From Planctomycetaceae bacterium (GTDB lineage Bacteria; Planctomycetota; Planctomycetia; Pirellulales; PNKZ01), in assembly GCA_016793115.1 (NCBI GenBank), contig JAEUIN010000102.1, forward strand, positions 1-64,000: a stretch of 64,000 nt of DNA, written 5' to 3'. Position numbers and translations under genes: made by a program. Within the stretch, counting starts at the first letter, position 1. Each line of letters starts with the position of its first letter. Positions 1 through 64,000 of the stretch are shown here, in pieces. The notes under the pieces were generated by a model that saw nothing but the letters and a program-made list of their open reading frames with translations, searched no databases and was not told the DNA's origin.

Positions 1-1
1 G

Positions 2-226
2 GTCAAGAAAGCGGCCGCGAAAGTCGCCGCACAACTCCCGTCGGCGCAGACGGTGAAGGCGACGGCGAAGCAGGCCGTGACGAAGCTGGCTGCGGCGACG
101 AAGTCGGCCCCTGTGAAGAAAGCCGCGCAAAAGGCGACCGGCAAGCCGGCCAAGAAGACCGCGAAAAAAGCCCCGGTTCCGGTTTCGAAGCCGGCGAAGA
201 AGTCGGCCAAGAAAAAGAAGAAGTAG
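2..226 (+). CDS. Histone H1-like Lys/Ala-rich basic protein (3' end only)
   Basis: This is the C-terminal 74 codons of a gene that starts before the window. The readable part is almost only Lys, Ala, Pro, Thr and Val, with repeated KKAA, AKKA and KPAKK blocks and a final run of lysines before TAG at 224-226. Such tails occur in bacterial histone H1-like and AlgP-like proteins, which bind DNA nonspecifically through the charged tail and compact or bend it. No folded domain is visible in this part, so the N-terminus could hold something else. A strong intrinsic terminator follows 33 bases after the stop, which supports this as the end of a transcription unit. The reading frame is sure; the function is inferred from composition only. 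Confidence 0.7.
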   Translation, partial: VKKAAAKVAAQLPSAQTVKATAKQAVTKLAAATKSAPVKKAAQKATGKPAKKTAKKAPVPVSKPAKKSAKKKKK

Positions 227-258
227 CCGCTCCGGCCGTTGTGGCGCGGAAGATCGAC

Positions 259-297
259 ACTCGCACCCAGGCGTCGCGTCTCGGTGCGAGTTTTTTT
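259..297 (+). terminator. Intrinsic terminator of the H1-like gene
   Basis: A perfect 9-bp stem (259-267 with 283-291) encloses a 15-base loop and runs straight into seven T. It lies between the H1-like gene and catalase. It also argues against the GTG at 241 as the catalase start, because that would put the hairpin inside the coding region. Confidence 0.85.
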
Positions 298-417
298 GTT
301 TCTTTCGATTCCGCCGCGAGCGCAACTCGCACCACGCAATCTCGATCGGATCGGCACTCAGTTTGCTTCTCGTGTGCGTCTCTCGAATGCCCGCACACTT
401 CCGGAGACGCGACTGCC

Positions 418-2505
418 ATGGCCAAAAAGCCCGAACGACCTGCCGACCTCTCGTTCGTTCAGAAACCCGGCGCGGCCGGCGAGACGCACCAACAGGCTCG
501 CGACGAAGCGGGTTGGATGACCACCGACCAGGGCATTCCGATCTCCGACAATCAGAACTCCCTCACCGTCGGCCCGCGCGGCCCGGTGTTGCTTGAAGAC
601 TTCGTGCTTCGCGAGAAGATCACGAACTTCGATCACGAGCGAATTCCCGAGCGCGTCGTGCATGCTCGCGGAACCGGTGCGCACGGCTATTTCCAGTCGT
701 ACAAGTCGCACGCGAAGTTGACTAAAGCCGCCTTCTTGCAAGACCCGAGCGTCAAGACGCGCGTGTTCGTCCGCTTCTCGACGGTGGCGGGCAGCGAAGG
801 CTCGCCCGATTTGGCCCGCGACGTCCGCGGCTTCGCCGTGAAGTTCTATACGTCGGAAGGCAACTACGATCTGGTCGGCAACAACATTCCGGTCTTCTTC
901 ATTCAAGACGCGATCAAGTTTCCCGACTTGATTCACGCCGTGAAGCCCGAGCCCGACCGCGCATTCCCGCAAGCGGCCAGCGCCCACGACACGTTCTGGG
1001 ACTTCGCTTCGCTCACGCCGGAAAGCACCCACATGTTGATGTGGGCTATGTCGGATCGCGCGATCCCGCGTTCCTATCGCATGATGGAAGGATTCGGCGT
1101 ACATACGTTTCGCCTGGTCAACGCCAAGGGGAAGGGGACGTTCGTCAAGTTTCATTGGCGGCCGAAGCTCGGCACGTTCAGCGTGATCTGGGACGAGGCC
1201 GTGAAGATTAACGGCGCGGATATCGATTTCCATCGTCGCGACTTGTGGGACGCCGTCACGGCGGGCGACTATCCCGAATATGAACTCTCGGTGCAGGCCT
1301 TTAGCGAAGAGGAGGCGGCGGAGTTCGATTTCGACGTACTCGACCCGACGAAGATCATTCCCGAGGAAATCGTGCCGCTCACGCCGCTCGGCAAGCTGGT
1401 GCTCGATCGGATGCCCGACAACTTCTTCGCCGAAACCGAACAAGTCGCGTTTTGTCCGGCGAACTTGGTGCCGGGCATCGAGTTTTCCAACGATCCGCTG
1501 CTGCAAGGCCGGTTGTTTTCGTATCTCGACACGCAGTTGAGCCGGCTCGGAAGCCCGAACTTCCATGAGTTGCCGATCAATCGCCCGCATGTCGACGTGC
1601 GTAACTTTCAGCGCGACGGCCACATGCGGACCACGATTCCGACGGGCCGCGCCGCCTACGAGCCGAACAGCTTCAACGGCGCGCCGCGCGAAACGCCCGC
1701 CGGCGGCTTCACGAGCTTCCCCGCCGCGGAATCCGGCGAAAAGTTGCGCATTCGTCCGGAGAGCTTCGCCGATCACTACTCGCAGGCCCGCCAGTTTTAT
1801 CATTCGCTGACGGAGCCGGAGCAGCGGCACGTCGCGGCCGCGTTCGCGTTCGAACTCGGCAAGGTGGAGACTGCGGCGATCCGCAAGCGAATGCTGGGCC
1901 GGCTGCTGCTCGTCGACGAAGAGTTGGCCGACGAAGTGGCCGACCGGCTCGGCATGCCGGGCCAAGCCGAAAAACTCAAGCCCGCCGCGCCGGTACGCGA
2001 CCTGCCGCCGTCGCCGGCGCTGAGTCAATACTTGAAGGCTCCGCAATCGATTCAGGGAAAGAAGTTCGCCGTGCTCGCGACCGACGGAAGCGACGAAAAG
2101 CTCGTCGCCGAACTACAGAAGCGGCTCGAAGCCGAAGGAGCGCTGCTGCAGATCGTCGCGCCGAAGGTCGGCGGAGCGAAACTCGCGAACGGTAAAATGC
2201 TGGAGGCGCACCACGCGCTGGCCGGCGCGCCGAGTTGTTTATTCGACGGAGTCGTCGCGGCGCCGTCGGCCGCTGGCGCGGCAATGTTGCTCAAGCACGC
2301 CGCCGCGGTGGATTGGATTCGCGACGCCTTCGCCCATTTGAAAGTGATCGGGTTCACGGGCGACGCGGAGCCGCTCCTCGCCGCAGCCGGCGTGAAGCCC
2401 GACGCCGACGAAGGCTTGGTGCGTTTCGGCAAAGACGGCGCGGCGAAGTTCGTCGACGCGGCGAAGAAGCATCGCCTTTGGAACCGCGAACCGGAGGTGC
2501 GCTAG
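418..2505 (+). CDS. katE: Large-subunit catalase (HPII/KatE type)
   Basis: Haem catalase that dismutates hydrogen peroxide to water and oxygen in the cytoplasm. Read from ATG 418 the protein has 695 residues, the large-subunit (clade 2) class rather than the roughly 500-residue small type. The catalytic His lies in [14 protein letters not shown] (about residue 82), the partner Asn in [11 protein letters not shown] (about 155-156) and the proximal haem ligand Tyr in [14 protein letters not shown] (Tyr about 369, Arg four residues before). After the catalase core, from about residue 540, comes the DJ-1/PfpI-like flavodoxin-type domain typical of HPII ([10 protein letters not shown] onward). An in-frame GTG at 241 would add 59 residues, but the terminator at 259-297 lies in that stretch. 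GGAG at 403-406 suits ATG 418. No OxyR or Fur site was seen immediately upstream. Confidence 0.95.
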
Positions 2506-2547
2506 TCGGTTGTTTTCGACCCTTACCTCCTAGCGCCCGCCCATCCG

Positions 2548-3753
2548 ATGGACCTCAAATCGTCGCACCCCTATTGGCCGATTAAGAACGGCTTGGTCGC
2601 GACCTACCCGCCGCTGGAGAACGACGAAGAGTGCGACGTGCTCGTGCTCGGCGGCGGCATCACCGGCGCGATCTTCGCCGATCGACTGACGAAGGAAGGG
2701 TTCGACGTGGTCGTCGTCGATCGCCGCGACATCGGCCACGGCAGCACCTCGGCCAGCACCGCGATGTTGCAGTACGAAATCGATACGCACTTGATCGACC
2801 TCCTCGACATGATCGGCCCCGAGCAAGCCGAGCGGGCCTATCGACTTTCGGTCGATTCCCTGGCGACGCTCGCGCAGCTGGCCGCCGAGTGCCCGCTCGA
2901 TTGCGGCTTTACGAAGAAGCGGAGCGTGTACGCGGCCTCGACGGAAGCGGACGTCGAATCGCTGCGGCGGGAGGCGCTCGCTCGGCAGCGGATTGGAATC
3001 GAAGCGGAGTTCGTGGCGGGGCCGGAAGTGCGCGAGCGTTACGCCCTGCCCCACCCCGCCGCGATCGTCTCCGCGGAGGCGGCGACGGCCGACCCCTATT
3101 TGTTCGCGCATGGGCTGCTGAAGCAGGCCGTGCGGCGCGGGGCGCGCGTTTACGATCGGACCGAGGCGACGAAGTTCGATCCGGCGTTCTTAGGTCGGCA
3201 TGAGATCGAAACCGACCGCGGGCCGAAGATCCGCGCGGACGACATCGTGTTCGCGACCGGCTACGAGTCGCAGCAATACACGGGCGAGAAAGTCTGTCGC
3301 TTTAAGAGCACCTACGCGCTGGTGACGCAGCCGCTCGCAAGCGTTGCGCCGTGGAACGAGCATCATCTGTTTTGGGAATCCGCCCGCCCCTATCTCTACT
3401 TCCGCACGACCGACGATCGCCGGCTCGTGGCCGGCGGCGCCGATCTCGACTTTCGCAGCGCGCTCAAGCGCGATGCCTTGATAGAGCGGCAAACGGCGCA
3501 CGTATTTAACGGCATCAAGGAACTGTTTCCGCAGTTGGCGCCGGAAATCGAATACGCCTGGGCGGGCACGTTCGCCGAAACGAAAGACGGGTTGGCCTAC
3601 ATCGGCCGGCCCGCCGCGTTGCCGCACGCCTATTTCGCACTCGGCTTCGGCGGCAACGGCATCACGTATAGCACGATCGCGGCCGACATCGTCGCCGACC
3701 AACTGAAGGGCCGCCCCAACACGGACGCCGAAATCTTCCGCTTCGGCCGGTAG
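2548..3753 (+). CDS. FAD-dependent oxidoreductase, DAO family
   Basis: A 401-residue protein of the D-amino-acid oxidase/glycine oxidase-like fold. The FAD-binding Rossmann fingerprint GGGITG is at residues 35-40 and is followed by the acidic strand end VVVVDRRDIGHGSTSAS that contacts the ribose and pyrophosphate. The C-terminal part has YAWAGTFAETKDGLAYIG and ALGFGGNGITYSTIAADI, the second dinucleotide-binding part usual for the family. It would oxidise an amine or amino acid substrate, which cannot be named from the sequence. No signal peptide is visible, so it is probably cytoplasmic. It lies 42 bases after katE on the same strand, so the two may be co-transcribed; peroxide made by an oxidase next to a catalase would make sense, but that is inference. 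Confidence 0.85.
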   Translation: MDLKSSHPYWPIKNGLVATYPPLENDEECDVLVLGGGITGAIFADRLTKEGFDVVVVDRRDIGHGSTSASTAMLQYEIDTHLIDLLDMIGPEQAERAYRLSVDSLATLAQLAAECPLDCGFTKKRSVYAASTEADVESLRREALARQRIGIEAEFVAGPEVRERYALPHPAAIVSAEAATADPYLFAHGLLKQAVRRGARVYDRTEATKFDPAFLGRHEIETDRGPKIRADDIVFATGYESQQYTGEKVCRFKSTYALVTQPLASVAPWNEHHLFWESARPYLYFRTTDDRRLVAGGADLDFRSALKRDALIERQTAHVFNGIKELFPQLAPEIEYAWAGTFAETKDGLAYIGRPAALPHAYFALGFGGNGITYSTIAADIVADQLKGRPNTDAEIFRFGR

Positions 3754-3832
3754 AGTCGGTCGAGCAACGCGAGGCCCGCACGGAATCGGCGCACTGACCG
3801 CGTGGGCCTCACTCCGTTCGACCCACCCTACG

Positions 3833-3872
3833 AAAAAAGCTGCGCGGTCGAATCGCTCGACCGCGCAGCTTT
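3833..3872 (-). terminator. Intrinsic terminator of rpsD
   Basis: A perfect 16-bp stem (3836-3851 with 3857-3872) with a 5-base loop. Read leftward it is followed by a T run (A tract 3833-3838 on the plus strand). It lies 35 bases beyond the rpsD stop. It could also stop readthrough from the rightward oxidoreductase gene, though the plus-strand T run is short. Confidence 0.85.
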
Positions 3873-3906
3873 GGGTTTCAATCGTTGTCGGAGAACGTGT
3901 CGCGAC

Positions 3907-4518
3907 TTAACGCGACAGCAATTCGATGACCGCGCCGATGTTCACCGGCAGGCTCACTTCGTCGGCCAGCGGCGTGCGATCGACGTGGATCGTCAAACGC
4001 TGCGGGTCGAACCGGAGAAAGTTCGGCAGCACGCCTTCGGCCGCGCCGACCATGTTGCCGTACAGATTCTGCAGCGGTTGCAGCGGCTTGACGTGAACCA
4101 TGTCGCCGGGGCGCAGCATGCGCGAGGCGACCGTGCACTTGCGCCAGTTCACCATGAAGTGGCCGTGGCCGACGCCTTGGCGAGCTTGCGGGCGCGAAAT
4201 CGTCATGCCGGCGCGGCGAATGATGTTGTCGAGCCGCATTTCGCACATGCTCAACAAGTTCTCGCCCGTGTTGCCCGGACGGCGAGCCGCTTCCTTATAC
4301 AGACGACGAAGCTGGCGCTCGCTGAGGCCGTAGTAGTATTTGATCTTTTGCTTTTCCAACATGGCCTTGCCGTAGTCGGAAAGCTTGCCGCGGCGCTGGT
4401 GCATGCCCGGCATGCTGTCGTCGCGCCGTTGGAACGCCTTGCGGGCGCCGGCGTTCTCGAAAATCATCGTGCCGAGCCGGCGATTGATGCGGCCCTTCGG
4501 TCCGGTGTAGTGACCCAT
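3907..4518 (-). CDS. rpsD: 30S ribosomal protein S4
   Basis: Primary 16S rRNA-binding protein that nucleates assembly of the 30S body. The 203-residue length and the order of segments fit bacterial S4: N-terminal MGHYTGPKGRINRRLG, the helical LSDYGKAMLEKQKIKYYYGLSERQLRRLY segment (split here only for description), then the S4 RNA-binding fold at MRLDNIIRRAGMTISRPQARQ and VNWRKCTVASRMLRPGD. The N-terminus lacks the four-cysteine zinc site of the C+ form, so it is a zinc-free version. AAAGGA before ATG 4518 is a clear ribosome-binding site. It stands alone here rather than in the usual rpsM-rpsK-rpsD-rpoA cluster; separate rpsD genes are known in several phyla. Confidence 0.97.
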   Translation of the reverse strand: MGHYTGPKGRINRRLGTMIFENAGARKAFQRRDDSMPGMHQRRGKLSDYGKAMLEKQKIKYYYGLSERQLRRLYKEAARRPGNTGENLLSMCEMRLDNIIRRAGMTISRPQARQGVGHGHFMVNWRKCTVASRMLRPGDMVHVKPLQPLQNLYGNMVGAAEGVLPNFLRFDPQRLTIHVDRTPLADEVSLPVNIGAVIELLSR

Positions 4519-4614
4519 GCTCTCGAATCATCCTTTCAAAACGTGCTTCGCCGTCCGAAACGCATGTTGCAAGGTCCGACGGACGAAGCCGCGGGCCGTG
4601 AACTCAGTCGACTC

Positions 4615-4636
4615 TTGAACGCAAAACGGCGTTCAA
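4615..4636 (-). promoter_or_regulatory. Perfect hairpin in the rpsD upstream region
   Basis: An 8-bp perfect inverted repeat (TTGAACGC 4615-4622, GCGTTCAA 4629-4636) with a 6-base loop lies about 100 bases before the rpsD start. S4 represses its own synthesis at mRNA structures in several bacteria, so this could be a leader element. It could equally be an operator. There is no direct evidence for either. Confidence 0.35.
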
Positions 4637-4691
4637 CCACTATCGGACTTTAGGTCTGCGGAAGGGAGTCGACGGCGTCGGCGAGACCCCT

Positions 4692-4913
4692 TCACCCCGC
4701 GAACGGAGCGAACGGGTCGTCGCGCAAATCACCCAGGGCCGACCACCGACTAGGTCGGCGAGTTGGCCGCGTGGGGAACGTACCACGATAGGAAAATCGC
4801 GGGCGGAACGCGAGCCCTTTTATCGCCCGGACGAGGGCCGGAACGACAATAAATCCCACCCCCATCGCGGCGGCGATGGCGAAGTGGACCAGGATAAGGC
4901 GGAGAATCTCCAT
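4692..4913 (-). CDS. Small single-pass membrane protein, hypothetical
   Basis: A 73-residue reading frame whose ATG (4911-4913) comes three bases after the stop of the TPR gene, as expected for translational coupling. Residues 5-30 form one hydrophobic helix (ILVHFAIAAAMGVGFIVVPALV), followed by a basic, Arg/Pro-rich tail of about 40 residues. I recognise no family. Its position as the last gene of the hemP-TPR unit would give it a role linked to iron or haem, but this is only guilt by association. The tail composition is weakly protein-like, so the frame may be shorter or spurious. Confidence 0.45.
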   Translation of the reverse strand: MEILRLILVHFAIAAAMGVGFIVVPALVRAIKGLAFRPRFSYRGTFPTRPTRRPSRWSALGDLRDDPFAPFAG

Positions 4914-4916
4914 AAT

Positions 4917-5705
4917 TTACCCTGCTTCTCGCAGCGTTTCCGCAGTCGTCGGCCTTGAAGAAGCTGCGGTGCCGCGGCTTGTCTCGATCGCCAACACCTT
5001 GTCGTGACACGCTTTAACCCGCGCTTTGTCGCCGAAGTTGCGGCATACCTGCGCCATGGCGTCGAGGCAGCGAACGCAAGCGATTTGCTCGACGTTGAGC
5101 CCGCGGAACAGGTCGTACGCTTCCCGCATGAGTCCGTTGCGGGCACAAGCGACGGCGAGCCCCAACCGGTAGATCGGCCGATGCGGCTCCAGAGCAAAGG
5201 CCCGCCGCAAGAGCGGCAGCACCGTCTCCGGCGGGTAGCCGAGCTTGCTCATGTAGAACGCCATGCCGTAGACGGCTTCGTCGCTCTCCGCGTCGCGAAG
5301 CGAGGCCTCGCGACACATCTCCAGCGCGAGTTGATACTCACCGACCCGTCCCAGGCCGACGCAAAGCTGCGGGAGCAGCGGGGTCGGCAAGTCGGTCCGT
5401 GTCGCCAAGTAGCGGAGGATGGTCTGCGCCTCGGTTTTGCGGCCGATTCGCAGGTACGAGTGAGCTTGGACCATTTGAACCGAAATCGTGAGCGGCACCA
5501 GCAAAGCCGCGGTTTCCAAGGCGCGAACGGCCGCGGTGAAGTCGCCCGAGGCGTGCCAAACTAAGCCTTGGCGTTCGATGAGCCGGCCGTCTTCGGGAAA
5601 CTGAAGCAAAGCGACGCGTAGTTGCTCGCCGGCTTCGGTGAAGCGGCCGGCCTCGTAGGCTTCGCCGATTTGGGCGAGCATCAAGTCGTAAAGCGACTCG
5701 GACAT
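4917..5705 (-). CDS. Tetratricopeptide-repeat protein
   Basis: A 262-residue protein with helical-pair repeats across most of its length. Recognisable TPR signatures include AYEAGRFTEAGEQLRVALLQFPED, the following HASGDFTAAVRALETAALLVP, SYLRIGRKTEAQTILRYL, and LRRAFALEPHRPIYRLGLA (each within its own repeat). No signal peptide or membrane segment is seen, so it should be a cytoplasmic scaffold for protein-protein contacts. It starts 36 bases after hemP with GGAG before ATG 5705, so the two are probably in one transcript behind the Fur-like box at 6108-6122. The partner is unknown. A role in haem or iron handling is inferred only from that neighbourhood. Confidence 0.8.
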   Translation of the reverse strand: MSESLYDLMLAQIGEAYEAGRFTEAGEQLRVALLQFPEDGRLIERQGLVWHASGDFTAAVRALETAALLVPLTISVQMVQAHSYLRIGRKTEAQTILRYLATRTDLPTPLLPQLCVGLGRVGEYQLALEMCREASLRDAESDEAVYGMAFYMSKLGYPPETVLPLLRRAFALEPHRPIYRLGLAVACARNGLMREAYDLFRGLNVEQIACVRCLDAMAQVCRNFGDKARVKACHDKVLAIETSRGTAASSRPTTAETLREAG

Positions 5706-5741
5706 GGCGAAACTCCGTGAAATTTGGTGAAAGCGAGTCGC

Positions 5742-5984
5742 TTACTTCTGAAGAATGAGCCGGTTCTGCATCGTGATCCGCAGCCGGTAGAGGGCTCCGC
5801 GATGGGCAATGCAGACTTCCCGCGAGCCGCTGAAGATGTCGTCGGAATTGAGCATCCGCACCGCGGTCGGGGCGGGCACCGGAACCGTTTCCGGCGGAAC
5901 GGCGGTGATGGGATGGCCGGGGCCGGCAGATTCCAGCGGCTCGGGAGAAACGAGGGACGCAGCGGACAGGTGAAGGGTCGACAT
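5742..5984 (-). CDS. hemP: HemP-family hemin uptake protein
   Basis: An 80-residue protein. Its last 27 residues match the short HemP signature: His61, Gly63, Tyr66, the LR pair 68-69, Thr71 and the closing NRLILQK (residues 74-80). HemP proteins are small iron-repressed polypeptides found with haem-uptake genes; in some proteobacteria they act as transcriptional activators of the haem receptor. The first 50 residues are Pro/Ala/Val-rich and unconserved-looking, making this longer than the usual 60 residues. It is the first gene of a leftward unit with the TPR protein. A Fur-like box lies about 125 bases before its ATG. The TonB-dependent receptor and energising genes lie 9-14 kb away in the same window, so HemP may help control them. 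Confidence 0.85.
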   Translation of the reverse strand: MSTLHLSAASLVSPEPLESAGPGHPITAVPPETVPVPAPTAVRMLNSDDIFSGSREVCIAHRGALYRLRITMQNRLILQK

Positions 5985-6107
5985 AGCCGGAACTCGGAGT
6001 GGAGTGAGGATTCAAAACGTGAGCCACACGGTCCGCGGCGGCGACCGATCACTGAGGGAGTAAGACGCTGCTCGTGGGCGAAGCTGCCTGACAAGCTCGA
6101 TTCTTGA

Positions 6108-6122
6108 TGATAATGAGTCTCA
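6108..6122 (-). promoter_or_regulatory. Fur-like box upstream of hemP
   Basis: TGATAATGAGTCTCA on the plus strand fits the 7-1-7 Fur motif: one half-site is perfect (TGATAAT) and the other is TGAGACT read on the minus strand. It lies 124 bases before the hemP ATG, and hemP genes are classically Fur-repressed. A regulator gene is not in the window, so the identity of the repressor is inferred. Confidence 0.65.
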
Positions 6123-6476
6123 GTAGCGATTAGGATACTGGTTTCGCTTGGAATCGTCAAGCAGTTTTCTTCCCTCAGGCCGCCTTCCCTGGGGCCGCCT
6201 TTCCACTCAGTTCTTTCGACGATCGAAACGAACCTCGGCACTCGCCGTTGGGCTAGGCCAGTCGCGCCCGGATTTCTTGTGGGATCGGCAAAAGTTCCCT
6301 CATCGCTACGGTCGATACAGCTTGCCGACGTCCCTGTTGCATCCTCCCCCAGGTATGGCGCAGGAGACGATCGTGTGGACGCCGGCAACCGCAGCGTTGC
6401 CTGCGGTCGTGGTCTGCCCCCCGTTTTTTGAACTCGCAACCTTGGCGTCTGCGGCCCCGCGCCGCAGCGATGACCT
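6123..6476. other. Gene-free stretch between hemP and the next rightward genes
   Basis: About 350 bases without a convincing gene. The two longer frames across it have Arg/Ser/Pro-rich translations unlike real proteins. It should contain the divergent promoters for hemP (left) and the following small gene and TPR lipoprotein (right). I see no riboswitch or tRNA. Confidence 0.5.
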
Positions 6477-6707
6477 ATGGTCCCGTCTCCGCATCTTTCC
6501 GCGGCTCCGTTACCGCTACGCGCCGATCGGCGCTGGCGCGTCGCGCTGTTGGTCGCCGGCTTGATCGGTGCCGTGGCTCGCTACGCCTTGCAGTCGCCGG
6601 ATGACGACCTGCCGTCGCGGGCGACGTCTCCCCTGTCGGCCGCCGGGGCTCTTGCCGACGACGCCCTCTGTGCCGCGCAAGCCGAACCGTCGTACGCACT
6701 GAAGTAA
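6477..6707 (+). CDS. Possible small membrane protein
   Basis: A 76-residue frame with one hydrophobic helix (VALLVAGLIGAVARYAL, about residues 22-38), a basic N-terminal side and an acidic/Ala-rich C-terminal side. It ends 62 bases before the TPR lipoprotein on the same strand. The arrangement is believable for a small inner-membrane protein, but no family is recognised and no clear ribosome-binding site precedes ATG 6477. It may not be translated. Confidence 0.35.
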   Translation: MVPSPHLSAAPLPLRADRRWRVALLVAGLIGAVARYALQSPDDDLPSRATSPLSAAGALADDALCAAQAEPSYALK

Positions 6708-6768
6708 TCGCCGCGCTTCCCCGCGAACCACCCCCTCAATCCTCCACCGTGTCGTCGAACCGCACCGC

Positions 6769-7806
6769 ATGAAACTTCGCCTCCACTGGCTCCGACGCAT
6801 CGCCCTGGCCTTGGGCTACTGCGCGCCGTGGTGTTTCCTGACCGGTTGCGCGCTGCCGACCGGCGAGTTTTCGCTCGCCGCTCTCTCGTCTTCGCCGCGC
6901 TCCTCCGCCCGGCCGGCCGCGGACGATTCGCCGGCCGACTCCGTCGCCGAGAGCCTTGCCACCGCGCGCGAAATGGAAGCGCACGGCGACGACCTCGCGG
7001 CCATCGAACAGTACGAGCGCGTGCGGGCCCAAGCGCCCAAGCGCCAAGGCATCGCCGCCCGTCTCGCCGCGCTTTATGATCGACAAGGTCAGCAGGAACG
7101 CGCCGCCACGGAATATCGCCGCGCGCTCGACGAAGCCGAAGACGACGCCGAACTCTGGAACGACTATTCATACTTCTTGTTTCAGCGCGGCGCGTTCGAC
7201 GAGGCGGAGACGGCGGCCCGCCGCGCGCTGAAGATCGAACCGCAGCACAAGCGCTCTTGGGTCAATCTCGGCCTGATCCTCGCCCAGCGCGAGCGCTACG
7301 ACGAAGCCTACGAGTCGTTCGCGCGCGCCGTGGGCGAAGCGACGGCGCACAACAATCTCGGCATCATTCTCGCTCGCCAAGGCAAGCTCGACGAAGCCCG
7401 CCGCGAACTCGCGCTCGCGCAGCAACTCGATCCGACGCTCAAGCAACCGGCGACGGTCTTAAAGCGATTGTCCGACGAATACGCCGAAGCCGTGCGGGAA
7501 GCCGATGCGCACGACTCGCGCGCCGCCGGCCGTGCGCCGTCGCACGGCGCAACTTCGGCGGAGCGGCGCGCGCCGCGCGCGCAACTCGTCGCGGAATCTC
7601 GCCAGGTTTTTGTGAACGAATCCGGCGCAAACGTCGATCTGAATCCTCGCCGAAACGTCCGCGACGATGAGTCGCGGCCGATCGTCGTGAGCGACGACGC
7701 GAGTTCTTCGCGGGTCCCGTCGGCGAACGACGATCACGATCGCGCGGCAACCGCTCGCAGCGCGCCCACAAGACAACACAGGACGAGCAAAGACGACGGA
7801 AGCTGA
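6769..7806 (+). CDS. TPR-repeat lipoprotein
   Basis: A 345-residue protein with a lipoprotein signal: basic start, hydrophobic stretch and lipobox Leu-Thr-Gly-Cys ending at Cys27, so it is probably anchored in a membrane facing the periplasm. TPR units occupy about residues 60-240 (for example HGDDLAAIEQYERVRAQAP, LYDRQGQQERAATEYRRAL, NDYSYFLFQRGAFDEAETA, and NNLGIILARQGKLDEARREL). The last 100 residues are hydrophilic, Arg/Ser/Asp-rich and probably disordered. TPR lipoproteins usually scaffold assembly of secretion, pilus or envelope machinery, but no such genes are adjacent. A strong terminator follows at 7850-7887. Confidence 0.8.
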   Translation: MKLRLHWLRRIALALGYCAPWCFLTGCALPTGEFSLAALSSSPRSSARPAADDSPADSVAESLATAREMEAHGDDLAAIEQYERVRAQAPKRQGIAARLAALYDRQGQQERAATEYRRALDEAEDDAELWNDYSYFLFQRGAFDEAETAARRALKIEPQHKRSWVNLGLILAQRERYDEAYESFARAVGEATAHNNLGIILARQGKLDEARRELALAQQLDPTLKQPATVLKRLSDEYAEAVREADAHDSRAAGRAPSHGATSAERRAPRAQLVAESRQVFVNESGANVDLNPRRNVRDDESRPIVVSDDASSSRVPSANDDHDRAATARSAPTRQHRTSKDDGS

Positions 7807-7849
7807 TGAGCTTCCCGCACAATTCATTCGCGAGCCGGGGGGCACGCGT

Positions 7850-7887
7850 CGGGGCGGCGTCGGGGGACGTCCGCCCCGTTTTTTTTT
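7850..7887 (+). terminator. Intrinsic terminator after the TPR lipoprotein gene
   Basis: An 8-bp GC stem (CGGGGCGG 7850-7857 with CCGCCCCG 7871-7878) followed by nine T. It lies 44 bases after the TPR lipoprotein stop and just before the convergent csrA end. Confidence 0.85.
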
Positions 7888-7900
7888 GCGCCGCGCGAGA

Positions 7901-8335
7901 CTACCGCGGCTTGCCGCCCGCGGCCGCCGTGCGACGACGCGGCCCCGTCGGCTCCGGCGGCGCGCTCTTCACCGCCGGTTCGGCCGCGGCGAGTCGGGGC
8001 AGTTCGAAGTCGTCGGCTTCGGCCACGGCCTGCAGAAGCGCACCGAGCGCCGCATCGCGCGACGGCGGCAACGCTTCCTCACCCGACATCCGCCGCCGCA
8101 ACCGGTCCAGCAGCGCCCCCTCGTGCAGCGTCAGCGTTACGACGATCGGGCGCTCGTGGCGAGGCCCGCCGTCGTCGGGCACGTCGAGCGCTTGCTGGTA
8201 GCGGCGGCGGACGTCGGCCTCGTTCGGCGCTTCCACCGTGAGGCGCACATAGTCGGGCCCGATCTCCGAAACGGTAACCGTGACCCCTTCGGCGATGACG
8301 AGCGACTGACCGACCTTGCGCGATAACACGAGCAT
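7901..8335 (-). CDS. csrA: CsrA-family RNA-binding regulator with long C-terminal tail
   Basis: Post-transcriptional regulator that binds GGA-containing hairpins in mRNA leaders. The start MLVLSRKVGQSLVI and the strands VTVTVSEIGPDYVRLTVEAP match the CsrA core (residues 1-50). The start is ATG 8335, preceded by AGGAG with 8-base spacing; an upstream ATG in frame would add 12 residues and is less likely. CsrA is normally 60-75 residues, but this one has 144: after the core come about 90 residues, first helical (ADVRRRYQQALD), then a segment with VVTLTLHEGALLDRLRRR and a Pro/Ala-rich, basic end. The usual LxRxE region is replaced by VRRRYQQAL. No flagellar genes or fliW are next to it. Confidence 0.85.
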   Translation of the reverse strand: MLVLSRKVGQSLVIAEGVTVTVSEIGPDYVRLTVEAPNEADVRRRYQQALDVPDDGGPRHERPIVVTLTLHEGALLDRLRRRMSGEEALPPSRDAALGALLQAVAEADDFELPRLAAAEPAVKSAPPEPTGPRRRTAAAGGKPR

Positions 8336-8647
8336 GTGCCAAGCTCCTCGCAGCATACCGAAACCCCTCACGCCGCCTGCGCATGAACGCGGTCAAGTAT
8401 ACCGGTCGCTGCGCGCGTGTCACACATTTTGGAAACGCGGCGAAAGTTCGGGAGGCGTGGAAACGCTCTAAGTCGCGTCTCGTGATCGACGACCTAGCGG
8501 CAACCGCAGACGCGCCCCACCAGGGCAAGAAATCGTAGGAAACGCCGGTGGATGAGCCGCCCGTGAAGATATAGGAAGCCGGGGCTCCCGGCGGGATACA
8601 TTTCGGGGTGTTCAACGTCCCGAGTATCCCGGCGCAGGAACCCCGAC
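8336..8647. other. csrA promoter region, then left end of the IS110-family element
   Basis: The first part, next to csrA, should hold its leftward promoter. From about 8570 the sequence belongs to the insertion element (left subterminal repeat TATAGGAAGC at 8570-8579). A hairpin at 8592-8631 (CGGGATAC with GTATCCCG, plus an inner TCGGG/CCCGA stem) lies 16 bases before the transposase start and may limit transcription or translation entering from outside. Confidence 0.5.
8592..8631 (+). promoter_or_regulatory. Hairpin just upstream of the transposase start
   Basis: CGGGATAC (8592-8599) pairs with GTATCCCG (8624-8631), and TCGGG (8603-8607) pairs with CCCGA (8619-8623) inside it. It may sequester the transposase ribosome-binding region in transcripts entering from outside, or serve as an end structure for the recombinase. 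Function is inferred. Confidence 0.4.
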
Positions 8648-9718
8648 ATGAGCGTTCATTTTATCGCGTTCGACGTGCATTGCGAGTTTTGTGAGATGGC
8701 GGCTTTGTCCGCGACCGGCCGCGTCGTGAAGCGCGTTCGCTGCGACACGAACGTGCCCGCCTTGGTCGCCGCGTTGGAGAGCGTGTCGGGGCCGCGAACG
8801 TTGACGTTCGAGGAAGGGCCGTTGGCCGATTGGTTGGCGCGCAGCCTGCGGCCGCACGTCGAACGCTTGATCGTCTGCGAGCCGCGGCGCAACGCTTACA
8901 TCGCCAAGGACGGCGACAAGGACGATCCGCTCGACGCCGAGCGACTCGCGCAGCTCTTGCGCGGCGGCTACTTGAAAGAAGTCCACCAGACCGGTTCGCT
9001 CGACCGGGCCGTGCTCAAGCAGCACGTCGGGTTCTATCACGATCGGGTTCGCGAGCGGGTGCGGCAAGGCCATCAACTCACGGCCTTGCTGCGCCGTCAC
9101 GGCGTCTTCGTTTCCATCGACGACGTGCGCGAGGCGCCCGAGTGGACGCGAATCCTCAAGGCGTTACCGGCGCGGAAGACGCTCCGCGACGACTTGGAGG
9201 CGGTTCGCGAAGTCTACGAACTCTTGCGGACGCAAGAAGAGCGGCTGCGGGCGGAACTCGTGCGGTTGGCGCGGCGCGAAGAGCCGGTCCGTCGCTTCGA
9301 GCAGTTGCCCGGCTTCGGCTGGGTTCGCTCGCTGACGTTTTACGTCTACGTCGACACGCCGCAACGGTTCCCGAGCAAGTCGGCGCTGTGGCGCTACTGC
9401 GGTCTCGGTCTGGAGCGGCGCCATAGCGGCGGCGGACCGACGAAGGTTCGGCTCACGCACCGCGGCAACCGCCGCTTGAAGGATCTGTTGATCGGCGCGG
9501 CGAAGTCGGCCGTCGCCCAAGCCTCGAGCCCTTTCGCCGACAAGTACCGTTATTGGACCCGGGAGGAAGGACTGCATCCGTCGGCCGCGCGGCGCAACGT
9601 GGCCCGCTGCCTGGCGACGACGTTATGGAGTTTATGGAAGACCGGCGAACGCTACGATCCCGCGCGGGTGCGCGGCGTCGGACGGCCGTCGGCGTCGAAC
9701 GAAGTCGAACTCGCATGA
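8648..9718 (+). CDS. IS110-family transposase (DEDD recombinase)
   Basis: A 356-residue recombinase with the two domains of the family. The N-terminal RuvC-like domain begins MSVHFIAFDVH (first acidic residue Asp9), continues with TFEEGPLADWLARSL and the KDDPLDAERLAQLL helix that supplies the remaining acidic residues. The C-terminal Tnp_20-type domain contains FEQLPGFGWVRSLTFYVYVD, ALWRYCGLGLERRHSGGG, where the Ser after RRH fits the conserved catalytic serine, and the HRGNRRLKDLLIGAAKSA helix. Members move by recombination guided by a structured RNA from the element's noncoding end. Length and motifs are complete, so it should be active in principle. Confidence 0.92.
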   Translation: MSVHFIAFDVHCEFCEMAALSATGRVVKRVRCDTNVPALVAALESVSGPRTLTFEEGPLADWLARSLRPHVERLIVCEPRRNAYIAKDGDKDDPLDAERLAQLLRGGYLKEVHQTGSLDRAVLKQHVGFYHDRVRERVRQGHQLTALLRRHGVFVSIDDVREAPEWTRILKALPARKTLRDDLEAVREVYELLRTQEERLRAELVRLARREEPVRRFEQLPGFGWVRSLTFYVYVDTPQRFPSKSALWRYCGLGLERRHSGGGPTKVRLTHRGNRRLKDLLIGAAKSAVAQASSPFADKYRYWTREEGLHPSAARRNVARCLATTLWSLWKTGERYDPARVRGVGRPSASNEVELA

Positions 9719-10049
9719 GCTTATGCGGCGGAGTTCCTCGGGTGGCCCTGAGCCGCGCACGCTTCGTGTGCGAGTTCCGGTCCGTGACTGAACCCGCCGC
9801 CTTACGAACGCACGCTCCGATCTCCGCATGGACCGCGCGCAAGCGACGAGTCCCCGATAGGTGCCTGGGCGACGTCTTTGACGATCTTCCCGACGTTCCC
9901 GCGGAACGCACGCGAAAACACGACTTCCCATCGACGCGACCGAACCGGAACTCCGCGCGAAGTTGCCGAACCGAAACGAATCAAAAGGCCCCTCTCCCGA
10001 CAAAGAGAGAAAAATCCGGGCCTCCGCCCGAAGTGCATCTTGACCGGGA
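9719..10049 (+). ncRNA. Candidate bridge RNA region of the IS110-family element
   Basis: This noncoding stretch between the transposase stop and the right subterminal repeat has the place and size expected for the guide RNA of IS1111-type elements. It contains a stem-loop at 9755-9771 and the decamer ATAGGTGCCT at 9857-9866, which recurs exactly at 10057-10066 across the right element end. A guide loop that copies the element end or its flank would give such a match. The RNA boundaries cannot be set by eye. Confidence 0.4.
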
Positions 10050-10168
10050 GCTTCCTATAGGTGCCTCCCGGGAAGCCTTGATATCGGCGGCCGTGTCCGT
10101 CGGACGCAGACGGCGGGGGTCAACTCCGCCGCTCGCCCGGCCGATTCAAGGCTGAACATCGTCGCCGC

Positions 10169-11446
10169 TTATCCTTCGCTCGTGAAACGCCCGCGGAAGT
10201 AGCCGCTGTCGGCCGGGGCGCGGTAGCTAATATCGAGCAGTTCGCTTTGCTGGGGCGCGCCGCCGGCTTTGAGCGAGTGCATCGCGAAATCGAGTACGGT
10301 GCTCGTGAGCAACGTCCGCTCGACCGGATACGGCGGCCGGCCGGCGCGGAGGAACCGTTCGATGTTCCAAGTGAGCGCGTCGAAAAACTTGGCCGCCGGC
10401 GGTTGCGGCAGCACGAACCAGGTCGAGATCGAATCGTCGCGCTCTGCGACGCGGCCGGCGAACGAGAACTCGGAAACTTGTTCGACGAGATTCAGCGCGA
10501 CGCCGCGCGTGCCGTCGGCGTAGTCGACGAGGATCGCCTGCGGCTTCGTCACGTTGTCGCGCACGTCGCCGACGTTGTTCGTCGGGTTGCGCCGCAAGGC
10601 CGTCGCGAGCAGGTCCCACGACCAGAGCCCTTCGTCGGCCGCTTTCCAAACGGCCGGCCCCTCGAGCATGCGCACGCGCTTCACGCCCGTCTCGCCGCCG
10701 CTGCGCCGCTCCATGAGGCATTGCAGCGTTTCCAGGGCGTGGAAGAAGTAGACCTCGGACGTCATCCGATCGTAGCCGAACGCGACGAGCCCTTCCTTCA
10801 AGGGCGTGTCGAGCGGCGGCTCCAACTCGGGCCGACGCCAGGTGACCGGCAACGACGAGCCGGCCATGAGCCCGAACTTGAGCCGGCGCGAAGCGTCGAA
10901 CATCGCGCGGGCCTTGGTCGCGTCGTACGACAGATGCTTATCGACGAAGACCGGCACGGCGCGGCCGACCGACTCGAACACTTTGACGATCTCTTGGAAC
11001 AGCTCGTAGCGTGGATAGAGAATCTGATCGAACTCGTTCGTCCGGTAGTCGCCGTGTTCGACGACGAGGAGCACGGCGTCGACGTCGAGCTTGCCGGCCG
11101 GCCCGAGCGCCGCGGCCGGCGTGTCGACGACTTCGTAGCCGAGCCGCTTGCTTTCGGCCCGCGAGAGGTCGTCGGCCGGGTACTGATGGTTGTACATCCG
11201 CACGAGCTCGACGTTGGGCTGATGATGAAAGCCTTCGATGTCGTAGCCGTGCAGGAGCCGGCCGCCGATATGGTAGGCGTGCGAGCGAAAGCGGTAGATC
11301 GAGTTGATCATCGCGACGCGCAGCCGGCGGCGAGTCGACTTGGCCGGCTCGGCGGCAAGCGAGGCCGCACCGCAAATGGCCGGCCCAGCGACCGCGGCGG
11401 CGGCGAGAAACGAACGGCGATCGTAGCGGGGGAAATCGTTTCGCAT
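10169..11446 (-). CDS. Tat-secreted protein of unknown function
   Basis: A 425-residue protein with a twin-arginine signal (YDRRSFLAAAAVAG, residues 8-21) and a probable cleavage after about residue 32. The mature part begins RRLRVAMINSIYRFRSHAYH and contains NVELVRMYNHQYPADDLSR, DAVLLVVEHGDY, and FVDKHLSYDATKARAMFDASR. The layout, with a nucleotide-binding-like first half and a CNVVFVDKHL-like turn, recalls Gfo/Idh/MocA-related planctomycete proteins, but I do not see a clear Rossmann glycine motif and leave the function open. It lies 87 bases after the GH88/105-like gene on the same strand, and the two are probably co-expressed for use of plant or algal polysaccharide. Confidence 0.7.
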   Translation of the reverse strand: MRNDFPRYDRRSFLAAAAVAGPAICGAASLAAEPAKSTRRRLRVAMINSIYRFRSHAYHIGGRLLHGYDIEGFHHQPNVELVRMYNHQYPADDLSRAESKRLGYEVVDTPAAALGPAGKLDVDAVLLVVEHGDYRTNEFDQILYPRYELFQEIVKVFESVGRAVPVFVDKHLSYDATKARAMFDASRRLKFGLMAGSSLPVTWRRPELEPPLDTPLKEGLVAFGYDRMTSEVYFFHALETLQCLMERRSGGETGVKRVRMLEGPAVWKAADEGLWSWDLLATALRRNPTNNVGDVRDNVTKPQAILVDYADGTRGVALNLVEQVSEFSFAGRVAERDDSISTWFVLPQPPAAKFFDALTWNIERFLRAGRPPYPVERTLLTSTVLDFAMHSLKAGGAPQQSELLDISYRAPADSGYFRGRFTSEG

Positions 11447-11457
11447 GACCAGAGACC

Positions 11458-11492
11458 TGAATGCTGAATGCTGAATGCTGAGTGCCGAATGT
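11458..11492. repeat. Heptamer tandem repeat (TGAATGC)
   Basis: Three perfect TGAATGC units, then TGAGTGC and CGAATGT, five heptamers in all. The array lies in the 87-base gap between two leftward genes and ends 12 bases before the ATG of the downstream one, so its length could affect expression. Similar heptamer arrays recur in intergenic DNA of some bacteria. Confidence 0.8.
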
Positions 11493-11533
11493 CTCTTCCT
11501 GGTGCCTGGCGGCCGGCGCCTGACTACTGACGA

Positions 11534-13210
11534 CTATTTCCGTTCCGCTTCGTGCAGCATCATTTCCGTCGCCAGCATCAGCGCCATCGCGCCGCCCCGA
11601 TCGTCGCGGCCGAGAATGGCGGGCCGGTCGTAGTAGTCGCGAAGGCTCTGTTGTTTGCCGGTGCCGGTGCAAACGTCGACGAGCGTGCCGTCGTCGGCGA
11701 TGCGGCGGCGGACGGCGTCCCAACCGCGGCGGATCGCGTCGGCGTATTTCGCTTCGTCGAGCCGGCCGAGGCGCACCCCGCGGGCCATCGCATAGGTGAT
11801 CATCGCCGTGCAGGTGAACTCGGCGTAGCTCTCCGGCTTGTCGATCACCTGATGCCACGAGCCTTGATAGTCTTGATGCGGGAGCAGAGCGGCGAGGTGC
11901 CGCTCGAGCGCGGCGGCGACTTCGGCGCGGCCGGCGAACGACTCGGGCAAGTAGTCGAGCGACCAGGTGAGGCCAAGCGCGGGGAAGCCGTTGCCGCGCC
12001 CCCAAGCGGCTTCGTCGAGCGGCGAGTGGCGATAGAGGCCGTCGTCGCGGAGGCAGAGCTTTTGAACAAAGCGAATGTTGCGGAGGCAGGCGTCGTCATA
12101 CTTGGCGTCGCCCGTGAGCTTGCCGGCCGCGGCGAGGATCGGTGAGCCCATGAAGGCGGCGTCGCTCATTTCGTTGTGGGCGGGCATCGCTTCGCGGGGC
12201 GAGCCGTCGGGGTGGAAGGCGCGATCGGCCGCGGCTTTGACGAGCGCAACGTACTTGGCGTCGCCGGTCCGGTCGGCGAGTTCGGCGAAGATCAAATGGC
12301 CGGAGAAGGTGGAACCATTGGCCTTGGCATCGAGGGCGGGCTTCGAACCGGTGAGGTACGGCTCTGTGATTTTGAGGATAATAGGTGGAATGGGCGATTT
12401 GCCGCGGGCTGCGGCATAGTTGCTCGCTCGGAGTCGGCCTACGAGCGAAAGGGCGGGGATGTATTGCACCTGCGGGAGCTCTCGACCGTAGGTTTCCAGC
12501 AGTTTTTGGGCAATTTCGGAGGGGGTCCGGTTCGATCGGAGTCGCAGCGTCGTTTTTGCCGTAGAGTCTCCGATCGAAAAATCGCCGAGGGATTTGCCGA
12601 GCGTGGCGAGGTAATCGTCGGAGTTGGCGGCGACCCGCACGGCCGGGATCGAGCCGACGCCGCAGGGCGCGTTGGTGGAGAGTTGCGAGATCAGGGAGTC
12701 GGCGTCGTTCTCCGCCTGAACGCTGGGCAGCGACTTGGCGAGAGCCGTTAAGAGGGGCGACTCGGCGGCCGGCACAAACCAGGACTGCTGCTCACCAGGG
12801 ACGACTTCGACGACCAAGTCCGGTGCATGCATGCCGATCCAACGCCACAGATAACGGGATTCAGGGTCGGCTGGGTCGTCGTAGTAGCCGCCTGCGGGCG
12901 GAAACGAGGTTGCCGACGGCGGCCCGGCCCAAACAATGGACGTCGAGAAACGCTCATAGACCGGGCAGGGGAGCGGCGCGCCGTCTGGGGCGCGACGACG
13001 ATCGACGATCAGGACGCGCGGCGTTGCGGAGTCGTAGCCGGCCGCGAGGTCGATCGCCGCGGCGATGGGAGTACCGTCGCGACGCACGCCGATCGAAGTC
13101 GCATGCCACTTAGCGGTTTTCGTCTTGGTCGCCGTCAGATCGACCGCTTCGGCGCACAGGGCGCCGGAGAAGACCGCCGGCAGGAGCAGCAACAAAGCTC
13201 GCATACGCAT
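11534..13210 (-). CDS. Secreted glycoside hydrolase, GH88/GH105-like
   Basis: A 558-residue protein with a signal peptide (MRMRALLLLLPAVFSGALCA). The C-terminal half, about residues 270-550, forms an alpha/alpha barrel of the unsaturated-glucuronyl/rhamnogalacturonyl hydrolase type: MPAHNEMSDAAFMGSPILAAA, LRDDGLYRHSPLDEAAWGRGNGF, and the closing TSLADVCTGTG-like segment DDGTLVDVCTGTGKQQS. The acidic residue in MSDAAFM and the WGRGNGF loop are family hallmarks. Such enzymes remove the 4,5-unsaturated uronic acid from oligosaccharides made by lyases, here in the periplasm. The first 250 residues are a separate region without recognised motifs. The substrate is not determinable. The downstream Tat-secreted gene may belong to the same unit. 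Confidence 0.8.
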   Translation of the reverse strand: MRMRALLLLLPAVFSGALCAEAVDLTATKTKTAKWHATSIGVRRDGTPIAAAIDLAAGYDSATPRVLIVDRRRAPDGAPLPCPVYERFSTSIVWAGPPSATSFPPAGGYYDDPADPESRYLWRWIGMHAPDLVVEVVPGEQQSWFVPAAESPLLTALAKSLPSVQAENDADSLISQLSTNAPCGVGSIPAVRVAANSDDYLATLGKSLGDFSIGDSTAKTTLRLRSNRTPSEIAQKLLETYGRELPQVQYIPALSLVGRLRASNYAAARGKSPIPPIILKITEPYLTGSKPALDAKANGSTFSGHLIFAELADRTGDAKYVALVKAAADRAFHPDGSPREAMPAHNEMSDAAFMGSPILAAAGKLTGDAKYDDACLRNIRFVQKLCLRDDGLYRHSPLDEAAWGRGNGFPALGLTWSLDYLPESFAGRAEVAAALERHLAALLPHQDYQGSWHQVIDKPESYAEFTCTAMITYAMARGVRLGRLDEAKYADAIRRGWDAVRRRIADDGTLVDVCTGTGKQQSLRDYYDRPAILGRDDRGGAMALMLATEMMLHEAERK

Positions 13211-13498
13211 GAACCAAACCTCGCAAGCTGGGAAAACTTTGACGCCGTCGCGGCGATTATAGTCGCCGTTCGAGCGGTGAGCATCGCCCGCGGGGCGTCA
13301 AAATGCAGGGGAAAGTCGCTGCGACACGAAGCTGTCGACGATGCCGATTTTCTGAATTGGCGCTGTTGTGCGGTCCGATAAGCCAATAGAGGGCGACGCG
13401 ATTCCCGCAGATCGCAAAGCCGCCGCGCGGCATCGTCGCCCGTTGCGAAACAAAATCGTGTCCGGCCCCTCCGGACTCAATCACAGGGAAGGCCCAGC

Positions 13499-13813
13499 AT
13501 GAAACGAATTCTCTTGGCCCTATGCACGCTGGCGTTGGTGGCCGGCGAGGCCGTTACGGCGCAAGCCGATTGCAACAATCCCAATTGCCGGGCCTGTGTC
13601 GCACGTCGCCACACGGCGGCGGCCGCTTGCCCGCCGAATCGTGGAATCTGCGGCGGCCTCTTCGGAAGCGGCGGCCTGTTCGGCAACGGGGCGGGCAACG
13701 GCGCAGGATACGGTATGATGCCGCCGCCGTCGCCGACGGTCGTCTACCCCTACTACACAACCCGCGCTCCGCGGGACTTTCTCTCGGCCAACCCTCGCGG
13801 GATCGGCCCGTAA
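13499..13813 (+). CDS. Small secreted Cys/Gly-rich protein
   Basis: A 104-residue protein with a signal peptide (residues 1-23, ending VTAQA). The mature part has five cysteines in the first 30 residues (CNNPNCRACVARR and ACPPNRGICGG), a glycine-rich linker with GLFGSGGLFGNGAGNG, and the end VYPYYTTRAPRDFLSANP. A YYTTRxPRDFL ending of this sort recurs, from memory, in small secreted planctomycete proteins of unknown role. No enzyme motif is seen. The gene stands alone between the GH-like gene and a convergent redoxin gene. The 290 bases before it carry no other gene. Confidence 0.7.
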   Translation: MKRILLALCTLALVAGEAVTAQADCNNPNCRACVARRHTAAAACPPNRGICGGLFGSGGLFGNGAGNGAGYGMMPPPSPTVVYPYYTTRAPRDFLSANPRGIGP

Positions 13814-13842
13814 GCCGATCGATGGCAAGCTAAGCTGAACCC

Positions 13843-13875
13843 GGCCCGCCGCGAGCACAAAGGCTATGGCGGGCC
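13843..13875. terminator. Hairpin between convergent genes, possible bidirectional terminator
   Basis: An 8-bp perfect stem (GGCCCGCC 13843-13850, GGCGGGCC 13868-13875) sits between the stop of the small secreted protein and the stop of the redoxin gene. Neither side has a good T run, so termination efficiency is doubtful. Confidence 0.45.
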
Positions 13876-13879
13876 GTCG

Positions 13880-14491
13880 TTATTTGGTCGCAGCGGGCTT
13901 GTAGGAGAGCGGGCAACCGAAGACCGGCGTTTCTGCGTTGGGCGGCGTTTTTCCTGCCACGATCGCCTCCACAGCGTCAATGAGATCCTGCGTACGCGGA
14001 ACGTCGCGGCGGCGGCCGTCCGGCGACCAGCGGTCGTCGATGCGCCCGCGATAGAGGATCGCTCCGGAGGGGGCGACGACGACGAACGTCGGTACGCGCT
14101 TAACTCCCGCTTGGGCGGCGAGTTGCTGATTGGTGTCGAGGAGCCGCGGGAACTTCAACCCATACTCGTCGCCGTGCTTGGCGGCGGCGTCGCGAGTCGC
14201 GCCGCGCTCGCTGTAAACGCCGACCCAAGCGACATCCTGCTGAACGAAACGATCGGCCAGCCGCTGCATCTGCGGCGCGTAAGCGTTTGCGACGGGGCAT
14301 TCGAGCCCGAGAAACGCAAAGACCACGGCCTTTCGCGACCTGAATTGCGACGTCGTTACCTTGTTTCCGGCGACGTCAAGCAATTCCACCTCGGGAATCG
14401 TACCAAGCGGTTCCGCGGCCTGTACGCTTCCCGACGCCGAATTGCCGACTAGTGCCAAGAGGACGACGACGTATCCAAATCGATTCCGCAT
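13880..14491 (-). CDS. Secreted redoxin, thioredoxin-fold (AhpC/TSA-like)
   Basis: A 203-residue protein with a signal peptide (cleavage near AAEP, residue 25) and a thioredoxin-fold domain: VELLDVAGNKVTTSQF, then AVVFAFLGLECPVANAY, then KRVPTFVVVAPSGAILYRGRIDD. The active-site motif is Cys65-Pro-Val-Ala, so the second Cys of CxxC is missing and only one cysteine remains there; a further Cys (193) occurs near the C-terminus in FGCPLSY. The pattern suggests a peroxiredoxin-like or thiol-reductase-like role using the distant cysteine as resolving partner. It would act in the periplasm. Such redoxins are frequent in Planctomycetes beside c-type cytochrome genes, which are not adjacent here. Confidence 0.8.
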   Translation of the reverse strand: MRNRFGYVVVLLALVGNSASGSVQAAEPLGTIPEVELLDVAGNKVTTSQFRSRKAVVFAFLGLECPVANAYAPQMQRLADRFVQQDVAWVGVYSERGATRDAAAKHGDEYGLKFPRLLDTNQQLAAQAGVKRVPTFVVVAPSGAILYRGRIDDRWSPDGRRRDVPRTQDLIDAVEAIVAGKTPPNAETPVFGCPLSYKPAATK

Positions 14492-14656
14492 GTTGACCTG
14501 CCTTCCGCTCGGTGCGACGTGCGATTTGCAGCGCGGCTAGCCGGTTCCGCCGCGAGTGAACCGGCCCAGCTTAAGCATAGCCAAACCACCGGTGGTCTTG
14601 TACACTACGAAACCCATCCCATCCGCGGCGTCTTCAGTCCGCCAAGCGTTCGTCGC

Positions 14657-14730
14657 GCACCCGTAGCTCAATTGGATAGAGTGTCGGCCTCCGAAGCCGA
14701 AGGTTACTGGTTCGAGCCCAGTCGGGTGTA
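14657..14730 (+). tRNA. tRNA-Arg (anticodon CCG)
   Basis: A full cloverleaf can be folded: acceptor stem GCACCCG with CGGGTGT (G-U closing pair), D arm GCTC-GAGT, anticodon stem TCGGC/GCCGA around loop CTCCGAA with anticodon CCG, and T arm ACTGG-TTCGAGC-CCAGT. Discriminator A at 14730; CCA is not encoded. It reads CGG arginine codons. Confidence 0.95.
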
Positions 14731-15180
14731 CTATTCCATTGCGTCCGCAATCGCAGTGGTATCTTGGTCGGGGCTCGGCTTCGCTTCGTCGAATTCGCTG
14801 TATTTGCCTTTATTCGCCGGTGGACCGCTCAGGTCGGCGGAACCGGATGCGGCGTCAAAGCGCCCGCTGGTTAGGCCTGCCGGCGGCCTCGCAATCAACG
14901 CGCCGAACCGGCAGGAGGCGATTGTTTCGCCGTCGCGGCGAGGGTTTGGACACAATGAGGTGCGGCTTGTAACGATTGAACCGGCTGTGCGAGCGCGACA
15001 CATTCGCCATGATCGCTCCCTTCCTCATGACCGATGGTTACCGCAGAGCCGGGAATGCCGCTCAGTGCGGCGCAGCGAATCGTTCCGGCCGCTAACGCTC
15101 ACCCACGGCCGCCGGGACATGAAGTCCTGCCAAGCCCCAGGAACGCGACCAACGTCACGTCGATTTGGGAGCAGGAGTGC
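14731..15180. other. Gene-free stretch before the TonB-dependent receptor
   Basis: About 450 bases between the tRNA and the receptor start. Frames here translate to Arg/Ser-rich sequence without family resemblance. It holds a small inverted repeat (14738-14751) and a hairpin GCCGC-TCAGT-GCGGC (15057-15071). I looked for a Fur box and a cobalamin-type leader and found neither convincingly. The receptor promoter should be in this region. Confidence 0.5.
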
Positions 15181-17616
15181 ATGAACAGTTCATGGTGCGT
15201 ACGGTTGCGTCGGCGACTATTTTCAACGTTTACAGTCGGCGCTTTGGCCACCTGCGCCTGGATTGCGACAGGAGCCCACTCCGTGAGTGGGGCGGAGTCG
15301 CCCGCCGCCCCCGCCGTGCCGACGATTGAATTGCCGACGGAAGAACTCGGACAGCCGAAAACCGCGGTCGATCCCATCGCCGAGAGCAGTGAACAAGAAG
15401 AGAAGACCATTGAGGATTCGGCCGGCGAAGAACTCGCCGCCCTTCAGCCGGCCCCCCCCGCCGGTTCGTCCGGGCCGACCGTGCTGCCCGATGTCGACGT
15501 CGTCGTCGAGGAACCGCAAGCGCCGAACCTGACGCCGCAAATGCCGTCTCCCGTCAACGTGTTCGCCGACACAATCTACGACTCCCCCTTCTTTGCCGCC
15601 CCCGTTGAGGGCTACGCACCGGGGAGCAGCACGACGGCCGCGAAGATTAATGTCGGCATCGTCGAGTTTCCCGGAATCGTGAATACCGTAACTCAAGACC
15701 TGATCCGCGATCGCCAATCGATCACGTTCGAGCAGGCGATGCGCACGGTCCCCAACGTGTCGCCCCGCTCCGGCGCGGGCTTCCGCAGCGACGAGTTTTA
15801 CATTCGCGGCTTCAACGTCGGCTTCGGAGGCAACGACTTTCGCAAAGACGGCTTCCGCGACTCGAGTTGGGTGCAGCGCGAAGTGCAGAACATCGAACGC
15901 ATCGAGGTGCTGAAAGGGCCGGCCTCGGCCATTTACGGCACCGCTTCGCAACCGGCCGGGTTGATCAACGTCATCACGAAGAAACCCATTCAAGAGAACT
16001 TTGCCGACGTCAACACCCAGTTCGGCAGCTTCGATTTGTTTCGCACGACGGGCGACATCAATCAGCAGATGTTCGGCAATGAAAACGCATTGATGCGTTT
16101 GAACTTCGCCGTGCAAGACTCCGACAGCTTCCGCGACTTCGTATTCGTCGACCGCCAATTCCTGGCGCCGGCGTTTTCTTTCGTCGTTGATCCCGACACG
16201 ATACTGTCCGTGCAAGGCGAATGGTTGCACGATTCGCGCATCGTCGATCGCGGCTTGGTGTTCATCCCCAACACGCCGACCGGAAACCCCTTCGCCGCGC
16301 CGATCAATACGTTCTACGGTCAGCCGACCGACCGCAGCAACTACGAGGACGGTCAGTTCAACATCTTTCTCACGCGGGAGGTGTTCGACGGATTGAATGC
16401 GCGGCTCGGCTACGTCTCCAACTGGTCGGGAGAGCAGCGAAACAATTACGACACGCGCGGCGTCGTCGGCAACAACGTGACGCGGCAGTTCGTCTTGCAA
16501 CGCTCGATCGCCCAAGATCATTACTTCATCGGCGACGTCACGGCCGAATGGGGCAACGACCTAGTCAATCACCGCGCGCTCGTCGGGACCGAACTCGGCA
16601 CCACAATCACCGACGTTTTCTCCCGCAACAGCGTCGTGACGGGCTTTCCGCTCAACGCCTTTAATCCGTTCACCACGCCTGGGGCGAATTACAGCCTCTA
16701 TCCGCAACAGCCGACGTTGGCCGCTCCGCTCACAAGCGGCAGCCAGCAAGATCAATACGCAGTTTATGCTCAAGACCTGATTCAGATCACCCCTTACTTC
16801 AAGGCGCTGCTCGGCGTTCGCGGCAACTGGGTCGACCAAAAGAGTTTTAGCAACGCAACGCGTTCCGAGCAAAGTTTTAACGACGTCACGGCCCGCTACG
16901 GCTTGGTGTTCGAACCGGTGCCGGAAGACTTGTCGTTCTATGTCTCGTATGCCGACACGTTTAACGTCGTCAATGGTTTCCGCGTCGGCGCCACGCCGGC
17001 CGATCGCGTTCCGCTCGACCCGGAATCCGGCTGGGGCTTCGACGTCGGCACGAAAGCGCGACTTCGCGACAACTTGTATCTGACCGTGGGTTACTTCGAT
17101 ATTGAGCGGCAAAACGTGGCCCAGGCCACGATTCCGCCGGTCGCCCCGCCGGCGTTCGTGCAGTTCGGCATGGTTCGCTCGACCGGCATGGAAGTCGAAC
17201 TGATGGGACAGATCACCGAGCGATGGAGCGTTATCACAGGATACGGCATGGCCGACGCCCGCATCGAGCGCGACGTCAACCCGGCAAACATCGGCAAGCA
17301 CCTGACGAACTCGCCGTATTGGCAAGGAAGCCTGTGGAGCCGCTACAATTTCATTCAGAACGAGCGCCATGTCGCCGGCATCGGCGTCGGCATGTACTAC
17401 AGCGACTTCTGGCACATCTCGGCGGACAATCTCTACACCTTACCGAGCTACCAACGCTACGACATGGGCTTCTTTCACGACTTCGGCCGCTGGCGCACGG
17501 CGCTATTCATTGAAAACTTGACCGATGAACGGTATGCGTCCGGGGCCAACGGCAGCACGACCGTTGTCCCGGGTGCGCCGATCAACGCCCGCGGAACGAT
17601 CGGAGTGAGCTTCTAG
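15181..17616 (+). CDS. TonB-dependent outer-membrane receptor (siderophore type)
   Basis: An 811-residue outer-membrane transporter. It has a signal peptide (to about residue 36, ending SVSGAES), then about 110 acidic, Pro/Glu-rich residues, then the plug from about residue 160: EFPGIVNTVTQDLIRDRQ, FYIRGFNVGFGGNDFRKDG, NIERIEVLKGPASAIYGT and PAGLINVITKKP. The rest is a 22-strand-type barrel ending in the aromatic residue of TIGVSF. This order fits siderophore receptors of the FhuA/FpvA kind. Start ATG 15181 has GGAG eight bases before it; an in-frame ATG at 15034 would give a poor N-terminus. No STN signalling domain is seen; the acidic extension is unusual. It converges on the PepSY gene, which shares its pathway. 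Confidence 0.93.
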   Translation: MNSSWCVRLRRRLFSTFTVGALATCAWIATGAHSVSGAESPAAPAVPTIELPTEELGQPKTAVDPIAESSEQEEKTIEDSAGEELAALQPAPPAGSSGPTVLPDVDVVVEEPQAPNLTPQMPSPVNVFADTIYDSPFFAAPVEGYAPGSSTTAAKINVGIVEFPGIVNTVTQDLIRDRQSITFEQAMRTVPNVSPRSGAGFRSDEFYIRGFNVGFGGNDFRKDGFRDSSWVQREVQNIERIEVLKGPASAIYGTASQPAGLINVITKKPIQENFADVNTQFGSFDLFRTTGDINQQMFGNENALMRLNFAVQDSDSFRDFVFVDRQFLAPAFSFVVDPDTILSVQGEWLHDSRIVDRGLVFIPNTPTGNPFAAPINTFYGQPTDRSNYEDGQFNIFLTREVFDGLNARLGYVSNWSGEQRNNYDTRGVVGNNVTRQFVLQRSIAQDHYFIGDVTAEWGNDLVNHRALVGTELGTTITDVFSRNSVVTGFPLNAFNPFTTPGANYSLYPQQPTLAAPLTSGSQQDQYAVYAQDLIQITPYFKALLGVRGNWVDQKSFSNATRSEQSFNDVTARYGLVFEPVPEDLSFYVSYADTFNVVNGFRVGATPADRVPLDPESGWGFDVGTKARLRDNLYLTVGYFDIERQNVAQATIPPVAPPAFVQFGMVRSTGMEVELMGQITERWSVITGYGMADARIERDVNPANIGKHLTNSPYWQGSLWSRYNFIQNERHVAGIGVGMYYSDFWHISADNLYTLPSYQRYDMGFFHDFGRWRTALFIENLTDERYASGANGSTTVVPGAPINARGTIGVSF

Positions 17617-17671
17617 TCGGCCGGAGACCGGCAATGATGCCGAAAAGCGTCGCAGCGAACGTCCCAGAGCC

Positions 17672-19060
17672 TTAGGCCGCGCCGCGATGTCGGGCCGCTC
17701 GTTGCACGATCAGGTCGCCGACGACGATCACGAGGATCGAAAAGCCGACCGCAGGCAGAACCACGCCTAAGCCGAAAATCATCGCCGAAAGCCAAATTGG
17801 CGCACGCTCGTAATTCGAGGGGGGCAATCCCCAAGTGTTTTGCGGACGCTTGCGCCACCACATCCAAATGCCCGTTACCGCCAGAAGAGTCAAAGCTAAA
17901 CAAGTGAGCAGAGCAAGAATCTTCGTCGGCAGCCCGAAGATTTCGCCGGTGTGAATCGGGTAGACGCTGAGCCGCACTTGGTGAGCGAGCGGAGCATCAC
18001 CCCAACCGGTCGTGTGAACGACGCGACTGGAGTAGGCGTCGACGAACACGGTCGTCTTCCAAGTGGGATTCGACCAATCGATGCGCGTTACGCGAAACGT
18101 TTCGTGAGGCGTGCCGGGAAATTGCACGCGCCGCGGACCATAGCCCGGCAAGTGCGCTTCAGCGACTTCCAAGGCTTTCTCGCAGCGAATGCGCGGGCGT
18201 CCGGTCGCGGCTTCGGAAAACGGCTTCACGGAGAACGCGCCGGGGGGAGTTTCGCCGCCGTGATTCGAGAGCCGCTTGTAAGCGTTGCCGAAGACCTGCG
18301 TGAAGAACAGACCGGTGAGCAACACGAAGCCGGCGGTGACGAGCGCATAGAACCCGACGACGGCATGCCAGTCGCGCAGCATCGGCAAGAACGGCCCGCG
18401 GAAGCGCGGGAACCAAACGCCGACGACGGGCGACCGCGGCCGACCCAATCGCCGCGGCCACCAAAGATAGAGCCCGGTAAGCAGTAGAATAAGCCCCCAG
18501 GCCGCCGTCAGTTCGACGAGCATCCGCCCAATCGATCCGGCGAGCAGGCGGCGGTGTAAGGCGAGCACGATTCCGAAAAACGAATTCGGTTCGTCGTAGA
18601 GCCCCTTCACCTCGAAGTCGACAGGATCGACGAAAGCTGTGCGAAAACCTTCCGGCAAGTTGAGCGTCACCGTCGCATTGCGACCCGGCTCCCGCGGCTC
18701 GGCGGCGGCGACGACTTTCGCTTGGGGGTATGCCTCGATAGCCGCAGCGACGGCGTCGTCTAAAATGGCCGCTCGCCGGCCAAGAGGACCATCGTACGGA
18801 TTCTCGGCAACCTTGCTGAGGAACAGCTCCGGATGAATGACCGGTTGAAGTTCGTGAATAAAGACGTAGATCGCGCCGGTGAGCGACGCGATGATCAGTA
18901 CCGGGGCGGTAAGCAAGCCGGCATAAAAATGCCAACGCCACAGCAGGCGATAGAGGTGCGCCCGCGACGACCGATGCCGCGGCTCCAAGCCGCGAGCCGA
19001 CCGAGCCGGTCCGAAACCGGACCGGAGTTCCGCGTTAGCTTCGTTTTCGGTAGCGGACAT
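17672..19060 (-). CDS. PepSY-associated membrane protein (iron-uptake type)
   Basis: A 462-residue inner-membrane protein with about five hydrophobic helices and two periplasmic PepSY-like parts. The first helix region is LLWRWHFYAGLLTAPVLIIA (His and Trp in the helix start are typical), with later segments WGLILLLTGLYLWWPRR, GFYALVTAGFVLLTGLFF and CLALTLLAVTGIWMWWRKRP. The order matches the PepSY_TM family, whose members in siderophore clusters are thought to reduce or help release ferric iron; paired His in the helices could hold haem. It begins 15 bases after exbD and completes an exbB-exbD-PepSY unit. Cytoplasmic N-terminus of about 35 residues is basic and Arg-rich. Confidence 0.88.
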   Translation of the reverse strand: MSATENEANAELRSGFGPARSARGLEPRHRSSRAHLYRLLWRWHFYAGLLTAPVLIIASLTGAIYVFIHELQPVIHPELFLSKVAENPYDGPLGRRAAILDDAVAAAIEAYPQAKVVAAAEPREPGRNATVTLNLPEGFRTAFVDPVDFEVKGLYDEPNSFFGIVLALHRRLLAGSIGRMLVELTAAWGLILLLTGLYLWWPRRLGRPRSPVVGVWFPRFRGPFLPMLRDWHAVVGFYALVTAGFVLLTGLFFTQVFGNAYKRLSNHGGETPPGAFSVKPFSEAATGRPRIRCEKALEVAEAHLPGYGPRRVQFPGTPHETFRVTRIDWSNPTWKTTVFVDAYSSRVVHTTGWGDAPLAHQVRLSVYPIHTGEIFGLPTKILALLTCLALTLLAVTGIWMWWRKRPQNTWGLPPSNYERAPIWLSAMIFGLGVVLPAVGFSILVIVVGDLIVQRAARHRGAA

Positions 19061-19074
19061 GACGCTATCGTAGC

Positions 19075-19479
19075 CTACTTCGGCAGGGAATGGGCGACGT
19101 TGACGTTGGATGCGCCCGCCTGCTTAGCGGCCTCCAATGCATGCACGAATCGGCCCAGCGGTACGCTTTCATGGCCGCGAATCGTAACCACCTTGTCTTT
19201 GTGCGTCGCCAAGCGTTCGCTAAGCCGTTGCCGCAACTGGGCGGGATCGACCCGGTCTTTGTTGACGTACGTTTCGTCGTCGGCGCCGAGCGTTACCATG
19301 AGAAACTGATCGGGGGCATTATCGACCGCCGCCGCGGTAGGAAGCGTCAGCTTTATGGCCGGCGTAAGAAACGTCGAACTCAGCATGAAGAAAATCAGCA
19401 ACTGAAAGATGCAATCGATCAGCGGGCTCATGTCGATCGACACTGGCTTACGCCGACGGCGAGGAATCTGAAGCGGCAT
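19075..19479 (-). CDS. exbD: ExbD/TolR-family biopolymer transport protein
   Basis: A 134-residue protein with the family layout: basic N-terminus (MPLQIPRRRRKPVSIDMSPL), one transmembrane helix (LIDCIFQLLIFFMLSSTFL) carrying the conserved Asp that takes part in proton flow, then a periplasmic domain ending AKQAGASNVNVAHSLPK. Together with ExbB it forms the proton-driven motor that energises TonB. The start ATG 19479 is chosen because the residues before it in the longer frame are not family-like. It follows exbB by 49 bases. Confidence 0.92.
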   Translation of the reverse strand: MPLQIPRRRRKPVSIDMSPLIDCIFQLLIFFMLSSTFLTPAIKLTLPTAAAVDNAPDQFLMVTLGADDETYVNKDRVDPAQLRQRLSERLATHKDKVVTIRGHESVPLGRFVHALEAAKQAGASNVNVAHSLPK

Positions 19480-19528
19480 AGTCGGAGATCGTCCAAGGGA
19501 ACCGCGGAATAGGACTGCTGCGAAAGGA

Positions 19529-20242
19529 TTAACCACCGCCGACCGACGTGAGCTTTTCGTCGGGTTGCGTTTCCGGCGAATCCGCGGTCACGGCATGCGT
19601 CGCCGGACGAATTCGCAACCATTGATTCAAATAGCTCACGATCCACTGCGATTGAAGAAGAAGAGTGTTGACGCGATTTTCGAGGAAGTGATAGACGGCC
19701 AGGGCGGGAAGCGCGACGACCAAGCCGAACACGGTGGTGAGCAAAGCCGCCCAAATTCCTGCCGCGAGATCTTTGGGTTGTACTTGGCCGCCGGCACGTT
19801 CAATGTCGTTAAATGCCTCCACTAAGCCCGCCACGGTGCCGAGCAAACCGAGCATCGGAGCCAATACTCCGATGATGGAGAGCCAGTGCAAGCGGTTTTC
19901 GAGCACGGCGACGCTTTCCGACACCGTGCGGCCGACAATGTCTTCGCGGGCCTCCGCCGTTAGATCAAGGTGCTCCAGATAGGATTGCGCAGTGCGCGCC
20001 AACGGCCCGCGGCGCGCGGCAGCAACCCGCTTTGCCGCCTGCAGGTCTTCATGCTCGATTCCGGTCTGCAGCATATGCCGCAGGCCGCGATATGAGGTTC
20101 TATAGAAGAGGAACGTGAGCATGCGTTCGACGGCGATGGCCGACGCCACCACGGAGCAAAGAAGGATAGGCCACATGACCTCGCCTCCCTTGACGAACAG
20201 TTCCTTCCAGGAGTAGTCCCACATCCCTTCCCAAAATTCCAT
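19529..20242 (-). CDS. exbB: ExbB/TolQ/MotA-family proton channel protein
   Basis: A 237-residue inner-membrane protein with three hydrophobic segments: GEVMWPILLCSVVASAIAVE near the N-terminus, HWLSIIGVLAPMLGLLGTVAGLV in the middle and GIWAALLTTVFGLVVALPALAVY toward the end. The middle pair with the conserved GLLGTVxG and AALLTTxxGLxxAxPA motifs is diagnostic of ExbB/TolQ. ATG 20242 with GGAAGG eight bases before it is preferred over a TTG seven codons upstream. It is the first gene of the leftward exbB-exbD-PepSY unit, 112 bases from the Fur-like box shared with tonB. Confidence 0.93.
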   Translation of the reverse strand: MEFWEGMWDYSWKELFVKGGEVMWPILLCSVVASAIAVERMLTFLFYRTSYRGLRHMLQTGIEHEDLQAAKRVAAARRGPLARTAQSYLEHLDLTAEAREDIVGRTVSESVAVLENRLHWLSIIGVLAPMLGLLGTVAGLVEAFNDIERAGGQVQPKDLAAGIWAALLTTVFGLVVALPALAVYHFLENRVNTLLLQSQWIVSYLNQWLRIRPATHAVTADSPETQPDEKLTSVGGG

Positions 20243-20353
20243 GTCGCTAACCTTCCCAGCCAAGCGTGTGATGGGGGCGGCACAAAAATTGCCCTAATAC
20301 TGGATCGCTCACGTCGCAAGAAGCCGCTTGAAGTTGCGGCTATCAAACGCAAA

Positions 20354-20368
20354 TGAGATTCGATATCA
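20354..20368. promoter_or_regulatory. Fur-like box between divergent exbB and tonB
   Basis: TGAGATTCGATATCA fits the 7-1-7 Fur motif with five of seven matches in each half-site. It lies in the only gap between leftward exbB and rightward tonB, so one site could repress both. Agreement is weaker than at 6108-6122. Confidence 0.5.
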
Positions 20369-20426
20369 TTAGCAAGTGGCAACTATTGTCAAGGCTCTCT
20401 CGGCAATCCGCGTACCACGGCCGCGC

Positions 20427-21230
20427 ATGAACACGTTTGGAAATTGGATCCAAGATCATGCGCTCGTTGTCGCCCTCCTGGCCGCCAGCGCGGCCGGGCA
20501 TCTTTGTTTGGGGCTCGAATCGCCGCAAGTAATCGTTCGGCGTTGGACGCAGGAGCGCGAGATTGGACGCACTTCGGTAGCCGTTACGTTGGTCGCGTCG
20601 TCGCAAGAATCGGAGACGACGGAACAGAAAATCTTCGAAGTTACAAAGGAGCCGGCTGAGACTCCGGTCGCCGACGCGATTCCGGAAACGATCGACGCGC
20701 CGGTCGAAACGACGGCCAAACCGATCGAACCGATTCTCGTCGCCGATGTCCCTGGGGTGAGTGAGTTTGAAGCGCCGCTCCTGAAATCGCCGGAGATTAA
20801 GCGGGCAGAGGAAGAGCCGGAAGAAACTCCGCCGGAAACTACGCGTAAACCGAAGAAGAAGCTCATCGCGGCCAAGCCGGAAGCCGAGCTTGTCGAAGCC
20901 AACGCCGAAGTCAATTACATAACGCAGCAATCGGCCGGCGTCGACGTGCCTCCGTCGGCTCGTTCGCGACCCGATCCGAACTACCCGGCACGACTCCTTC
21001 CCTATCGGATACAAGCGTCGGTTCAGTTGTTGGTGCTGATAGGAGCCGACGGCCGCGTAAAGAAGGTCACCGTCGTCAAAAGTTCCGGGTATGAGGATAT
21101 GGATCAGTCGGCCGTAGAGACGATTCGCGATTTGTGGACCTTTGATCCGGCCCTGAAAGGAGATCAGGCCGTCGAACATGAGGTGACTTTCCCCGTGAAC
21201 TTTAGCGTCAGAAATCGCCGCAGCGGTTAG
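20427..21230 (+). CDS. tonB: TonB-family energy transducer
   Basis: A 267-residue protein. One N-terminal membrane helix (ALVVALLAASAAGHLCLGL, residues 9-27) anchors it. A long periplasmic spacer of about 140 residues is rich in Pro, Glu and Lys (PEETPPETTRKPKKKL). The C-terminal TonB domain, from about residue 185, contains NYPARLLPYRIQASVQLLVL, DGRVKKVTVVKSSGYEDMDQ and TIRDLWTFDPAL, the typical SSGxxxLDxxA-W-F-P pattern. It would carry energy from ExbBD to the outer-membrane receptor. ATG 20427 is preferred to the GTG at 20376 because it gives a normal TonB N-terminus. It heads the rightward gene series that continues with the DUF1549 gene. Confidence 0.9.
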   Translation: MNTFGNWIQDHALVVALLAASAAGHLCLGLESPQVIVRRWTQEREIGRTSVAVTLVASSQESETTEQKIFEVTKEPAETPVADAIPETIDAPVETTAKPIEPILVADVPGVSEFEAPLLKSPEIKRAEEEPEETPPETTRKPKKKLIAAKPEAELVEANAEVNYITQQSAGVDVPPSARSRPDPNYPARLLPYRIQASVQLLVLIGADGRVKKVTVVKSSGYEDMDQSAVETIRDLWTFDPALKGDQAVEHEVTFPVNFSVRNRRSG

Positions 21231-21342
21231 TCGCAGCGGTGCTCGCGACCGGAAAATCGCCGCATCCGACGAAAAAAACGCCTTCGCCGTTCCGGTTAGA
21301 ATACGGTTACCGAAGCTGAACTCTTTTTTGTTGATCGCGTGC

Positions 21343-22884
21343 ATGCCTAATCTGTCGACACTCGTGATCATCACTGCGTCGGCCCTTGGTGCCGTTGACG
21401 ACGACGCCGAAAAGTGGGCCGAGCAAATCGATCAACGATTGGCGGCGCGGCAGGAATCGCTTGGAATCCGACCCGCGCCGTTGGTCGACGAGGCAACGTA
21501 TCTCCGTCGAGTCACCCTCGACCTGATCGGACGCATTCCGACGGTCGCGGAGACGCGCGAATATCTCGACGATCGCGATTGCGACAAAGCGCGGCGACTC
21601 GTCCGCCGGCTCATCGCTTCACCGCTGTTTGCGCGGCACTGGGCCGTCGTTTGGCGGAGAGCTTGGATTCCACAGGCCGACGCGCCGCAGTTTTCTTTCT
21701 TGGCTCCCGAGGTCGAACCCTGGCTGACCGAGCAATTGCAGCGGCGCACGCCTCATGATCGCATCGTGCGGCAACTGCTCGAAGTCGTGCCGTCGGAAAC
21801 TGCCGCCGCGACGGCCGGCAGGCGTACGCCGCATGTGTTCCTCACAGCCGGCGAATTAAAACCTGAGAATTTGGCCGCTAATTCCGCCCGCGCGTTCCTC
21901 GGAGTGAATCTGGATTGCGCCCAGTGCCACGATCATCCGTTCGCCCGCTGGACGCGTGATGAGTTTTGGGAGACTGCGGCTTTCTTCGTATCGCCGGCCC
22001 AGCAGTCCGGCTCCGCAAAAGCGCCGGAGATTCAAATCCCGGAAACCGAACGTGTCGTCGCAGCCCGCCTGCTCGACGGCCGTACGATTGCCTGGCCGGA
22101 ACAGTTACGGCCGGAAACCGGTCGGATCGTGTTTTCACGGTGGCTCTCGGCTCGCGACAATCCCTACTTTGCACGCCACGCAGTGAACACGGTATGGGTG
22201 GGGCTCTTCGGCGTGGGCCTCGTGGAACCGCTTGACGATCTGGCGCGCGACGATCCCGCGGGCGACCCGGAGCATTTGAGAATTCTGGCCGACGAGGCCG
22301 TTGCGGCCCAACTCGACTTAGCCAAGTTGATCGAGGCCTGCGTTCTGACGGAGGCGTATCGGCGCGATACGCGCGGCCTGAGGACCGGCCCTGAGCGATC
22401 GGTATCGCCGACCGATGAACGCTACGCCTTCGCGCAAATGCCGGTCCGCGCGCTCGACGGCGAGCAACTCTTCGACAGCCTGCGCACGGCCGCCGGCTTG
22501 CCGGCGGTGCGCGACGATTTGACTCGTCACGACGCCGAATCGCCGCGACGGGCGTTTGCCGCCACATTTCGAATCGACCGCGCGGAAACTGCATCCCGCA
22601 GCGTGCTTCAATCGCTGGCCCTAATGAACGGCCCGGAAACTTCCGCCGCGGTCGACAATTCGATCGGACCATTGGTCGTCGCCGTAACGGAAGGGCCGTT
22701 TACAACGAGTGCGGAGCGAGTCGACGTCTTGTTCCTCGCGGCGTTTGCGCGTCTACCCTCGGCGGACGAGCGCGACCTTGTCCTCGGTTACCTTGAGGGC
22801 GCCCCGGCGGGGAAGCTCCGACGTCGGGTGGCCGATGTGTTTTGGGCGCTCGTGAATACCGCGGAATTCGGCACGAACCACTAG
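21343..22884 (+). CDS. DUF1549/DUF1553 secreted protein
   Basis: A 513-residue protein with a short hydrophobic N-terminus (LSTLVIITASALGAV). The DUF1549 part includes ATYLRRVTLDLIGRIPTVAE, RRLVRRLIASPLFARHWA, and the CAQCHDHPFARW motif (cysteine pair plus His, like a c-type haem or metal site). The DUF1553 part follows with FSRWLSARDNPYFARHAVNTVW and MPVRALDGEQLFDSLRTAAG. Such proteins are abundant in Planctomycetes and normally pair with a DUF1501 gene, as here two genes on. Their biochemical role is unknown. The protein is shorter than the usual 700-1,000-residue members because it lacks the N-terminal cytochrome-like domain and lectin domains. ATG 21343 is chosen over TTG 21328. Confidence 0.85.
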   Translation: MPNLSTLVIITASALGAVDDDAEKWAEQIDQRLAARQESLGIRPAPLVDEATYLRRVTLDLIGRIPTVAETREYLDDRDCDKARRLVRRLIASPLFARHWAVVWRRAWIPQADAPQFSFLAPEVEPWLTEQLQRRTPHDRIVRQLLEVVPSETAAATAGRRTPHVFLTAGELKPENLAANSARAFLGVNLDCAQCHDHPFARWTRDEFWETAAFFVSPAQQSGSAKAPEIQIPETERVVAARLLDGRTIAWPEQLRPETGRIVFSRWLSARDNPYFARHAVNTVWVGLFGVGLVEPLDDLARDDPAGDPEHLRILADEAVAAQLDLAKLIEACVLTEAYRRDTRGLRTGPERSVSPTDERYAFAQMPVRALDGEQLFDSLRTAAGLPAVRDDLTRHDAESPRRAFAATFRIDRAETASRSVLQSLALMNGPETSAAVDNSIGPLVVAVTEGPFTTSAERVDVLFLAAFARLPSADERDLVLGYLEGAPAGKLRRRVADVFWALVNTAEFGTNH

Positions 22885-22908
22885 CGCCGCAAGATTCGGA
22901 AGAGCGAC

Positions 22909-23871
22909 ATGCGGAACATGAACCTCACCCGCCTCGACATGGCCGTCGCCGTGAGTGTGGTGTTGATCGCGGCAAGGCTCCTTTTGCCGAGCTTGCAAGC
23001 GGCCCGCGAGGCCACGGCGGAGCAAGTTTGCGCCGACCGATTGCGCACGCTCGGCGGCGCCGTCGATCGCTACGAAAGCGCGCACGGCTTTTATCCCGAC
23101 GCATGGTATTTTCCGAGCGACGCCAACGGCTCAACCGCCTACGGCGGCTGGTGCACGCAACTGTTGCCGTACCTCGGACGCATGTCGCTTGCCGAGAAGT
23201 ACCGCTTCGACAAAAGCTTCTGGGACGACGAGAACCAACCTGTGGTGCGAGAGCGCATCGCAGCGTTTGAATGTCCCGCCTCGGGCGACGACCATCTCCG
23301 CCGCGGGCTACGCAAGGTCGGCGGTCCAGAAGAGTTCGCCGATCGTGAAATGGCGATCGGCGACTACATTATTTTGCGCGGCTACATCGACGACTTCTCG
23401 TCGCCGCCCCCCGTCGATTCGCGCGTGCCGGGCATCCTCATGGGAATGACGGACCCGGGAACTCGAGAAACGGCGGTGAATGTCCGCCCGCGCCGCGAAA
23501 TGGTCGCCGATGGCCTCGCGAATACGATCATGATCGGTGAACGGTCCGGACGTCCCGGCATGTGGGTGAATCGCAAGAAGGTATCGGACACGAATACGCT
23601 ATTCGTACACGACGGCGGCTGGGCGAGCTACCAATCGATCTGGCCACGCACGTTCGAAGCCGACGGTCAAACGATCGCCGTGACGAACGTCGGCCCGCGC
23701 GCGATCAATTGCAACAATGGATTCGGCGTCTACGCGTTTCACCAAGGAGGCGCGAATACATTGTTCGGCGACGGCGCCGTCCGATTCATGAATGAGAAGC
23801 TCGATTCCTACGTCTATTTGGCGCTGCTCAGTCGGCAGCGTGGCGAAGTATTTCAACCGGGCGACTATTGA
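22909..23871 (+). CDS. DUF1559 pseudopilin-like protein
   Basis: A 320-residue protein with a single N-terminal hydrophobic helix (LDMAVAVSVVLIAARLLLPSLQAAREA, residues 9-35) like that of type II pseudopilins, although the prepilin cleavage Gly-Phe is not evident. The DUF1559 body has CADRLRTLGGAVDRYESAHG, WCTQLLPYLGRMSLAEKY and, near the end, the His-x9-Asp-Gly signature in AFHQGGANTLFGDGAVRFMN. DUF1559 proteins form huge paralogous sets in Planctomycetes. It starts 24 bases after the DUF1549 gene and its stop is one base before the DUF1501 start, so all belong to one operon. Occurrence inside a DUF1549-DUF1501 pair is unusual. Confidence 0.88.
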   Translation: MRNMNLTRLDMAVAVSVVLIAARLLLPSLQAAREATAEQVCADRLRTLGGAVDRYESAHGFYPDAWYFPSDANGSTAYGGWCTQLLPYLGRMSLAEKYRFDKSFWDDENQPVVRERIAAFECPASGDDHLRRGLRKVGGPEEFADREMAIGDYIILRGYIDDFSSPPPVDSRVPGILMGMTDPGTRETAVNVRPRREMVADGLANTIMIGERSGRPGMWVNRKKVSDTNTLFVHDGGWASYQSIWPRTFEADGQTIAVTNVGPRAINCNNGFGVYAFHQGGANTLFGDGAVRFMNEKLDSYVYLALLSRQRGEVFQPGDY

Positions 23872-23872
23872 T

Positions 23873-25195
23873 ATGGCGAGCGCGGTACACCACTCACGTC
23901 GACGATTCTTGCGTAACGCTCTACCAAGCGGCGCAGCACTGTCGTGCTGCGGTTCGCTATCCGGTTGGCTGCCGTCGCTGGCGCACGCGGCCGCCGCCTC
24001 GAAGGGCCCCGCGACATCGGTCGTGCTGCTCTGGCTCAATGGTGGACCGTCGACGATCGATCTCTGGGATATGAAACCAGGCCACGAGAACGGCGGGCCG
24101 TTTAAGTCTATTGCGACCGCGGCCTCGGGCATACGCATCTGTGAGCATTTGCCGAGTTGGGCAAGGTGGATGAAACATGCTGCGATCATTCGCTCCGTCA
24201 CGTCGAAAGAAGGGGACCACACGCGCGCCGTTCACTTGGCCCGCACCGGATATGTTCCGCAAGGTGCCATTCGCTTCCCTGCTTTGGGGTCGCTAATTTG
24301 CCGTGAAACTGCGACTCCCGGACAGACCGAGAACCTCGTCGACGGAGTTCCCGGGTTCGTCAGCATCGCTCCCTCGCGGTATGCCGCCGAAATTGGCGCA
24401 GGTTTTCTAGGACCTGCCTATACGCCGCTCAATGTCGGGCTCTATGCCAATCGCCCGGAAGATCTCAAAGTTCCGAACCTTGCGGGCTCAGCCGATATCG
24501 ATGACGCGGAGCGACGGAAACGCTTAGAACTATTGTCAAACCTCGACGATCGATTCCGCGACCGATCGACGAACTCCGTCGTGGCGGGTATCCACGCCGC
24601 CAACGAAGCCGCGATTCGGCTCATGCGACCCGACGCCGCAGGCGCGATTCTCCTCGACGACGAACCGAACGACGTGCGCGATCGTTACGGCCGTAGCGTT
24701 TTCGGCCAAGGCTGCCTGTTGGCGCGACGTTTGGTCGAGCGCGGCGTGCGGTTCGTCGAAGTTTCGCTCGACGGCTGGGACACGCATTCCGACAACTTCA
24801 CCGCAGTCGAAGGGCTCTCCGCCACGCTGGACGGCGCAGCCGGCGCCTTGCTCGACGACTTACAATGCCGCGGGTTGCTCGAGTCCACGCTCGTCATTTG
24901 CATGGGCGAATTCGGACGCACGCCTAAGATCAATGCCGGAGGCGGCCGCGACCATTGGCCGCACGCTTGGTCGGCCGTGTTGGCGGGCGGCGGCGTTCGC
25001 GGCGGACAAGTCGTCGGCGCTACGAACGACGCCGGCACCGAAGTTTCGCGCGACCCGGTTTACATACCCGACTTGCTTGCGACGATTTGCCGACTCGTGG
25101 GCGTCGATGTCACCAAACAAAACGACTCCAACGTAGGCAGGCCGATTCGTGTCGCCGATGCCACGGCTAAAGTCGTCGAAGGGCTGATCGGATGA
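23873..25195 (+). CDS. DUF1501 Tat-exported protein
   Basis: A 440-residue protein with a twin-arginine signal (HHSRRRFLRNALPSGAALSC, residues 6-25). DUF1501 signatures follow: SVVLLWLNGGPSTIDLWDMKP (first metal-binding Asp), AAIIRSVTSKEGDHTRAVHL, RFVEVSLDGWDTHSDNF and MGEFGRTPKINAGGGRDHWP, the last being the sulfatase/alkaline-phosphatase-like metal site. DUF1501 proteins belong to the alkaline phosphatase superfamily, and their substrate is unknown. ATG 23873 gives the Tat signal; an upstream in-frame start would overlap the preceding gene. It overlaps the EF-hand gene by four bases (ATGA), which indicates coupled translation. Confidence 0.9.
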   Translation: MASAVHHSRRRFLRNALPSGAALSCCGSLSGWLPSLAHAAAASKGPATSVVLLWLNGGPSTIDLWDMKPGHENGGPFKSIATAASGIRICEHLPSWARWMKHAAIIRSVTSKEGDHTRAVHLARTGYVPQGAIRFPALGSLICRETATPGQTENLVDGVPGFVSIAPSRYAAEIGAGFLGPAYTPLNVGLYANRPEDLKVPNLAGSADIDDAERRKRLELLSNLDDRFRDRSTNSVVAGIHAANEAAIRLMRPDAAGAILLDDEPNDVRDRYGRSVFGQGCLLARRLVERGVRFVEVSLDGWDTHSDNFTAVEGLSATLDGAAGALLDDLQCRGLLESTLVICMGEFGRTPKINAGGGRDHWPHAWSAVLAGGGVRGGQVVGATNDAGTEVSRDPVYIPDLLATICRLVGVDVTKQNDSNVGRPIRVADATAKVVEGLIG

Positions 25196-26592
25196 TGCCA
25201 CCACGTCATTTGTCATGCTCGTTGGGGATTCTCATTTATTTCGCGGCGATCGTGTTCGCGGAAAAGCCCGCAAATTCGACATACCGATTGACTTGTCGCG
25301 ACGGTGCTTTCGTCGCGAGCGTCGATTTCGACTTCAGCGTCGGCGGTCGGTTGATAGAAACACGCTGGGACGACGTGTTCGATCAACTTTTTACCTTCTA
25401 CGACCACGATGATGACGCTCAACTCAGCGCCGCGGAAGTCGCCCGCCTGCCGACTGCGTACGCGCTCCGACAATTGTTGTGGGGTAACTTCTCGTTGACT
25501 GCGAACAGCTCGGTGACTTTAGAAGAACTCGATTTCGACGATAGCGGCCGCGTTACCTGCGACGAACTTGCGGCTTACTACCGCGCTCGCGGAATTGGCG
25601 ACTTACAAGTCGCTCAGGCCCAAGTCCCGGCCGCCCGAGTATTGCAGGCCGCGCTAGTGCGGCAGCTGGATATCAACGCCGACGACCAGTTGGAAGCGGA
25701 TGAGTTGAACGACATTTACGAGCGTTTGGAACCGCTCGACGACAACGCCGACGAACTGATCGGCCCGGGCGAGCTTTCGACTGATGTCTCCGCTTATCCC
25801 GGAGTGACCGCGTCAGTTCTCGTAAACCTCGAATCACCTGAGAATTTACAAACTTCGCATTTCGCGTTTTCCGGCGGAGCTACGTCTTCCCACGATGCGA
25901 TCAGTATGGAACTCACCTCGGCATCTAAGGCGTCTTCGGCAGTATGGAGGACTCGGAAGACCGGGAATGTCGATTGGTTTGTCCGCAGCGACCCGGGACG
26001 TTTACCGACGCAAACCGATATAGCCATAAAAAACTCCGAAGCATGGTTCAATCGATTGGATCGTGATCGAGATCATTTCGTCGATAGTTCAGAAGTCGCG
26101 GGAGACGATCGACGCCGGTTCGACTCTTGGAAAACACTATTGGATCGCGACGATGACGGCCGAATTTCGACCACGGAAACCGCGAAAGGCCTCGCGCTCC
26201 AGCGGACGATTGCCGAAGCACATTGGTTAATTACCGTGCTGGACTTCGAACGCGGGCTCTTCGAGTATTTTGACGTCAATCATGACGGCGGGCTGTCGCG
26301 TAATGAATTGCGCGACGTATCGGCCCGCCTGTCGCGCGAAGGGCGACTATCAGACGGCAGGCTCAACTTGGCACAGTTGCCGGTGCAAATTCTGTGCATC
26401 GTCGCCAATGGCCACCCCCGCGAGCCTTTACTACAACAGGCACGTTCGAATTGGTTTCAGGCCATGGATCGCAATGGCGACGGAACCGTTTCGCGTTCGG
26501 AGTTTTTAGGGACTGCGCAAACCTTTGCAGCACTTGATTCCGACCATGATGGAGCGCTGTCCGCTGCGGAATGCGATCCTTACAGACATTAA
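25192..26592 (+). CDS. Secreted EF-hand repeat protein
   Basis: A 466-residue protein with a signal peptide (SLGILIYFAAIVFAEK) and about nine calcium-binding loops. Clear DxDxDG-type loops are DHDDDAQLSAAE, DINADDQLEADE, DRDRDHFVDSSE, DRDDDGRISTTE, DVNHDGGLSRNE, DRNGDGTVSRSE and DSDHDGALSAAE; others are degenerate. Calcium should stiffen the protein or trigger partner binding on the cell surface or in the periplasm. EF-hand proteins are often encoded with DUF1501/DUF1549 genes in Planctomycetes. Here it is the last gene of the series that starts with tonB. No enzyme domain is seen. Confidence 0.87.
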   Translation: MMPPRHLSCSLGILIYFAAIVFAEKPANSTYRLTCRDGAFVASVDFDFSVGGRLIETRWDDVFDQLFTFYDHDDDAQLSAAEVARLPTAYALRQLLWGNFSLTANSSVTLEELDFDDSGRVTCDELAAYYRARGIGDLQVAQAQVPAARVLQAALVRQLDINADDQLEADELNDIYERLEPLDDNADELIGPGELSTDVSAYPGVTASVLVNLESPENLQTSHFAFSGGATSSHDAISMELTSASKASSAVWRTRKTGNVDWFVRSDPGRLPTQTDIAIKNSEAWFNRLDRDRDHFVDSSEVAGDDRRRFDSWKTLLDRDDDGRISTTETAKGLALQRTIAEAHWLITVLDFERGLFEYFDVNHDGGLSRNELRDVSARLSREGRLSDGRLNLAQLPVQILCIVANGHPREPLLQQARSNWFQAMDRNGDGTVSRSEFLGTAQTFAALDSDHDGALSAAECDPYRH

Positions 26593-26723
26593 GAACGAAC
26601 AGACATGGGCCTCTTTCGCAAGGCGGTAATCCAATAGTTGGTTTGCAGCCATAAGGGCCTAGAATTGCGGTCGCGAAAGTTTCCGGAACCTTATCAAGAT
26701 GATTTACGGAAGCGGCGGCCGCC

Positions 26724-27137
26724 TTAGAACGTTGCGCCGAGATGGAAGCGGAAGTTGACCGGTGCGCCCGTGCGGACTCGGTACTGATCGATACGCCGGG
26801 GCCTTTCAAGATGTCGACGCGTACGACGTTCGCGAATTCGCGCGGCGTGTACGTCGGGTCCAGAACGCCGTTCTTGCGGAAGTTGTACGACGTCATCTCC
26901 AAGCCGCGCAAAAAGAACTGATCGGGACGGAGGTTGTCGCCGTTCGTTTGCACCGCACCGCCGATATCGCGCAGGATGTCGCTGAAGCTCAAAGCTTGCT
27001 GATCGCGAATCATGTCTTCCGTCACCGTGTTCACGGTTCCGGGGAAGCGCAAGAGCCTGCTGAGCCGAGGCCGGCGACGGCAGCGCCGTGAACACCGGCG
27101 CGCCTGCGAGGACGAACGTGCGCAACGACATTGTCAT
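26724..27137 (-). pseudogene. Remnant of a second TonB-dependent receptor
   Basis: Three fragments of one receptor survive in order on the minus strand. A signal peptide (MTMSLRTFVLAGAPVF to PASAQQA) is in one frame. The plug start (MRFPGTVNTVTEDMIRDQQ, FFLRGLEMTSYNFRKNG, VVRVDILKGPG) is in another, so a frameshift lies near 27055. The barrel end RTGAPVNFRFHLGATF follows directly in the first frame. Everything between the plug middle and the last strand, roughly 1.8-2 kb in an intact gene, is missing. The C-terminal phenylalanine shows that the true 3' end was kept, so this is an internal deletion rather than truncation. Its N-terminal motifs resemble, but differ from, the intact receptor at 15181. 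Confidence 0.85.
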
Positions 27138-27391
27138 GCCCCAAGGAAAGCGCCGGCTATGTACCCGCGCTTGTGCTACTGTGAACGTGGTCACCCGCAG
27201 ATTTCGGCCACACTGTTTGTTCTGGCGTTTGTAAGAATATCTTTCACTATCGGTCGTGCTACTATCGCCGGCAACCTCGTCCGAACCGTACCGATGAGCG
27301 TGTCGCATTTCTCCGCGACCATTGCGTGACGACCGATTCCAGAGTTACCCTAGCTCGGCGACGACACCCGCATTTTTATTGAGACACGACC

Positions 27392-29617
27392 ATGCAGTTC
27401 GATCGAGCATCAGGAGGGTCCGTCGTCGCGGGCCGTATCGAGCCGCGTTCAGATCTCGCCGGTGCCACCACGTGCCGAAAACGCATTCGGCATCATAGCA
27501 CGGCGGCGCTCGCGTTTATGTTTGTCGTCTTTTTTGAATGGAATACCGCGATGGCCACCGCCGCCGACACTTCCGCAAATCCTCTCCTTGCTCCCTGGAA
27601 GGGCCCTTGGGGCGGCGTGCCGCCTTTCGACGTCGTCACCACGGCGGACATCGAGCCAGCGCTGGAAGCCGGCATGCGTGAGCAACTCGGTGCGGTGGCA
27701 CAGATTGCGGCTGATCCGGCCCCGGCGTCTTTTGAGAACACCATCGCCGCTTTCGAACGTTCCGGGCGAACTTTGGCCCGCGTGCAATCTGTCTACTCCA
27801 CCTTAACCGGTTGCAAGAGCGACGAGCCGTTGCGAGCCGTCGAGAAAAAAATGTCGCCGAAATTGGCGGCATTCGAAGACGGCATCTACCAAAACGACAA
27901 ACTATTTGCGCGAATTGCCTTGGTATATGCGGTCCGGGAGTCGTCCGGCCTAACCCCGGAACAACAGCGCCTGACGTGGCTCGCCTATACCAACTTCGTC
28001 CGAGCGGGAGCGAAGCTCGATGCCGCCGCCAAACAAGAACTCTCGGCGATCAATCAGAAGCTGGCCGAACTCACGACGACGTTCAGTCAGAACCTGCTCA
28101 AGTGCGAGACGGACGAGTTTATTCTTCTGAACGATGAGACTGAAACCGCCGGCTTGGCGGACGACGTGAAGGCCGCCTCGGCGGAAGCGGCGACCGCGCT
28201 CGGAAAACCGGGAAAGTGGGCGATTCAAAACACGCGCTCGAGCGTTGATCCGTTTCTGGCCCAATCATCGCGTCGCGACTTAAGGGAAAAGGTTTGGCGA
28301 ATGTTCGTCGGTCGCGGCGACGGCGGTGTCGCCGACAACAACCAGATCATCACCGAAACGCTCACCCTACGGGCTCGCCGCGCGAAGCTCCTCGGTTACC
28401 CCACGCACGCGCACTGGCGAGTCGAGCATGCCATGGCAAAGACGCCCGAGCGTGCCCTGGGCTTGCTGGAAGCCGTGTGGAAGCCGGCTGTCGCGCGCGT
28501 ACGTATGGAAGTCGCCGACATGCAAGCCGTCGCCGATCGTGAGGGCGCGGGTATTACAATTGAACCTTGGGATTACCGATACTACGCGGAAAAGGTGCGA
28601 GCGGCGAAATATGATCTCGATAAGAGCGCGGTCGTACCATATCTGCAGCTTGAAAAACTACGAGAGGGGATGTTTTATACGGCCCGCGAACTGTTCGGTC
28701 TTGAATTCCGTCCGCTAGAACCCGGCCGAGTGCCCGTCTACCACCCCGACGTCCGCGTTTGGGAAGTCGTCGACGGCGCCGGATCACACGTCGGCCTATG
28801 GTACTTCGACCCGTTTGCCCGCACCGGTAAGCGGTCGGGCGCTTGGATGAGCGATTACCGCGCTCAGGAGCGATTCGACGGGGCAGTATCGCCGATTGTA
28901 TCGAACAACTGCAACTTCATGCGCGGCCGGCCGGGTGAACCGGTGCTCATCAGTTGGGACGATGCCACGACTTTGTTTCATGAATTCGGGCATGCCTTGC
29001 ACGGACTTCTCTCGAACGTCAACTATCCGTCTCTGGCAGGTACCAATGTCGCCCGCGACTACGTGGAGTTTCCGTCGCAGTTGCTGGAACACTGGCTCTC
29101 GACGCCCGAGGTTCTGGAGAAATACGCTTTGCATCATGAAAGCGGCCGCCCGATTCCGAAGGAACTCGTGACTCGCATTGAGCGGGCGGCGACGTTCAAT
29201 GAAGGGTTCCGCACCGTCGAATTCCTGGCAAGCGCACTGGTGGATATGAAAGTGCACCTAGCCGGCGAGACGCCCATCGATCCTGCACAATTCGAACGGG
29301 AAACGCTCGCCGATCTCGGCATGCCGAGAGAAATCGTGATGCGGCATCGGCTTCCGCAATTCTTGCACATCTTCGGCGGCGACGGCTACTCGGCGGCCTA
29401 CTATAGCTACTTGTGGGCGGACACTCTTACGGCCGATGCCTGGGAGGCGTTCACGGAGGCGGGCGGCCCTTGGGACAAAGACGTAGCGCGTCGGTTGCGC
29501 GACCGCATCTTCTCCGTCGGAAACACGATCGATCCCGCCGATAGCTATCGAGCCTTTCGCGGTCGCGATGCCGGCGTCGACGCCTTAATGAGAAAACGCG
29601 GCTTCGTTAAGCATTGA
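27392..29617 (+). CDS. M3-family zinc peptidase (oligopeptidase/dipeptidyl carboxypeptidase type)
   Basis: A 741-residue thermolysin-like metallopeptidase. The zinc site HEFGH is in TLFHEFGHALHGLLS at about residues 527-540, and the third ligand Glu lies about 25 residues on in DYVEFPSQLLEHW. The C-terminal FGGDGYSAAYYSYLWADTL is the substrate-binding segment conserved in the Dcp/PrlC/oligopeptidase A group. It would cut short peptides. An N-terminal extension of about 60 residues includes a hydrophobic stretch (STAALAFMFVVFF), so unlike cytoplasmic family members it may be exported or membrane-held; the start could also be at an internal ATG. It stands alone, divergent from the receptor remnant. 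Confidence 0.9.
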   Translation: MQFDRASGGSVVAGRIEPRSDLAGATTCRKRIRHHSTAALAFMFVVFFEWNTAMATAADTSANPLLAPWKGPWGGVPPFDVVTTADIEPALEAGMREQLGAVAQIAADPAPASFENTIAAFERSGRTLARVQSVYSTLTGCKSDEPLRAVEKKMSPKLAAFEDGIYQNDKLFARIALVYAVRESSGLTPEQQRLTWLAYTNFVRAGAKLDAAAKQELSAINQKLAELTTTFSQNLLKCETDEFILLNDETETAGLADDVKAASAEAATALGKPGKWAIQNTRSSVDPFLAQSSRRDLREKVWRMFVGRGDGGVADNNQIITETLTLRARRAKLLGYPTHAHWRVEHAMAKTPERALGLLEAVWKPAVARVRMEVADMQAVADREGAGITIEPWDYRYYAEKVRAAKYDLDKSAVVPYLQLEKLREGMFYTARELFGLEFRPLEPGRVPVYHPDVRVWEVVDGAGSHVGLWYFDPFARTGKRSGAWMSDYRAQERFDGAVSPIVSNNCNFMRGRPGEPVLISWDDATTLFHEFGHALHGLLSNVNYPSLAGTNVARDYVEFPSQLLEHWLSTPEVLEKYALHHESGRPIPKELVTRIERAATFNEGFRTVEFLASALVDMKVHLAGETPIDPAQFERETLADLGMPREIVMRHRLPQFLHIFGGDGYSAAYYSYLWADTLTADAWEAFTEAGGPWDKDVARRLRDRIFSVGNTIDPADSYRAFRGRDAGVDALMRKRGFVKH

Positions 29618-29643
29618 TGTTCTGAGAAAGACCGTACCGTGGC

Positions 29644-31785
29644 TTAGCGGAGTTCGCGGCCCGCGGCGTCGGTCGGCGCGTCGAGTTCCACTTTTCCGGG
29701 AATTAACGGCAACAGATCCGGCAAGTCGTAATTTTGAAGTGCGCCGTGGACCACATTCACCCATTGGTCGTACGTCTCCGTCGCCCCGACAATCTCCTCC
29801 CATGAACGAATCATGCCGCGCGAACTGACGAGCCCGTAGACATTTGGCTCTAAAGCGGCGGCATGCAGAGCCGGTATGGCCGCTTCGCCGATCGCGACCA
29901 GATCCACTTTCGAGAATTCCCGATCTGCAATCCGACCTTCACGCAAGCATTGCGCCCAAGCGGAGACATCGCCGGTGCGCATCCCCACGTAGCTCTTTCC
30001 AAGCAAATAGGCCAGAAAGATCTCCAAATTATCACGTCCGAAGCGTCCTTTGCCGAACTCGGACTTACCTCGCCCCGTATCGGTTTCGCCAATCCCGCGC
30101 AACTCCGCGGCCAAGACAAGGTGGCCGTTGCGAACAAGTTTGAGGATCGGCCCGGATTCGCCGGCATCCGCGGCCATACTTTCATTGTGGAGGTAGAGAG
30201 TAACCGAGCGTGCCGTGTCTTTCGGAATGAATGCGAGTGCCGGGAGTTGCAATCCATCTTCGACAGTTAGCGCCAACTTCTGAATTCTGTAATGCCCGCG
30301 ATCGATTGTTTCCAAGGTTTGCAGGCTTCGCGCGATCGGATCGGCCGGAGGGCGAACGTCGATCACGTCGCCCACCACACGGCGTTTGCCGGCGTCATCG
30401 AGTCGTCGCCATGCGTCGGTTCGGCGGTCACGTAAGTCGCGGGCTAGATCGGCATTAATTTGAAACGCCGATCTTTCTTGGGGCATTAGTAGCACTTGGC
30501 CTTGCGGAGTGCACTGTAACTGCTGCGGCGTCCAATCCGGTTCGTTGTACGATCGCAGTTGTTCGTCGGTCAAACTGTCCGGTAACTCATCGACTTCTCG
30601 AATAAGCTTGTCGCCGCCGATCAGCCAGCGATGCATGAATCTTGCCGTCGCTTCTCGAAGCGGCAGCGTAAATCCGTGAGGTGCGTCGGGGGCGGCGATC
30701 TCCATTCGCTCGGGTACGCCAACCCGAGAGTAAAACCGCTTGGCGTCAAGAAATAGATTCCAAGTGCCGCGGAAATCAAACGTCGCATCGCGAGTGCCTG
30801 CGCCGATCAACGTCGGCCGCGGAGCGCGGAGTATGCAATAGTCCGCCTCATCCATGCCGAACGCAATTTGACCGAAGATGTTTTGCTCGCCGTCTTGCGG
30901 CCCCTTCGTATCGATCAGTCGGCGGAACGTCGTAAGGTAACAGCCGGGCGCGGCTGCCGTAATCCGATCATCGAGCGCCATGAGGTAGGCGGTTTCCGTT
31001 CCTCCTCCCGAGTTGCCCGTGCAACCGATTCTGTCGGCGCGAATATCCGGGCGACTCTGCAAATAGTCGATCACACGCATTCCGTCCCAGATTCGATATT
31101 GAGCGACGTTGGCTCCGATCAACGCGCTCGAAACGGCGATCATCGTATGCTCCGTCGTGCACATATAGCGCACATTCGGATGCGGAGTGGGTACATGGGG
31201 TGCATCTTCAAACGCGGTGCGCGAACGAGAAAGGTCGAGCATCTGATAGCGCTCGCCTTGGCCAATCGGGTCATAACACATGGCCGCCATGCCGTTGCGA
31301 GCCAGCAAAATGCAAACTCGCTGATATTGGCCGACGGCTTTCCCTTCGTGGCTATGCCCACACGGCACCAAAACGGCGGGCCACGGCGGGGGCGATTCGG
31401 GAAGATACAAGTTCGCCGTGATATGAAAGCCGGGACGGCTCTCCAGTATGAGTTTTTCGACTCGGTAACCACGGCCGGATAGTTTCCCGACGACCAGCGG
31501 ATGGAGCGGCGTGCGTTCGGGCAAGCCGCCGATTTGCTCAAGAAAAAAACGACGCCGATCGGCTTGCCACTCGCGGCATGCCGATTTGCTCTTAAGCATC
31601 TTTTCAAACGCCGCACTACGTGCATCAATATGCTTGTAACACTCGCGCTTCAACCACAACTCCAACTGCTTTTCCGTCGCGATGCCGTCGGCCGTCGTCT
31701 GAAGAACTTTCAAAAGCTCATCGGCCGGCGCGTATGCCGCGCTATGGATAGCAGTGCTGACGACAAGAATTCGCAACCAATTCAT
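29644..31785 (-). CDS. Secreted two-domain alpha/beta hydrolase (acetyl xylan esterase-like)
   Basis: A 713-residue protein with a signal peptide (MNWLRILVVSTAIHSAAYA). The first hydrolase domain, about residues 60-430, has GFHITANLYLPESPPPWPAVLVPCGHSH, the nucleophile elbow GNSGGGTETAYLMALDD and the His candidate in APHGFTLPLREA. The second domain, about 500-700, repeats the fold (VEDGLQLPALAFIPKDTARS, LVLAAELRGIGETDTG, AIPALHAAALEPN) but has no GxSxG, so it is probably not catalytic. Planctomycetes have many such acetyl xylan esterase-type proteins near sulfatases and polysaccharide enzymes. ATG 31785 is preferred to an upstream start at 31878 because it begins the signal peptide. Confidence 0.8.
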   Translation of the reverse strand: MNWLRILVVSTAIHSAAYAPADELLKVLQTTADGIATEKQLELWLKRECYKHIDARSAAFEKMLKSKSACREWQADRRRFFLEQIGGLPERTPLHPLVVGKLSGRGYRVEKLILESRPGFHITANLYLPESPPPWPAVLVPCGHSHEGKAVGQYQRVCILLARNGMAAMCYDPIGQGERYQMLDLSRSRTAFEDAPHVPTPHPNVRYMCTTEHTMIAVSSALIGANVAQYRIWDGMRVIDYLQSRPDIRADRIGCTGNSGGGTETAYLMALDDRITAAAPGCYLTTFRRLIDTKGPQDGEQNIFGQIAFGMDEADYCILRAPRPTLIGAGTRDATFDFRGTWNLFLDAKRFYSRVGVPERMEIAAPDAPHGFTLPLREATARFMHRWLIGGDKLIREVDELPDSLTDEQLRSYNEPDWTPQQLQCTPQGQVLLMPQERSAFQINADLARDLRDRRTDAWRRLDDAGKRRVVGDVIDVRPPADPIARSLQTLETIDRGHYRIQKLALTVEDGLQLPALAFIPKDTARSVTLYLHNESMAADAGESGPILKLVRNGHLVLAAELRGIGETDTGRGKSEFGKGRFGRDNLEIFLAYLLGKSYVGMRTGDVSAWAQCLREGRIADREFSKVDLVAIGEAAIPALHAAALEPNVYGLVSSRGMIRSWEEIVGATETYDQWVNVVHGALQNYDLPDLLPLIPGKVELDAPTDAAGRELR

Positions 31786-32205
31786 TCGTAAGGCTCGGCA
31801 GCAATAGACGAACTCGGAATAGACTGCCCCAACGATTCCGGCAATCGCGAGGCACTCTACCATACATCTACTCATCAAGCGAAACTCGGCAAATTGCGGC
31901 TATAGCATGGTGCCGGCGATGAAATCTATTGTCGATAATCTTCAATTAATTGCGGCTAGGACGAAGCGGGCTAGACTAATCGTTTAAGGAACATAGCCGG
32001 TGCTCAATTCGGTTCGATGCCGATGCGGAGAATGGAATCGCGGAAACGAACTTGCGACGCATGGAAGACCGAATCGTGCGGATTTGACTCATTGAGCCGA
32101 ACTTAGAACCGTGGATTGTCGTGAACTGTCTGGCGATCAACAGCGGTGTCGGCTAAACAACACTCTTGCGTAAACTCCACCCTTTCCAGATGAGGAAAAG
32201 ACGAC
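31786..32205. other. Gene-free divergent promoter region
   Basis: About 420 bases between the leftward hydrolase and the rightward cytochrome gene. The section 31915-31985 is clearly richer in A/T than its surroundings and is the likely promoter site. I see no tRNA, hairpin terminator or strong repressor box. A partial TCGATAATC match to Fur boxes was judged too weak. Confidence 0.5.
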
Positions 32206-32598
32206 ATGACGACCAAACACACCGGGACCGTCGCACTGCTGCTTGTTTCGGCGCTCGCGGCTTGTCTTCAGGCGGCCGATCCGGCTCCCGCCGCAAAATC
32301 CAACACGTTGATGGAAAGGAAATTGGAGTATTCCGAGGGCTTACTTAAATCATTGGTCCGCGGCGACTTTGACGAAGCGCGTCGAAACGCCAAATTGATG
32401 AAGACTTTCACGCGGCTCGAACAGTTGTATCAAGGCAAGAACCCGGAATATGCCGTGCAACTCAAGGAATTCCAGGCGACAAATGCGGCGTTGTCGCAGG
32501 CGATTGAAGATAAGAAACTGAACGAAGCCTCGAAGGCCTATGGTGCGATGATCGAGAGTTGCATCAAGTGCCACGCCGTTATTCGCGACGAATCCTAA
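32206..32598 (+). CDS. Small periplasmic c-type cytochrome (class II-like)
   Basis: A 130-residue protein with a signal peptide (HTGTVALLLVSALAACLQA). The mature part is predicted helical (LMERKLEYSEGLLKSLVRGDF, then LEQLYQGKN) and carries the haem-attachment motif CIKCH eleven residues from the C-terminus. A single CxxCH near the C-terminus after a helix bundle is the layout of cytochrome c' and c556 types. A Met before the first helix (ERK region) could be the sixth ligand but this is not certain. It would carry electrons or bind gas ligands in the periplasm. It is 22 bases before the M81 gene on the same strand, but functional linkage is unclear. Confidence 0.8.
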   Translation: MTTKHTGTVALLLVSALAACLQAADPAPAAKSNTLMERKLEYSEGLLKSLVRGDFDEARRNAKLMKTFTRLEQLYQGKNPEYAVQLKEFQATNAALSQAIEDKKLNEASKAYGAMIESCIKCHAVIRDES

Positions 32599-32620
32599 CA
32601 ACACGTAGGGCCTGCGAACC

Positions 32621-34105
32621 GTGCGCATCGCCATCGGCGGCATTCTTCACGAAACTGCGACGTTCATCGATCGTCGCACTTCGCTCGCCGATTTTGAGCG
32701 TGGCCTGGGTCTGTTTCGCGGCGACGAGATCATCAAGCGTTTTACCGGGGCTAATATGTGCCCCGGCGGCTTTATCGCCGCGGCGCGGCGGCATGGATTC
32801 GATATCGCGCCGCTGCTCTGGACGTTCGCCTACCCATCGGGCCTTATCGACCGCACCGCTTATGCGACGCTTAAAGCCGAGTTTCTCGACCGGCTAAGGC
32901 AGGCCGAAGCTGACGGCGGACCAGTCGACGGAGTCCTACTCGATTTGCACGGTGCTATGGTCGTCGACGGAATCGACGACGCCGACGGCGACATGATCGC
33001 ATCGGTACGCGCCGCCCTCGGCCCGAATCGGCCGTTGCTTGTGACCACCGACTTGCACGGCAATCATACGCCGCTCCGCGTCGCCAACGCCGACGCCATT
33101 ATCGGGTACGACACCTACCCGCACATCGACATGGCGGAACGAGGAGAAGAAGCGGGGAATTTATTGGTGCGTATGCTCCGCGACGGCGTGCGCCCTCGTT
33201 CGGCGCTGCGGCAATTCCCTCTATTCTGGAGCGTGAAGGGACAGGTCACGGCTCATCCGCCGATGAACGAAGTGCTTAGTCGAGCCCATGAAATTGAGCG
33301 TCGCCCCGGTATCCTCAGCGTCACCGTCGCCACGGGATTTCCGTGGGCCGACGTGCCCGATGTCGGCGCTTCGGTGATTGCCGTCGCCGATGGCAATGTC
33401 TCACAGGCCCAAGCCGCGGCGGACGAACTTGGTGCTTGGATCTGGCAACACCGTGAACGCTGGCGCGCACCGCCCCTAGGCGTGCGCGAAGCCATCGCCG
33501 CGGGGGAAGCTGCGGGAAAATACCCGATCGTGCTGGCGGATCACGCCGACAACACCGGCGGCGGCGCGCCGGGCGATTCAACGGAAATCCTACGCACGTT
33601 CGTCGAACTTCAGTTGCAAGACGCTCTACTGCTGTACCTGGTGGATGCCGACGCTGCGCTCGCCGCTCACACCGCCGGCGCAGGAGCTTGCATCCGAGTT
33701 TCGCTTGGCGGTAAGTCGTCGCCGGTTCAAGGTCCGCCGCTGGACGTCGAGGCCGAGGTCGTCGCGGTGACCGACGGCGCGTTTGCATACGACGGCCCCA
33801 TGTACGCTGGACTGACCGGCAACATGGGCCGTTCCGCTTGGCTGCGGTTCGGTGGCGTTTCAGTAGTCGTCGTCACCGTTCGCGAACAACCGTTCGATCC
33901 GGCTTTCGCGCGGACGCTCGGTATTCGTTGCGACGCGATGAAGTATATCGCCGTGAAATCTGCGGCGCATTTCCGCTCCGGTTTCGAACGGATAGCCGGT
34001 TCAATTTACAACGTCGATGCCCGGGCCATTCTCACGCACAATTGGGGAAGCCTGCCGTATCGACGACGGACGCGCGCCGTATTCCCGGTAGAAATCCGCG
34101 AGTGA
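32621..34105 (+). CDS. M81-family (MlrC-like) metalloprotein
   Basis: A 494-residue protein starting at GTG 32621. The N-terminal DUF1485-type domain includes IAIGGILHETATFI, LLDLHGAMVVDGIDDADGDM, VTTDLHGNHTPLRVANADAII and GYDTYPHIDMAERGEEA, where the Asp/His residues form the predicted zinc site. The C-terminal part contains LADHADNTGGGAPGDSTEIL, typical of the family, and closes with NVDARAILTHNWGSLPYRRR-like sequence. MlrC was named for its role in microcystin degradation, but most relatives act on unknown small compounds. No signal peptide is seen. The enolase-superfamily and hydroxyacid dehydrogenase genes that follow suggest a catabolic pathway for an organic acid or lactam. Confidence 0.88.
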   Translation: MRIAIGGILHETATFIDRRTSLADFERGLGLFRGDEIIKRFTGANMCPGGFIAAARRHGFDIAPLLWTFAYPSGLIDRTAYATLKAEFLDRLRQAEADGGPVDGVLLDLHGAMVVDGIDDADGDMIASVRAALGPNRPLLVTTDLHGNHTPLRVANADAIIGYDTYPHIDMAERGEEAGNLLVRMLRDGVRPRSALRQFPLFWSVKGQVTAHPPMNEVLSRAHEIERRPGILSVTVATGFPWADVPDVGASVIAVADGNVSQAQAAADELGAWIWQHRERWRAPPLGVREAIAAGEAAGKYPIVLADHADNTGGGAPGDSTEILRTFVELQLQDALLLYLVDADAALAAHTAGAGACIRVSLGGKSSPVQGPPLDVEAEVVAVTDGAFAYDGPMYAGLTGNMGRSAWLRFGGVSVVVVTVREQPFDPAFARTLGIRCDAMKYIAVKSAAHFRSGFERIAGSIYNVDARAILTHNWGSLPYRRRTRAVFPVEIRE

Positions 34106-34141
34106 TCCAATACCGTCGGCAGCCGTCGCGAAGGCGACATT

Positions 34142-34936
34142 TTACATGCCGACGTTCGGCTGCGCATTAAGACCACCCAAGAAAAAATTGGCCTGCAGTT
34201 CGGCACGGCTGCTCACTTGAAAATGGGAGTGGATTTGCTTCGCATAGTCATTGACCGTGTGTTGGCTGATTCCCATTCGTTCAGCGATTTCTTTGTGGCT
34301 ATGGCCGGCCAACAAATAGATCAACGTCTGCCGTTCGCGCGGTGATAGGCGCAAGGTCGTTTCACGGACGGATTCGTTCAGGCCGTATTGATGGAGCCAA
34401 CCGGCACGCTGAAAAACGCAGTGCAAAACGGCCTTGTCACGGCGGCTAAACGGCTGTTTGTCGCAACGACGATGAAATCCGATGTTGCTCGAGTTGTAGC
34501 GGTCAAGTGGATGCACAGAAAGCAGAAACCACTCGAAACCGGTCGCACGCCAAGCGGCACTTAGTTCTTCGGAGTATTCCGGTGGAAACACCTCGCCGTT
34601 GCCGAATGTGACTCGACGCCCCTCCGCCATCGCCGAAAAGACCGACCGCATCCCGCGTGCGTTGAAGTCCGGCGAGGTTAGCACCGACAACACTCGTTGG
34701 CGCTCGCCGTTGGAACTCCAGCCACGCTCTTGCAAACAGGTCGTCATTACGTCATTCGGCACGTCTTGGCTGCTAATCGTGCTCGACCACATCCAGACGT
34801 CGGCTCCGATTAATTCCGCAATTCCTGAAGCGAAGTTCAACCTTCGATCGGCCAGATTGAGTCCGCTTGTCGGATCCGTCGCTGGGGCGATCAAATCGAT
34901 CATTCGCTCGACATCGCTTTGCTCAAATGTCGTCAT
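34142..34936 (-). CDS. LuxR-type helix-turn-helix regulator
   Basis: A 264-residue transcription regulator. The C-terminal domain (LRLSPRERQTLIYLLAGHSHKEIAERMGISQHTVNDYAKQIHSHF, given in overlapping pieces: LSPRERQTLIYLLAG, HKEIAERMGISQHTVNDY) is a LuxR/NarL-type helix-turn-helix. The N-terminal 190 residues have no receiver motif; they look like a small-molecule-binding or GAF-like domain (ASGIAELIGADVWMW, RATGFEWFLLSVHPLDRY). ATG 34936 is preferred over a longer frame with an unconvincing start. It is divergent from the enolase-superfamily gene, with 194 bases between them, so it probably controls that gene and perhaps the M81 gene, which converges on it from the other side. Confidence 0.83.
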   Translation of the reverse strand: MTTFEQSDVERMIDLIAPATDPTSGLNLADRRLNFASGIAELIGADVWMWSSTISSQDVPNDVMTTCLQERGWSSNGERQRVLSVLTSPDFNARGMRSVFSAMAEGRRVTFGNGEVFPPEYSEELSAAWRATGFEWFLLSVHPLDRYNSSNIGFHRRCDKQPFSRRDKAVLHCVFQRAGWLHQYGLNESVRETTLRLSPRERQTLIYLLAGHSHKEIAERMGISQHTVNDYAKQIHSHFQVSSRAELQANFFLGGLNAQPNVGM

Positions 34937-35130
34937 AGCTCGGCATACGGTGTGCGAAAGCTGAATGGGGATGTAAGTGCGATGGCAAACCATATCACAA
35001 ATCCGAGTTGGGCAGAGATACTTTTCGCTTGCCGCGCGAGCTTCCATAGCGACAATGTCCGCTGACCGATCGCGACCGTCGTCGTGCGCCGGACATCGGC
35101 CGGTTCTCGCGCTCGGCTTGCTCATTCGAG

Positions 35131-36354
35131 ATGCTCATGCGCATCACCGACGTTAAAGCCGTCTTGCTGACGGGGCCTTACAGCAACGATCCTTATATCT
35201 GCGCTTTGCGACCGCGTCGCAGCGCGGCATTTGTTGAGATCGCGACGGATACGGAACACATCGGCTGGGGCGAGACTTACGCCGGCTACTTTTTTCCGGA
35301 AGCGGTTCCGGAAATCGTCGAATTTTTTAAGCCGATTCTCATCGGCCAATCGCCCGACGACGTACACCTGCTTTGGAACCGTATGTACCAATGCGGCAAC
35401 TATTGGAACCGCGTCGGCCTTGGGACTGCCGTTATCAACGGTATTGAAGCCGCACTTTGGGATCTCCGAGGAAAGGCGCACGGTCTCCCCGTTTATGAGT
35501 TGCTCGGCGGGCGCAAACACGATCGGCTGCCGTGCTATGCCTCAGGCGGCCCCAGCAATTATCCGCAGTCGGAGCTAGCCAAAAAGCTCGACTTTTATCT
35601 CAGTCTCGGCTTCACCGGCGTCAAACTCGGGGCCGGAAGCTATTCGCGAGAGCAGGGGCGATTCACCCCGCGTTCGGCGATGGAGGCCGCCGACTTCGAA
35701 GGCGACAAAGTCGCTTTTGCTCGTCGACATGTCGGCCCCAACGTTCGCCTCATGCTCGATGGTCACATGGGTAACAATTCGCGAACGACCTGGGATCTCG
35801 GCACGGCGCAAGCCGTGATGAAAGCCGTCGAACCGGCCGGGCTATTCTTTTTTGAAGAACCGCTGCACTACACCGATCCTTGGGGCTATTCCGAATTGTG
35901 CCGAAGCTCGGCGGTGCCGATTGCCGGCGGTGAGTGCCTGACGGCGCTGTACGAATGGCGAGTCTTCGCCGAACGCGACTGTTTCGACATCGGCCAACCG
36001 GACGCGGCCTGGACGGGCGGGATCGGCGAATTCATGCGAGTTGCGGCATTGCTCGAAGGCCGCGGTCGCAAGATCGCGACGCATGCCGCCGGCGCCGGCG
36101 GAGCACTCATGCAAAATATCCACTGCGCGTTCGCCTGCGGCAACACGTTGATTTGCGAAGTCCTTCCCGCCCTCGGCGGAATCCATCTCGACATGCTGCT
36201 CGACGACGCCTTCCGCTTCGAAAGCGGCGACGTCTTGCCGCCGCTCGCGCCCGGTCTTGGCCTGAACCTCACGGACGACATCAAGAATCGCTATCCGTTT
36301 GTTCGCGGGAGCGGCGAGTTCAACAGCGTTCCGGGTAAAGTCCTCGTCGACTAG
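35131..36354 (+). CDS. Enolase-superfamily enzyme (mandelate racemase/muconate lactonising type)
   Basis: A 407-residue protein with the capping domain first (AAFVEIATDTEHIGWGETYAG) and the barrel after about residue 125. Metal ligands are visible in order: Asp in VRLMLDGHMGNN, Glu in FFFEEPLHYTD and Glu in IAGGECLTALYEW. The base candidates are Lys in FTGVKLGAGSYS (second strand) and His in KIATHAAGAGGA. These residues abstract a proton next to a carboxylate, in racemisation or dehydration of sugar acids. The K-x-x motif and His both being present suits a sugar-acid dehydratase. It is 77 bases before the D-2-hydroxyacid dehydrogenase gene, so the pair likely act in one pathway under the adjacent LuxR-type regulator. 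Confidence 0.88.
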   Translation: MLMRITDVKAVLLTGPYSNDPYICALRPRRSAAFVEIATDTEHIGWGETYAGYFFPEAVPEIVEFFKPILIGQSPDDVHLLWNRMYQCGNYWNRVGLGTAVINGIEAALWDLRGKAHGLPVYELLGGRKHDRLPCYASGGPSNYPQSELAKKLDFYLSLGFTGVKLGAGSYSREQGRFTPRSAMEAADFEGDKVAFARRHVGPNVRLMLDGHMGNNSRTTWDLGTAQAVMKAVEPAGLFFFEEPLHYTDPWGYSELCRSSAVPIAGGECLTALYEWRVFAERDCFDIGQPDAAWTGGIGEFMRVAALLEGRGRKIATHAAGAGGALMQNIHCAFACGNTLICEVLPALGGIHLDMLLDDAFRFESGDVLPPLAPGLGLNLTDDIKNRYPFVRGSGEFNSVPGKVLVD

Positions 36355-36431
36355 GTTTCAGCCCGACGCGCCGTAATGATTCGCATACGAATCGGTCAGT
36401 TTCAACTCACCCAATTTTCGCTCTTCGGCTC

Positions 36432-37448
36432 ATGTCTATCGTCGTCGACGTTCGCCTTCGGCCCGACTCCATTCGACGTCTCGAATCCGTAAGCGGCAGA
36501 ATGGTGCATGTCTTTGAGCCGCAAGCGCTCATGTCGCCGCCCCGCGCTCTCCCTTCGGAAATCGCGCGCGAAGCTGAAGTCCTTCTCTGCCTGCTTCCGC
36601 CGACGAATCACGCCGAGATGACCTCGTTGCGGTTCATCCAAGTTTCTTCGGTCGGATACGCGCAGCTTTACGATAAGAATCTTGTCGAGCGCGGCGTACG
36701 CGCGGCCAATGCGCGCGGCGTCTATGACACGGCCATTGCGGAATGGAACGTGGCGATGATGATCAATCTCGGTCGTGACTTGCGAACGATGATCCGCAAT
36801 CAGGAGGCGGCTAAATGGGACACCAGCGGACGTTTTCAGCACGAGATTCGGGGAAGCGTCGTCGGCATTTGGGGCTATGGGGGGATTGGCCGAGAGACGG
36901 CGCGCCTCGCCAAAGCGCTTGGCTTAACGGTTCACGTGTTGACTCGCCGCGAAGTCGGGCCGCGCGGAGACGTCTTCTCAGTGCCTGGAACCGGCGATCC
37001 CGAAGGCATCTTGCCCGACCGAAAATTCAAGGCCGGGCAGGAGCTTGACTTTCTTAGCGGCCTCGACTTTCTCATATTGGCGATGCCGATCACTTCGGCG
37101 AGTCGCGGTATTGTCGGCAACCGGGAGCTACGAGCGCTTAAACAATCCGCGTTCTTGCTGAATCCGGCCCGCGGCCCGCTCGTTCAGGAAGAGTCCCTGC
37201 TCCAAGCGCTCCGCGAAGGATGGCTTGCCGGAGCCGCGCTCGACACCCACTTCCAATACCCGCTTCCTCCTGAGCATTCCCTCTGGGCAATGCCGAACGT
37301 GATCCTCACGCCCCACATTTCCGGCTCTGACAAAGGTCCGCACTTCCTTGACCGATTTTGGGATATCGCGATTCACAACGTGGAGCAATTCTACCAGGGC
37401 AGGCCACTTTGGAATGAATTGACGCCGTCGGAGCTAAACGGCAACTAG
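36432..37448 (+). CDS. D-isomer 2-hydroxyacid dehydrogenase family protein
   Basis: A 338-residue NAD-dependent enzyme. The cofactor fold has GSVVGIWGYGGIGRETARLA (glycine motif at about residues 145-155) but the usual acidic residue after the next strand is replaced by TRREVG, hinting at NADP use. Substrate and catalytic motifs are VSSVGYAQLYDKNL, LLNPARGPLVQEESL (conserved Arg), the Glu region ALDTHFQYPLPPEH and His in ILTPHISGSDKG. It would oxidise or reduce a 2-hydroxy/2-keto acid in the cytoplasm. Position after the enolase-superfamily gene fits processing of the 2-keto acid that a dehydratase would make. Confidence 0.88.
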   Translation: MSIVVDVRLRPDSIRRLESVSGRMVHVFEPQALMSPPRALPSEIAREAEVLLCLLPPTNHAEMTSLRFIQVSSVGYAQLYDKNLVERGVRAANARGVYDTAIAEWNVAMMINLGRDLRTMIRNQEAAKWDTSGRFQHEIRGSVVGIWGYGGIGRETARLAKALGLTVHVLTRREVGPRGDVFSVPGTGDPEGILPDRKFKAGQELDFLSGLDFLILAMPITSASRGIVGNRELRALKQSAFLLNPARGPLVQEESLLQALREGWLAGAALDTHFQYPLPPEHSLWAMPNVILTPHISGSDKGPHFLDRFWDIAIHNVEQFYQGRPLWNELTPSELNGN

Positions 37449-37519
37449 AAGGGCGTCAGATGGGCTTGGGCCGCCGTAAACAAATCATAGGTAATCTGAC
37501 TCATCGATGCTTCATTCGA

Positions 37520-39082
37520 TCACTTGGCAGTGGCCAAGACATACTTGACGGCGTCTCGAACCGTCGGATCGGGGTCGTCGCTCATTTTTTCGAGCGCGGC
37601 CCGCGCCGTCGTGCCCGCCGAGCCGCTCGCGCCGATCGCTTCAACGGCCGCGAGCCGTACGTCGGAACTCTTGTCCGCCAACGCCGCGGTCAACGTCGCT
37701 TGAACTTCCGCGTTTTGAGGAGCGATCATGGCGAGTGATTGGAGCGTCACGATCCGGATGCGGTGATCCGAATCGTTGGCCAGCGGCAGCAGACTCGATA
37801 CGGAATCGGCCGCAGCGGGGCCCAAGCGGCCGAGCGTCGCCACGGCATAGCCGCGCAGCTTCGGTCGCTCTAGCGCTTTGATCAGTCGCGGCACCGCGTC
37901 GGCCTTCATCTCGGCCAAAGCCTGACGTACCACGCCGGCCACCGCTTCATCAGCCATTGCGTCGACCAAGGCCTCGGCTACGCGGAGATCGCCCGTTTTG
38001 AGATCGACGAGTGAACGAGCCGCGACGGCGCGTAAGCGAGGATTTTCACCTTGGAGTGCAGCCAGAAAGAGTTCGACCGCGGCCGCACGCCCTGCGGCGT
38101 CGTCGGGTTGGTGTTTCGTCACAGCCCAGGCGGCGACGAGCCGCACTAGCTCGTCGGAGTCGGCGGTAAGCGGCTTCGCCGCGACGACGATATCCGCGGC
38201 GGGAGCGCCGCTCATAACTAACGTCCAAATCGCCGCAGCGCGAGTGCCGGCGTCGGCGTCTTTGGTGAGCGAAGCAATTTTGGCTGCGGCGGGTGCGGAC
38301 GCGGCTCCAATGTGCCCCAAAGCAAGCACCGCTTCGCGGCGCGTTTCCGGACGTTCGTCCGCCAGCGCTTCGGTCAAAGCCGGCACGGCATCAGCCGCGT
38401 CGGGACCAATCTCGGCCAAGATGCGGCATATCCAGTAGCGGGCTTCCGGATGCTTCATCCCTTCGATCAGACGCGGCACGCCGGCCTTGCCGACTTCGGC
38501 CAAGGAATGCAGCGCGGGAAGAACTTCCGCTGCGGAATGAGTCGATTCGAGAACGTGTAAGAAGAGCGGCAAAGCTTGATCAACCGGGAGGTGCAGACGG
38601 CGGATCGCTTTCACGGCCTCCCGGCGAACGACCGCGTCGGGGTCCGTGATTCGCGCGACGACTGCGGAAGACGCGGACTGAGCCGGCTCGCCGATCATGC
38701 CGATGGCGTAAAGCGCGTAAGCCTTCACGCGCGGCGAAGAATCTTCGGTCGCCTTGACCAGTGCGGGGAGGGCGGAAACGGCCGCGGGACCGATCGCACC
38801 GAGCGCGCGGGCGGCGTGAATGCGGGTCTCTTCATCCGCATCAGAAACCAGCGCGGCTAAGGGAGCAATCGCTGAGGCCGCCTCCGCTCCGGAATCACCG
38901 AGTGCATCGATCAGCGGCAGACGATCGGCGCCGGCCGCCGCCAGCAACTTCTGAACTTTCGCGGCGACGTCCGCCGTCGGAGCGGGCGGAGGGCCCGGAG
39001 GCAGCGGCGGCTGCGCCATGACCGACGGAACACAAAGTGCGAGAACGCCGGAAAAAACCGTTAAATAGGATGCGCCGCGCAT
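37520..39082 (-). CDS. Secreted HEAT-repeat protein
   Basis: A 520-residue protein with a signal peptide (SYLTVFSGVLALCVPSVMAQ) and a Pro-rich linker, then about 13 HEAT-type helical pairs to the end. Examples are VSDADEETRIHAARALGAIG, TEDSSPRVKAYALYAIGMIG, LADERPETRREAVLALGHIG and LADKSSDVRLAAVEAIGASG. The repeat unit is about 38 residues with conserved Asp-x-x-Val-Arg-x-x-Ala-Ala-x-Ala-Leu. Such solenoids bind partner proteins; PBS lyase-type HEAT proteins are common in Planctomycetes. No catalytic domain is seen. It is transcribed leftward, convergent with the hydroxyacid dehydrogenase gene. Confidence 0.87.
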   Translation of the reverse strand: MRGASYLTVFSGVLALCVPSVMAQPPLPPGPPPAPTADVAAKVQKLLAAAGADRLPLIDALGDSGAEAASAIAPLAALVSDADEETRIHAARALGAIGPAAVSALPALVKATEDSSPRVKAYALYAIGMIGEPAQSASSAVVARITDPDAVVRREAVKAIRRLHLPVDQALPLFLHVLESTHSAAEVLPALHSLAEVGKAGVPRLIEGMKHPEARYWICRILAEIGPDAADAVPALTEALADERPETRREAVLALGHIGAASAPAAAKIASLTKDADAGTRAAAIWTLVMSGAPAADIVVAAKPLTADSDELVRLVAAWAVTKHQPDDAAGRAAAVELFLAALQGENPRLRAVAARSLVDLKTGDLRVAEALVDAMADEAVAGVVRQALAEMKADAVPRLIKALERPKLRGYAVATLGRLGPAAADSVSSLLPLANDSDHRIRIVTLQSLAMIAPQNAEVQATLTAALADKSSDVRLAAVEAIGASGSAGTTARAALEKMSDDPDPTVRDAVKYVLATAK

Positions 39083-39238
39083 CGAGCAACTCCCTCACTT
39101 CGCTGCCGAACAAGGTTGACTGTTTTACACGGGGTGCGATTCGGCTTATTGTACTTCGCCGTTCCGCATGTCATCATCGTAACTCGACGGTTTATCGGAA
39201 TCTGCGCCTGATCGAGAATTGAGTGCGGAGTTTGCTCC

Positions 39239-39928
39239 ATGAGTTCGCATCGTTGCATCCTGCTTTTCCTTCTGTCGGCGACTACGAGCGTTTTAGCTCA
39301 GCCGTATCCCTATCGCCCCTGGGGCGCGGGTTACTACGGCGGCGGCGGTTATGGCTACGGATGGGGCGGTGGCGCGACGCCCGCCGGCGCGACGGCCACC
39401 GGCTACGGTAATTTGATCGCCGCTCAAGGCGCCTACAACCAAATGACGGCCGCAGCGATGAAGGACGTGCAGGCAGCGAAGTCGATGGCGCTCGACAACA
39501 AACTCAAGAGCGCACAAACCTACGACGAAATGCGTCAGATCAATCAGCGGTGGGTCGACGACAAGAAAGCCCGCGAAGCCGCTGCTTACGCCTCAAATGT
39601 TCCGCCGCCGAAGCGTCCGCGGCTAACTCCCTCGCAACTCGATCCGGTTACCGGGCACATCAATTGGTTGCCGCTGCTCATGAATCCGGCGTTCGCTCAA
39701 TTTCGAGCCGAAATTCAAGTGCTCTTTACGCAACGTGCTCATGATCCGTCGAGCGTATCCTATTCGGCCGTTCGGCAGCTTACCGATCCGATGCGCGACT
39801 TGCTCGACACGATGCACGGGCAGGTGGAAACGAATGAATTCTTCGCGGCGCGTCACTTCATCGATGCCGTCGCCGAAGAAGCCCGTCATAGCGGCTTTGA
39901 AGATCACGCCGCGGTTTCGGTAAACTAG
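39239..39928 (+). CDS. Secreted protein of unknown function with Gly/Tyr-rich N-terminus
   Basis: A 229-residue protein. A signal peptide (CILLFLLSATTSVLAQ) is followed by a Gly/Tyr/Pro-rich stretch (YRPWGAGYYGGGGYGYGWGG), then a helical region (AYNQMTAAAMKDVQAAKSM and QTYDEMRQINQRWVDDKKARE) and a C-terminal part with INWLPLLMNPAFAQFRAEIQ and a VETNEFFAARHFIDAVAEEAR helix. I recognise no family. The Gly/Tyr start and the helical centre recall other small secreted planctomycete proteins. It is divergent from the HEAT-repeat gene and has its own terminator downstream. Confidence 0.72.
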   Translation: MSSHRCILLFLLSATTSVLAQPYPYRPWGAGYYGGGGYGYGWGGGATPAGATATGYGNLIAAQGAYNQMTAAAMKDVQAAKSMALDNKLKSAQTYDEMRQINQRWVDDKKAREAAAYASNVPPPKRPRLTPSQLDPVTGHINWLPLLMNPAFAQFRAEIQVLFTQRAHDPSSVSYSAVRQLTDPMRDLLDTMHGQVETNEFFAARHFIDAVAEEARHSGFEDHAAVSVN

Positions 39929-39984
39929 CCGCCTCGCTTCGAGGTCGCAGAACGGGTCTGATCGCAGCGACAAGAACGATATAC

Positions 39985-40029
39985 GTAGCCGAGTTTCGCC
40001 CTTCAGCGGAACTCGGCTACTTTGTTTTT
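39985..40029 (+). terminator. Intrinsic terminator of the Gly/Tyr-rich protein gene
   Basis: A stem of 11-12 bp (39985-39996 with 40010-40020) followed by TTTGTTTTT. It overlaps the last codons of the convergent S8-like gene by a few bases. Confidence 0.8.
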
Positions 40030-40976
40030 GAGACCGCGAAAATCGAGTCGATCGCTCGCTTCGCATCCAGACGCCGGAAAGTAAGCCGGCTTTCCGGGTC
40101 GACGACGGAAACCCCGGTGCGCTGTAGGATTGCGAGCATCGCTTCGGGCAAGTTCTTACCGTCGCGGCGCCAGTCATAACCTGACTTCTCAATCGCTTCG
40201 CGCAGCAGCATAACCGTGCCGCAGACGATCGCGTTGGAACTGCTCGTCGCACGGGCCGGTACAACGAGATCGATCTTCGCATGCCGGTCTAGGTAAACAA
40301 CGTCCGCATCCGGCTTCACCGCACCGATCGCGAAGCAATTGGGTTGGCAAGCAGGCCAGGAAATACCGTCGGTAAACTTATGATTGCCTGCCGGTGCGCT
40401 GACCCACACGCCCAACTCGCGCAGCTTGGCTAGCGGCTCATCGATCTCGGTGGACACGGGCTCACCGTGAGCCAGATCGTCGACCGGGGCAAGATTTACC
40501 GTGGTAATGTTGAAGCGTTCATGGTTCTCAACGACCCATCTCAGAGCGCGCGCTAGAGACTTTGAGTCGGCGACTTTGCAGTGACAACATTCCAAACCGC
40601 GCACGATGGCGACCTGATTGTTGAACGCCACACCGCGGCGACCATCGAAATTAAGCGAAGAGGGAAAGCCGATCGTCGAGCCGTGATAACCACGGCCCTC
40701 ATGCTTTGTGTCGTCGTCGCCGTCGACGGCGTCGAAACGCACGGTCACCTTCGGGCGGCCGTCGGTCACGACGGACCACTCCGGCATATCGGGCTTGCAC
40801 CCGTCGTCGACAAGAGCAAGCGTTTGGTTAAGCCCAAAACTCATCTGATGGGTATAAGCCGACCAGACGTCGATGATTCCAGCACGGCGAAACTCCGTCG
40901 ATTGGACCGGCTCAAAAGCCGAAACGGTTGTCGTCAAGGCGAGGCTCAGAGCCCCGACTAGAGAGAAGTTGCGCAA
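40017..40976 (-). CDS. Secreted S8 (subtilisin)-like serine protease
   Basis: A 319-residue protein beginning at TTG 40976 with GAGG seven bases before it and a signal peptide (SLVGALSLALTTTVSA). The catalytic triad can be traced: Asp in TLALVDDGCKPD, His in GRGYHGSTIGFPSS, the oxyanion Asn in WVSAPAGNHKF, and Ser in ATSSSNAIVCGTVML. The motif around Ser (TSSSNAIVCG) departs from the usual GTSxAxP, and the segment between is short, so it may be a diverged or weak protease. It would act in the periplasm or outside the cell. It is 13 bases after the following barrel-protein gene on the same strand, so the two may form an operon. Confidence 0.75.
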   Translation of the reverse strand: MRNFSLVGALSLALTTTVSAFEPVQSTEFRRAGIIDVWSAYTHQMSFGLNQTLALVDDGCKPDMPEWSVVTDGRPKVTVRFDAVDGDDDTKHEGRGYHGSTIGFPSSLNFDGRRGVAFNNQVAIVRGLECCHCKVADSKSLARALRWVVENHERFNITTVNLAPVDDLAHGEPVSTEIDEPLAKLRELGVWVSAPAGNHKFTDGISWPACQPNCFAIGAVKPDADVVYLDRHAKIDLVVPARATSSSNAIVCGTVMLLREAIEKSGYDWRRDGKNLPEAMLAILQRTGVSVVDPESRLTFRRLDAKRAIDSIFAVSKTK

Positions 40977-40988
40977 GACAAATCCTCG

Positions 40989-42542
40989 CTATCGATCAAT
41001 GTCGCTAATAGGGATTTCGACCGGTATTTGATGCGTCTCGCCATGCACGGCGAGCAACGCTAAGAGCAACGCATCGGCGCCGGTCATCGCTTCGTATTGA
41101 TCGCGCAGCAAACTCGCTTTCGGCAGCGGACTTTCGTCGGGCCAAAACTCCCGCTTGGCCTCGGCGGCTAAACGCTGAGCCGCCTCCAAATAGCTCGCTT
41201 CCCCCGTCTCACGAAATGCGGCGACCTCAAGCAGAATCGCCGCCCCCGGTTCGACGGCCCAAACGTCAGTCTGTTTCTCAGAAGCCATCGGCAGCGATGT
41301 TCCTGCCACGGCTCGAGCCGCTTCAAGAAACAGACGGCCATAAGCGTCGCGCACGTCACCCGCGGGAAGCTGCTTCATACGGTGATAACAATGGAGTGCG
41401 ATCATCGCCGTGGTTTGCTTTCCGTAGCCGAAGCCCCACATCACGGAATAGCCGCCCGGGCCGGCCCCTTCGCGGTCGCGGGGCTCGCCGGTATCGGTAA
41501 AGCTTGTCGCGATGAAACCTCGCCGCTGATCGCCGGGGGCATGATTCACCGCCAAAAAGCCGCGATCAATCGACTCCGCGAGGTCTCGGAGGAGCTTCGC
41601 CGTCGGATCATCAGGGAAAGCGGCGGAGGAGAATCGGGCTGCGGCTTCATGGCATTCCAGAGCCAACGTGACGTTGTGGCCGTTGTTGCAATAATTTGGG
41701 CGCGAAGAATCGTAGTCGAGCAAATAGCGTGAGTTCAGCTTGTTGCGGTAACGAGTCGCCAACACCTCCACCGGCCGCCGAAAGTAGCCGTCTCTCGTCA
41801 CCGCAAAAGTCCGCGACCAAATGTCGATCATGTAGCCGGCTTCTTTGGTGAAGTCGAAGCCTGTGCGCGGATCGTGTTTATCCCACTTTGCGTGCCGGCT
41901 AAAGTCGCCGGATTTTTGGTCACCGATCGCATGGTCCCAAAGTCCGCGGGCATAGCGGATCGTCCGATCCGGTTCGCGCTCCAACAAATAGCCGAAGAAG
42001 TGCGGAGCCTTTTTAATCTCATGAATAAGAGTCTGAGTCGTGTTCTTCGTCGCGTTCGTCGATACACGATCTTCCTTCAAGTCGTAAAATAAGTGTTCGC
42101 CCCAGCCAAGCAGACCCGTTGCCGGCGATTGCGTACGGCGGACGAAGTCGATGAGGGCCGCTTCCGCGGCTTCCGCATAACGATGTTCTCCGGTGATGTC
42201 GCTCAAGAGAAACATCGTGCGATAAAGATTCTGCTGCATATTGGCATTGCTACCGTAGACATTGCTACGGTCGCTTTCGCGGGCACCGGCCGCGGCCTTC
42301 GGCAACTTTTTGAACGGCTCCAAAGTCTTCCGGTCGAGAATAGAGATGATCATCGCCGTTTCTTCCGGCCCCCACCGGTCGACGCCGTGGGTCAGCAGGG
42401 CGTCGATGGTCGCCCGCACGACCGGCAAGTGATCTTCAGTCTGGTTTTCAGCGGCGACCGATGGGCAAACGGATAAACACACCGAGGCGATCGACAACAG
42501 AGGGATCAGAAAGTCGCGCTTTCGGGCGTTACGGGAAACCAT
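40989..42542 (-). CDS. Secreted alpha/alpha-barrel protein, glycosidase- or lyase-like
   Basis: A 517-residue protein with a signal peptide (LIPLLSIASVCLSVCPSVAA). The rest is a chain of helix pairs with aromatic and His residues at loops: NVYGSNANMQQNLYRTMFLL, SPATGLLGWGEHLFYD, YCNNGHNVTLALECHEAAA, and YSVMWGFGYGKQTTAMIALH. This is the pattern of six-hairpin (alpha/alpha toroid) enzymes such as uronic acid-acting hydrolases or pectate lyases of the PL2/PL10 kind, but I cannot fix the family. Location beside other secreted enzymes fits polysaccharide breakdown. It precedes the S8-like gene by 13 bases in the direction of transcription. Confidence 0.7.
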   Translation of the reverse strand: MVSRNARKRDFLIPLLSIASVCLSVCPSVAAENQTEDHLPVVRATIDALLTHGVDRWGPEETAMIISILDRKTLEPFKKLPKAAAGARESDRSNVYGSNANMQQNLYRTMFLLSDITGEHRYAEAAEAALIDFVRRTQSPATGLLGWGEHLFYDLKEDRVSTNATKNTTQTLIHEIKKAPHFFGYLLEREPDRTIRYARGLWDHAIGDQKSGDFSRHAKWDKHDPRTGFDFTKEAGYMIDIWSRTFAVTRDGYFRRPVEVLATRYRNKLNSRYLLDYDSSRPNYCNNGHNVTLALECHEAAARFSSAAFPDDPTAKLLRDLAESIDRGFLAVNHAPGDQRRGFIATSFTDTGEPRDREGAGPGGYSVMWGFGYGKQTTAMIALHCYHRMKQLPAGDVRDAYGRLFLEAARAVAGTSLPMASEKQTDVWAVEPGAAILLEVAAFRETGEASYLEAAQRLAAEAKREFWPDESPLPKASLLRDQYEAMTGADALLLALLAVHGETHQIPVEIPISDIDR

Positions 42543-42718
42543 TGGAAGACCTTGAAATCGGGCAGCGGCCGGGGCGGGATCGACAATATAGCAGGTTGAT
42601 TTCGCGGTGCCGCCGGTTGCGCTAAATCTTTCTTAACGTCCGCCGGAAGTTCTTGCCGTACGTCCGAATCATCCATAATGGAAAAGGTCGCACTCAAACC
42701 CGACTTCGCCGTGGACTT

Positions 42719-44326
42719 ATGGGTCTTAACGCTTCGCCGGCTCCCGTTAATTTTCTAGGCATTGAGTTTCAGCTTCGGCGGCGCCCCCACCATTTGCAGG
42801 CCTATATCTGGGCCACTCTCATTTCGATCGTCTGCCTCGTTCTGAGTTGGGGGTTACAGCGCACATTCGCACTCCACAACTCGTTTCTCTTGTTCCTGCT
42901 CGGCGTGAGCATCGTGGCGGTGCTCTACGGCACATGGCCAAGCATCTACGCTTCATGCGTAAGTACGGCGATGCTCGCCTATTTTTTTATGCCGCCGATC
43001 TTCAGCCTCGCGGTCTCGGACATTCAGCACGTCTTCACGCTCATCGTCATGGCGACGATCGGCATTGTGATTAGCGGCCTCACCACTCAAGTGCTGTATC
43101 AGGCCGAAGCGGCCCGGCAGAGCGCCCAACGGTTTGAGGCGTTTTATCGATTGAGTCGCGATTTGGCCGACATGGCAGGCAGCGAGCAATTGGCCCGCGC
43201 CGCGGTGAAACATATTCAAGACGTAGTGGGCGGGCGCGCGGTGGTACTGCTGCGCGACGATAAACGCGGCTTTCGTCGTATTCCGCCGACGCCGCTGGCG
43301 GAGGCGTTCCGTGCCCGTGACTGGGCGGCGGCCGAAGCGGCTTTTGAGACGGGGAATATTACCGGGTTAGGAACCCATACTTCGGCGCACTCCGTCGCCA
43401 TTTTTCTCCCGCTCACGGCAGGCGAGACGCCAATCGGCGTACTCGCCGCACAGCCGGCCGAAGGCCTCAATCAATATTCCGACGATCAGCGACAAATCTT
43501 AGCGACGCTTGCCGGCCAATTGACGGGGGCCTTGGAGCGAGATCGTCTGACGAATGAAGTCGTCAACGCCCAAACCGAAGCTGAAAGCGAACGTATGAGC
43601 GCGGCGTTGCTGAGTTCGGTATCGCACGACTTGCGCACGCCACTGGCGGCGATCGCAGGTTCCAGTAGCAGCATGCTCGATGAAGATGCGGAAATATCGC
43701 CTGAGCAACGTCGCGAACTCTGTCAGGCGATTTACGAGAATGCTGATCGATTGTCGCGGATCGTCGAAAACCTGCTGAACATGACTCGTCTGGAGTCGGG
43801 CAAGTTCCGAGTCGTAAAACAGCCGCATGTGCTCGAAGAGGTCATTGGATCAACCCTGCGGCAAATGCGCGACGAGTTGTGTGGGCGGCATGTGGAGACG
43901 CGAATCCCGGCTGACTTGCCGCTGGTGCCGATAGACGACGTCCTGTTCCAACAAGTGCTCTACAACTTGTTTGACAACGCCGTGAAGTACGACCCCGGCG
44001 GTCGCGTACTCGAAATTTCGGCTCGGTTGATCGGCGCCGATCGCTTGGAAATCGAAGTCGGAGATCGGGGCCGGGGATTGAAGTTGGGAGAAGAAGAGTT
44101 GGTGTTCGAAAAGTTCTTCCGCGGTACCGACACCGAAGGGGCCGCGCGCGGCAGCGGACTGGGCCTAACGATCTGCCGTGCGATCGTCGCCGCCCACGGC
44201 GGACGAATCACCGCAGGGAATCGCCCGGGCGGCGGGGCGATTTTCCGTGTTGTCTTGCCGATTGCTCCAAGTCCGCAAGTCGTCGCCGTGAATTCCAGCC
44301 ATGCTCGTGATGAGGCAAGAGTATGA
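42719..44326 (+). CDS. KdpD-like sensor histidine kinase lacking the N-terminal KdpD domain
   Basis: A 535-residue membrane kinase read from ATG 42719 (TTG 42653 would add 22 residues). The order is DUF4118-type membrane region with four helices (AYIWATLISIVCLVLSWGL through IVMATIGIVISGL), GAF-like domain, HisKA with SSVSHDLRTPLAAIAGSSSS (phosphorylated His) and HATPase with LYNLFDNAVKYD, VGDRGRGLKL and GSGLGLTICRAIV. This is the C-terminal two-thirds of KdpD; the ATP-binding KdpD and Usp domains that in E. coli sense potassium status are absent. It overlaps the response regulator gene by four bases (ATGA). No kdpFABC potassium pump genes are in the window. Confidence 0.87.
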   Translation: MGLNASPAPVNFLGIEFQLRRRPHHLQAYIWATLISIVCLVLSWGLQRTFALHNSFLLFLLGVSIVAVLYGTWPSIYASCVSTAMLAYFFMPPIFSLAVSDIQHVFTLIVMATIGIVISGLTTQVLYQAEAARQSAQRFEAFYRLSRDLADMAGSEQLARAAVKHIQDVVGGRAVVLLRDDKRGFRRIPPTPLAEAFRARDWAAAEAAFETGNITGLGTHTSAHSVAIFLPLTAGETPIGVLAAQPAEGLNQYSDDQRQILATLAGQLTGALERDRLTNEVVNAQTEAESERMSAALLSSVSHDLRTPLAAIAGSSSSMLDEDAEISPEQRRELCQAIYENADRLSRIVENLLNMTRLESGKFRVVKQPHVLEEVIGSTLRQMRDELCGRHVETRIPADLPLVPIDDVLFQQVLYNLFDNAVKYDPGGRVLEISARLIGADRLEIEVGDRGRGLKLGEEELVFEKFFRGTDTEGAARGSGLGLTICRAIVAAHGGRITAGNRPGGGAIFRVVLPIAPSPQVVAVNSSHARDEARV

Positions 44327-45021
44327 TCGACGCTCCTAAGCGCATTCTCGTCGTTGAAGACGAGGAACCGATTCGGCGCTTTCTGCGAACCTCGCTGACC
44401 AGCCGCGGCTATCAACTCGAAGAAGCCTGCGGCGGGCGTGAAGCGTACGATCGGCTCGCGTCGCAGCAAATCAACTTAGTCATCCTCGATCTAGGGCTTC
44501 CCGACTGCGACGGCATGCAGGTGCTGGCGCAGCTGCGCTCGCGAGCCGCGACTCCGGTCGTCGTGCTTTCGGCGCGCGGTCGGGAATCCGAGAAAGTCGC
44601 GGCCTTCGAGGCCGGCGCCGACGATTACTTAACGAAACCGTTCGGGGTGCAAGAACTTGCGGCGCGGCTCCATGCCGTGTTGCGGCGCAGCGCCCAGAGC
44701 GATATGGCGCCGCCGCCGCTGCGCTACGCCCGCGGCGAATTGGTCGTCGACATGGTCGCACGACGAGTTCTACTGCGTGATCAAGAAGTCCATGTCACGC
44801 CGATCGAATTCAAACTCTTGTCGTTACTGGCGAAGCACGCCGGCAAGGTCCTAACGCACCGCCAGTTGTTGCAGGAGGTTTGGGGTGCCGAACACGCTGA
44901 CGAAGTGAACTACCTGCGCGTGTTCATGGCAGGTTTGCGCCGCAAGCTGGAAGTCAATTCGGCGCAGCCGCGATACCTGCTCACGGAGCAGGGGATCGGC
45001 TATCGTCTGGCCGACGAGTAG
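44323..45021 (+). CDS. kdpE: OmpR-family response regulator, KdpE-like
   Basis: A 232-residue two-component regulator. The receiver has the acidic pocket EDEEP (residues 12-16), the phospho-acceptor Asp56 in LVILDLGLPDCDG, Ser in VVLSARGRESEK and Lys in DDYLTKPFGVQE. The C-terminal winged helix (HVTPIEFKLLSLLAKHAGKV, LTHRQLLQEVWGAEHADEVNY, VFMAGLRRKLE) is OmpR/PhoB-like and closest in feel to KdpE (HADEVNYLRVF region). Its stop is followed at once by the RRM gene terminator region. Target genes are not evident, since no kdp operon lies here. Confidence 0.9.
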   Translation: MIDAPKRILVVEDEEPIRRFLRTSLTSRGYQLEEACGGREAYDRLASQQINLVILDLGLPDCDGMQVLAQLRSRAATPVVVLSARGRESEKVAAFEAGADDYLTKPFGVQELAARLHAVLRRSAQSDMAPPPLRYARGELVVDMVARRVLLRDQEVHVTPIEFKLLSLLAKHAGKVLTHRQLLQEVWGAEHADEVNYLRVFMAGLRRKLEVNSAQPRYLLTEQGIGYRLADE

Positions 45022-45071
45022 CACGATAAACTCGGCTTGTGCCGCGCACCGCCGGGCTGAGTCGGCGGCGC

Positions 45072-45111
45072 AAAAAAAGCCGGAGCGGGTTCGCGAGGAA
45101 TCCGCTCCGGC
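45072..45111 (-). terminator. Intrinsic terminator of the RRM protein gene
   Basis: A perfect 10-bp stem (45079-45088 with 45102-45111). Read leftward it is followed by seven T (A tract 45072-45078). It lies 57 bases after the RRM gene stop, and can also stop transcripts coming from the response regulator. Confidence 0.85.
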
Positions 45112-45167
45112 ATCCGTTGTTGCTTGGGGAAGCTTTCGCTCCGCAGCGTCCGACTTCGCGGAGTCGC

Positions 45168-45527
45168 TTAGTAGCGACCGCGACCGCCGCCGCCGTAACC
45201 ACCGCCGCCGCCGCCGTAGCCGCCGCGACCACCGCCGCCGCCGCCGTAGCCGCCGCGACCGCCGCCGCCACCGCCGCCTTCACGCGGCTTGGCTTCGTTG
45301 ACCGTCAGAGGACGACCTTCGATTTCCTTGTCGTGCAGGCCGTTGATGGCCTGTTGGGCCGCGTTGTCGTCGGCCATTTCCACGAACCCGAAGCCCTTGC
45401 TGCGGCCCGTGTCGCGATCTTGAATCACTTGCGCGCTCACGACCGTGCCGAACTGCGCGAACAGCTGTTCCAGGCTCTCGTTGGTCATGCTGTAGGCCAA
45501 GTTGCCTGCGTAAAGTCTCTTACCCAC
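45168..45527 (-). CDS. RRM-domain RNA-binding protein, glycine-rich tail
   Basis: A 119-residue protein with a single RNA-recognition motif: RNP2-like RLYAGNLAYS near the N-terminus and RNP1-like SKGFGFVEM at about residues 44-52, the latter with the two Phe that stack on RNA. The last 30 residues are Gly/Arg/Tyr-rich (GGGRGGYGGGGGG units), as in cyanobacterial cold-inducible Rbp proteins and plant glycine-rich RNA-binding proteins. It likely binds mRNA, perhaps at low temperature. The start GTG 45527 is chosen because GGAG sits eight bases before it; the longer frame upstream is not protein-like. No cold-shock leader could be recognised in the 278 bases upstream. Confidence 0.9.
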   Translation of the reverse strand: MGKRLYAGNLAYSMTNESLEQLFAQFGTVVSAQVIQDRDTGRSKGFGFVEMADDNAAQQAINGLHDKEIEGRPLTVNEAKPREGGGGGGGRGGYGGGGGGRGGYGGGGGGYGGGGRGRY

Positions 45528-45805
45528 CGTACTCACTCCGAATAGAACGAACCTGCGCCCCAAAACCGTTACTCTCGGGGGCGCGACGAAAGGGGCCAAC
45601 TTATGGAGGCCCGAGCCAGGTGGGAAGACCGAGAGGCGGCGAACAGCTCTCTTGCAGACGCAGGCGCCGGAACATCGACATACCAACCAACGCGGAGTCT
45701 AGCAGATTCCGCCCCGAAATAGCTAGTGATCTTTTGGCCATTCTGGAAGCAGCGCCGGCGGACAACCGGCGGAGCCGAACTCGCCGCCGTTTCGGCCGGC
45801 CGGTG

Positions 45806-47089
45806 CTACTTGCCGCCGATGCAATACAAATGCTCAAAAGTCCGTAAAAAAATCCGGCCGTCGGAAAGCGCCGGCGTCGAGTTCGACTGCTCACCCAGGT
45901 CATTGCGGGCCACGAATTCGAACTTCTCCGGATTCGGCCGAAATACCACGGTCGCCCCTTCCTGGTTGGTCACATAAGCCCGCCCTTCGGCCACGACGAT
46001 CGAGCCCCAGTGGTTGCCGCCGGAAGCTCGGTCGGTCCATACTTCCTTGCCGCTCTTGGCTTCCAGGCAGCGGATTGTGCCTGGTCCGGCGTCGGGCACG
46101 TAAAGGTAGCCGTCGATAATGACTCCCGTGCCGATCGATTGCGGATTACGCGGCTTATACCACATGCGAGCCGCTTCCGTGATGTCGCCTTTGCCGCCGG
46201 GCTTGAAGGCGGAGGCACCGCCGCTGTAACCGCCGAGCATTACGCAAACGCCGTCGCCGAACACGGGCGACGAGTAGGCCAAGTCTCCCTTTTCGTTCTT
46301 CGTGCGGAAGAACCAAATCGTTTCGCCATTCGACGGCCGATACGCGATCACCCGGCTGGGCTGCGCGACGACGACCTGCTCCTCGCCGTCGAGCGTCACG
46401 ATTTGCGGTGTCGACCAACTCCCCATGGGCGCGCCGTCGGTGCGCTTTTGACCGTCGCCGTCGGCCGGTTCATCAACCGTCCAAAGCCGTTGCCCGTTCT
46501 TCAAATCGAGGCAGGCCATAAACGTTTTTGCGCCCGGCCCGCAATTCAAATAGATGCGGCCTTTGTGGATGATCGGCGAGGAGCCTTCGCCCCACATGTG
46601 GCGAAATTCACCGAGGTTGACATTCCAAATCGGCTTACCGCCTTTGAGGTCGTAGCAATAGAGGCCGGCGGAGCCATGCCATACGACTACGACCTTACCG
46701 TCGGTCGCCGGCGTGCCCGCGCTGAACGGGTTCGTCTTATGCGTCGGCAATTCTTGCGAGAAGTCGACGACTTGCTTCCAGTGCAGCTTGCCGTCGGCCC
46801 GCCCGAAGCAATACACGCCCCGCTTGTGTCCGTCGTCTTCAGCCGCGGTCACAAGCACGCTTTCGCCGCTGACGATCGGACTGCTGTTGCCCGGCGCGGG
46901 GAGCGGCGCTTTCCAGAGGATGTTTTTCTCTTCTCCTTTCGCCGCCGACCACTCGGTCGGCAAACCGGTTTCGTCGGAAAAACCGTTGTTGTGCGGACCA
47001 CGGAACGCCGGCCAGTCCGCGGCCGACGACGATGAACCAAGCGACCCAACGACAAGCGACATGGTCATTGCAATGACGACGCGATGCAT
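45806..47089 (-). CDS. Secreted PQQ-type beta-propeller protein
   Basis: A 427-residue protein with a signal peptide (MHRVVIAMTMSLVVG, cleavage near SSAADW). Seven or so blades of the PQQ/pyrrolo-quinoline type follow: ADWPAFRGPHNNGFSDETG, CLDLKNGQRLWTVDEP, VIAYRPSNGETIWFF, and IRCLEAKSGKEVWTDRASGG. The W-x-x-G-x-x-x-x-G pattern repeats about every 50-60 residues. It has no dehydrogenase active site motif I can name, so it is likely a binding or scaffold propeller, a family common in Planctomycetes. ATG 47089 is used; the longer upstream frame would run through the repeated-palindrome region and is not protein-like. The cluster here also has Gfo/Idh and sulfatase genes. Confidence 0.88.
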   Translation of the reverse strand: MHRVVIAMTMSLVVGSLGSSSSAADWPAFRGPHNNGFSDETGLPTEWSAAKGEEKNILWKAPLPAPGNSSPIVSGESVLVTAAEDDGHKRGVYCFGRADGKLHWKQVVDFSQELPTHKTNPFSAGTPATDGKVVVVWHGSAGLYCYDLKGGKPIWNVNLGEFRHMWGEGSSPIIHKGRIYLNCGPGAKTFMACLDLKNGQRLWTVDEPADGDGQKRTDGAPMGSWSTPQIVTLDGEEQVVVAQPSRVIAYRPSNGETIWFFRTKNEKGDLAYSSPVFGDGVCVMLGGYSGGASAFKPGGKGDITEAARMWYKPRNPQSIGTGVIIDGYLYVPDAGPGTIRCLEAKSGKEVWTDRASGGNHWGSIVVAEGRAYVTNQEGATVVFRPNPEKFEFVARNDLGEQSNSTPALSDGRIFLRTFEHLYCIGGK

Positions 47090-47128
47090 ATTCGAGCCTC
47101 CTCTAAGTCCCGGTTCCGCCTCGATCGG

Positions 47129-47220
47129 TGCGCATCTATCGGGGCGTTTGTTGCGCACCTCTATTGTCTTACTTAAATGTGCGCATCTATCGGCGAAATA
47201 GATGCGCAGTTTGCGCACCT
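47129..47220. repeat. Nested direct and inverted repeats upstream of the propeller gene
   Basis: Two copies of TGCGCATCTATCGG (47129-47142 and 47180-47193) and two of TTGCGCACCT (47151-47160 and 47211-47220) alternate. The second TGCGCATCTAT also pairs with ATAGATGCGCA (47198-47208) as an 11-bp inverted repeat with a 7-base spacer. The block is 40-130 bases before the propeller ATG, as expected for a duplicated operator or a structured leader. Confidence 0.7.
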
Positions 47221-47350
47221 AATCTGCGGAAGTTTTGCTCCATTCCGTCCTGCAAACTTGGTATTCGCGGCCGAAAGAAAAACAATCTCTCACCCGGCAA
47301 CCTAACGCAATCGCCGGCCAAGTTCCAGCAACTTTTTTGGCCGGCCATCG

Positions 47351-47390
47351 AATGAAACAGCCCCCGGCGTTTGACGCCGGGGGCCGAAAA
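47351..47390 (-). terminator. Intrinsic terminator of the Gfo/Idh/MocA gene
   Basis: A perfect 11-bp GC stem (47360-47370 with 47374-47384) with a 3-base loop lies 36 bases after the stop of the leftward gene. The T run after it (TGTTTCATT read leftward) is interrupted, so it is a good hairpin with a moderate tail. Confidence 0.75.
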
Positions 47391-47419
47391 TCTACGTCCT
47401 GAGTCGCGGAGCCGTCTGG

Positions 47420-48874
47420 TTAGATCTCGCTCGCCTTCGGCAGCGTGAACGGGGCGCGGTATTCGCGGCCCAACATCGCGTTGGCCGCGTCGTTGTTCTT
47501 GAACTTCTCGCCGGCCGAGTCGATCGCAAGATGTTCGCCGAACGTGAGCGGCGTCTTTTCAAGGTCGACGTCGTTCTCCTTCACGTGCTCCAGCAGCCGA
47601 GCGAACGTCGCGCGGACTTCGTCGCCGTAGTCGGCAGCGCTCAGCGCGCTTTGAATGTCGGCAACCGGGGTCGGTTTGCCGAGGCGATGCGAGATGTTCG
47701 CCACATGGCAGAGGCCCGTCGAAACGTGTCCCTTTTCGATTTCGGCGTTGAGTTCGTCGCGGTTGCGGCTGCGCACCGCCTGGATGAAGTTGTCGAAGTG
47801 GTTCGCGCCGTTCTTGCTCTCGAACTTCTCGACTAATTCTCCTTCCGGATCGAAGCGGGCTCCTTCGGCGATGAACCCTTCGGTGCCGTAGATCACGTAG
47901 CCGCTCTTGAACTTATCGCTGAACGGCGCCGACTTGAGTCCGCGAACTTCTTGTATGATCGTCGTCGGTCCGAAGCGATGGACGGTGATTTGCGTGTTGG
48001 GCGTTTCACCGCAATCGGGTTCGCCGAGCCGGCCGCCGAGGCTGACGACCGAATCGCCCAGGCCTTCCAGGCCGAGCAGCCAACGACTGATGTCGACCAT
48101 GTGGATGTTATTGTTGCCGAGTTCTCCGTTGCCGGTGTCCCAGAACCAGTGCCAGTCGTAGTGCATGTTCTTACGCGTGAGCGGCTGCTGCGTCGCCGGG
48201 CCGAGCCAGAGATTGAAATCGCACTTTGGCGGGATCTCGCACGTGGTCTTCGGCCCGATCGAGCCGCGACGGCCGTAGATGATCGTGCGGGCGAGTTTCA
48301 CGTCGCCAAGCTTACCGGCCTTGATGTATTCGGCAGCCGTCATCAGTGCGCCGAGCGAGCGGTTCTGAGTCCCGCCCTGGCAAATCTTGTTCAGCTTGCG
48401 AGCCGCGTCGACCATCCGCCGGCCTTCGACGATGTTGTGGCACACGGGCTTTTCGACATACACGTCTTTGCCGGCCTGCATCGCCCAGATCGCGGAGAGG
48501 GCGTGCCAGTGGTTGGGAGAAGCGACCGAGACGGTGTCGACCGATTTGTCGTCGAAAATCCTGCGTAGATCTTGCACGACCTGCGGCTTGCGCCCGGTCT
48601 TCGTCTCGACGACGGCGGCGAGTTCTTCGGCGAGTTGGAGATCAGGATCGCAGACGTAGGCGACATTCACGCCGGGAATCTTGCCGAATTCGGCGACGTG
48701 GACTTTGCCTCGTATGCGGCAGCCGAGCACGGCGTGTTGGAGTTCGTCGATGGCCGAGGTCGTCTTAGGTTCGTCGGCAAACAACGTGCGAGGGCCGATC
48801 GACGTGGCCGCCGCGGCGGCTCCGGCGGCGATGAGCGACTCGGCGAAGAATTTGCGTCGGGTAACGTCGTGCAT
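47420..48874 (-). CDS. Tat-exported Gfo/Idh/MocA-family oxidoreductase
   Basis: A 484-residue protein with a twin-arginine-like signal (TRRKFFAESLIAAGAAAAAT, residues 4-23). The mature protein has the NAD(P)-binding Rossmann half (ELQHAVLGCRIRGKVHVAEF, where the usual GxGxxG is changed to GCRIRG; NVAYVCDPDLQLAEELA; SVASPNHWHALSAIWAMQAG; VYVEKPVCHNIVEGR with the conserved EKP) and the C-terminal Gfo/Idh domain (NNNIHMVDISRWLLGLEGLG). Exported members are a planctomycete trait; they probably bind cofactor and act on sugars or sugar acids. ATG 48874 with GAGGA upstream is used. The changed glycine motif is a point to note about cofactor binding. Confidence 0.88.
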   Translation of the reverse strand: MHDVTRRKFFAESLIAAGAAAAATSIGPRTLFADEPKTTSAIDELQHAVLGCRIRGKVHVAEFGKIPGVNVAYVCDPDLQLAEELAAVVETKTGRKPQVVQDLRRIFDDKSVDTVSVASPNHWHALSAIWAMQAGKDVYVEKPVCHNIVEGRRMVDAARKLNKICQGGTQNRSLGALMTAAEYIKAGKLGDVKLARTIIYGRRGSIGPKTTCEIPPKCDFNLWLGPATQQPLTRKNMHYDWHWFWDTGNGELGNNNIHMVDISRWLLGLEGLGDSVVSLGGRLGEPDCGETPNTQITVHRFGPTTIIQEVRGLKSAPFSDKFKSGYVIYGTEGFIAEGARFDPEGELVEKFESKNGANHFDNFIQAVRSRNRDELNAEIEKGHVSTGLCHVANISHRLGKPTPVADIQSALSAADYGDEVRATFARLLEHVKENDVDLEKTPLTFGEHLAIDSAGEKFKNNDAANAMLGREYRAPFTLPKASEI

Positions 48875-48995
48875 GGAGATATCCTCAATTTTCAGTTGGT
48901 TATCAATTGTTGGGCGGCACGGGTGGATTGTCCGCCAGTGCTTGTTGAGCCTCATCTCGCACCGGTGTACGAGCCGCTAGTGCCGATTGAAGTCG

Positions 48996-50036
48996 TTACC
49001 TGGCTTCGATCGTCGCGAGTTTGCTTGCAGCCTCCTCGCGGGCTTTGGCGAGAATGTCGGCCACGGCGACCGGCTTGCCCCCTTGACGCTTGCTTTCATC
49101 GGCCGCTTCCATGAACGCGAAGATTTCGATCGTCGTCGCCGCATCGACCGGCGGCTTGCCGGTGCGGAAGAAGCGACCGATTTGATGGCAGAGGTCTTTG
49201 TAGGTCGCGGGCGTCTTCAGCGGAGCGATGCTCTTGCTGCCGAACGCTACGGCCCCGAAGCCGGCCGAACCCTTGCGGATGCCGCGAAACGTGCCGATCC
49301 GATCGCCGGTCCAAGTGCCGACGACGACGTCGCCCCGCGCCGTCTGGGTACGAGCCACGGTCGTGCAGCCGCCGCCCATGAGGGTGAAGAGCGTTTCGAC
49401 GCCGTGGATGCCGTAGAAACAGAGATCGGGGGTGCCGGCCTGATAGTCGCAAGGCCCCCAACTTTCGGCGCCGACGATCTCGCCGAGCGTCTCGCTCGCG
49501 AGCGCCGCTTGCACCTCGGCTCCGAACCGGAGCGACGAACTGCTAAAGACCGGTACATTGTGCTTCTTGGCCAATTCGAAAATCACGATCGCGTCGACAA
49601 GCGAAGCGGCGATCGGCTTATCGATAAAGACGGGCTTGCCGGCGAGGATGACGGGGATCGCTTCCTCGAGATGGATACGGCCGTCGACGCTTTCAAGCAG
49701 CACGACGTCGCACTTTTCCAAGAGCTGCGGGATCGTCTCGACGATTTCGACTCCGGCGTCGCGCATGCCTTGCGTGAATTTGGCGACGCGGTCCTTGCTC
49801 GGGCCGTAGTCGGTGCCGCCCGGATAGCCGACGACGACGCGGATGCCGGCGACGTCGCCTCCGGCGTCGGAAGCATTAAAGATTTTCGTGAAGGCCGGGA
49901 CGTGCGAAGTGTCGAGCCCGATCATGCCCGCGCGTAGCGGTTGCAGCGTTGTGCCGCGATTTGGGTCGTCGGCGAATGAGACATCCGTCGTGATGAAGAG
50001 AAGAGAAGCGAGCGCAAACAGCGCACAACGCGGCAT
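48996..50036 (-). CDS. Secreted Gfo/Idh/MocA-family protein
   Basis: A 346-residue protein with a Sec-type signal peptide (MPRCALFALASLLFITTDVSFA). The fold is Gfo/Idh/MocA-like: RAGMIGLDTSHVPAFTKIF begins the Rossmann part with GLDTSHV in place of GxGxxG, followed by KCDVVLLESVDGRIHLEEAI and GKPVFIDKPIAASLVDAI (the conserved EKP is DKP here). The C-terminal domain has CDYQAGTPDLCFYGIHGVETL and a metal-free sugar-binding-like region. It lies 122 bases upstream of the other Gfo/Idh gene on the same strand. The two differ enough not to be a recent duplication. Substrate unknown. Confidence 0.85.
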   Translation of the reverse strand: MPRCALFALASLLFITTDVSFADDPNRGTTLQPLRAGMIGLDTSHVPAFTKIFNASDAGGDVAGIRVVVGYPGGTDYGPSKDRVAKFTQGMRDAGVEIVETIPQLLEKCDVVLLESVDGRIHLEEAIPVILAGKPVFIDKPIAASLVDAIVIFELAKKHNVPVFSSSSLRFGAEVQAALASETLGEIVGAESWGPCDYQAGTPDLCFYGIHGVETLFTLMGGGCTTVARTQTARGDVVVGTWTGDRIGTFRGIRKGSAGFGAVAFGSKSIAPLKTPATYKDLCHQIGRFFRTGKPPVDAATTIEIFAFMEAADESKRQGGKPVAVADILAKAREEAASKLATIEAR

Positions 50037-50274
50037 AGAATGAGACCTCGAGTAGGCGGCGGGGCGGAGAAGGGACGGCGCGACAACGGGATTGCGCAAC
50101 GTCGACCGGGCAGGCGTGGGTTAGTCAATCTTACCCGACCGCGTGCATGCGCCTACGGAAATATCAAATGCGACGGCGGCGCGAACCGTTCGCAATTAGA
50201 AGTCGTTCTCATGGTTGACACAACGCAACCACGGCGTGGGCCTCGCTGCGCTCGCCCCTTCCGACGAGTCGGAC

Positions 50275-51885
50275 CTATGAGCCGTTGCTGCGCGGGCTGG
50301 ATTTGATTTTATCGAGGAGGGCCTTCAACTCGGCGAACTTCTGCGGATGCTCGGCCGCGAGGTCGTGTTGCTCCGACAGATCGTCACCTACGTTGTAGAG
50401 CTGAGTCTTCGTGCCGAAGCGATCGCGCGGCGCCGACTTGCCCGGCTCCGGCTTGACGTTTGGCTTGTATTGCGGGCCTTTGCCCCCTTCGACGAGTTTC
50501 CAATCGCCGGCTCTCAAGGCGAAAGGGCCTTTCGTGCCTCCGATATGCGCGACGAAATGCGGTCGCGAGGGGGCAAGCATCGGTTGGCCGAGCAGATCGG
50601 GGAGGACGTTGAAACTGTCGCCCGCGCCGTCGTCGGGCATCTTCTGCTCGGTGAGTGCGGCGAACGTCGCGAAAAAGTCGAGCCCGGTGACGAGCGAAGC
50701 GCACTCGCTGCCGGCAGGCACATGGCCGGGCCAACGAGCCAAGAGCGGCACGCGATGGCCGCCCTCGTAGAGCGAGCCTTTGGTGCCGCGGAGCGGCGCG
50801 TTCGGCGAATAGTCGAAACTGCCGACGTCTTCGTAGCCGTCGTCCATAACGCCGCCGTTGTCGCTTGTGAAAAGCACCAGAGTGTCGTCCGCAAGTTGCA
50901 GCTTATCGAGCGCGCCAAGCACTTGGCCGACCGTGTCGTCGAGTTCATGAATCGCATCGCCGCGGGTACCGACGGGGCTCGTTCCCTTGAAGCGCGGATG
51001 CGGTACGCGCGGCACATGGATGCCGTGCGTGGTGAGCAGCAAGAAAAACGGCGACGCCCTATTCTTTTCGATGAAGGCGACGCTCTTTTGCGCGAACGTG
51101 TCGGCCATGTCTTCGTCGCGCCAGCGGGCGCTCTTGCCGCCGGTCATCCAGCCGATGCGGCCGACGCCGTTGACGATCGTCATATCGTGGCCGTGCGTGT
51201 GCTTGAGCTTCAGCAATTCCGGATTCTCGCTACCCGTCGGTTCGTCGCCGATTTTTTGCTTGTAGCTGACGGCGATCGGATCGCTCGGATCGAGCCCGAC
51301 GACGCGATCATTTTCGACGTAGACGGTCGGCACGCGATCACCCGTCGCCGGCATGAGGAATTCGTAGTCGAAGCCGATCTCGCGCGGCCCGGGCTTGATT
51401 TCACCGTTCCACTGCGGACCGGATTCGTCGCCCAACCCCAAGTGCCACTTTCCGACGATGCCGGTCGTATAGCCGGCGCGTTTGAGCAAACTCGCGACGG
51501 TTGGCGTGCCGGGAGGAATCGAGAGCGGCATGTCGCCGGGGGCGATGCTCGATCCAGGAACCTGTCGCCAGGAATAGCTGCCCGTGAGAAGCGCACGCCG
51601 TGTGGGCGTGCAGGTCGCGGCGGGAGAATGAGCGTCGGTGAACCGACGCCCCTCATTCGCCAACCGATCCAAATTCGGCGTCTTCGCATGCTTCGCTCCA
51701 TAGCACGACAAATCGCCGTAGCCGATATCGTCGGCAAGAATCAAGACGATATTGGGAGATTTCGACTTTGCGGATTCCTCGGCCGCATGCGCATCGGAGC
51801 GGAAGTGAGAAACCGCGATGACAAAAACCGCGACGATGGTGAAAGCGCTTCGGCGCGAGACGAAATAGCTTTGATTGTGGAGCAT
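50275..51885 (-). CDS. Secreted sulfatase (formylglycine-dependent)
   Basis: A 536-residue alkaline-phosphatase-superfamily sulfatase, with a signal peptide (SAFTIVAVFVIAVSHFRSDAHA). Metal and active-site parts are in order: NIVLILADDIGYGDLSCYG (Asp-Asp pair), the CTPTR site in HSPAATCTPTRRALLTGSYS whose Cys should be converted to formylglycine, GKWHLGLGD (Lys and His), and FTSDNGGVMDDG (Asp-Asn). In the consensus C-x-P-S/A-R the fourth place is Ser or Ala, and Thr here is a variant. The start could be ATG 51885 (used), ATG 51909 or TTG 51921. It removes sulfate esters from sulfated sugars in the periplasm. It lies upstream of the Gfo/Idh genes on the same strand. Confidence 0.9.
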   Translation of the reverse strand: MLHNQSYFVSRRSAFTIVAVFVIAVSHFRSDAHAAEESAKSKSPNIVLILADDIGYGDLSCYGAKHAKTPNLDRLANEGRRFTDAHSPAATCTPTRRALLTGSYSWRQVPGSSIAPGDMPLSIPPGTPTVASLLKRAGYTTGIVGKWHLGLGDESGPQWNGEIKPGPREIGFDYEFLMPATGDRVPTVYVENDRVVGLDPSDPIAVSYKQKIGDEPTGSENPELLKLKHTHGHDMTIVNGVGRIGWMTGGKSARWRDEDMADTFAQKSVAFIEKNRASPFFLLLTTHGIHVPRVPHPRFKGTSPVGTRGDAIHELDDTVGQVLGALDKLQLADDTLVLFTSDNGGVMDDGYEDVGSFDYSPNAPLRGTKGSLYEGGHRVPLLARWPGHVPAGSECASLVTGLDFFATFAALTEQKMPDDGAGDSFNVLPDLLGQPMLAPSRPHFVAHIGGTKGPFALRAGDWKLVEGGKGPQYKPNVKPEPGKSAPRDRFGTKTQLYNVGDDLSEQHDLAAEHPQKFAELKALLDKIKSSPRSNGS

Positions 51886-52087
51886 GGTTACGGCAGTAGG
51901 CGTCGACATCGGCGATCTCAAGTGGCTGGGGCGTCGGAAGACCGAGGAACTAGACGATCGGCAGGTTCACAATATCGGCGGAAATCTTCGCACGGTCAAA
52001 CTTCACAAAGCTGAAGTTCGATAACCGGCACTCAACGACCGGCAACTGGAGATCATTCCGAGTAGGGATCGGTCGTCGTCGAAAATG

Positions 52088-55000
52088 CTACTTCGGTCGT
52101 CGCCAAGGGCTTGTCGGCCAAAGAATCGCCGCGCCGTCGGCGCCGGCCGAGAGAATCGTGCGGCCGCTCGGCGAGAAACGGACGACGTTCACGGCAGCAC
52201 TGTGCCCCTTGAGCGACAGCAACTCTTTGCCGACGGTCGCATCCCATAGTTTTACTCCCGCATCGCGCGAGCCGGTGACGACGCGCGAGCCGTCGGCGGA
52301 AAACGATGCCGATTGGATCGGCGCGGTGTGACCGGTCAGCGTCGAAAGAAGTTTGCCGTCGGCGGCGTTCCAAAGGCGAGCCGTATCGTCCGCGGCCGCG
52401 GTGACGACATTCTTGCCGTCGCGGGAGAACTCAGCCCATAGCACGGCACGGTCGTGTCCCACGAGTTCGTGTAGCACCGCGCTCGTCGCGACATCCCAGA
52501 TGCGCGCCGTACCGTCGGCGGACGCCGTGACGATTCGTTTGCCGTCGTTGGAGAGTGCGGCGTGCGTGACTCGTCCTTTATGTCCTGTGAACTGCTTGAT
52601 CTGCTCGCCGGTCGCGGCATCCCAAAGCCTCGCGGTGCGGTCATCGCCGGCCGTGAGAAGTCGCCGGCCGTCGGTCGAATAAACCACGCCGTTGACGGAG
52701 CCGACGTGCCCCCCCGCGAGTTTCCGTTCGGCCCGTCCGGTCGCGGTGTTCCAGATCTTGACCGCGCCGTCCCAGCCCGCGGTCGCAACGTGGCGCCCGT
52801 CCGGCGAGTACGCCACGCCGGCGATCGCTCCGTGTCGGCGAAACGTCCGGCGGCGTTCGCCCGTCGCACGATCCCATAGCAGCGCCTCGTCGCCGCCTAC
52901 CGTCAGCACGCTTTCGCCGTCGGGCGTGAACGCGGCCGACCAGACGAGGGCATCATGAGCTCCGCCGTCGAGCCAAGGTGTCTTGCCTTGGGGAGCTTCA
53001 ACGCCGCCCCGGCCGGCGACTTCTCGCTCGGCCTGCCGATCGTAAAGCCTGACACGGCGCGCCTGAGCGTCGACCGCGACAACGTAGCGGCCGTCGGGCG
53101 ATGCGGCAACGGCGCCGTACTTGGCTTCCGGCAGCAATAGCACGGCGGCGGGAGCGGGTGAATCGAGTTGCCAGATGCGAATGCGGCCGTCTTCGCAAGC
53201 GGTTGCGGCCTGCTTAGAGCCGACCGGCGCGAGCGACAACACGCCGGCGGGGTGCTTCCAAATGAGCGACGGAAGTTCGACGCCGTCCACCGTGCGGAAG
53301 CGACCGACCGTGTCGTCGAGCGAAGCGGTGAGGAGTTGGCGCCCGTCGGCGGTGAACAATAAGGCGGTGATGCGGCGCGAATGGCGTAATTCGCTCCAAA
53401 CAGGCGCTGCGTCCGCCGTGCGGTAGGCATTGACGCGCCCGCCCGCCTCGCCGGTGCAAAGCGTCGTGCCGTCGGGCGAAAAGGCCACGGCGGAGATCTC
53501 CGTCCGATGCGCCGGCAGCGTACGCAGGAGTTTGCCGTCGGCAAGACTCCACAGCCGAGCGCCTCGCGCCGAATCTCCGGTAAGTGCGAGTTTGCCGTCG
53601 GGAGAAAGCGCCAACACGGCAGCCCGCCCCGTCCCCGAAAGCACGGCTCGTTCGACGCCGCTCGCCAGATCCCAAACACGCGTGGTGCCGTCGACTGCCG
53701 CGGTCACGAGAGTTCGGCCGTCGGGCGTTACCGCGGCGGCAGAGGCCAGATACTCGTGTCCTTCGGTCAGCACCTGCGACACGGCGTCGGACGAAGTGCC
53801 GACGAGCGTCACCGCGGTGATCCGAGCGGTACGATCTCGCCCTGCGGTGACGATCGCCTTTTCATCCGGCGCGAAATCGGCGGAGAGCACGGCGTCGGCA
53901 TGTCCGGCGATGATGCTCGGCTTCACGGCGAGCGTTTCGTTGTAGTCGTCGACGTCCCAAATCTTTAATGTGCCGTCGTACCCGACGGAGACCACGGTGC
54001 GATTGTCGGCAAGGAATCGCACGGCGCGAACTTGACCGGCGTGACCGCGCAGTGTTTTCAACAATTTGCCCTCCGCGACGTCCCAGACCAGCACGGCGTT
54101 GTCGACGCCGCAGCTCGCAAGGCGCAAACCGTCGGGTGCAAAGGCGAGGGAAGTGACCGCTGCTCGATGCCCCAGCAGTTCGCGAACCTGCGGTGGAGCG
54201 GGGGGATTCTCCGAAAACACGTCGGCGAGCCGATACGGGCGAACATCCGCCGCCTTCCATAGGAGCACGCGGCCGTCGTCGCCGGCGGACCCGACTGTGC
54301 TCCCGTCGGGCGCAAAAGCGACGGCGTGAACCGGACCGCGATGTGCGAGCATCGCCCGAACTTCGACCGGCGTACCGGCTCGAAGTTCTTCGTCGAGCGG
54401 CCAGACGATGACGGTGCCGTCGGCTCCCGCCGTTACCACGGTTCGCTCATCGGGCGAAAATGCCACCGACGCGACCGCGGCGGAGTGGCCATGAAAGACT
54501 TGCAACTCGCGCCCGCCGGCGACATCCCACAACCGAGCCGTGCCGTCGGCGGAGCCGGAAAGAAGTTTGTCGCCGGAACGTGCGAAAGCCAGCGACAGGA
54601 CCGGTTTCGCGTGCCCTGACAGACTACGCGGTTTGGCGCCTGGCGCGTCATCATAGAGTGCGAGATACGCCGACGCGTCGTCGCCGCCGACCGCGACGGT
54701 CCCGGTGTACGGTGCGACGGCGACGGCGTTGATCATTCCGTCGTACGGCCGGCACGACGACGATTCCCCGTCAGCAGGATCGACGACGCGAAGCACGCCG
54801 TTCCATCCTCCGGCCAAGTGATGTCCCGTCTTGGAATCGACTGCCACGGCATTGAGCGGCGCGCCGATGTCGACGGAGAGCTTACTCCGCTCACACAGGT
54901 ATTTCAGTCGTCCCCATTCCCAATCGCGGAGTTCGGGCGGGCAGGTGTCCAGCAACTCCGCCGCGCCGGCGAAGGCGTTTTCGTCGATACGCGCTGCGGC

Positions 55001-57172
55001 TAATCCGATGCGCGCGCCGTAGGCCGCATAAGCCTCGGCCGCCTTAGAGCGTTCGGCCTCGTCCCGGGCGACGACGGCTTTTTCCTCCTCGACACGGGCC
55101 CGATCCGCTTCGCTGACCGCCCGGTCCTCCGCGGCTCGAGCGCGTTCCGCCTCGACGTCCGCGAGTCGCTTCGCATCGACAGCCTTATCGCGTTCTATGC
55201 GGGCGAGCTCCTCAGCGTCGAGGGCGCGATCGCGCTGCGCACGTATGCCGACGTAAGCCGCGCCCGCGATAACGAAGACCGCCGCAGCAAGCAGTGCGAC
55301 GAACCGTTTCGCGCGGCGCAATCGCATCTTCCGCGCCTCACGTTCGATTTGCGCCAGGCGGATCCGCTCCCCGAGAGCGACATGCTCCGGAAGCGCGCGA
55401 TCGAGCAAACCGGCCGCGAGATCGAAGTCTCCCTTTTCGAACGCCGCGGCGGCATAGGCAAGCCGCGCGGAATGAATCCCGTCGCGCGCTCGTTCGTTCT
55501 GCTCCCAGAGCGCGAAGGCCTCCTCGAAGCCGAACAAGGCGCGAGAATAGTTTTGGTAGTCGCCGACCTCGCGGGCTTTAGTAAGTTCTTGTTCGGCGCG
55601 GTGAGCCAACGACAGGCTTTCCGAGTGAGCCAAGCACTCGCGAATCGCGGCTTGGAATTCGGCGACCGTGCGATAGCGAGCGAGCGGCTGCGTCGACATC
55701 GCCCGACGAGCGACTTCGACGAGCTCGCCGGTCTTGTCGGTCGGCACAATTTCGTTGCGGGCCGCCGCCATGAGGCATTTTGTGACGTTGCCGCCGGAGT
55801 GCGGCGGCCGGCCGGTGAGGATTTCGTAAAGAATCGCCCCGAGGAGGTAGATGTCGCTCGCGAAGGTGATTCGATCGATCGGACCGGTCGCCATTTCCGG
55901 CGCCATGTACGCCGGGCTGCCTCCCATGCTCGACGTTTGCGTGATGCTGGCCGATTTGCGAAATGCGGCCGTCGAGTACGCCAAGCCCCAATCCATGACG
56001 AGCACTTCGCCGAACTCGCCGAGCATAATGTTCTCGGGCTTGAGATCGCGATGGATCACGCCGCGCGAGTGAGCGAACGCGACGGCGTCGGCCGCTTTGA
56101 GTAATATCTCGACGTTCTCCGTTTGCGACTTAGCGGCGATCACTTTGTGCCAAGGAGTCCCTTGCACACGCTTCATCGCGTAAAACAAGTCTCCCGCTTC
56201 GTTCTTGCCGAGGTCGTACATCGGAACGATGTTCGGGTGATCTAGATCACCCGTCACGACCGCTTCGGCCAGAAACTTCTGCTGCAGGTCGCGGTTCTTC
56301 GAATGGCCCGGCTTAAGCATCTTGACCGCGACGGTGCGATCGATCGACGCCTGACGGGCCGTGTAGACCACGCCCATTCCGCCTTCGCCGAGCAAGCTGA
56401 TCAGTTCATAATCCGCCAAGCTCGGAGCCGCATTATTCGAAATGCCCGCCTGCTTCGGCGACTCACGCACGGCGCGGGAGTTGATGACGAGCGTTTGGTC
56501 GTTGCGGGTGCGGGCGATCTCCTTGCCTTTAATCGTGACGTGCGGCGCGACCGAATCGTCGACTTCTTCACCCCAAGCGATTGAGAGCTGGTCGACGAGG
56601 CTCGAACCAATTTGGTCGGAGTCGAATGTCTGAGCTAGTTTCACTTCGGCGGCCGTTCCGGGAGCCGGCGTCAGCGGTTGCGGCGAAGGTGGAGACTGCG
56701 GCGACTCGTCATCCGCAAAGACGGCGTCGAACTCGGCCGTCTTAAGTCCGTGAACTTCGTGAACCGTTCCCGGCTTTTCCTCCTCCTCCGCCGCCGACTC
56801 GGACTCAACGTCGCTGTCGGGAAATACGGCATCGAATTCCGCCGTCTGCAAGCCGTGAACTTCATGCACCGTGCCCGGCTTAGCTTCGGCCGTCGGCGCA
56901 GAAGCGTTTTCACGGCCGGCGAAAACAGCGTCGAACTCCGCGGTTTGCAGACCATGCACTTCGTGCACCGTGCCGGGATTCGGCGATTCGGGCGTCGCCG
57001 GCGACGGTTCATCGGCGGCGACGGGCGGCGTTCCGAAATCGTACGTTTGATCAATCCGCACGTCGGCCAAGGTCGAAGGCTTTTCGGCGGATAGTTCTTT
57101 GCCGCAGCGCGTGCAGCGAGCGTTCTCCTCATCGGCGTCGGTCAGCGTTCGGTTGCAGCGAGGACAGCGCAT
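52088..57172 (-). CDS. Ser/Thr protein kinase fused to a large WD40-repeat domain
   Basis: A 1,694-residue protein. Order: zinc ribbon with two CxxC pairs at about residues 3-23; acidic linker with three near-identical copies of PGTVHEVHGLQTAEFDAVF at about 66, 99 and 134; kinase domain about 256-515 (LGEGGMGVVYTA, AVKML Lys, HRDLKPENIML, MDWGLA instead of DFG, GSPAYMAPE); helical part; one membrane helix (FVALLAAAVFVIAGAAYVGI, about 622-641); coiled coil of Glu/Arg/Ala repeats to about 715; then about twenty WD40 repeats (GHSAAVASVAFSPDERTVVTAG type) to the end. The propellers should lie outside the membrane, so it may sense envelope signals and phosphorylate cytoplasmic targets. ATG 57172 follows the giant LamG gene by 14 bases. 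Confidence 0.92.
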   Translation of the reverse strand: MRCPRCNRTLTDADEENARCTRCGKELSAEKPSTLADVRIDQTYDFGTPPVAADEPSPATPESPNPGTVHEVHGLQTAEFDAVFAGRENASAPTAEAKPGTVHEVHGLQTAEFDAVFPDSDVESESAAEEEEKPGTVHEVHGLKTAEFDAVFADDESPQSPPSPQPLTPAPGTAAEVKLAQTFDSDQIGSSLVDQLSIAWGEEVDDSVAPHVTIKGKEIARTRNDQTLVINSRAVRESPKQAGISNNAAPSLADYELISLLGEGGMGVVYTARQASIDRTVAVKMLKPGHSKNRDLQQKFLAEAVVTGDLDHPNIVPMYDLGKNEAGDLFYAMKRVQGTPWHKVIAAKSQTENVEILLKAADAVAFAHSRGVIHRDLKPENIMLGEFGEVLVMDWGLAYSTAAFRKSASITQTSSMGGSPAYMAPEMATGPIDRITFASDIYLLGAILYEILTGRPPHSGGNVTKCLMAAARNEIVPTDKTGELVEVARRAMSTQPLARYRTVAEFQAAIRECLAHSESLSLAHRAEQELTKAREVGDYQNYSRALFGFEEAFALWEQNERARDGIHSARLAYAAAAFEKGDFDLAAGLLDRALPEHVALGERIRLAQIEREARKMRLRRAKRFVALLAAAVFVIAGAAYVGIRAQRDRALDAEELARIERDKAVDAKRLADVEAERARAAEDRAVSEADRARVEEEKAVVARDEAERSKAAEAYAAYGARIGLAAARIDENAFAGAAELLDTCPPELRDWEWGRLKYLCERSKLSVDIGAPLNAVAVDSKTGHHLAGGWNGVLRVVDPADGESSSCRPYDGMINAVAVAPYTGTVAVGGDDASAYLALYDDAPGAKPRSLSGHAKPVLSLAFARSGDKLLSGSADGTARLWDVAGGRELQVFHGHSAAVASVAFSPDERTVVTAGADGTVIVWPLDEELRAGTPVEVRAMLAHRGPVHAVAFAPDGSTVGSAGDDGRVLLWKAADVRPYRLADVFSENPPAPPQVRELLGHRAAVTSLAFAPDGLRLASCGVDNAVLVWDVAEGKLLKTLRGHAGQVRAVRFLADNRTVVSVGYDGTLKIWDVDDYNETLAVKPSIIAGHADAVLSADFAPDEKAIVTAGRDRTARITAVTLVGTSSDAVSQVLTEGHEYLASAAAVTPDGRTLVTAAVDGTTRVWDLASGVERAVLSGTGRAAVLALSPDGKLALTGDSARGARLWSLADGKLLRTLPAHRTEISAVAFSPDGTTLCTGEAGGRVNAYRTADAAPVWSELRHSRRITALLFTADGRQLLTASLDDTVGRFRTVDGVELPSLIWKHPAGVLSLAPVGSKQAATACEDGRIRIWQLDSPAPAAVLLLPEAKYGAVAASPDGRYVVAVDAQARRVRLYDRQAEREVAGRGGVEAPQGKTPWLDGGAHDALVWSAAFTPDGESVLTVGGDEALLWDRATGERRRTFRRHGAIAGVAYSPDGRHVATAGWDGAVKIWNTATGRAERKLAGGHVGSVNGVVYSTDGRRLLTAGDDRTARLWDAATGEQIKQFTGHKGRVTHAALSNDGKRIVTASADGTARIWDVATSAVLHELVGHDRAVLWAEFSRDGKNVVTAAADDTARLWNAADGKLLSTLTGHTAPIQSASFSADGSRVVTGSRDAGVKLWDATVGKELLSLKGHSAAVNVVRFSPSGRTILSAGADGAAILWPTSPWRRPK

Positions 57173-57186
57173 TTTCAACAAAGTGG

Positions 57187-60100
57187 CTAGCGCGGAAATC
57201 GGCGCCGCGGGTTCGGCGGCGGACGGAGTCGCGAATATTTACGAAAGCGGGCCAACGCGGCATCGGCACGGCTCGAACATTTGCCGTCGCCGATCACGGC
57301 CAATCCGACTGCCAAGGCGGCGGTTGTCGCCGGTAAAACGCCGTCGGGCGTTCCGTCTTCCGACTCGATTTGGATCGCCGCCGCATCGAAATCCTCCGGC
57401 GGAGCCGAAACGGCTTGGTCGCCCGCGTCAGGCATCGACTCTTCGACCGACGTCGGTGCGGCCGGCTTACCTTCTCGAACATCGACTTCGAGCACGAGTC
57501 GCTGTGTCTGCGTCTCGGGCTCAAATAGATAGACGCGATAGCGACCGTTGCGAAGTTTCTTGAACAACGCCGGTAGGTCGTCGAGCGCGTTCTGCGGAAA
57601 ACGGACGGAACTACCTTCACGGCCGTCGGGGAGCACTTCCCGAAGGATCACGACGCGCTCCGCGGTAGCGGTCGTTTGCTGCGCGGAATTACCGGAACCG
57701 TAAACATTAGAACGGCCCTGGGCCGGCGCAACTTGCGGTGCATCGATCGTAAGGCGTTGCGGCTGGTCGGCCGTAAGATGGCGAACTTGCACCGTCGTGT
57801 CGATCCGAACGTTGCGGACGCCGTCGCCCGGAAAGGTAAGCAAAATCTGTAGAGTCGACGTTTCGTAGCCCGTGAACCGGATCAGCGAATCGCTCCGCAG
57901 CACCACGGAGACCGGAATCGGCGCGGCCGGATCGGCGACGTTTGGATTGCCCGTGTAGTTGTGCGCCGCAGTCGTCGTGCCGGGGGCGCTGAGAATCAGC
58001 GTGTCGACGACGCCGTCGGACCAATCAACGACGGCGGTGAAGTTGAACTCCAGCAAGCGACCGTAGTCGAACGTCAGCGAGGCGTCGCCCGAGTTGGCGA
58101 TCTGCGGGCCGGTGAGGTTCTGCAATAGCGGCGGGATTCCCGTAATCGCGCCGGTGAGACTGCGAATGAGCACATCGGGCCCGAGCAGAACCTCGCGACC
58201 GGCGCCGCCGACGATGCTGCCGGAACCGAAGTTTCGTATGTCGTCGGCGGCGCCGGTGTCGTTCACGAGCAGATCCGTGCTCGCGGCGAAGCTGATGTCG
58301 CCTCCGCCGGACGGCCCGAGTATGATCGGGGCGTCGACCGTGAGGTCGTCGTCGTTTCCGCCGTCAGCGATCGTGGAGAGCGTAATGCCGCCGCCGGCGT
58401 CGAGGATCGGTTGCGCGATTCGCAGCGCCCCCACATGACTTAGCACGCTGCCGTCGAGTCCGAAATTGGCGATTCCCGACGTGCTGAACGACGGACCGAC
58501 GACCGTGCCGACGGTAAGAAGCGCGCCGGAGACGTCGTCGACGCGGATGCCGCCGGAACCGGCGTTAACGGCGGCAAAAATGCCGATTTGGGTTCGCAGG
58601 GCTTGGGTAACTCCGATACCGCCGTCGGCACGGAGCGCCAACTCCGCAGCTTGGACTTTGACGCCGACGGAGCCGACGTCGTCGATCGCTCCGTGATCGG
58701 AAACCAAAATCACCTGCGCGTTGCCGACGATCACGGCGTTTTGCAGCGAAAGAGTTTGGCCCGCGAACAGCATGACCGCGTCGTCGGTCGTCGTGACGCC
58801 GACGGTCGCCGGACCGAACGTTTGAACCGTCCCGACACGGAGATCGTCACCGTCGGCAAAGTCTAGCACGTCATTAAGATCGGCGGCCAAGACATCGATG
58901 TCGTTGATCTGTAAGTCCAACACCGCTGAGCCGCCGAGAAGTTGCAGACCTGCGGCGGCGATGCTGCCGAAGAGTCCTTGAGTGATTTGTGTCGGCGTCC
59001 GCAGGGTCACGTCTCCCGACGTCGCGATGCCGCCCACGCCGTCGACGTCGTCGAGTCGGAAATCGTTTGCGTCGCAATACGAAATATCGCTGCCGACGCC
59101 GATCGTGTGAATCGCGAGCAGGACGACGTCGTTGGCGGCGTTGTCGAGTCGAACATCGCCGACCGCTTCGACGCCGAGATTCGTTGCAGTGACTGAGCCC
59201 GGGCCGGAAACACCGCCGCTGGTGATCCAATGGAAGTTCGTAACGCCCGGCACGGTGCCGACCGGCGCAGTCAGATGCAAATCGCCGGCAGCGGCGTCGC
59301 CGAAGCGGAGCGTGCGGGCAGTGAGCAGCGCCAGTTCGCCGGCGTCGAGCGCCAAGCGACTGACGGCGTTGCCGCCGAGTTCCAATTCGCGTCCTGCCGT
59401 ACGCTCGACAATCGTCATTAGTCGGCCGCCGACGCCGTTTACGGCGAGCGGGGCGGCCACTTGAAGATTGTCGACGGTTAACTCGACTGTGCCGCCTGCG
59501 GTGTTGATCGCCGCGTTCACATCGATCGTCGGCGTGTCGATCGTAAGTGCCGTCGCGGCCGCCTCCGAAAGCGTGACGACGCCGTCGACGGTCGTCGTGC
59601 CGGTGCCCGCCGCATGCGTAAGCGATCGCGCCGAGAAGTCTCGATTGATCGAAAGGTCGTGCGCCGAAGTGAGGACGACATCGATCAGGGCCGTGAGCGG
59701 TGACGCGCCGCCGACGACGCCGTCGAAACGAACGTTCCCCGTGCCGGCGTTAATCGTGAAATTGTATGGGCCGTCTAGAGTTGCGGCTAAGCCGGAGAAG
59801 GCGATATCGCCGCCGGCTGAAGTCAGCGTGTTCGCGTCGGCGAGCGTCGTCGCGGTTTCAATTGTGATGCCGCCGCCGGCCGTGGTGATGTCCGCAGCCG
59901 TCGAAGTTGATCCGGCACCGTCGATGAGGACGTCGCCGCCGGCGGCGATGTTTCCCAAGTCGGCGATCGTCAGCGACTTGCCGACATGCAGCGTCACGTC
60001 GCCGACGGTGCCGGCCGTCGTGTCGATCGGCGCATTCACGGCGATCGTTTCCGCGGTCATGTTAAGATTACCGTTTGAAAGCACGCTGCCGAGGTTAAGC

Positions 60101-63100
60101 GCTGCGTCGACGGTAACGGTGTCGTCGCAGCCTTGGCCGTCGATATAGACGGCGGCATGAAACGCGGAGTCGACGGCCGCGATCGTCACCTGATCGTCGC
60201 CGCCCCCCATATTGAGCGTGAACGTTTTCGTCGGATTGGTCGCCGCCGGCGCATGCTGGGAATCGACGACGGTCAACTGATCGCGACCGTCGCCGGCGTT
60301 GATCGTGAGATGGGCGAAGTTCGCGTAGTCGAGACGACCGCCGACGCCGAAGAAGTTTTCACTGCGAGCGAACTCGAGGCGGCGAAGACCGTCGGACGTG
60401 AGCGGCGGCTCGACGACCCAACCGAGCGTCGTGTCGCGAGTGTCGAAGCCGCTGCCCGCGACTTCACCGTCGATCGTGCGCAAATGATAGCGAAGATAGT
60501 CGCCGGCCGTCGGGTCGAACGCCGTGACGCCGTCGTCAATCGCCGCCAGCGGGATTCGGAATTCATAGCGAACGACGTCGTCGCCGGCCGGCAACACGGT
60601 GGACGCCGCGACGTTGTTGACCGGGACGAGCACCGAGGCATCGAGCCGCGCGGCGAGCGTACTGCGTCCGTTGATGTAGAGATCCAGTTCCAGATTGTCG
60701 AACGGTCCATTCGAATCGTCGGCCCCGGCGGGGTACGACTCGATGAGTCCGTACAAGTAGTTGCCATCCCAAGTAAAGCGGCCTTTCGCGCCGGCGAGAT
60801 CGAACGAACCTGAGTTCGGCGCGCCGGTCCGATAGACGCTTTGCACCTCGGAAGCCCGCAGCGCGGAACCGTAAACGGCAAGGTCGGCTATCGAACCGGT
60901 GAAACCATGCGCCTGCGTTTTGCCGTCGGCTCCGAAGATCCAATCGCCGGTATCGCCTGCCGCTTGAGTCCACACGGCTCCGCTCGTCGTGTTGTTGACG
61001 ATCGTCGCGTCAAGCGCGCCGTTAATATAGATCAAGGCGGAATGCGTCGCGTAGTCCCACGTCACGGTCACGTGGGTCCATTGTCCGGGAGTCAGCCTCG
61101 TGTTGCTGACGACGATGTTTTGGTTTGCGCCCGGAGTATTTTGGTACGGCGAAAACACGAGGCGATTATAGAAATCGGCGTTGCCGAGCGCCGCTCCGGC
61201 GTCTTGTTGATAAGAAATACCGACGAAGATTTGTTGCTTCGTATCTTCCACGAGCGCCGCGTAACCGGTCGCTAAATTGTTGTCGACGGCATGGGCCTGC
61301 GGATTCACCCAGAAGGAGATCGTTCCCTTGTTTTTGTCGAAGTCGAGGCTGGAACTATCGGCGACGCGAATGAAATCGCCGTTGCCGTCGAACACGCCGG
61401 CATTGAGCTTCGTGCCGCTTCCGGGCAGCACTGGGCCGCCGACGGCGTCGAATGCGACCCCTTCGGGCATAGGAGGCACGTTGAGACGTAGCGTGATATT
61501 CGTTCCGCCGTTGCCCGCCACGACCGTGGTTCCGAGCGGATTATCGAAGTTCCAATATGCCAACAAGCGACCGTTCGCCGCGTTGACGGCCTTGGCGTCG
61601 AAGAAGGCGTCGTGTCCGACCGTGGCTTGAATGCCGTCGACGCTACTCGTCTGCAGCGCCGCGCGCTGCGAAGCGGAAAGCACGCGATCGAACCAGGCGA
61701 CGTCGTCGACTTTGGCGTCGAGCCAGCGATCGGGCGTCGTCGCTCCTTGGTCGCCGCCCATTTTGATCAGACCGTCGACGGTGCTGACGACGTTATTCCA
61801 ACCGGTGACGGTCGTGTTGTTCGATGTGTAAGCGACTTCGACGCCGTCGATATAGATATGAATCTCGCCGGCGGTCGCCGACGTACGCTGCCAAGTATAG
61901 ATGACGTTGTGCCAAGCACCGACATTGTTGCGGGAATTGCCCGATTGGATCGTCGGGTCGTCGGAGTTGCCCGTCGCGCGACTGACGTAGCCGTAGAACT
62001 GGCCGCTTGAATTGTCGCGATATTGGAATTCGAACCCGGAATTGTTCGGGCCTTCGAAAAGTTCATTGCGGCGCAGGCCGTCGCGCATGTAGAGCCAGAG
62101 GCTGACCGAGCCTTGGGAGGATATATCGAACGTCGGATCTTGGAACGTGGCGAACGATTCGGCATTCGTGAAATCGAGGGCTCCGCCGAACTTGCCGCCC
62201 GTCGGCAGGAATTGGGCTTCGGCACCGGACGGGGTGGTATGCAGCGCAACGGTCGTTCCGCCGTCGCCTGCGGCGACGCTCGTGCCGACGGCGTCGTCCA
62301 TGCTCCAATAGGCGACCAGCCGGCCGCTCGCCGGGTTCGCCGCTTTGGCGTCGAACACCTGATCGTGCCCAAGCGTCGCTTGGATTTGCTCAATGCTGTG
62401 CACGACCGGCACGGCTCCCGCCTGATAAACGGCGGCCCGCTGTGTTGCGTTCAGCGCGACGTCGAACCATGCGACGTCGTCCATCATGCCGTCAAAATAG
62501 CGTGCGGCGCCGGACTGCGTGGGGCTAAGAGAGGGATCACGACCGACGGTGACGAACGCCTGCGCCGTGGCGGCTACGGTCGACCAATTCGTAATCGTAA
62601 AATCGCTTCCGGCGAGGTACGTCACCTCGCTGCCGTTGACGTACAAGTGCATTGCGCCGGTCGTCGCGCCGGTTTTTTGCCACGTGTATGTGACGTTGGC
62701 CCACGTGCCGGCCAGCGCGGCGGCGCCGCCGCTCAAGATAGCGAAGTCGTCGGCGTTGCCGATCATCGCGTGGTTGGGCGAACCGTAAAACTGACCCTTG
62801 CTCGCTCCGGAGCCGGTTTCGCGATATTGAAACTCCAGTCCCAGATTGCCAGGGCCCTCGAAAAACTGGTTGCGACGATTGACGTCGTCCATCTTCACCC
62901 AGAACGAGAGCGTTCCTTGCGCGCCGACGTTGAACGACGCATCTTGAAACCAAGCGTAGTCGGTCGTGCCGTTGAACTCGAGCGCGCCGCCGAATTGTCC
63001 GGCGTTCGGCCGGAATTGAGGACCCGTCGGCGTGACCAAGAGGCCGTCGTTGCCGTTCGAAGTCGTGTCCGCGGTCGTCGCGCCGGAGCCTTCCGCGAAA

Positions 63101-64000
63101 GTGAAATGCAGAATAGATTGCTGATTCGCGGCCGGACGAGGACCGCTGTCGAAAGCATACGGAACTTGGTCCCATTCCGTGCCGTCGATCACGCCGTTGA
63201 CGTTCGGCGCTCCGGCGGGCGTCGCGACGGCGGCTCCGAGCGGAACTGCGCCGCCGCCGATTTGCACGTTGCTCACCGTGTAGGTCTTATCGCGCGTCGA
63301 ACCGGTGTCGTCGATCGTGAGGCGATCTTCTTCCTGACCGCCGCCGTCAATCGTCAGCGGAAACGTCAGCCAATCGACGCTGCCGCCCGCGGTGGCGCGG
63401 CCGTTGTCGTCGAGCGCAATGTCGTCATTTCCCGCGCCGCCGCGAATCGTCACACTTGCGGCGAACGTAGCATCAAGCCGGCCGAGCGTTACGACATCGT
63501 CGTTCGGGCCGGCATCGAGCAGGAGCGCGCCTGTGGGATTCTGAAAGTTGGTCGGCGCGCCGTGGTCGCCGGAAATCCGTGAACGACCGGCCGACGAGGT
63601 ATCGTCACCGAGCTCGATCGCGTTGGCGGTTGCAAGGTACACAAACTGCCGATTGGCGGACGTGAGATCGTCGACGATCCCTTCCAGCCCCGTGTACTCG
63701 ACGACTTCGCCGTCGATTGACGTGCGCCCGTCGATCGCATTGTCAAATGTTTGCACGACCGTCGTGACCGTGCCGCCGGTATAGCGGAGCGAATCATCGC
63801 CGCCGACGCCTGCCGCGAACTCCAAGCCGGTCGCGGGAATCGGACTTCCGCCGGCAAAATCGACCGTGAGCTGATCGTCGGCCGCGTCCGATCCAACGAT
63901 CTCAAGCTTCTCGATCGCCTCCCGATCGACGCGAAGCACGATCTGCCCGTTGACGCCGATCTCGTTGCTCGCTCCGTTGCGCACGATTCCAAACGTGTCG
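57187..64000 (-). CDS. Giant LamG-repeat surface protein (N-terminus beyond the window)
   Basis: At least 2,270 residues; the frame stays open to the right edge. Visible residues about 1-250 are beta-rich with DDQLTVDF and GGAGNDDIALD repeats. At about 260 a CBM9-like domain starts (NVNGVIDGTEWDQVPY), then three LamG jelly-roll domains at about 288-518, 552-782 and 802-1058 (the first two share FEGP..GxEFQYR and WHNVxYTWQ sequences), then the CBM9-like part resumes (FTWDGNYLYGLIESYP, NLELDLYINGR). About 1,100 further residues are Asp/Gly/Thr-rich beta repeats. Near the C-terminus are a VEKKLRNGRYRVYLFEP-like domain, a hydrophobic stretch (TTAALAVGLAVIGDG) and a basic tail, suggesting surface anchoring. 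Likely binds carbohydrates. Confidence 0.82.
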   Translation of the reverse strand, partial: DTFGIVRNGASNEIGVNGQIVLRVDREAIEKLEIVGSDAADDQLTVDFAGGSPIPATGLEFAAGVGGDDSLRYTGGTVTTVVQTFDNAIDGRTSIDGEVVEYTGLEGIVDDLTSANRQFVYLATANAIELGDDTSSAGRSRISGDHGAPTNFQNPTGALLLDAGPNDDVVTLGRLDATFAASVTIRGGAGNDDIALDDNGRATAGGSVDWLTFPLTIDGGGQEEDRLTIDDTGSTRDKTYTVSNVQIGGGAVPLGAAVATPAGAPNVNGVIDGTEWDQVPYAFDSGPRPAANQQSILHFTFAEGSGATTADTTSNGNDGLLVTPTGPQFRPNAGQFGGALEFNGTTDYAWFQDASFNVGAQGTLSFWVKMDDVNRRNQFFEGPGNLGLEFQYRETGSGASKGQFYGSPNHAMIGNADDFAILSGGAAALAGTWANVTYTWQKTGATTGAMHLYVNGSEVTYLAGSDFTITNWSTVAATAQAFVTVGRDPSLSPTQSGAARYFDGMMDDVAWFDVALNATQRAAVYQAGAVPVVHSIEQIQATLGHDQVFDAKAANPASGRLVAYWSMDDAVGTSVAAGDGGTTVALHTTPSGAEAQFLPTGGKFGGALDFTNAESFATFQDPTFDISSQGSVSLWLYMRDGLRRNELFEGPNNSGFEFQYRDNSSGQFYGYVSRATGNSDDPTIQSGNSRNNVGAWHNVIYTWQRTSATAGEIHIYIDGVEVAYTSNNTTVTGWNNVVSTVDGLIKMGGDQGATTPDRWLDAKVDDVAWFDRVLSASQRAALQTSSVDGIQATVGHDAFFDAKAVNAANGRLLAYWNFDNPLGTTVVAGNGGTNITLRLNVPPMPEGVAFDAVGGPVLPGSGTKLNAGVFDGNGDFIRVADSSSLDFDKNKGTISFWVNPQAHAVDNNLATGYAALVEDTKQQIFVGISYQQDAGAALGNADFYNRLVFSPYQNTPGANQNIVVSNTRLTPGQWTHVTVTWDYATHSALIYINGALDATIVNNTTSGAVWTQAAGDTGDWIFGADGKTQAHGFTGSIADLAVYGSALRASEVQSVYRTGAPNSGSFDLAGAKGRFTWDGNYLYGLIESYPAGADDSNGPFDNLELDLYINGRSTLAARLDASVLVPVNNVAASTVLPAGDDVVRYEFRIPLAAIDDGVTAFDPTAGDYLRYHLRTIDGEVAGSGFDTRDTTLGWVVEPPLTSDGLRRLEFARSENFFGVGGRLDYANFAHLTINAGDGRDQLTVVDSQHAPAATNPTKTFTLNMGGGDDQVTIAAVDSAFHAAVYIDGQGCDDTVTVDAALNLGSVLSNGNLNMTAETIAVNAPIDTTAGTVGDVTLHVGKSLTIADLGNIAAGGDVLIDGAGSTSTAADITTAGGGITIETATTLADANTLTSAGGDIAFSGLAATLDGPYNFTINAGTGNVRFDGVVGGASPLTALIDVVLTSAHDLSINRDFSARSLTHAAGTGTTTVDGVVTLSEAAATALTIDTPTIDVNAAINTAGGTVELTVDNLQVAAPLAVNGVGGRLMTIVERTAGRELELGGNAVSRLALDAGELALLTARTLRFGDAAAGDLHLTAPVGTVPGVTNFHWITSGGVSGPGSVTATNLGVEAVGDVRLDNAANDVVLLAIHTIGVGSDISYCDANDFRLDDVDGVGGIATSGDVTLRTPTQITQGLFGSIAAAGLQLLGGSAVLDLQINDIDVLAADLNDVLDFADGDDLRVGTVQTFGPATVGVTTTDDAVMLFAGQTLSLQNAVIVGNAQVILVSDHGAIDDVGSVGVKVQAAELALRADGGIGVTQALRTQIGIFAAVNAGSGGIRVDDVSGALLTVGTVVGPSFSTSGIANFGLDGSVLSHVGALRIAQPILDAGGGITLSTIADGGNDDDLTVDAPIILGPSGGGDISFAASTDLLVNDTGAADDIRNFGSGSIVGGAGREVLLGPDVLIRSLTGAITGIPPLLQNLTGPQIANSGDASLTFDYGRLLEFNFTAVVDWSDGVVDTLILSAPGTTTAAHNYTGNPNVADPAAPIPVSVVLRSDSLIRFTGYETSTLQILLTFPGDGVRNVRIDTTVQVRHLTADQPQRLTIDAPQVAPAQGRSNVYGSGNSAQQTTATAERVVILREVLPDGREGSSVRFPQNALDDLPALFKKLRNGRYRVYLFEPETQTQRLVLEVDVREGKPAAPTSVEESMPDAGDQAVSAPPEDFDAAAIQIESEDGTPDGVLPATTAALAVGLAVIGDGKCSSRADAALARFRKYSRLRPPPNPRRRFPR

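What the first reader, a model, noticed from the sequence alone, without database searches (positions are those of the whole stretch)
9719..10066. Candidate bridge RNA with a decamer matching the element's right end
The 330-base noncoding part after the IS110-family transposase contains ATAGGTGCCT at 9857-9866, and the same decamer recurs at 10057-10066 across the right boundary. A chance match of ten bases in this length is unlikely. Guide loops of bridge RNAs copy the element end and target, so this may be a guide segment of a programmable recombinase in the IS1111 layout.
Basis: partly seen in the sequence, partly recalled or inferred. Interest (0 to 1): 0.75.

Follow-up and report, generated by a model that had tools for sequence, protein, structure and literature searches.

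The report
Bridge RNA of a planctomycete IS1111-type transposon
The repeated ten-letter word is a guide inside a small RNA encoded by a jumping gene: the RNA copies both the transposon's own end and its landing site, and relatives that land elsewhere have changed the matching guide letters, so this is a natural, re-addressable RNA-guided recombinase of a recently described kind.

Summary
ATAGGTGCCT occurs at 9857-9866 and again at 10057-10066 across the element's right junction. The element (about 8566-10063) has an IS110-family DEDD transposase, sub-terminal inverted repeats and a 3' noncoding RNA at 9725-9875. Eleven related RNAs share a two-hairpin fold with many compensatory changes.

The first hairpin holds target guides (GGGTGG for the right half, GTCCGTG for the left half). 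These track the real flanks: relatives at quite different sites carry correspondingly changed guides (permutation p about 1e-5 right, 1e-4 left). The second hairpin holds donor guides. The decamer is the donor guide ATAGG, the TG core, then CC, which matches the first target bases beyond the junction. Its last T is chance: other copies sit next to CCA.

In two lineages whose element ends changed, both donor guides changed with them. The CC looks like a mirror image of the 'handshake' bases of IS621; support for that step is moderate.

It is a new member of a known kind (IS1111 bridge RNA/seekRNA). The extra is natural co-variation evidence that IS1111-type RNAs read donor ends, which the literature leaves open. 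No RNA or recombination was measured.

The parts
8564..8565 (+). TG core at the left junction (target half ...GCCCG to its left, element from 8566)
   Evidence: Comparison with contig-end copies L004, L005 and empty sites L037, L089
8570..8579 (+). left sub-terminal inverted repeat TATAGGAAGC, preceded by the left donor end AAGA
   Evidence: conserved in relatives
8648..9718 (+). IS110-family DEDD transposase, 356 aa (D9, E55, D93, D96 invariant across 8 aligned proteins including IS4321)
   Evidence: Pfam PF01548 and PF02371; NCBIfam NF033542 at E=2e-40, 138.9 bits against a cut-off of 140; alignment
9725..9875 (+). bridge RNA core (two hairpins); covariance model R1 match 127 bits
   Evidence: the window is one of the model's own sequences
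9725..9736 (+). target-loop stem, 5' strand (pairs with 9790-9800)
   Evidence: 6 of 11 pairs with compensatory changes
9740..9745 (+). right target guide GGGTGG, complementary to top strand CCACCC; the next two bases CC stand at the core complement and are imperfect here
   Evidence: Flanks of copies, permutation test
9750..9777 (+). apical hairpin of the target loop (stem 9750-9753 with 9774-9777, all four pairs compensatory)
9780..9786 (+). left target guide GTCCGTG including core TG
   Evidence: Matches left flank TTGTCCGTG of copies L004, L005
9787..9788 (+). AC after the core: proposed target-loop handshake bases (first base matches the left element end A)
   Evidence: inferred
9790..9800 (+). 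target-loop stem, 3' strand
9813..9817 (+). donor-loop outer stem, 5' strand CGCTC (pairs with 9867-9871)
9820..9828 (+). donor guide for the left element end, ATCTCCGCA (imperfect; relatives G606 and G547 have a perfect ATCTTCA)
   Evidence: weak in this copy
9830..9853 (+). inner hairpin of the donor loop (9830-9833 with 9850-9853)
9857..9866 (+). the reported decamer: donor guide for the right element end ATAGG + core TG + handshake CC + chance T
9867..9871 (+). donor-loop outer stem, 3' strand GGGCG
10040..10045 (+). TTGACC, -35-like box conserved at the right end (TTGAC in most relatives); would face the left end in a circular intermediate
   Evidence: promoter role inferred
10050..10059 (+). 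right sub-terminal inverted repeat GCTTCCTATA
10057..10066 (+). second copy of the decamer: right element end ATAGG, core TG (10062-10063), then target CCT

Best explanation
The region encodes the bridge RNA (seekRNA) of an IS1111-layout IS110-family insertion sequence. [quoted passage not shown] The transposase would bring target and circular donor together on this RNA and recombine them at a shared TG. The bases directly 3' of the core in each loop (AC in the target loop, CC in the donor loop) probably pair with the partner DNA after strand exchange, as handshake bases do in IS621 but on the mirror-image side. That is why the reported word runs across the right boundary into the target. Shown by sequence: ends, flanks, fold, guide-flank and guide-end co-variation. 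Inferred: transcription, binding, circular intermediate, strand exchange and the handshake role.
For: Element ends and target are fixed by near-identical copies at contig ends and by empty sites TTGTTCGTGCCACC and TTGTCCGTGCCACC. Shared fold in 11 RNAs: 97% of cells paired, 12 pairs with compensatory change (shuffles 5.7 +/- 1.4), slid controls at most 45% paired; RNAalifold gives the same target-loop helices and the same donor-loop outer stem, with a slightly different inner donor hairpin. Natural re-targeting: G097 GAGCATG|GCGCCA, G606 TGGGTTG|CCTTGCG, G547 |CATTGCGC, G1074 |CTACAC, each with matching guides; permutation p 1e-5 (right, 14 elements) and 1e-4 (left, 8 elements). Two elements of one genome (G504) differ by one base in the first position of the right flank and by the matching guide base. 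Held-out elements found by the covariance model fit on the right side: G148 GTGTGG to CCACAC, G560 GGGTGC to GCACCC. Donor guides track changed ends: G483 RE ACAGGTG with guide ACAGGTG, LE TGAGAG with guide CTCTCA; distant G912 RE ATAGATG|AC with guide ATAGATGAC, LE TGGTAAT with guide ATTACCA. Handshake base: 12 of 15 matches, p 0.007.
Against: No expression or activity data. This copy's left-end donor guide is weak (4 of 7 ungapped) and its right-target guide does not pair with the core T. The window's own site has one mismatch to each target guide. The handshake signal loses significance without the distant G912 family and the degenerate G560 (p 0.08), and G097 and G020 break it. The permutation tests do not correct for relatedness. 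The literature reports an 82-nt seekRNA sufficient for ISEc11 movement, which may exclude a donor loop (PMC11187229).
Confidence: 0.9

Rival explanations
1. Only the first hairpin is a working guide RNA (a short seekRNA); the element ends are recognised by protein through the sub-terminal inverted repeats, and the donor-loop match is a relic or is kept for another reason.
For: PMC11187229: the 82-nt seekRNA of ISEc11 is sufficient and only target matches were described. The left-end donor guide is weak in this copy. G560 and G619 have degenerate donor loops or ends.
Against: Both donor guides changed together with both ends in G483 and in the distant G912 family; the donor-loop hairpin is conserved with compensatory pairs.
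Confidence: 0.08
2. The decamer in the noncoding region is a third transposase-binding DNA site (a copy of the end), not an RNA guide.
For: It duplicates the right end sequence.
Against: It sits at a fixed place in a conserved RNA fold opposite a complement of the left end. It shares only ATA with the inverted repeat GCTTCCTATA. Its base after the core follows the target in most elements.
Confidence: 0.03
3. The decamer is a chance repeat.
For: A 10-mer match occurs in 0.8% of shuffles and a 7-mer in 44%; the last T is indeed chance.
Against: ATAGGTG is kept in all 11 aligned donor loops and in 10 of the 11 corresponding right ends, and changes in step with the ends in G483 and G912.
Confidence: 0.01

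Closest known systems
IS1111-group seekRNA (ISEc11, ISPa11, ISKpn4, ISPst6; PMC11187229)
   Same: Noncoding region downstream of tnp; sub-terminal inverted repeats; two target matches with the top-strand match 5' of the bottom-strand match; natural re-targeting among relatives.
   Different: Here a second, donor-reading hairpin is supported by co-variation; transposase only about 20% identical to IS4321 of that group; the conserved GL-P----SG motif reads GLGLERRHSG (no P).
IS621 bridge RNA (IS110 group; PMC11208160, PMC11208158)
   Same: Target loop plus donor loop, each reading both strands around a shared dinucleotide core; discontiguous donor guide; handshake bases next to the core.
   Different: RNA lies in the right end, guide order in both loops is reversed, core is TG not CT, inverted repeats are long, and the proposed handshake bases follow the left guides instead of the right guides.
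IS4321 (plasmid R751)
   Same: IS1111-type element; its 3' noncoding region also contains a copy of the right junction (ATAGATTC).
   Different: Target is the Tn21-family inverted repeat; no left-junction handshake match seen.

Membership tests
IS110-family DEDD transposase | DEDD_Tnp_IS110 and Transposase_20 domains with catalytic acidic residues | tested here: met
   PF01548 and PF02371 above cut-off; NF033542 E=2e-40 but 138.9 bits, just below its cut-off of 140; D9, E55, D93, D96 invariant
IS1111 group | sub-terminal inverted repeats of 7-17 bp | tested here: met
   TATAGGAAGC 8570-8579 and GCTTCCTATA 10050-10059
IS1111 group | long noncoding region downstream of tnp carrying the RNA | tested here: met
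   About 338 nt downstream, RNA model at 9725-9875
IS1111 group | top-strand target match 5' of bottom-strand match in the RNA | tested here: met
   GGGTGG 9740 precedes GTCCGTG 9780
IS1111 group | transposase clusters with IS1111 transposases; GL-P----S(T)G motif | tested here: inconclusive
   SG present, P replaced by L; 20% identity to IS4321; no labelled tree built
Bridge RNA | internal loop whose guides match the target and co-vary with it | tested here: met
Bridge RNA | second loop whose guides match the element ends and co-vary with them | tested here: met
   G483 and G912 families; left-end guide weak in the window copy itself
Bridge RNA | handshake bases pairing with the non-cognate DNA | tested here: inconclusive
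   12 of 15 matches, p 0.007; p 0.08 without G912 and G560
Bridge RNA / seekRNA | RNA expressed, bound by transposase, needed for recombination | not testable with these tools
   needs experiment

The most novel reading that the evidence does not exclude
IS1111-type bridge RNAs carry a donor-reading loop, and in both loops mirror-image handshake bases, so the RNA holds direct copies of both integrated junctions (left flank-core-left end and right end-core-right flank). Natural lineages re-address target and donor ends together.
Probability: 0.55. Interest if true: 0.6.

Novelty: new member of a known kind. Interest (0 to 1): 0.47.

Why it matters
Whether IS1111-type guide RNAs read the donor ends, as IS621's does, is unsettled: one study predicts it, and another finds a short RNA with only target matches sufficient. 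This planctomycete family offers natural end-and-guide swaps, single-base guide-target swaps within one genome, and a simple design rule (the RNA copies both junctions) that can be tested directly and would help reprogram these compact recombinases.

Tried and rejected
Rfam gave no credible match. Viral contigs and plasmids held no close relatives. ATCTTC at 9884-9889, first taken as the left-end donor guide, was rejected because relatives lack it; the conserved position is 9820-9828. The five G012 copies look like a different layout, with only a short stretch after tnp before the apparent right end, and gave no test. A single-strand fold of the window RNA is not exceptional by energy (z -1.45); the case rests on comparison. 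A sigma-70 scan found no promoter inside the linear element; the conserved TTGAC at the right end suggests a promoter only at the circle junction. A PDB sequence search gave only a marginal match (E 0.05) to the ISCro4 transposase structure. I did not predict a protein structure: the domain assignment was already clear.

Full report
Observation. The decamer ATAGGTGCCT is at 9857-9866 and 10057-10066. Against 20,000 dinucleotide shuffles of the noncoding part, a 10-mer shared with the 36 nt around the right end arises in 0.8%. The match alone is therefore modest, and it was picked after the fact.

The element. The ORF 8648-9718 is an IS110-family transposase with the four acidic residues invariant among relatives. 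The whole genome (411 contigs) holds further copies broken at contig ends. Their left junctions read TTGTCCGTG|AAGATATAGGAAGC (L004, L005) and their right junctions GCTTCCTATAGGTG|CCACC (L002, L003, L006), against GCCCGTG|AAGAT and GGTG|CCTCCC in the window. Uninterrupted sites TTGTTCGTGCCACCC, 800 bp from an occupied site with the same upstream flank, and CACGGACAATTGTCCGTGCCACC confirm the join: TG is common to target and element ends. The element is thus about 8566-10063 with sub-terminal inverted repeats TATAGGAAGC and GCTTCCTATA. The window copy sits at an off-consensus site with one mismatch on each side, which is why the tenth base of the decamer (T) matches only here.

The RNA. Relatives were collected from about 2,000 genomes of the same order, class and phylum. 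Eleven noncoding regions align. RNAalifold recovers two hairpins: 9725-9800 with a large internal loop, and 9813-9871 with a second. In the hand-drawn version of this structure 97% of cells pair, 12 of 24 pairs have compensatory changes, and sliding the partners drops pairing to 45% or less. A covariance model found the known copies and new ones.

Target guides. In the first loop the 5' side is complementary to the right target and the 3' side copies the left target: GGGTGG and GTCCGTG in the window. G097 (three copies) inserts at GAGCATG|GCGCCA and has TGGCGC and GAGCATG. G606 inserts at TGGGTTG|CCTTGCG and has CGCAAGG and TGGGTTG. G601 inserts at GGCCATG|GCACCC and has GGGTGC and GGCCATG. 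G547 and G1074 follow on the right side. In genome G504 two copies differ by G/C in the first base of the right flank and in the paired guide base. Permuting flanks among elements gives p about 1e-5 (right) and 1e-4 (left); relatedness is not corrected for. Two elements found only by the RNA model, G148 and G560, fit on the right side without adjustment.

Donor guides and the decamer. The second loop carries ATAGGTG on its 3' side, identical to the right end plus core. Most relatives share the end, so conservation alone proves little. The informative cases are those with changed ends. G483 has right end ACAGGTG and left end TGAGAG, and its loop carries ACAGGTG and CTCTCA. The distant G912/G997 elements (33% identical transposase) have right end ATAGATG and left end TGGTAAT, and their loop carries ATAGATG and ATTACCA. 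In G606 and G547 the left-end guide is a perfect ATCTTCA; in the window it is degraded (ATCTCCGCA), reminiscent of the discontiguous donor pairing reported for IS621 (PMC11208160).

Handshake. In IS621 two bases next to the core in each loop pair with the other DNA after strand exchange (PMC11208158). Guide order is reversed in IS1111-type RNAs (PMC11187229), so the mirror position is directly 3' of the left guides. There the target loop has A (matching left end AAGA) in the window family and GT in G912 (matching left end GTAAT). The donor loop has C, G or A, agreeing with the first target base in 12 of 15 elements (p 0.007; 0.08 without G912 and degenerate G560). For G002 the consensus flank of its other copies was used; with its own flank the count is 11 of 15 and the p value is unchanged. 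This explains CC in the decamer. I rate this step as moderately supported.

Context. In 11 of 21 left flanks the junction lies at the end of a hairpin arm containing the left target, resembling REP-type targets reported for other members of the family. TTGAC is conserved at a fixed distance before the right-end TATAGG-like block and would face the left end in a circle, consistent with a junction promoter as described for ISEc11 (PMC11187229); this is inference.

Verdict. A genuine IS1111-layout bridge RNA, new as a member, with useful comparative evidence on donor reading. Steps not shown: transcription, RNA binding, circle formation, recombination. The paper search covered only an open-access library.

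Noticed in passing
window 7901-8338 (-): CsrA-like ORF (MLVLSRKVGQSLVIAEGVTVTV...) starting about 230 bp left of the element; the insertion lies in its upstream region.
   Followed up: no
L069 (G002:C9:22588-22622): A short stub of the left end directly followed by the right target half (TTGTCCGTG-AAGATATAGGAAGCCGGG-GCCACCC), perhaps a deletion or excision footprint.
   Followed up: no
L006 (G000:C296:22629-22723): Solo, diverged right end (86% identical) without transposase.
   Followed up: no
L089, L037, L065, L049, L043, L053: Targets are often hairpins (e.g. CACGGACAA..TTGTCCGTG|CCACC), REP-like; different lineages hit different hairpin families at the same position.
   Followed up: partly
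L045, L048 (G504, G619): Transposase genes with an in-frame stop; the G619/G560 lineage also has a degenerate donor loop, possibly moved in trans or dying.
   Followed up: no
L058-L060 (G912, G997): Distant IS1111-type elements at TCATTGCGAGG..CCTCGCAATG repeats; left target guide, both donor guides and both handshake bases match their junctions, and the right target guide matches fully in L058 and partly in L059 and L060.
   Followed up: partly
window 8648-9718: Weak NCBIfam match to the TIGR-Tas endonuclease model (E 8.5e-12, below cut-off).
   Followed up: no
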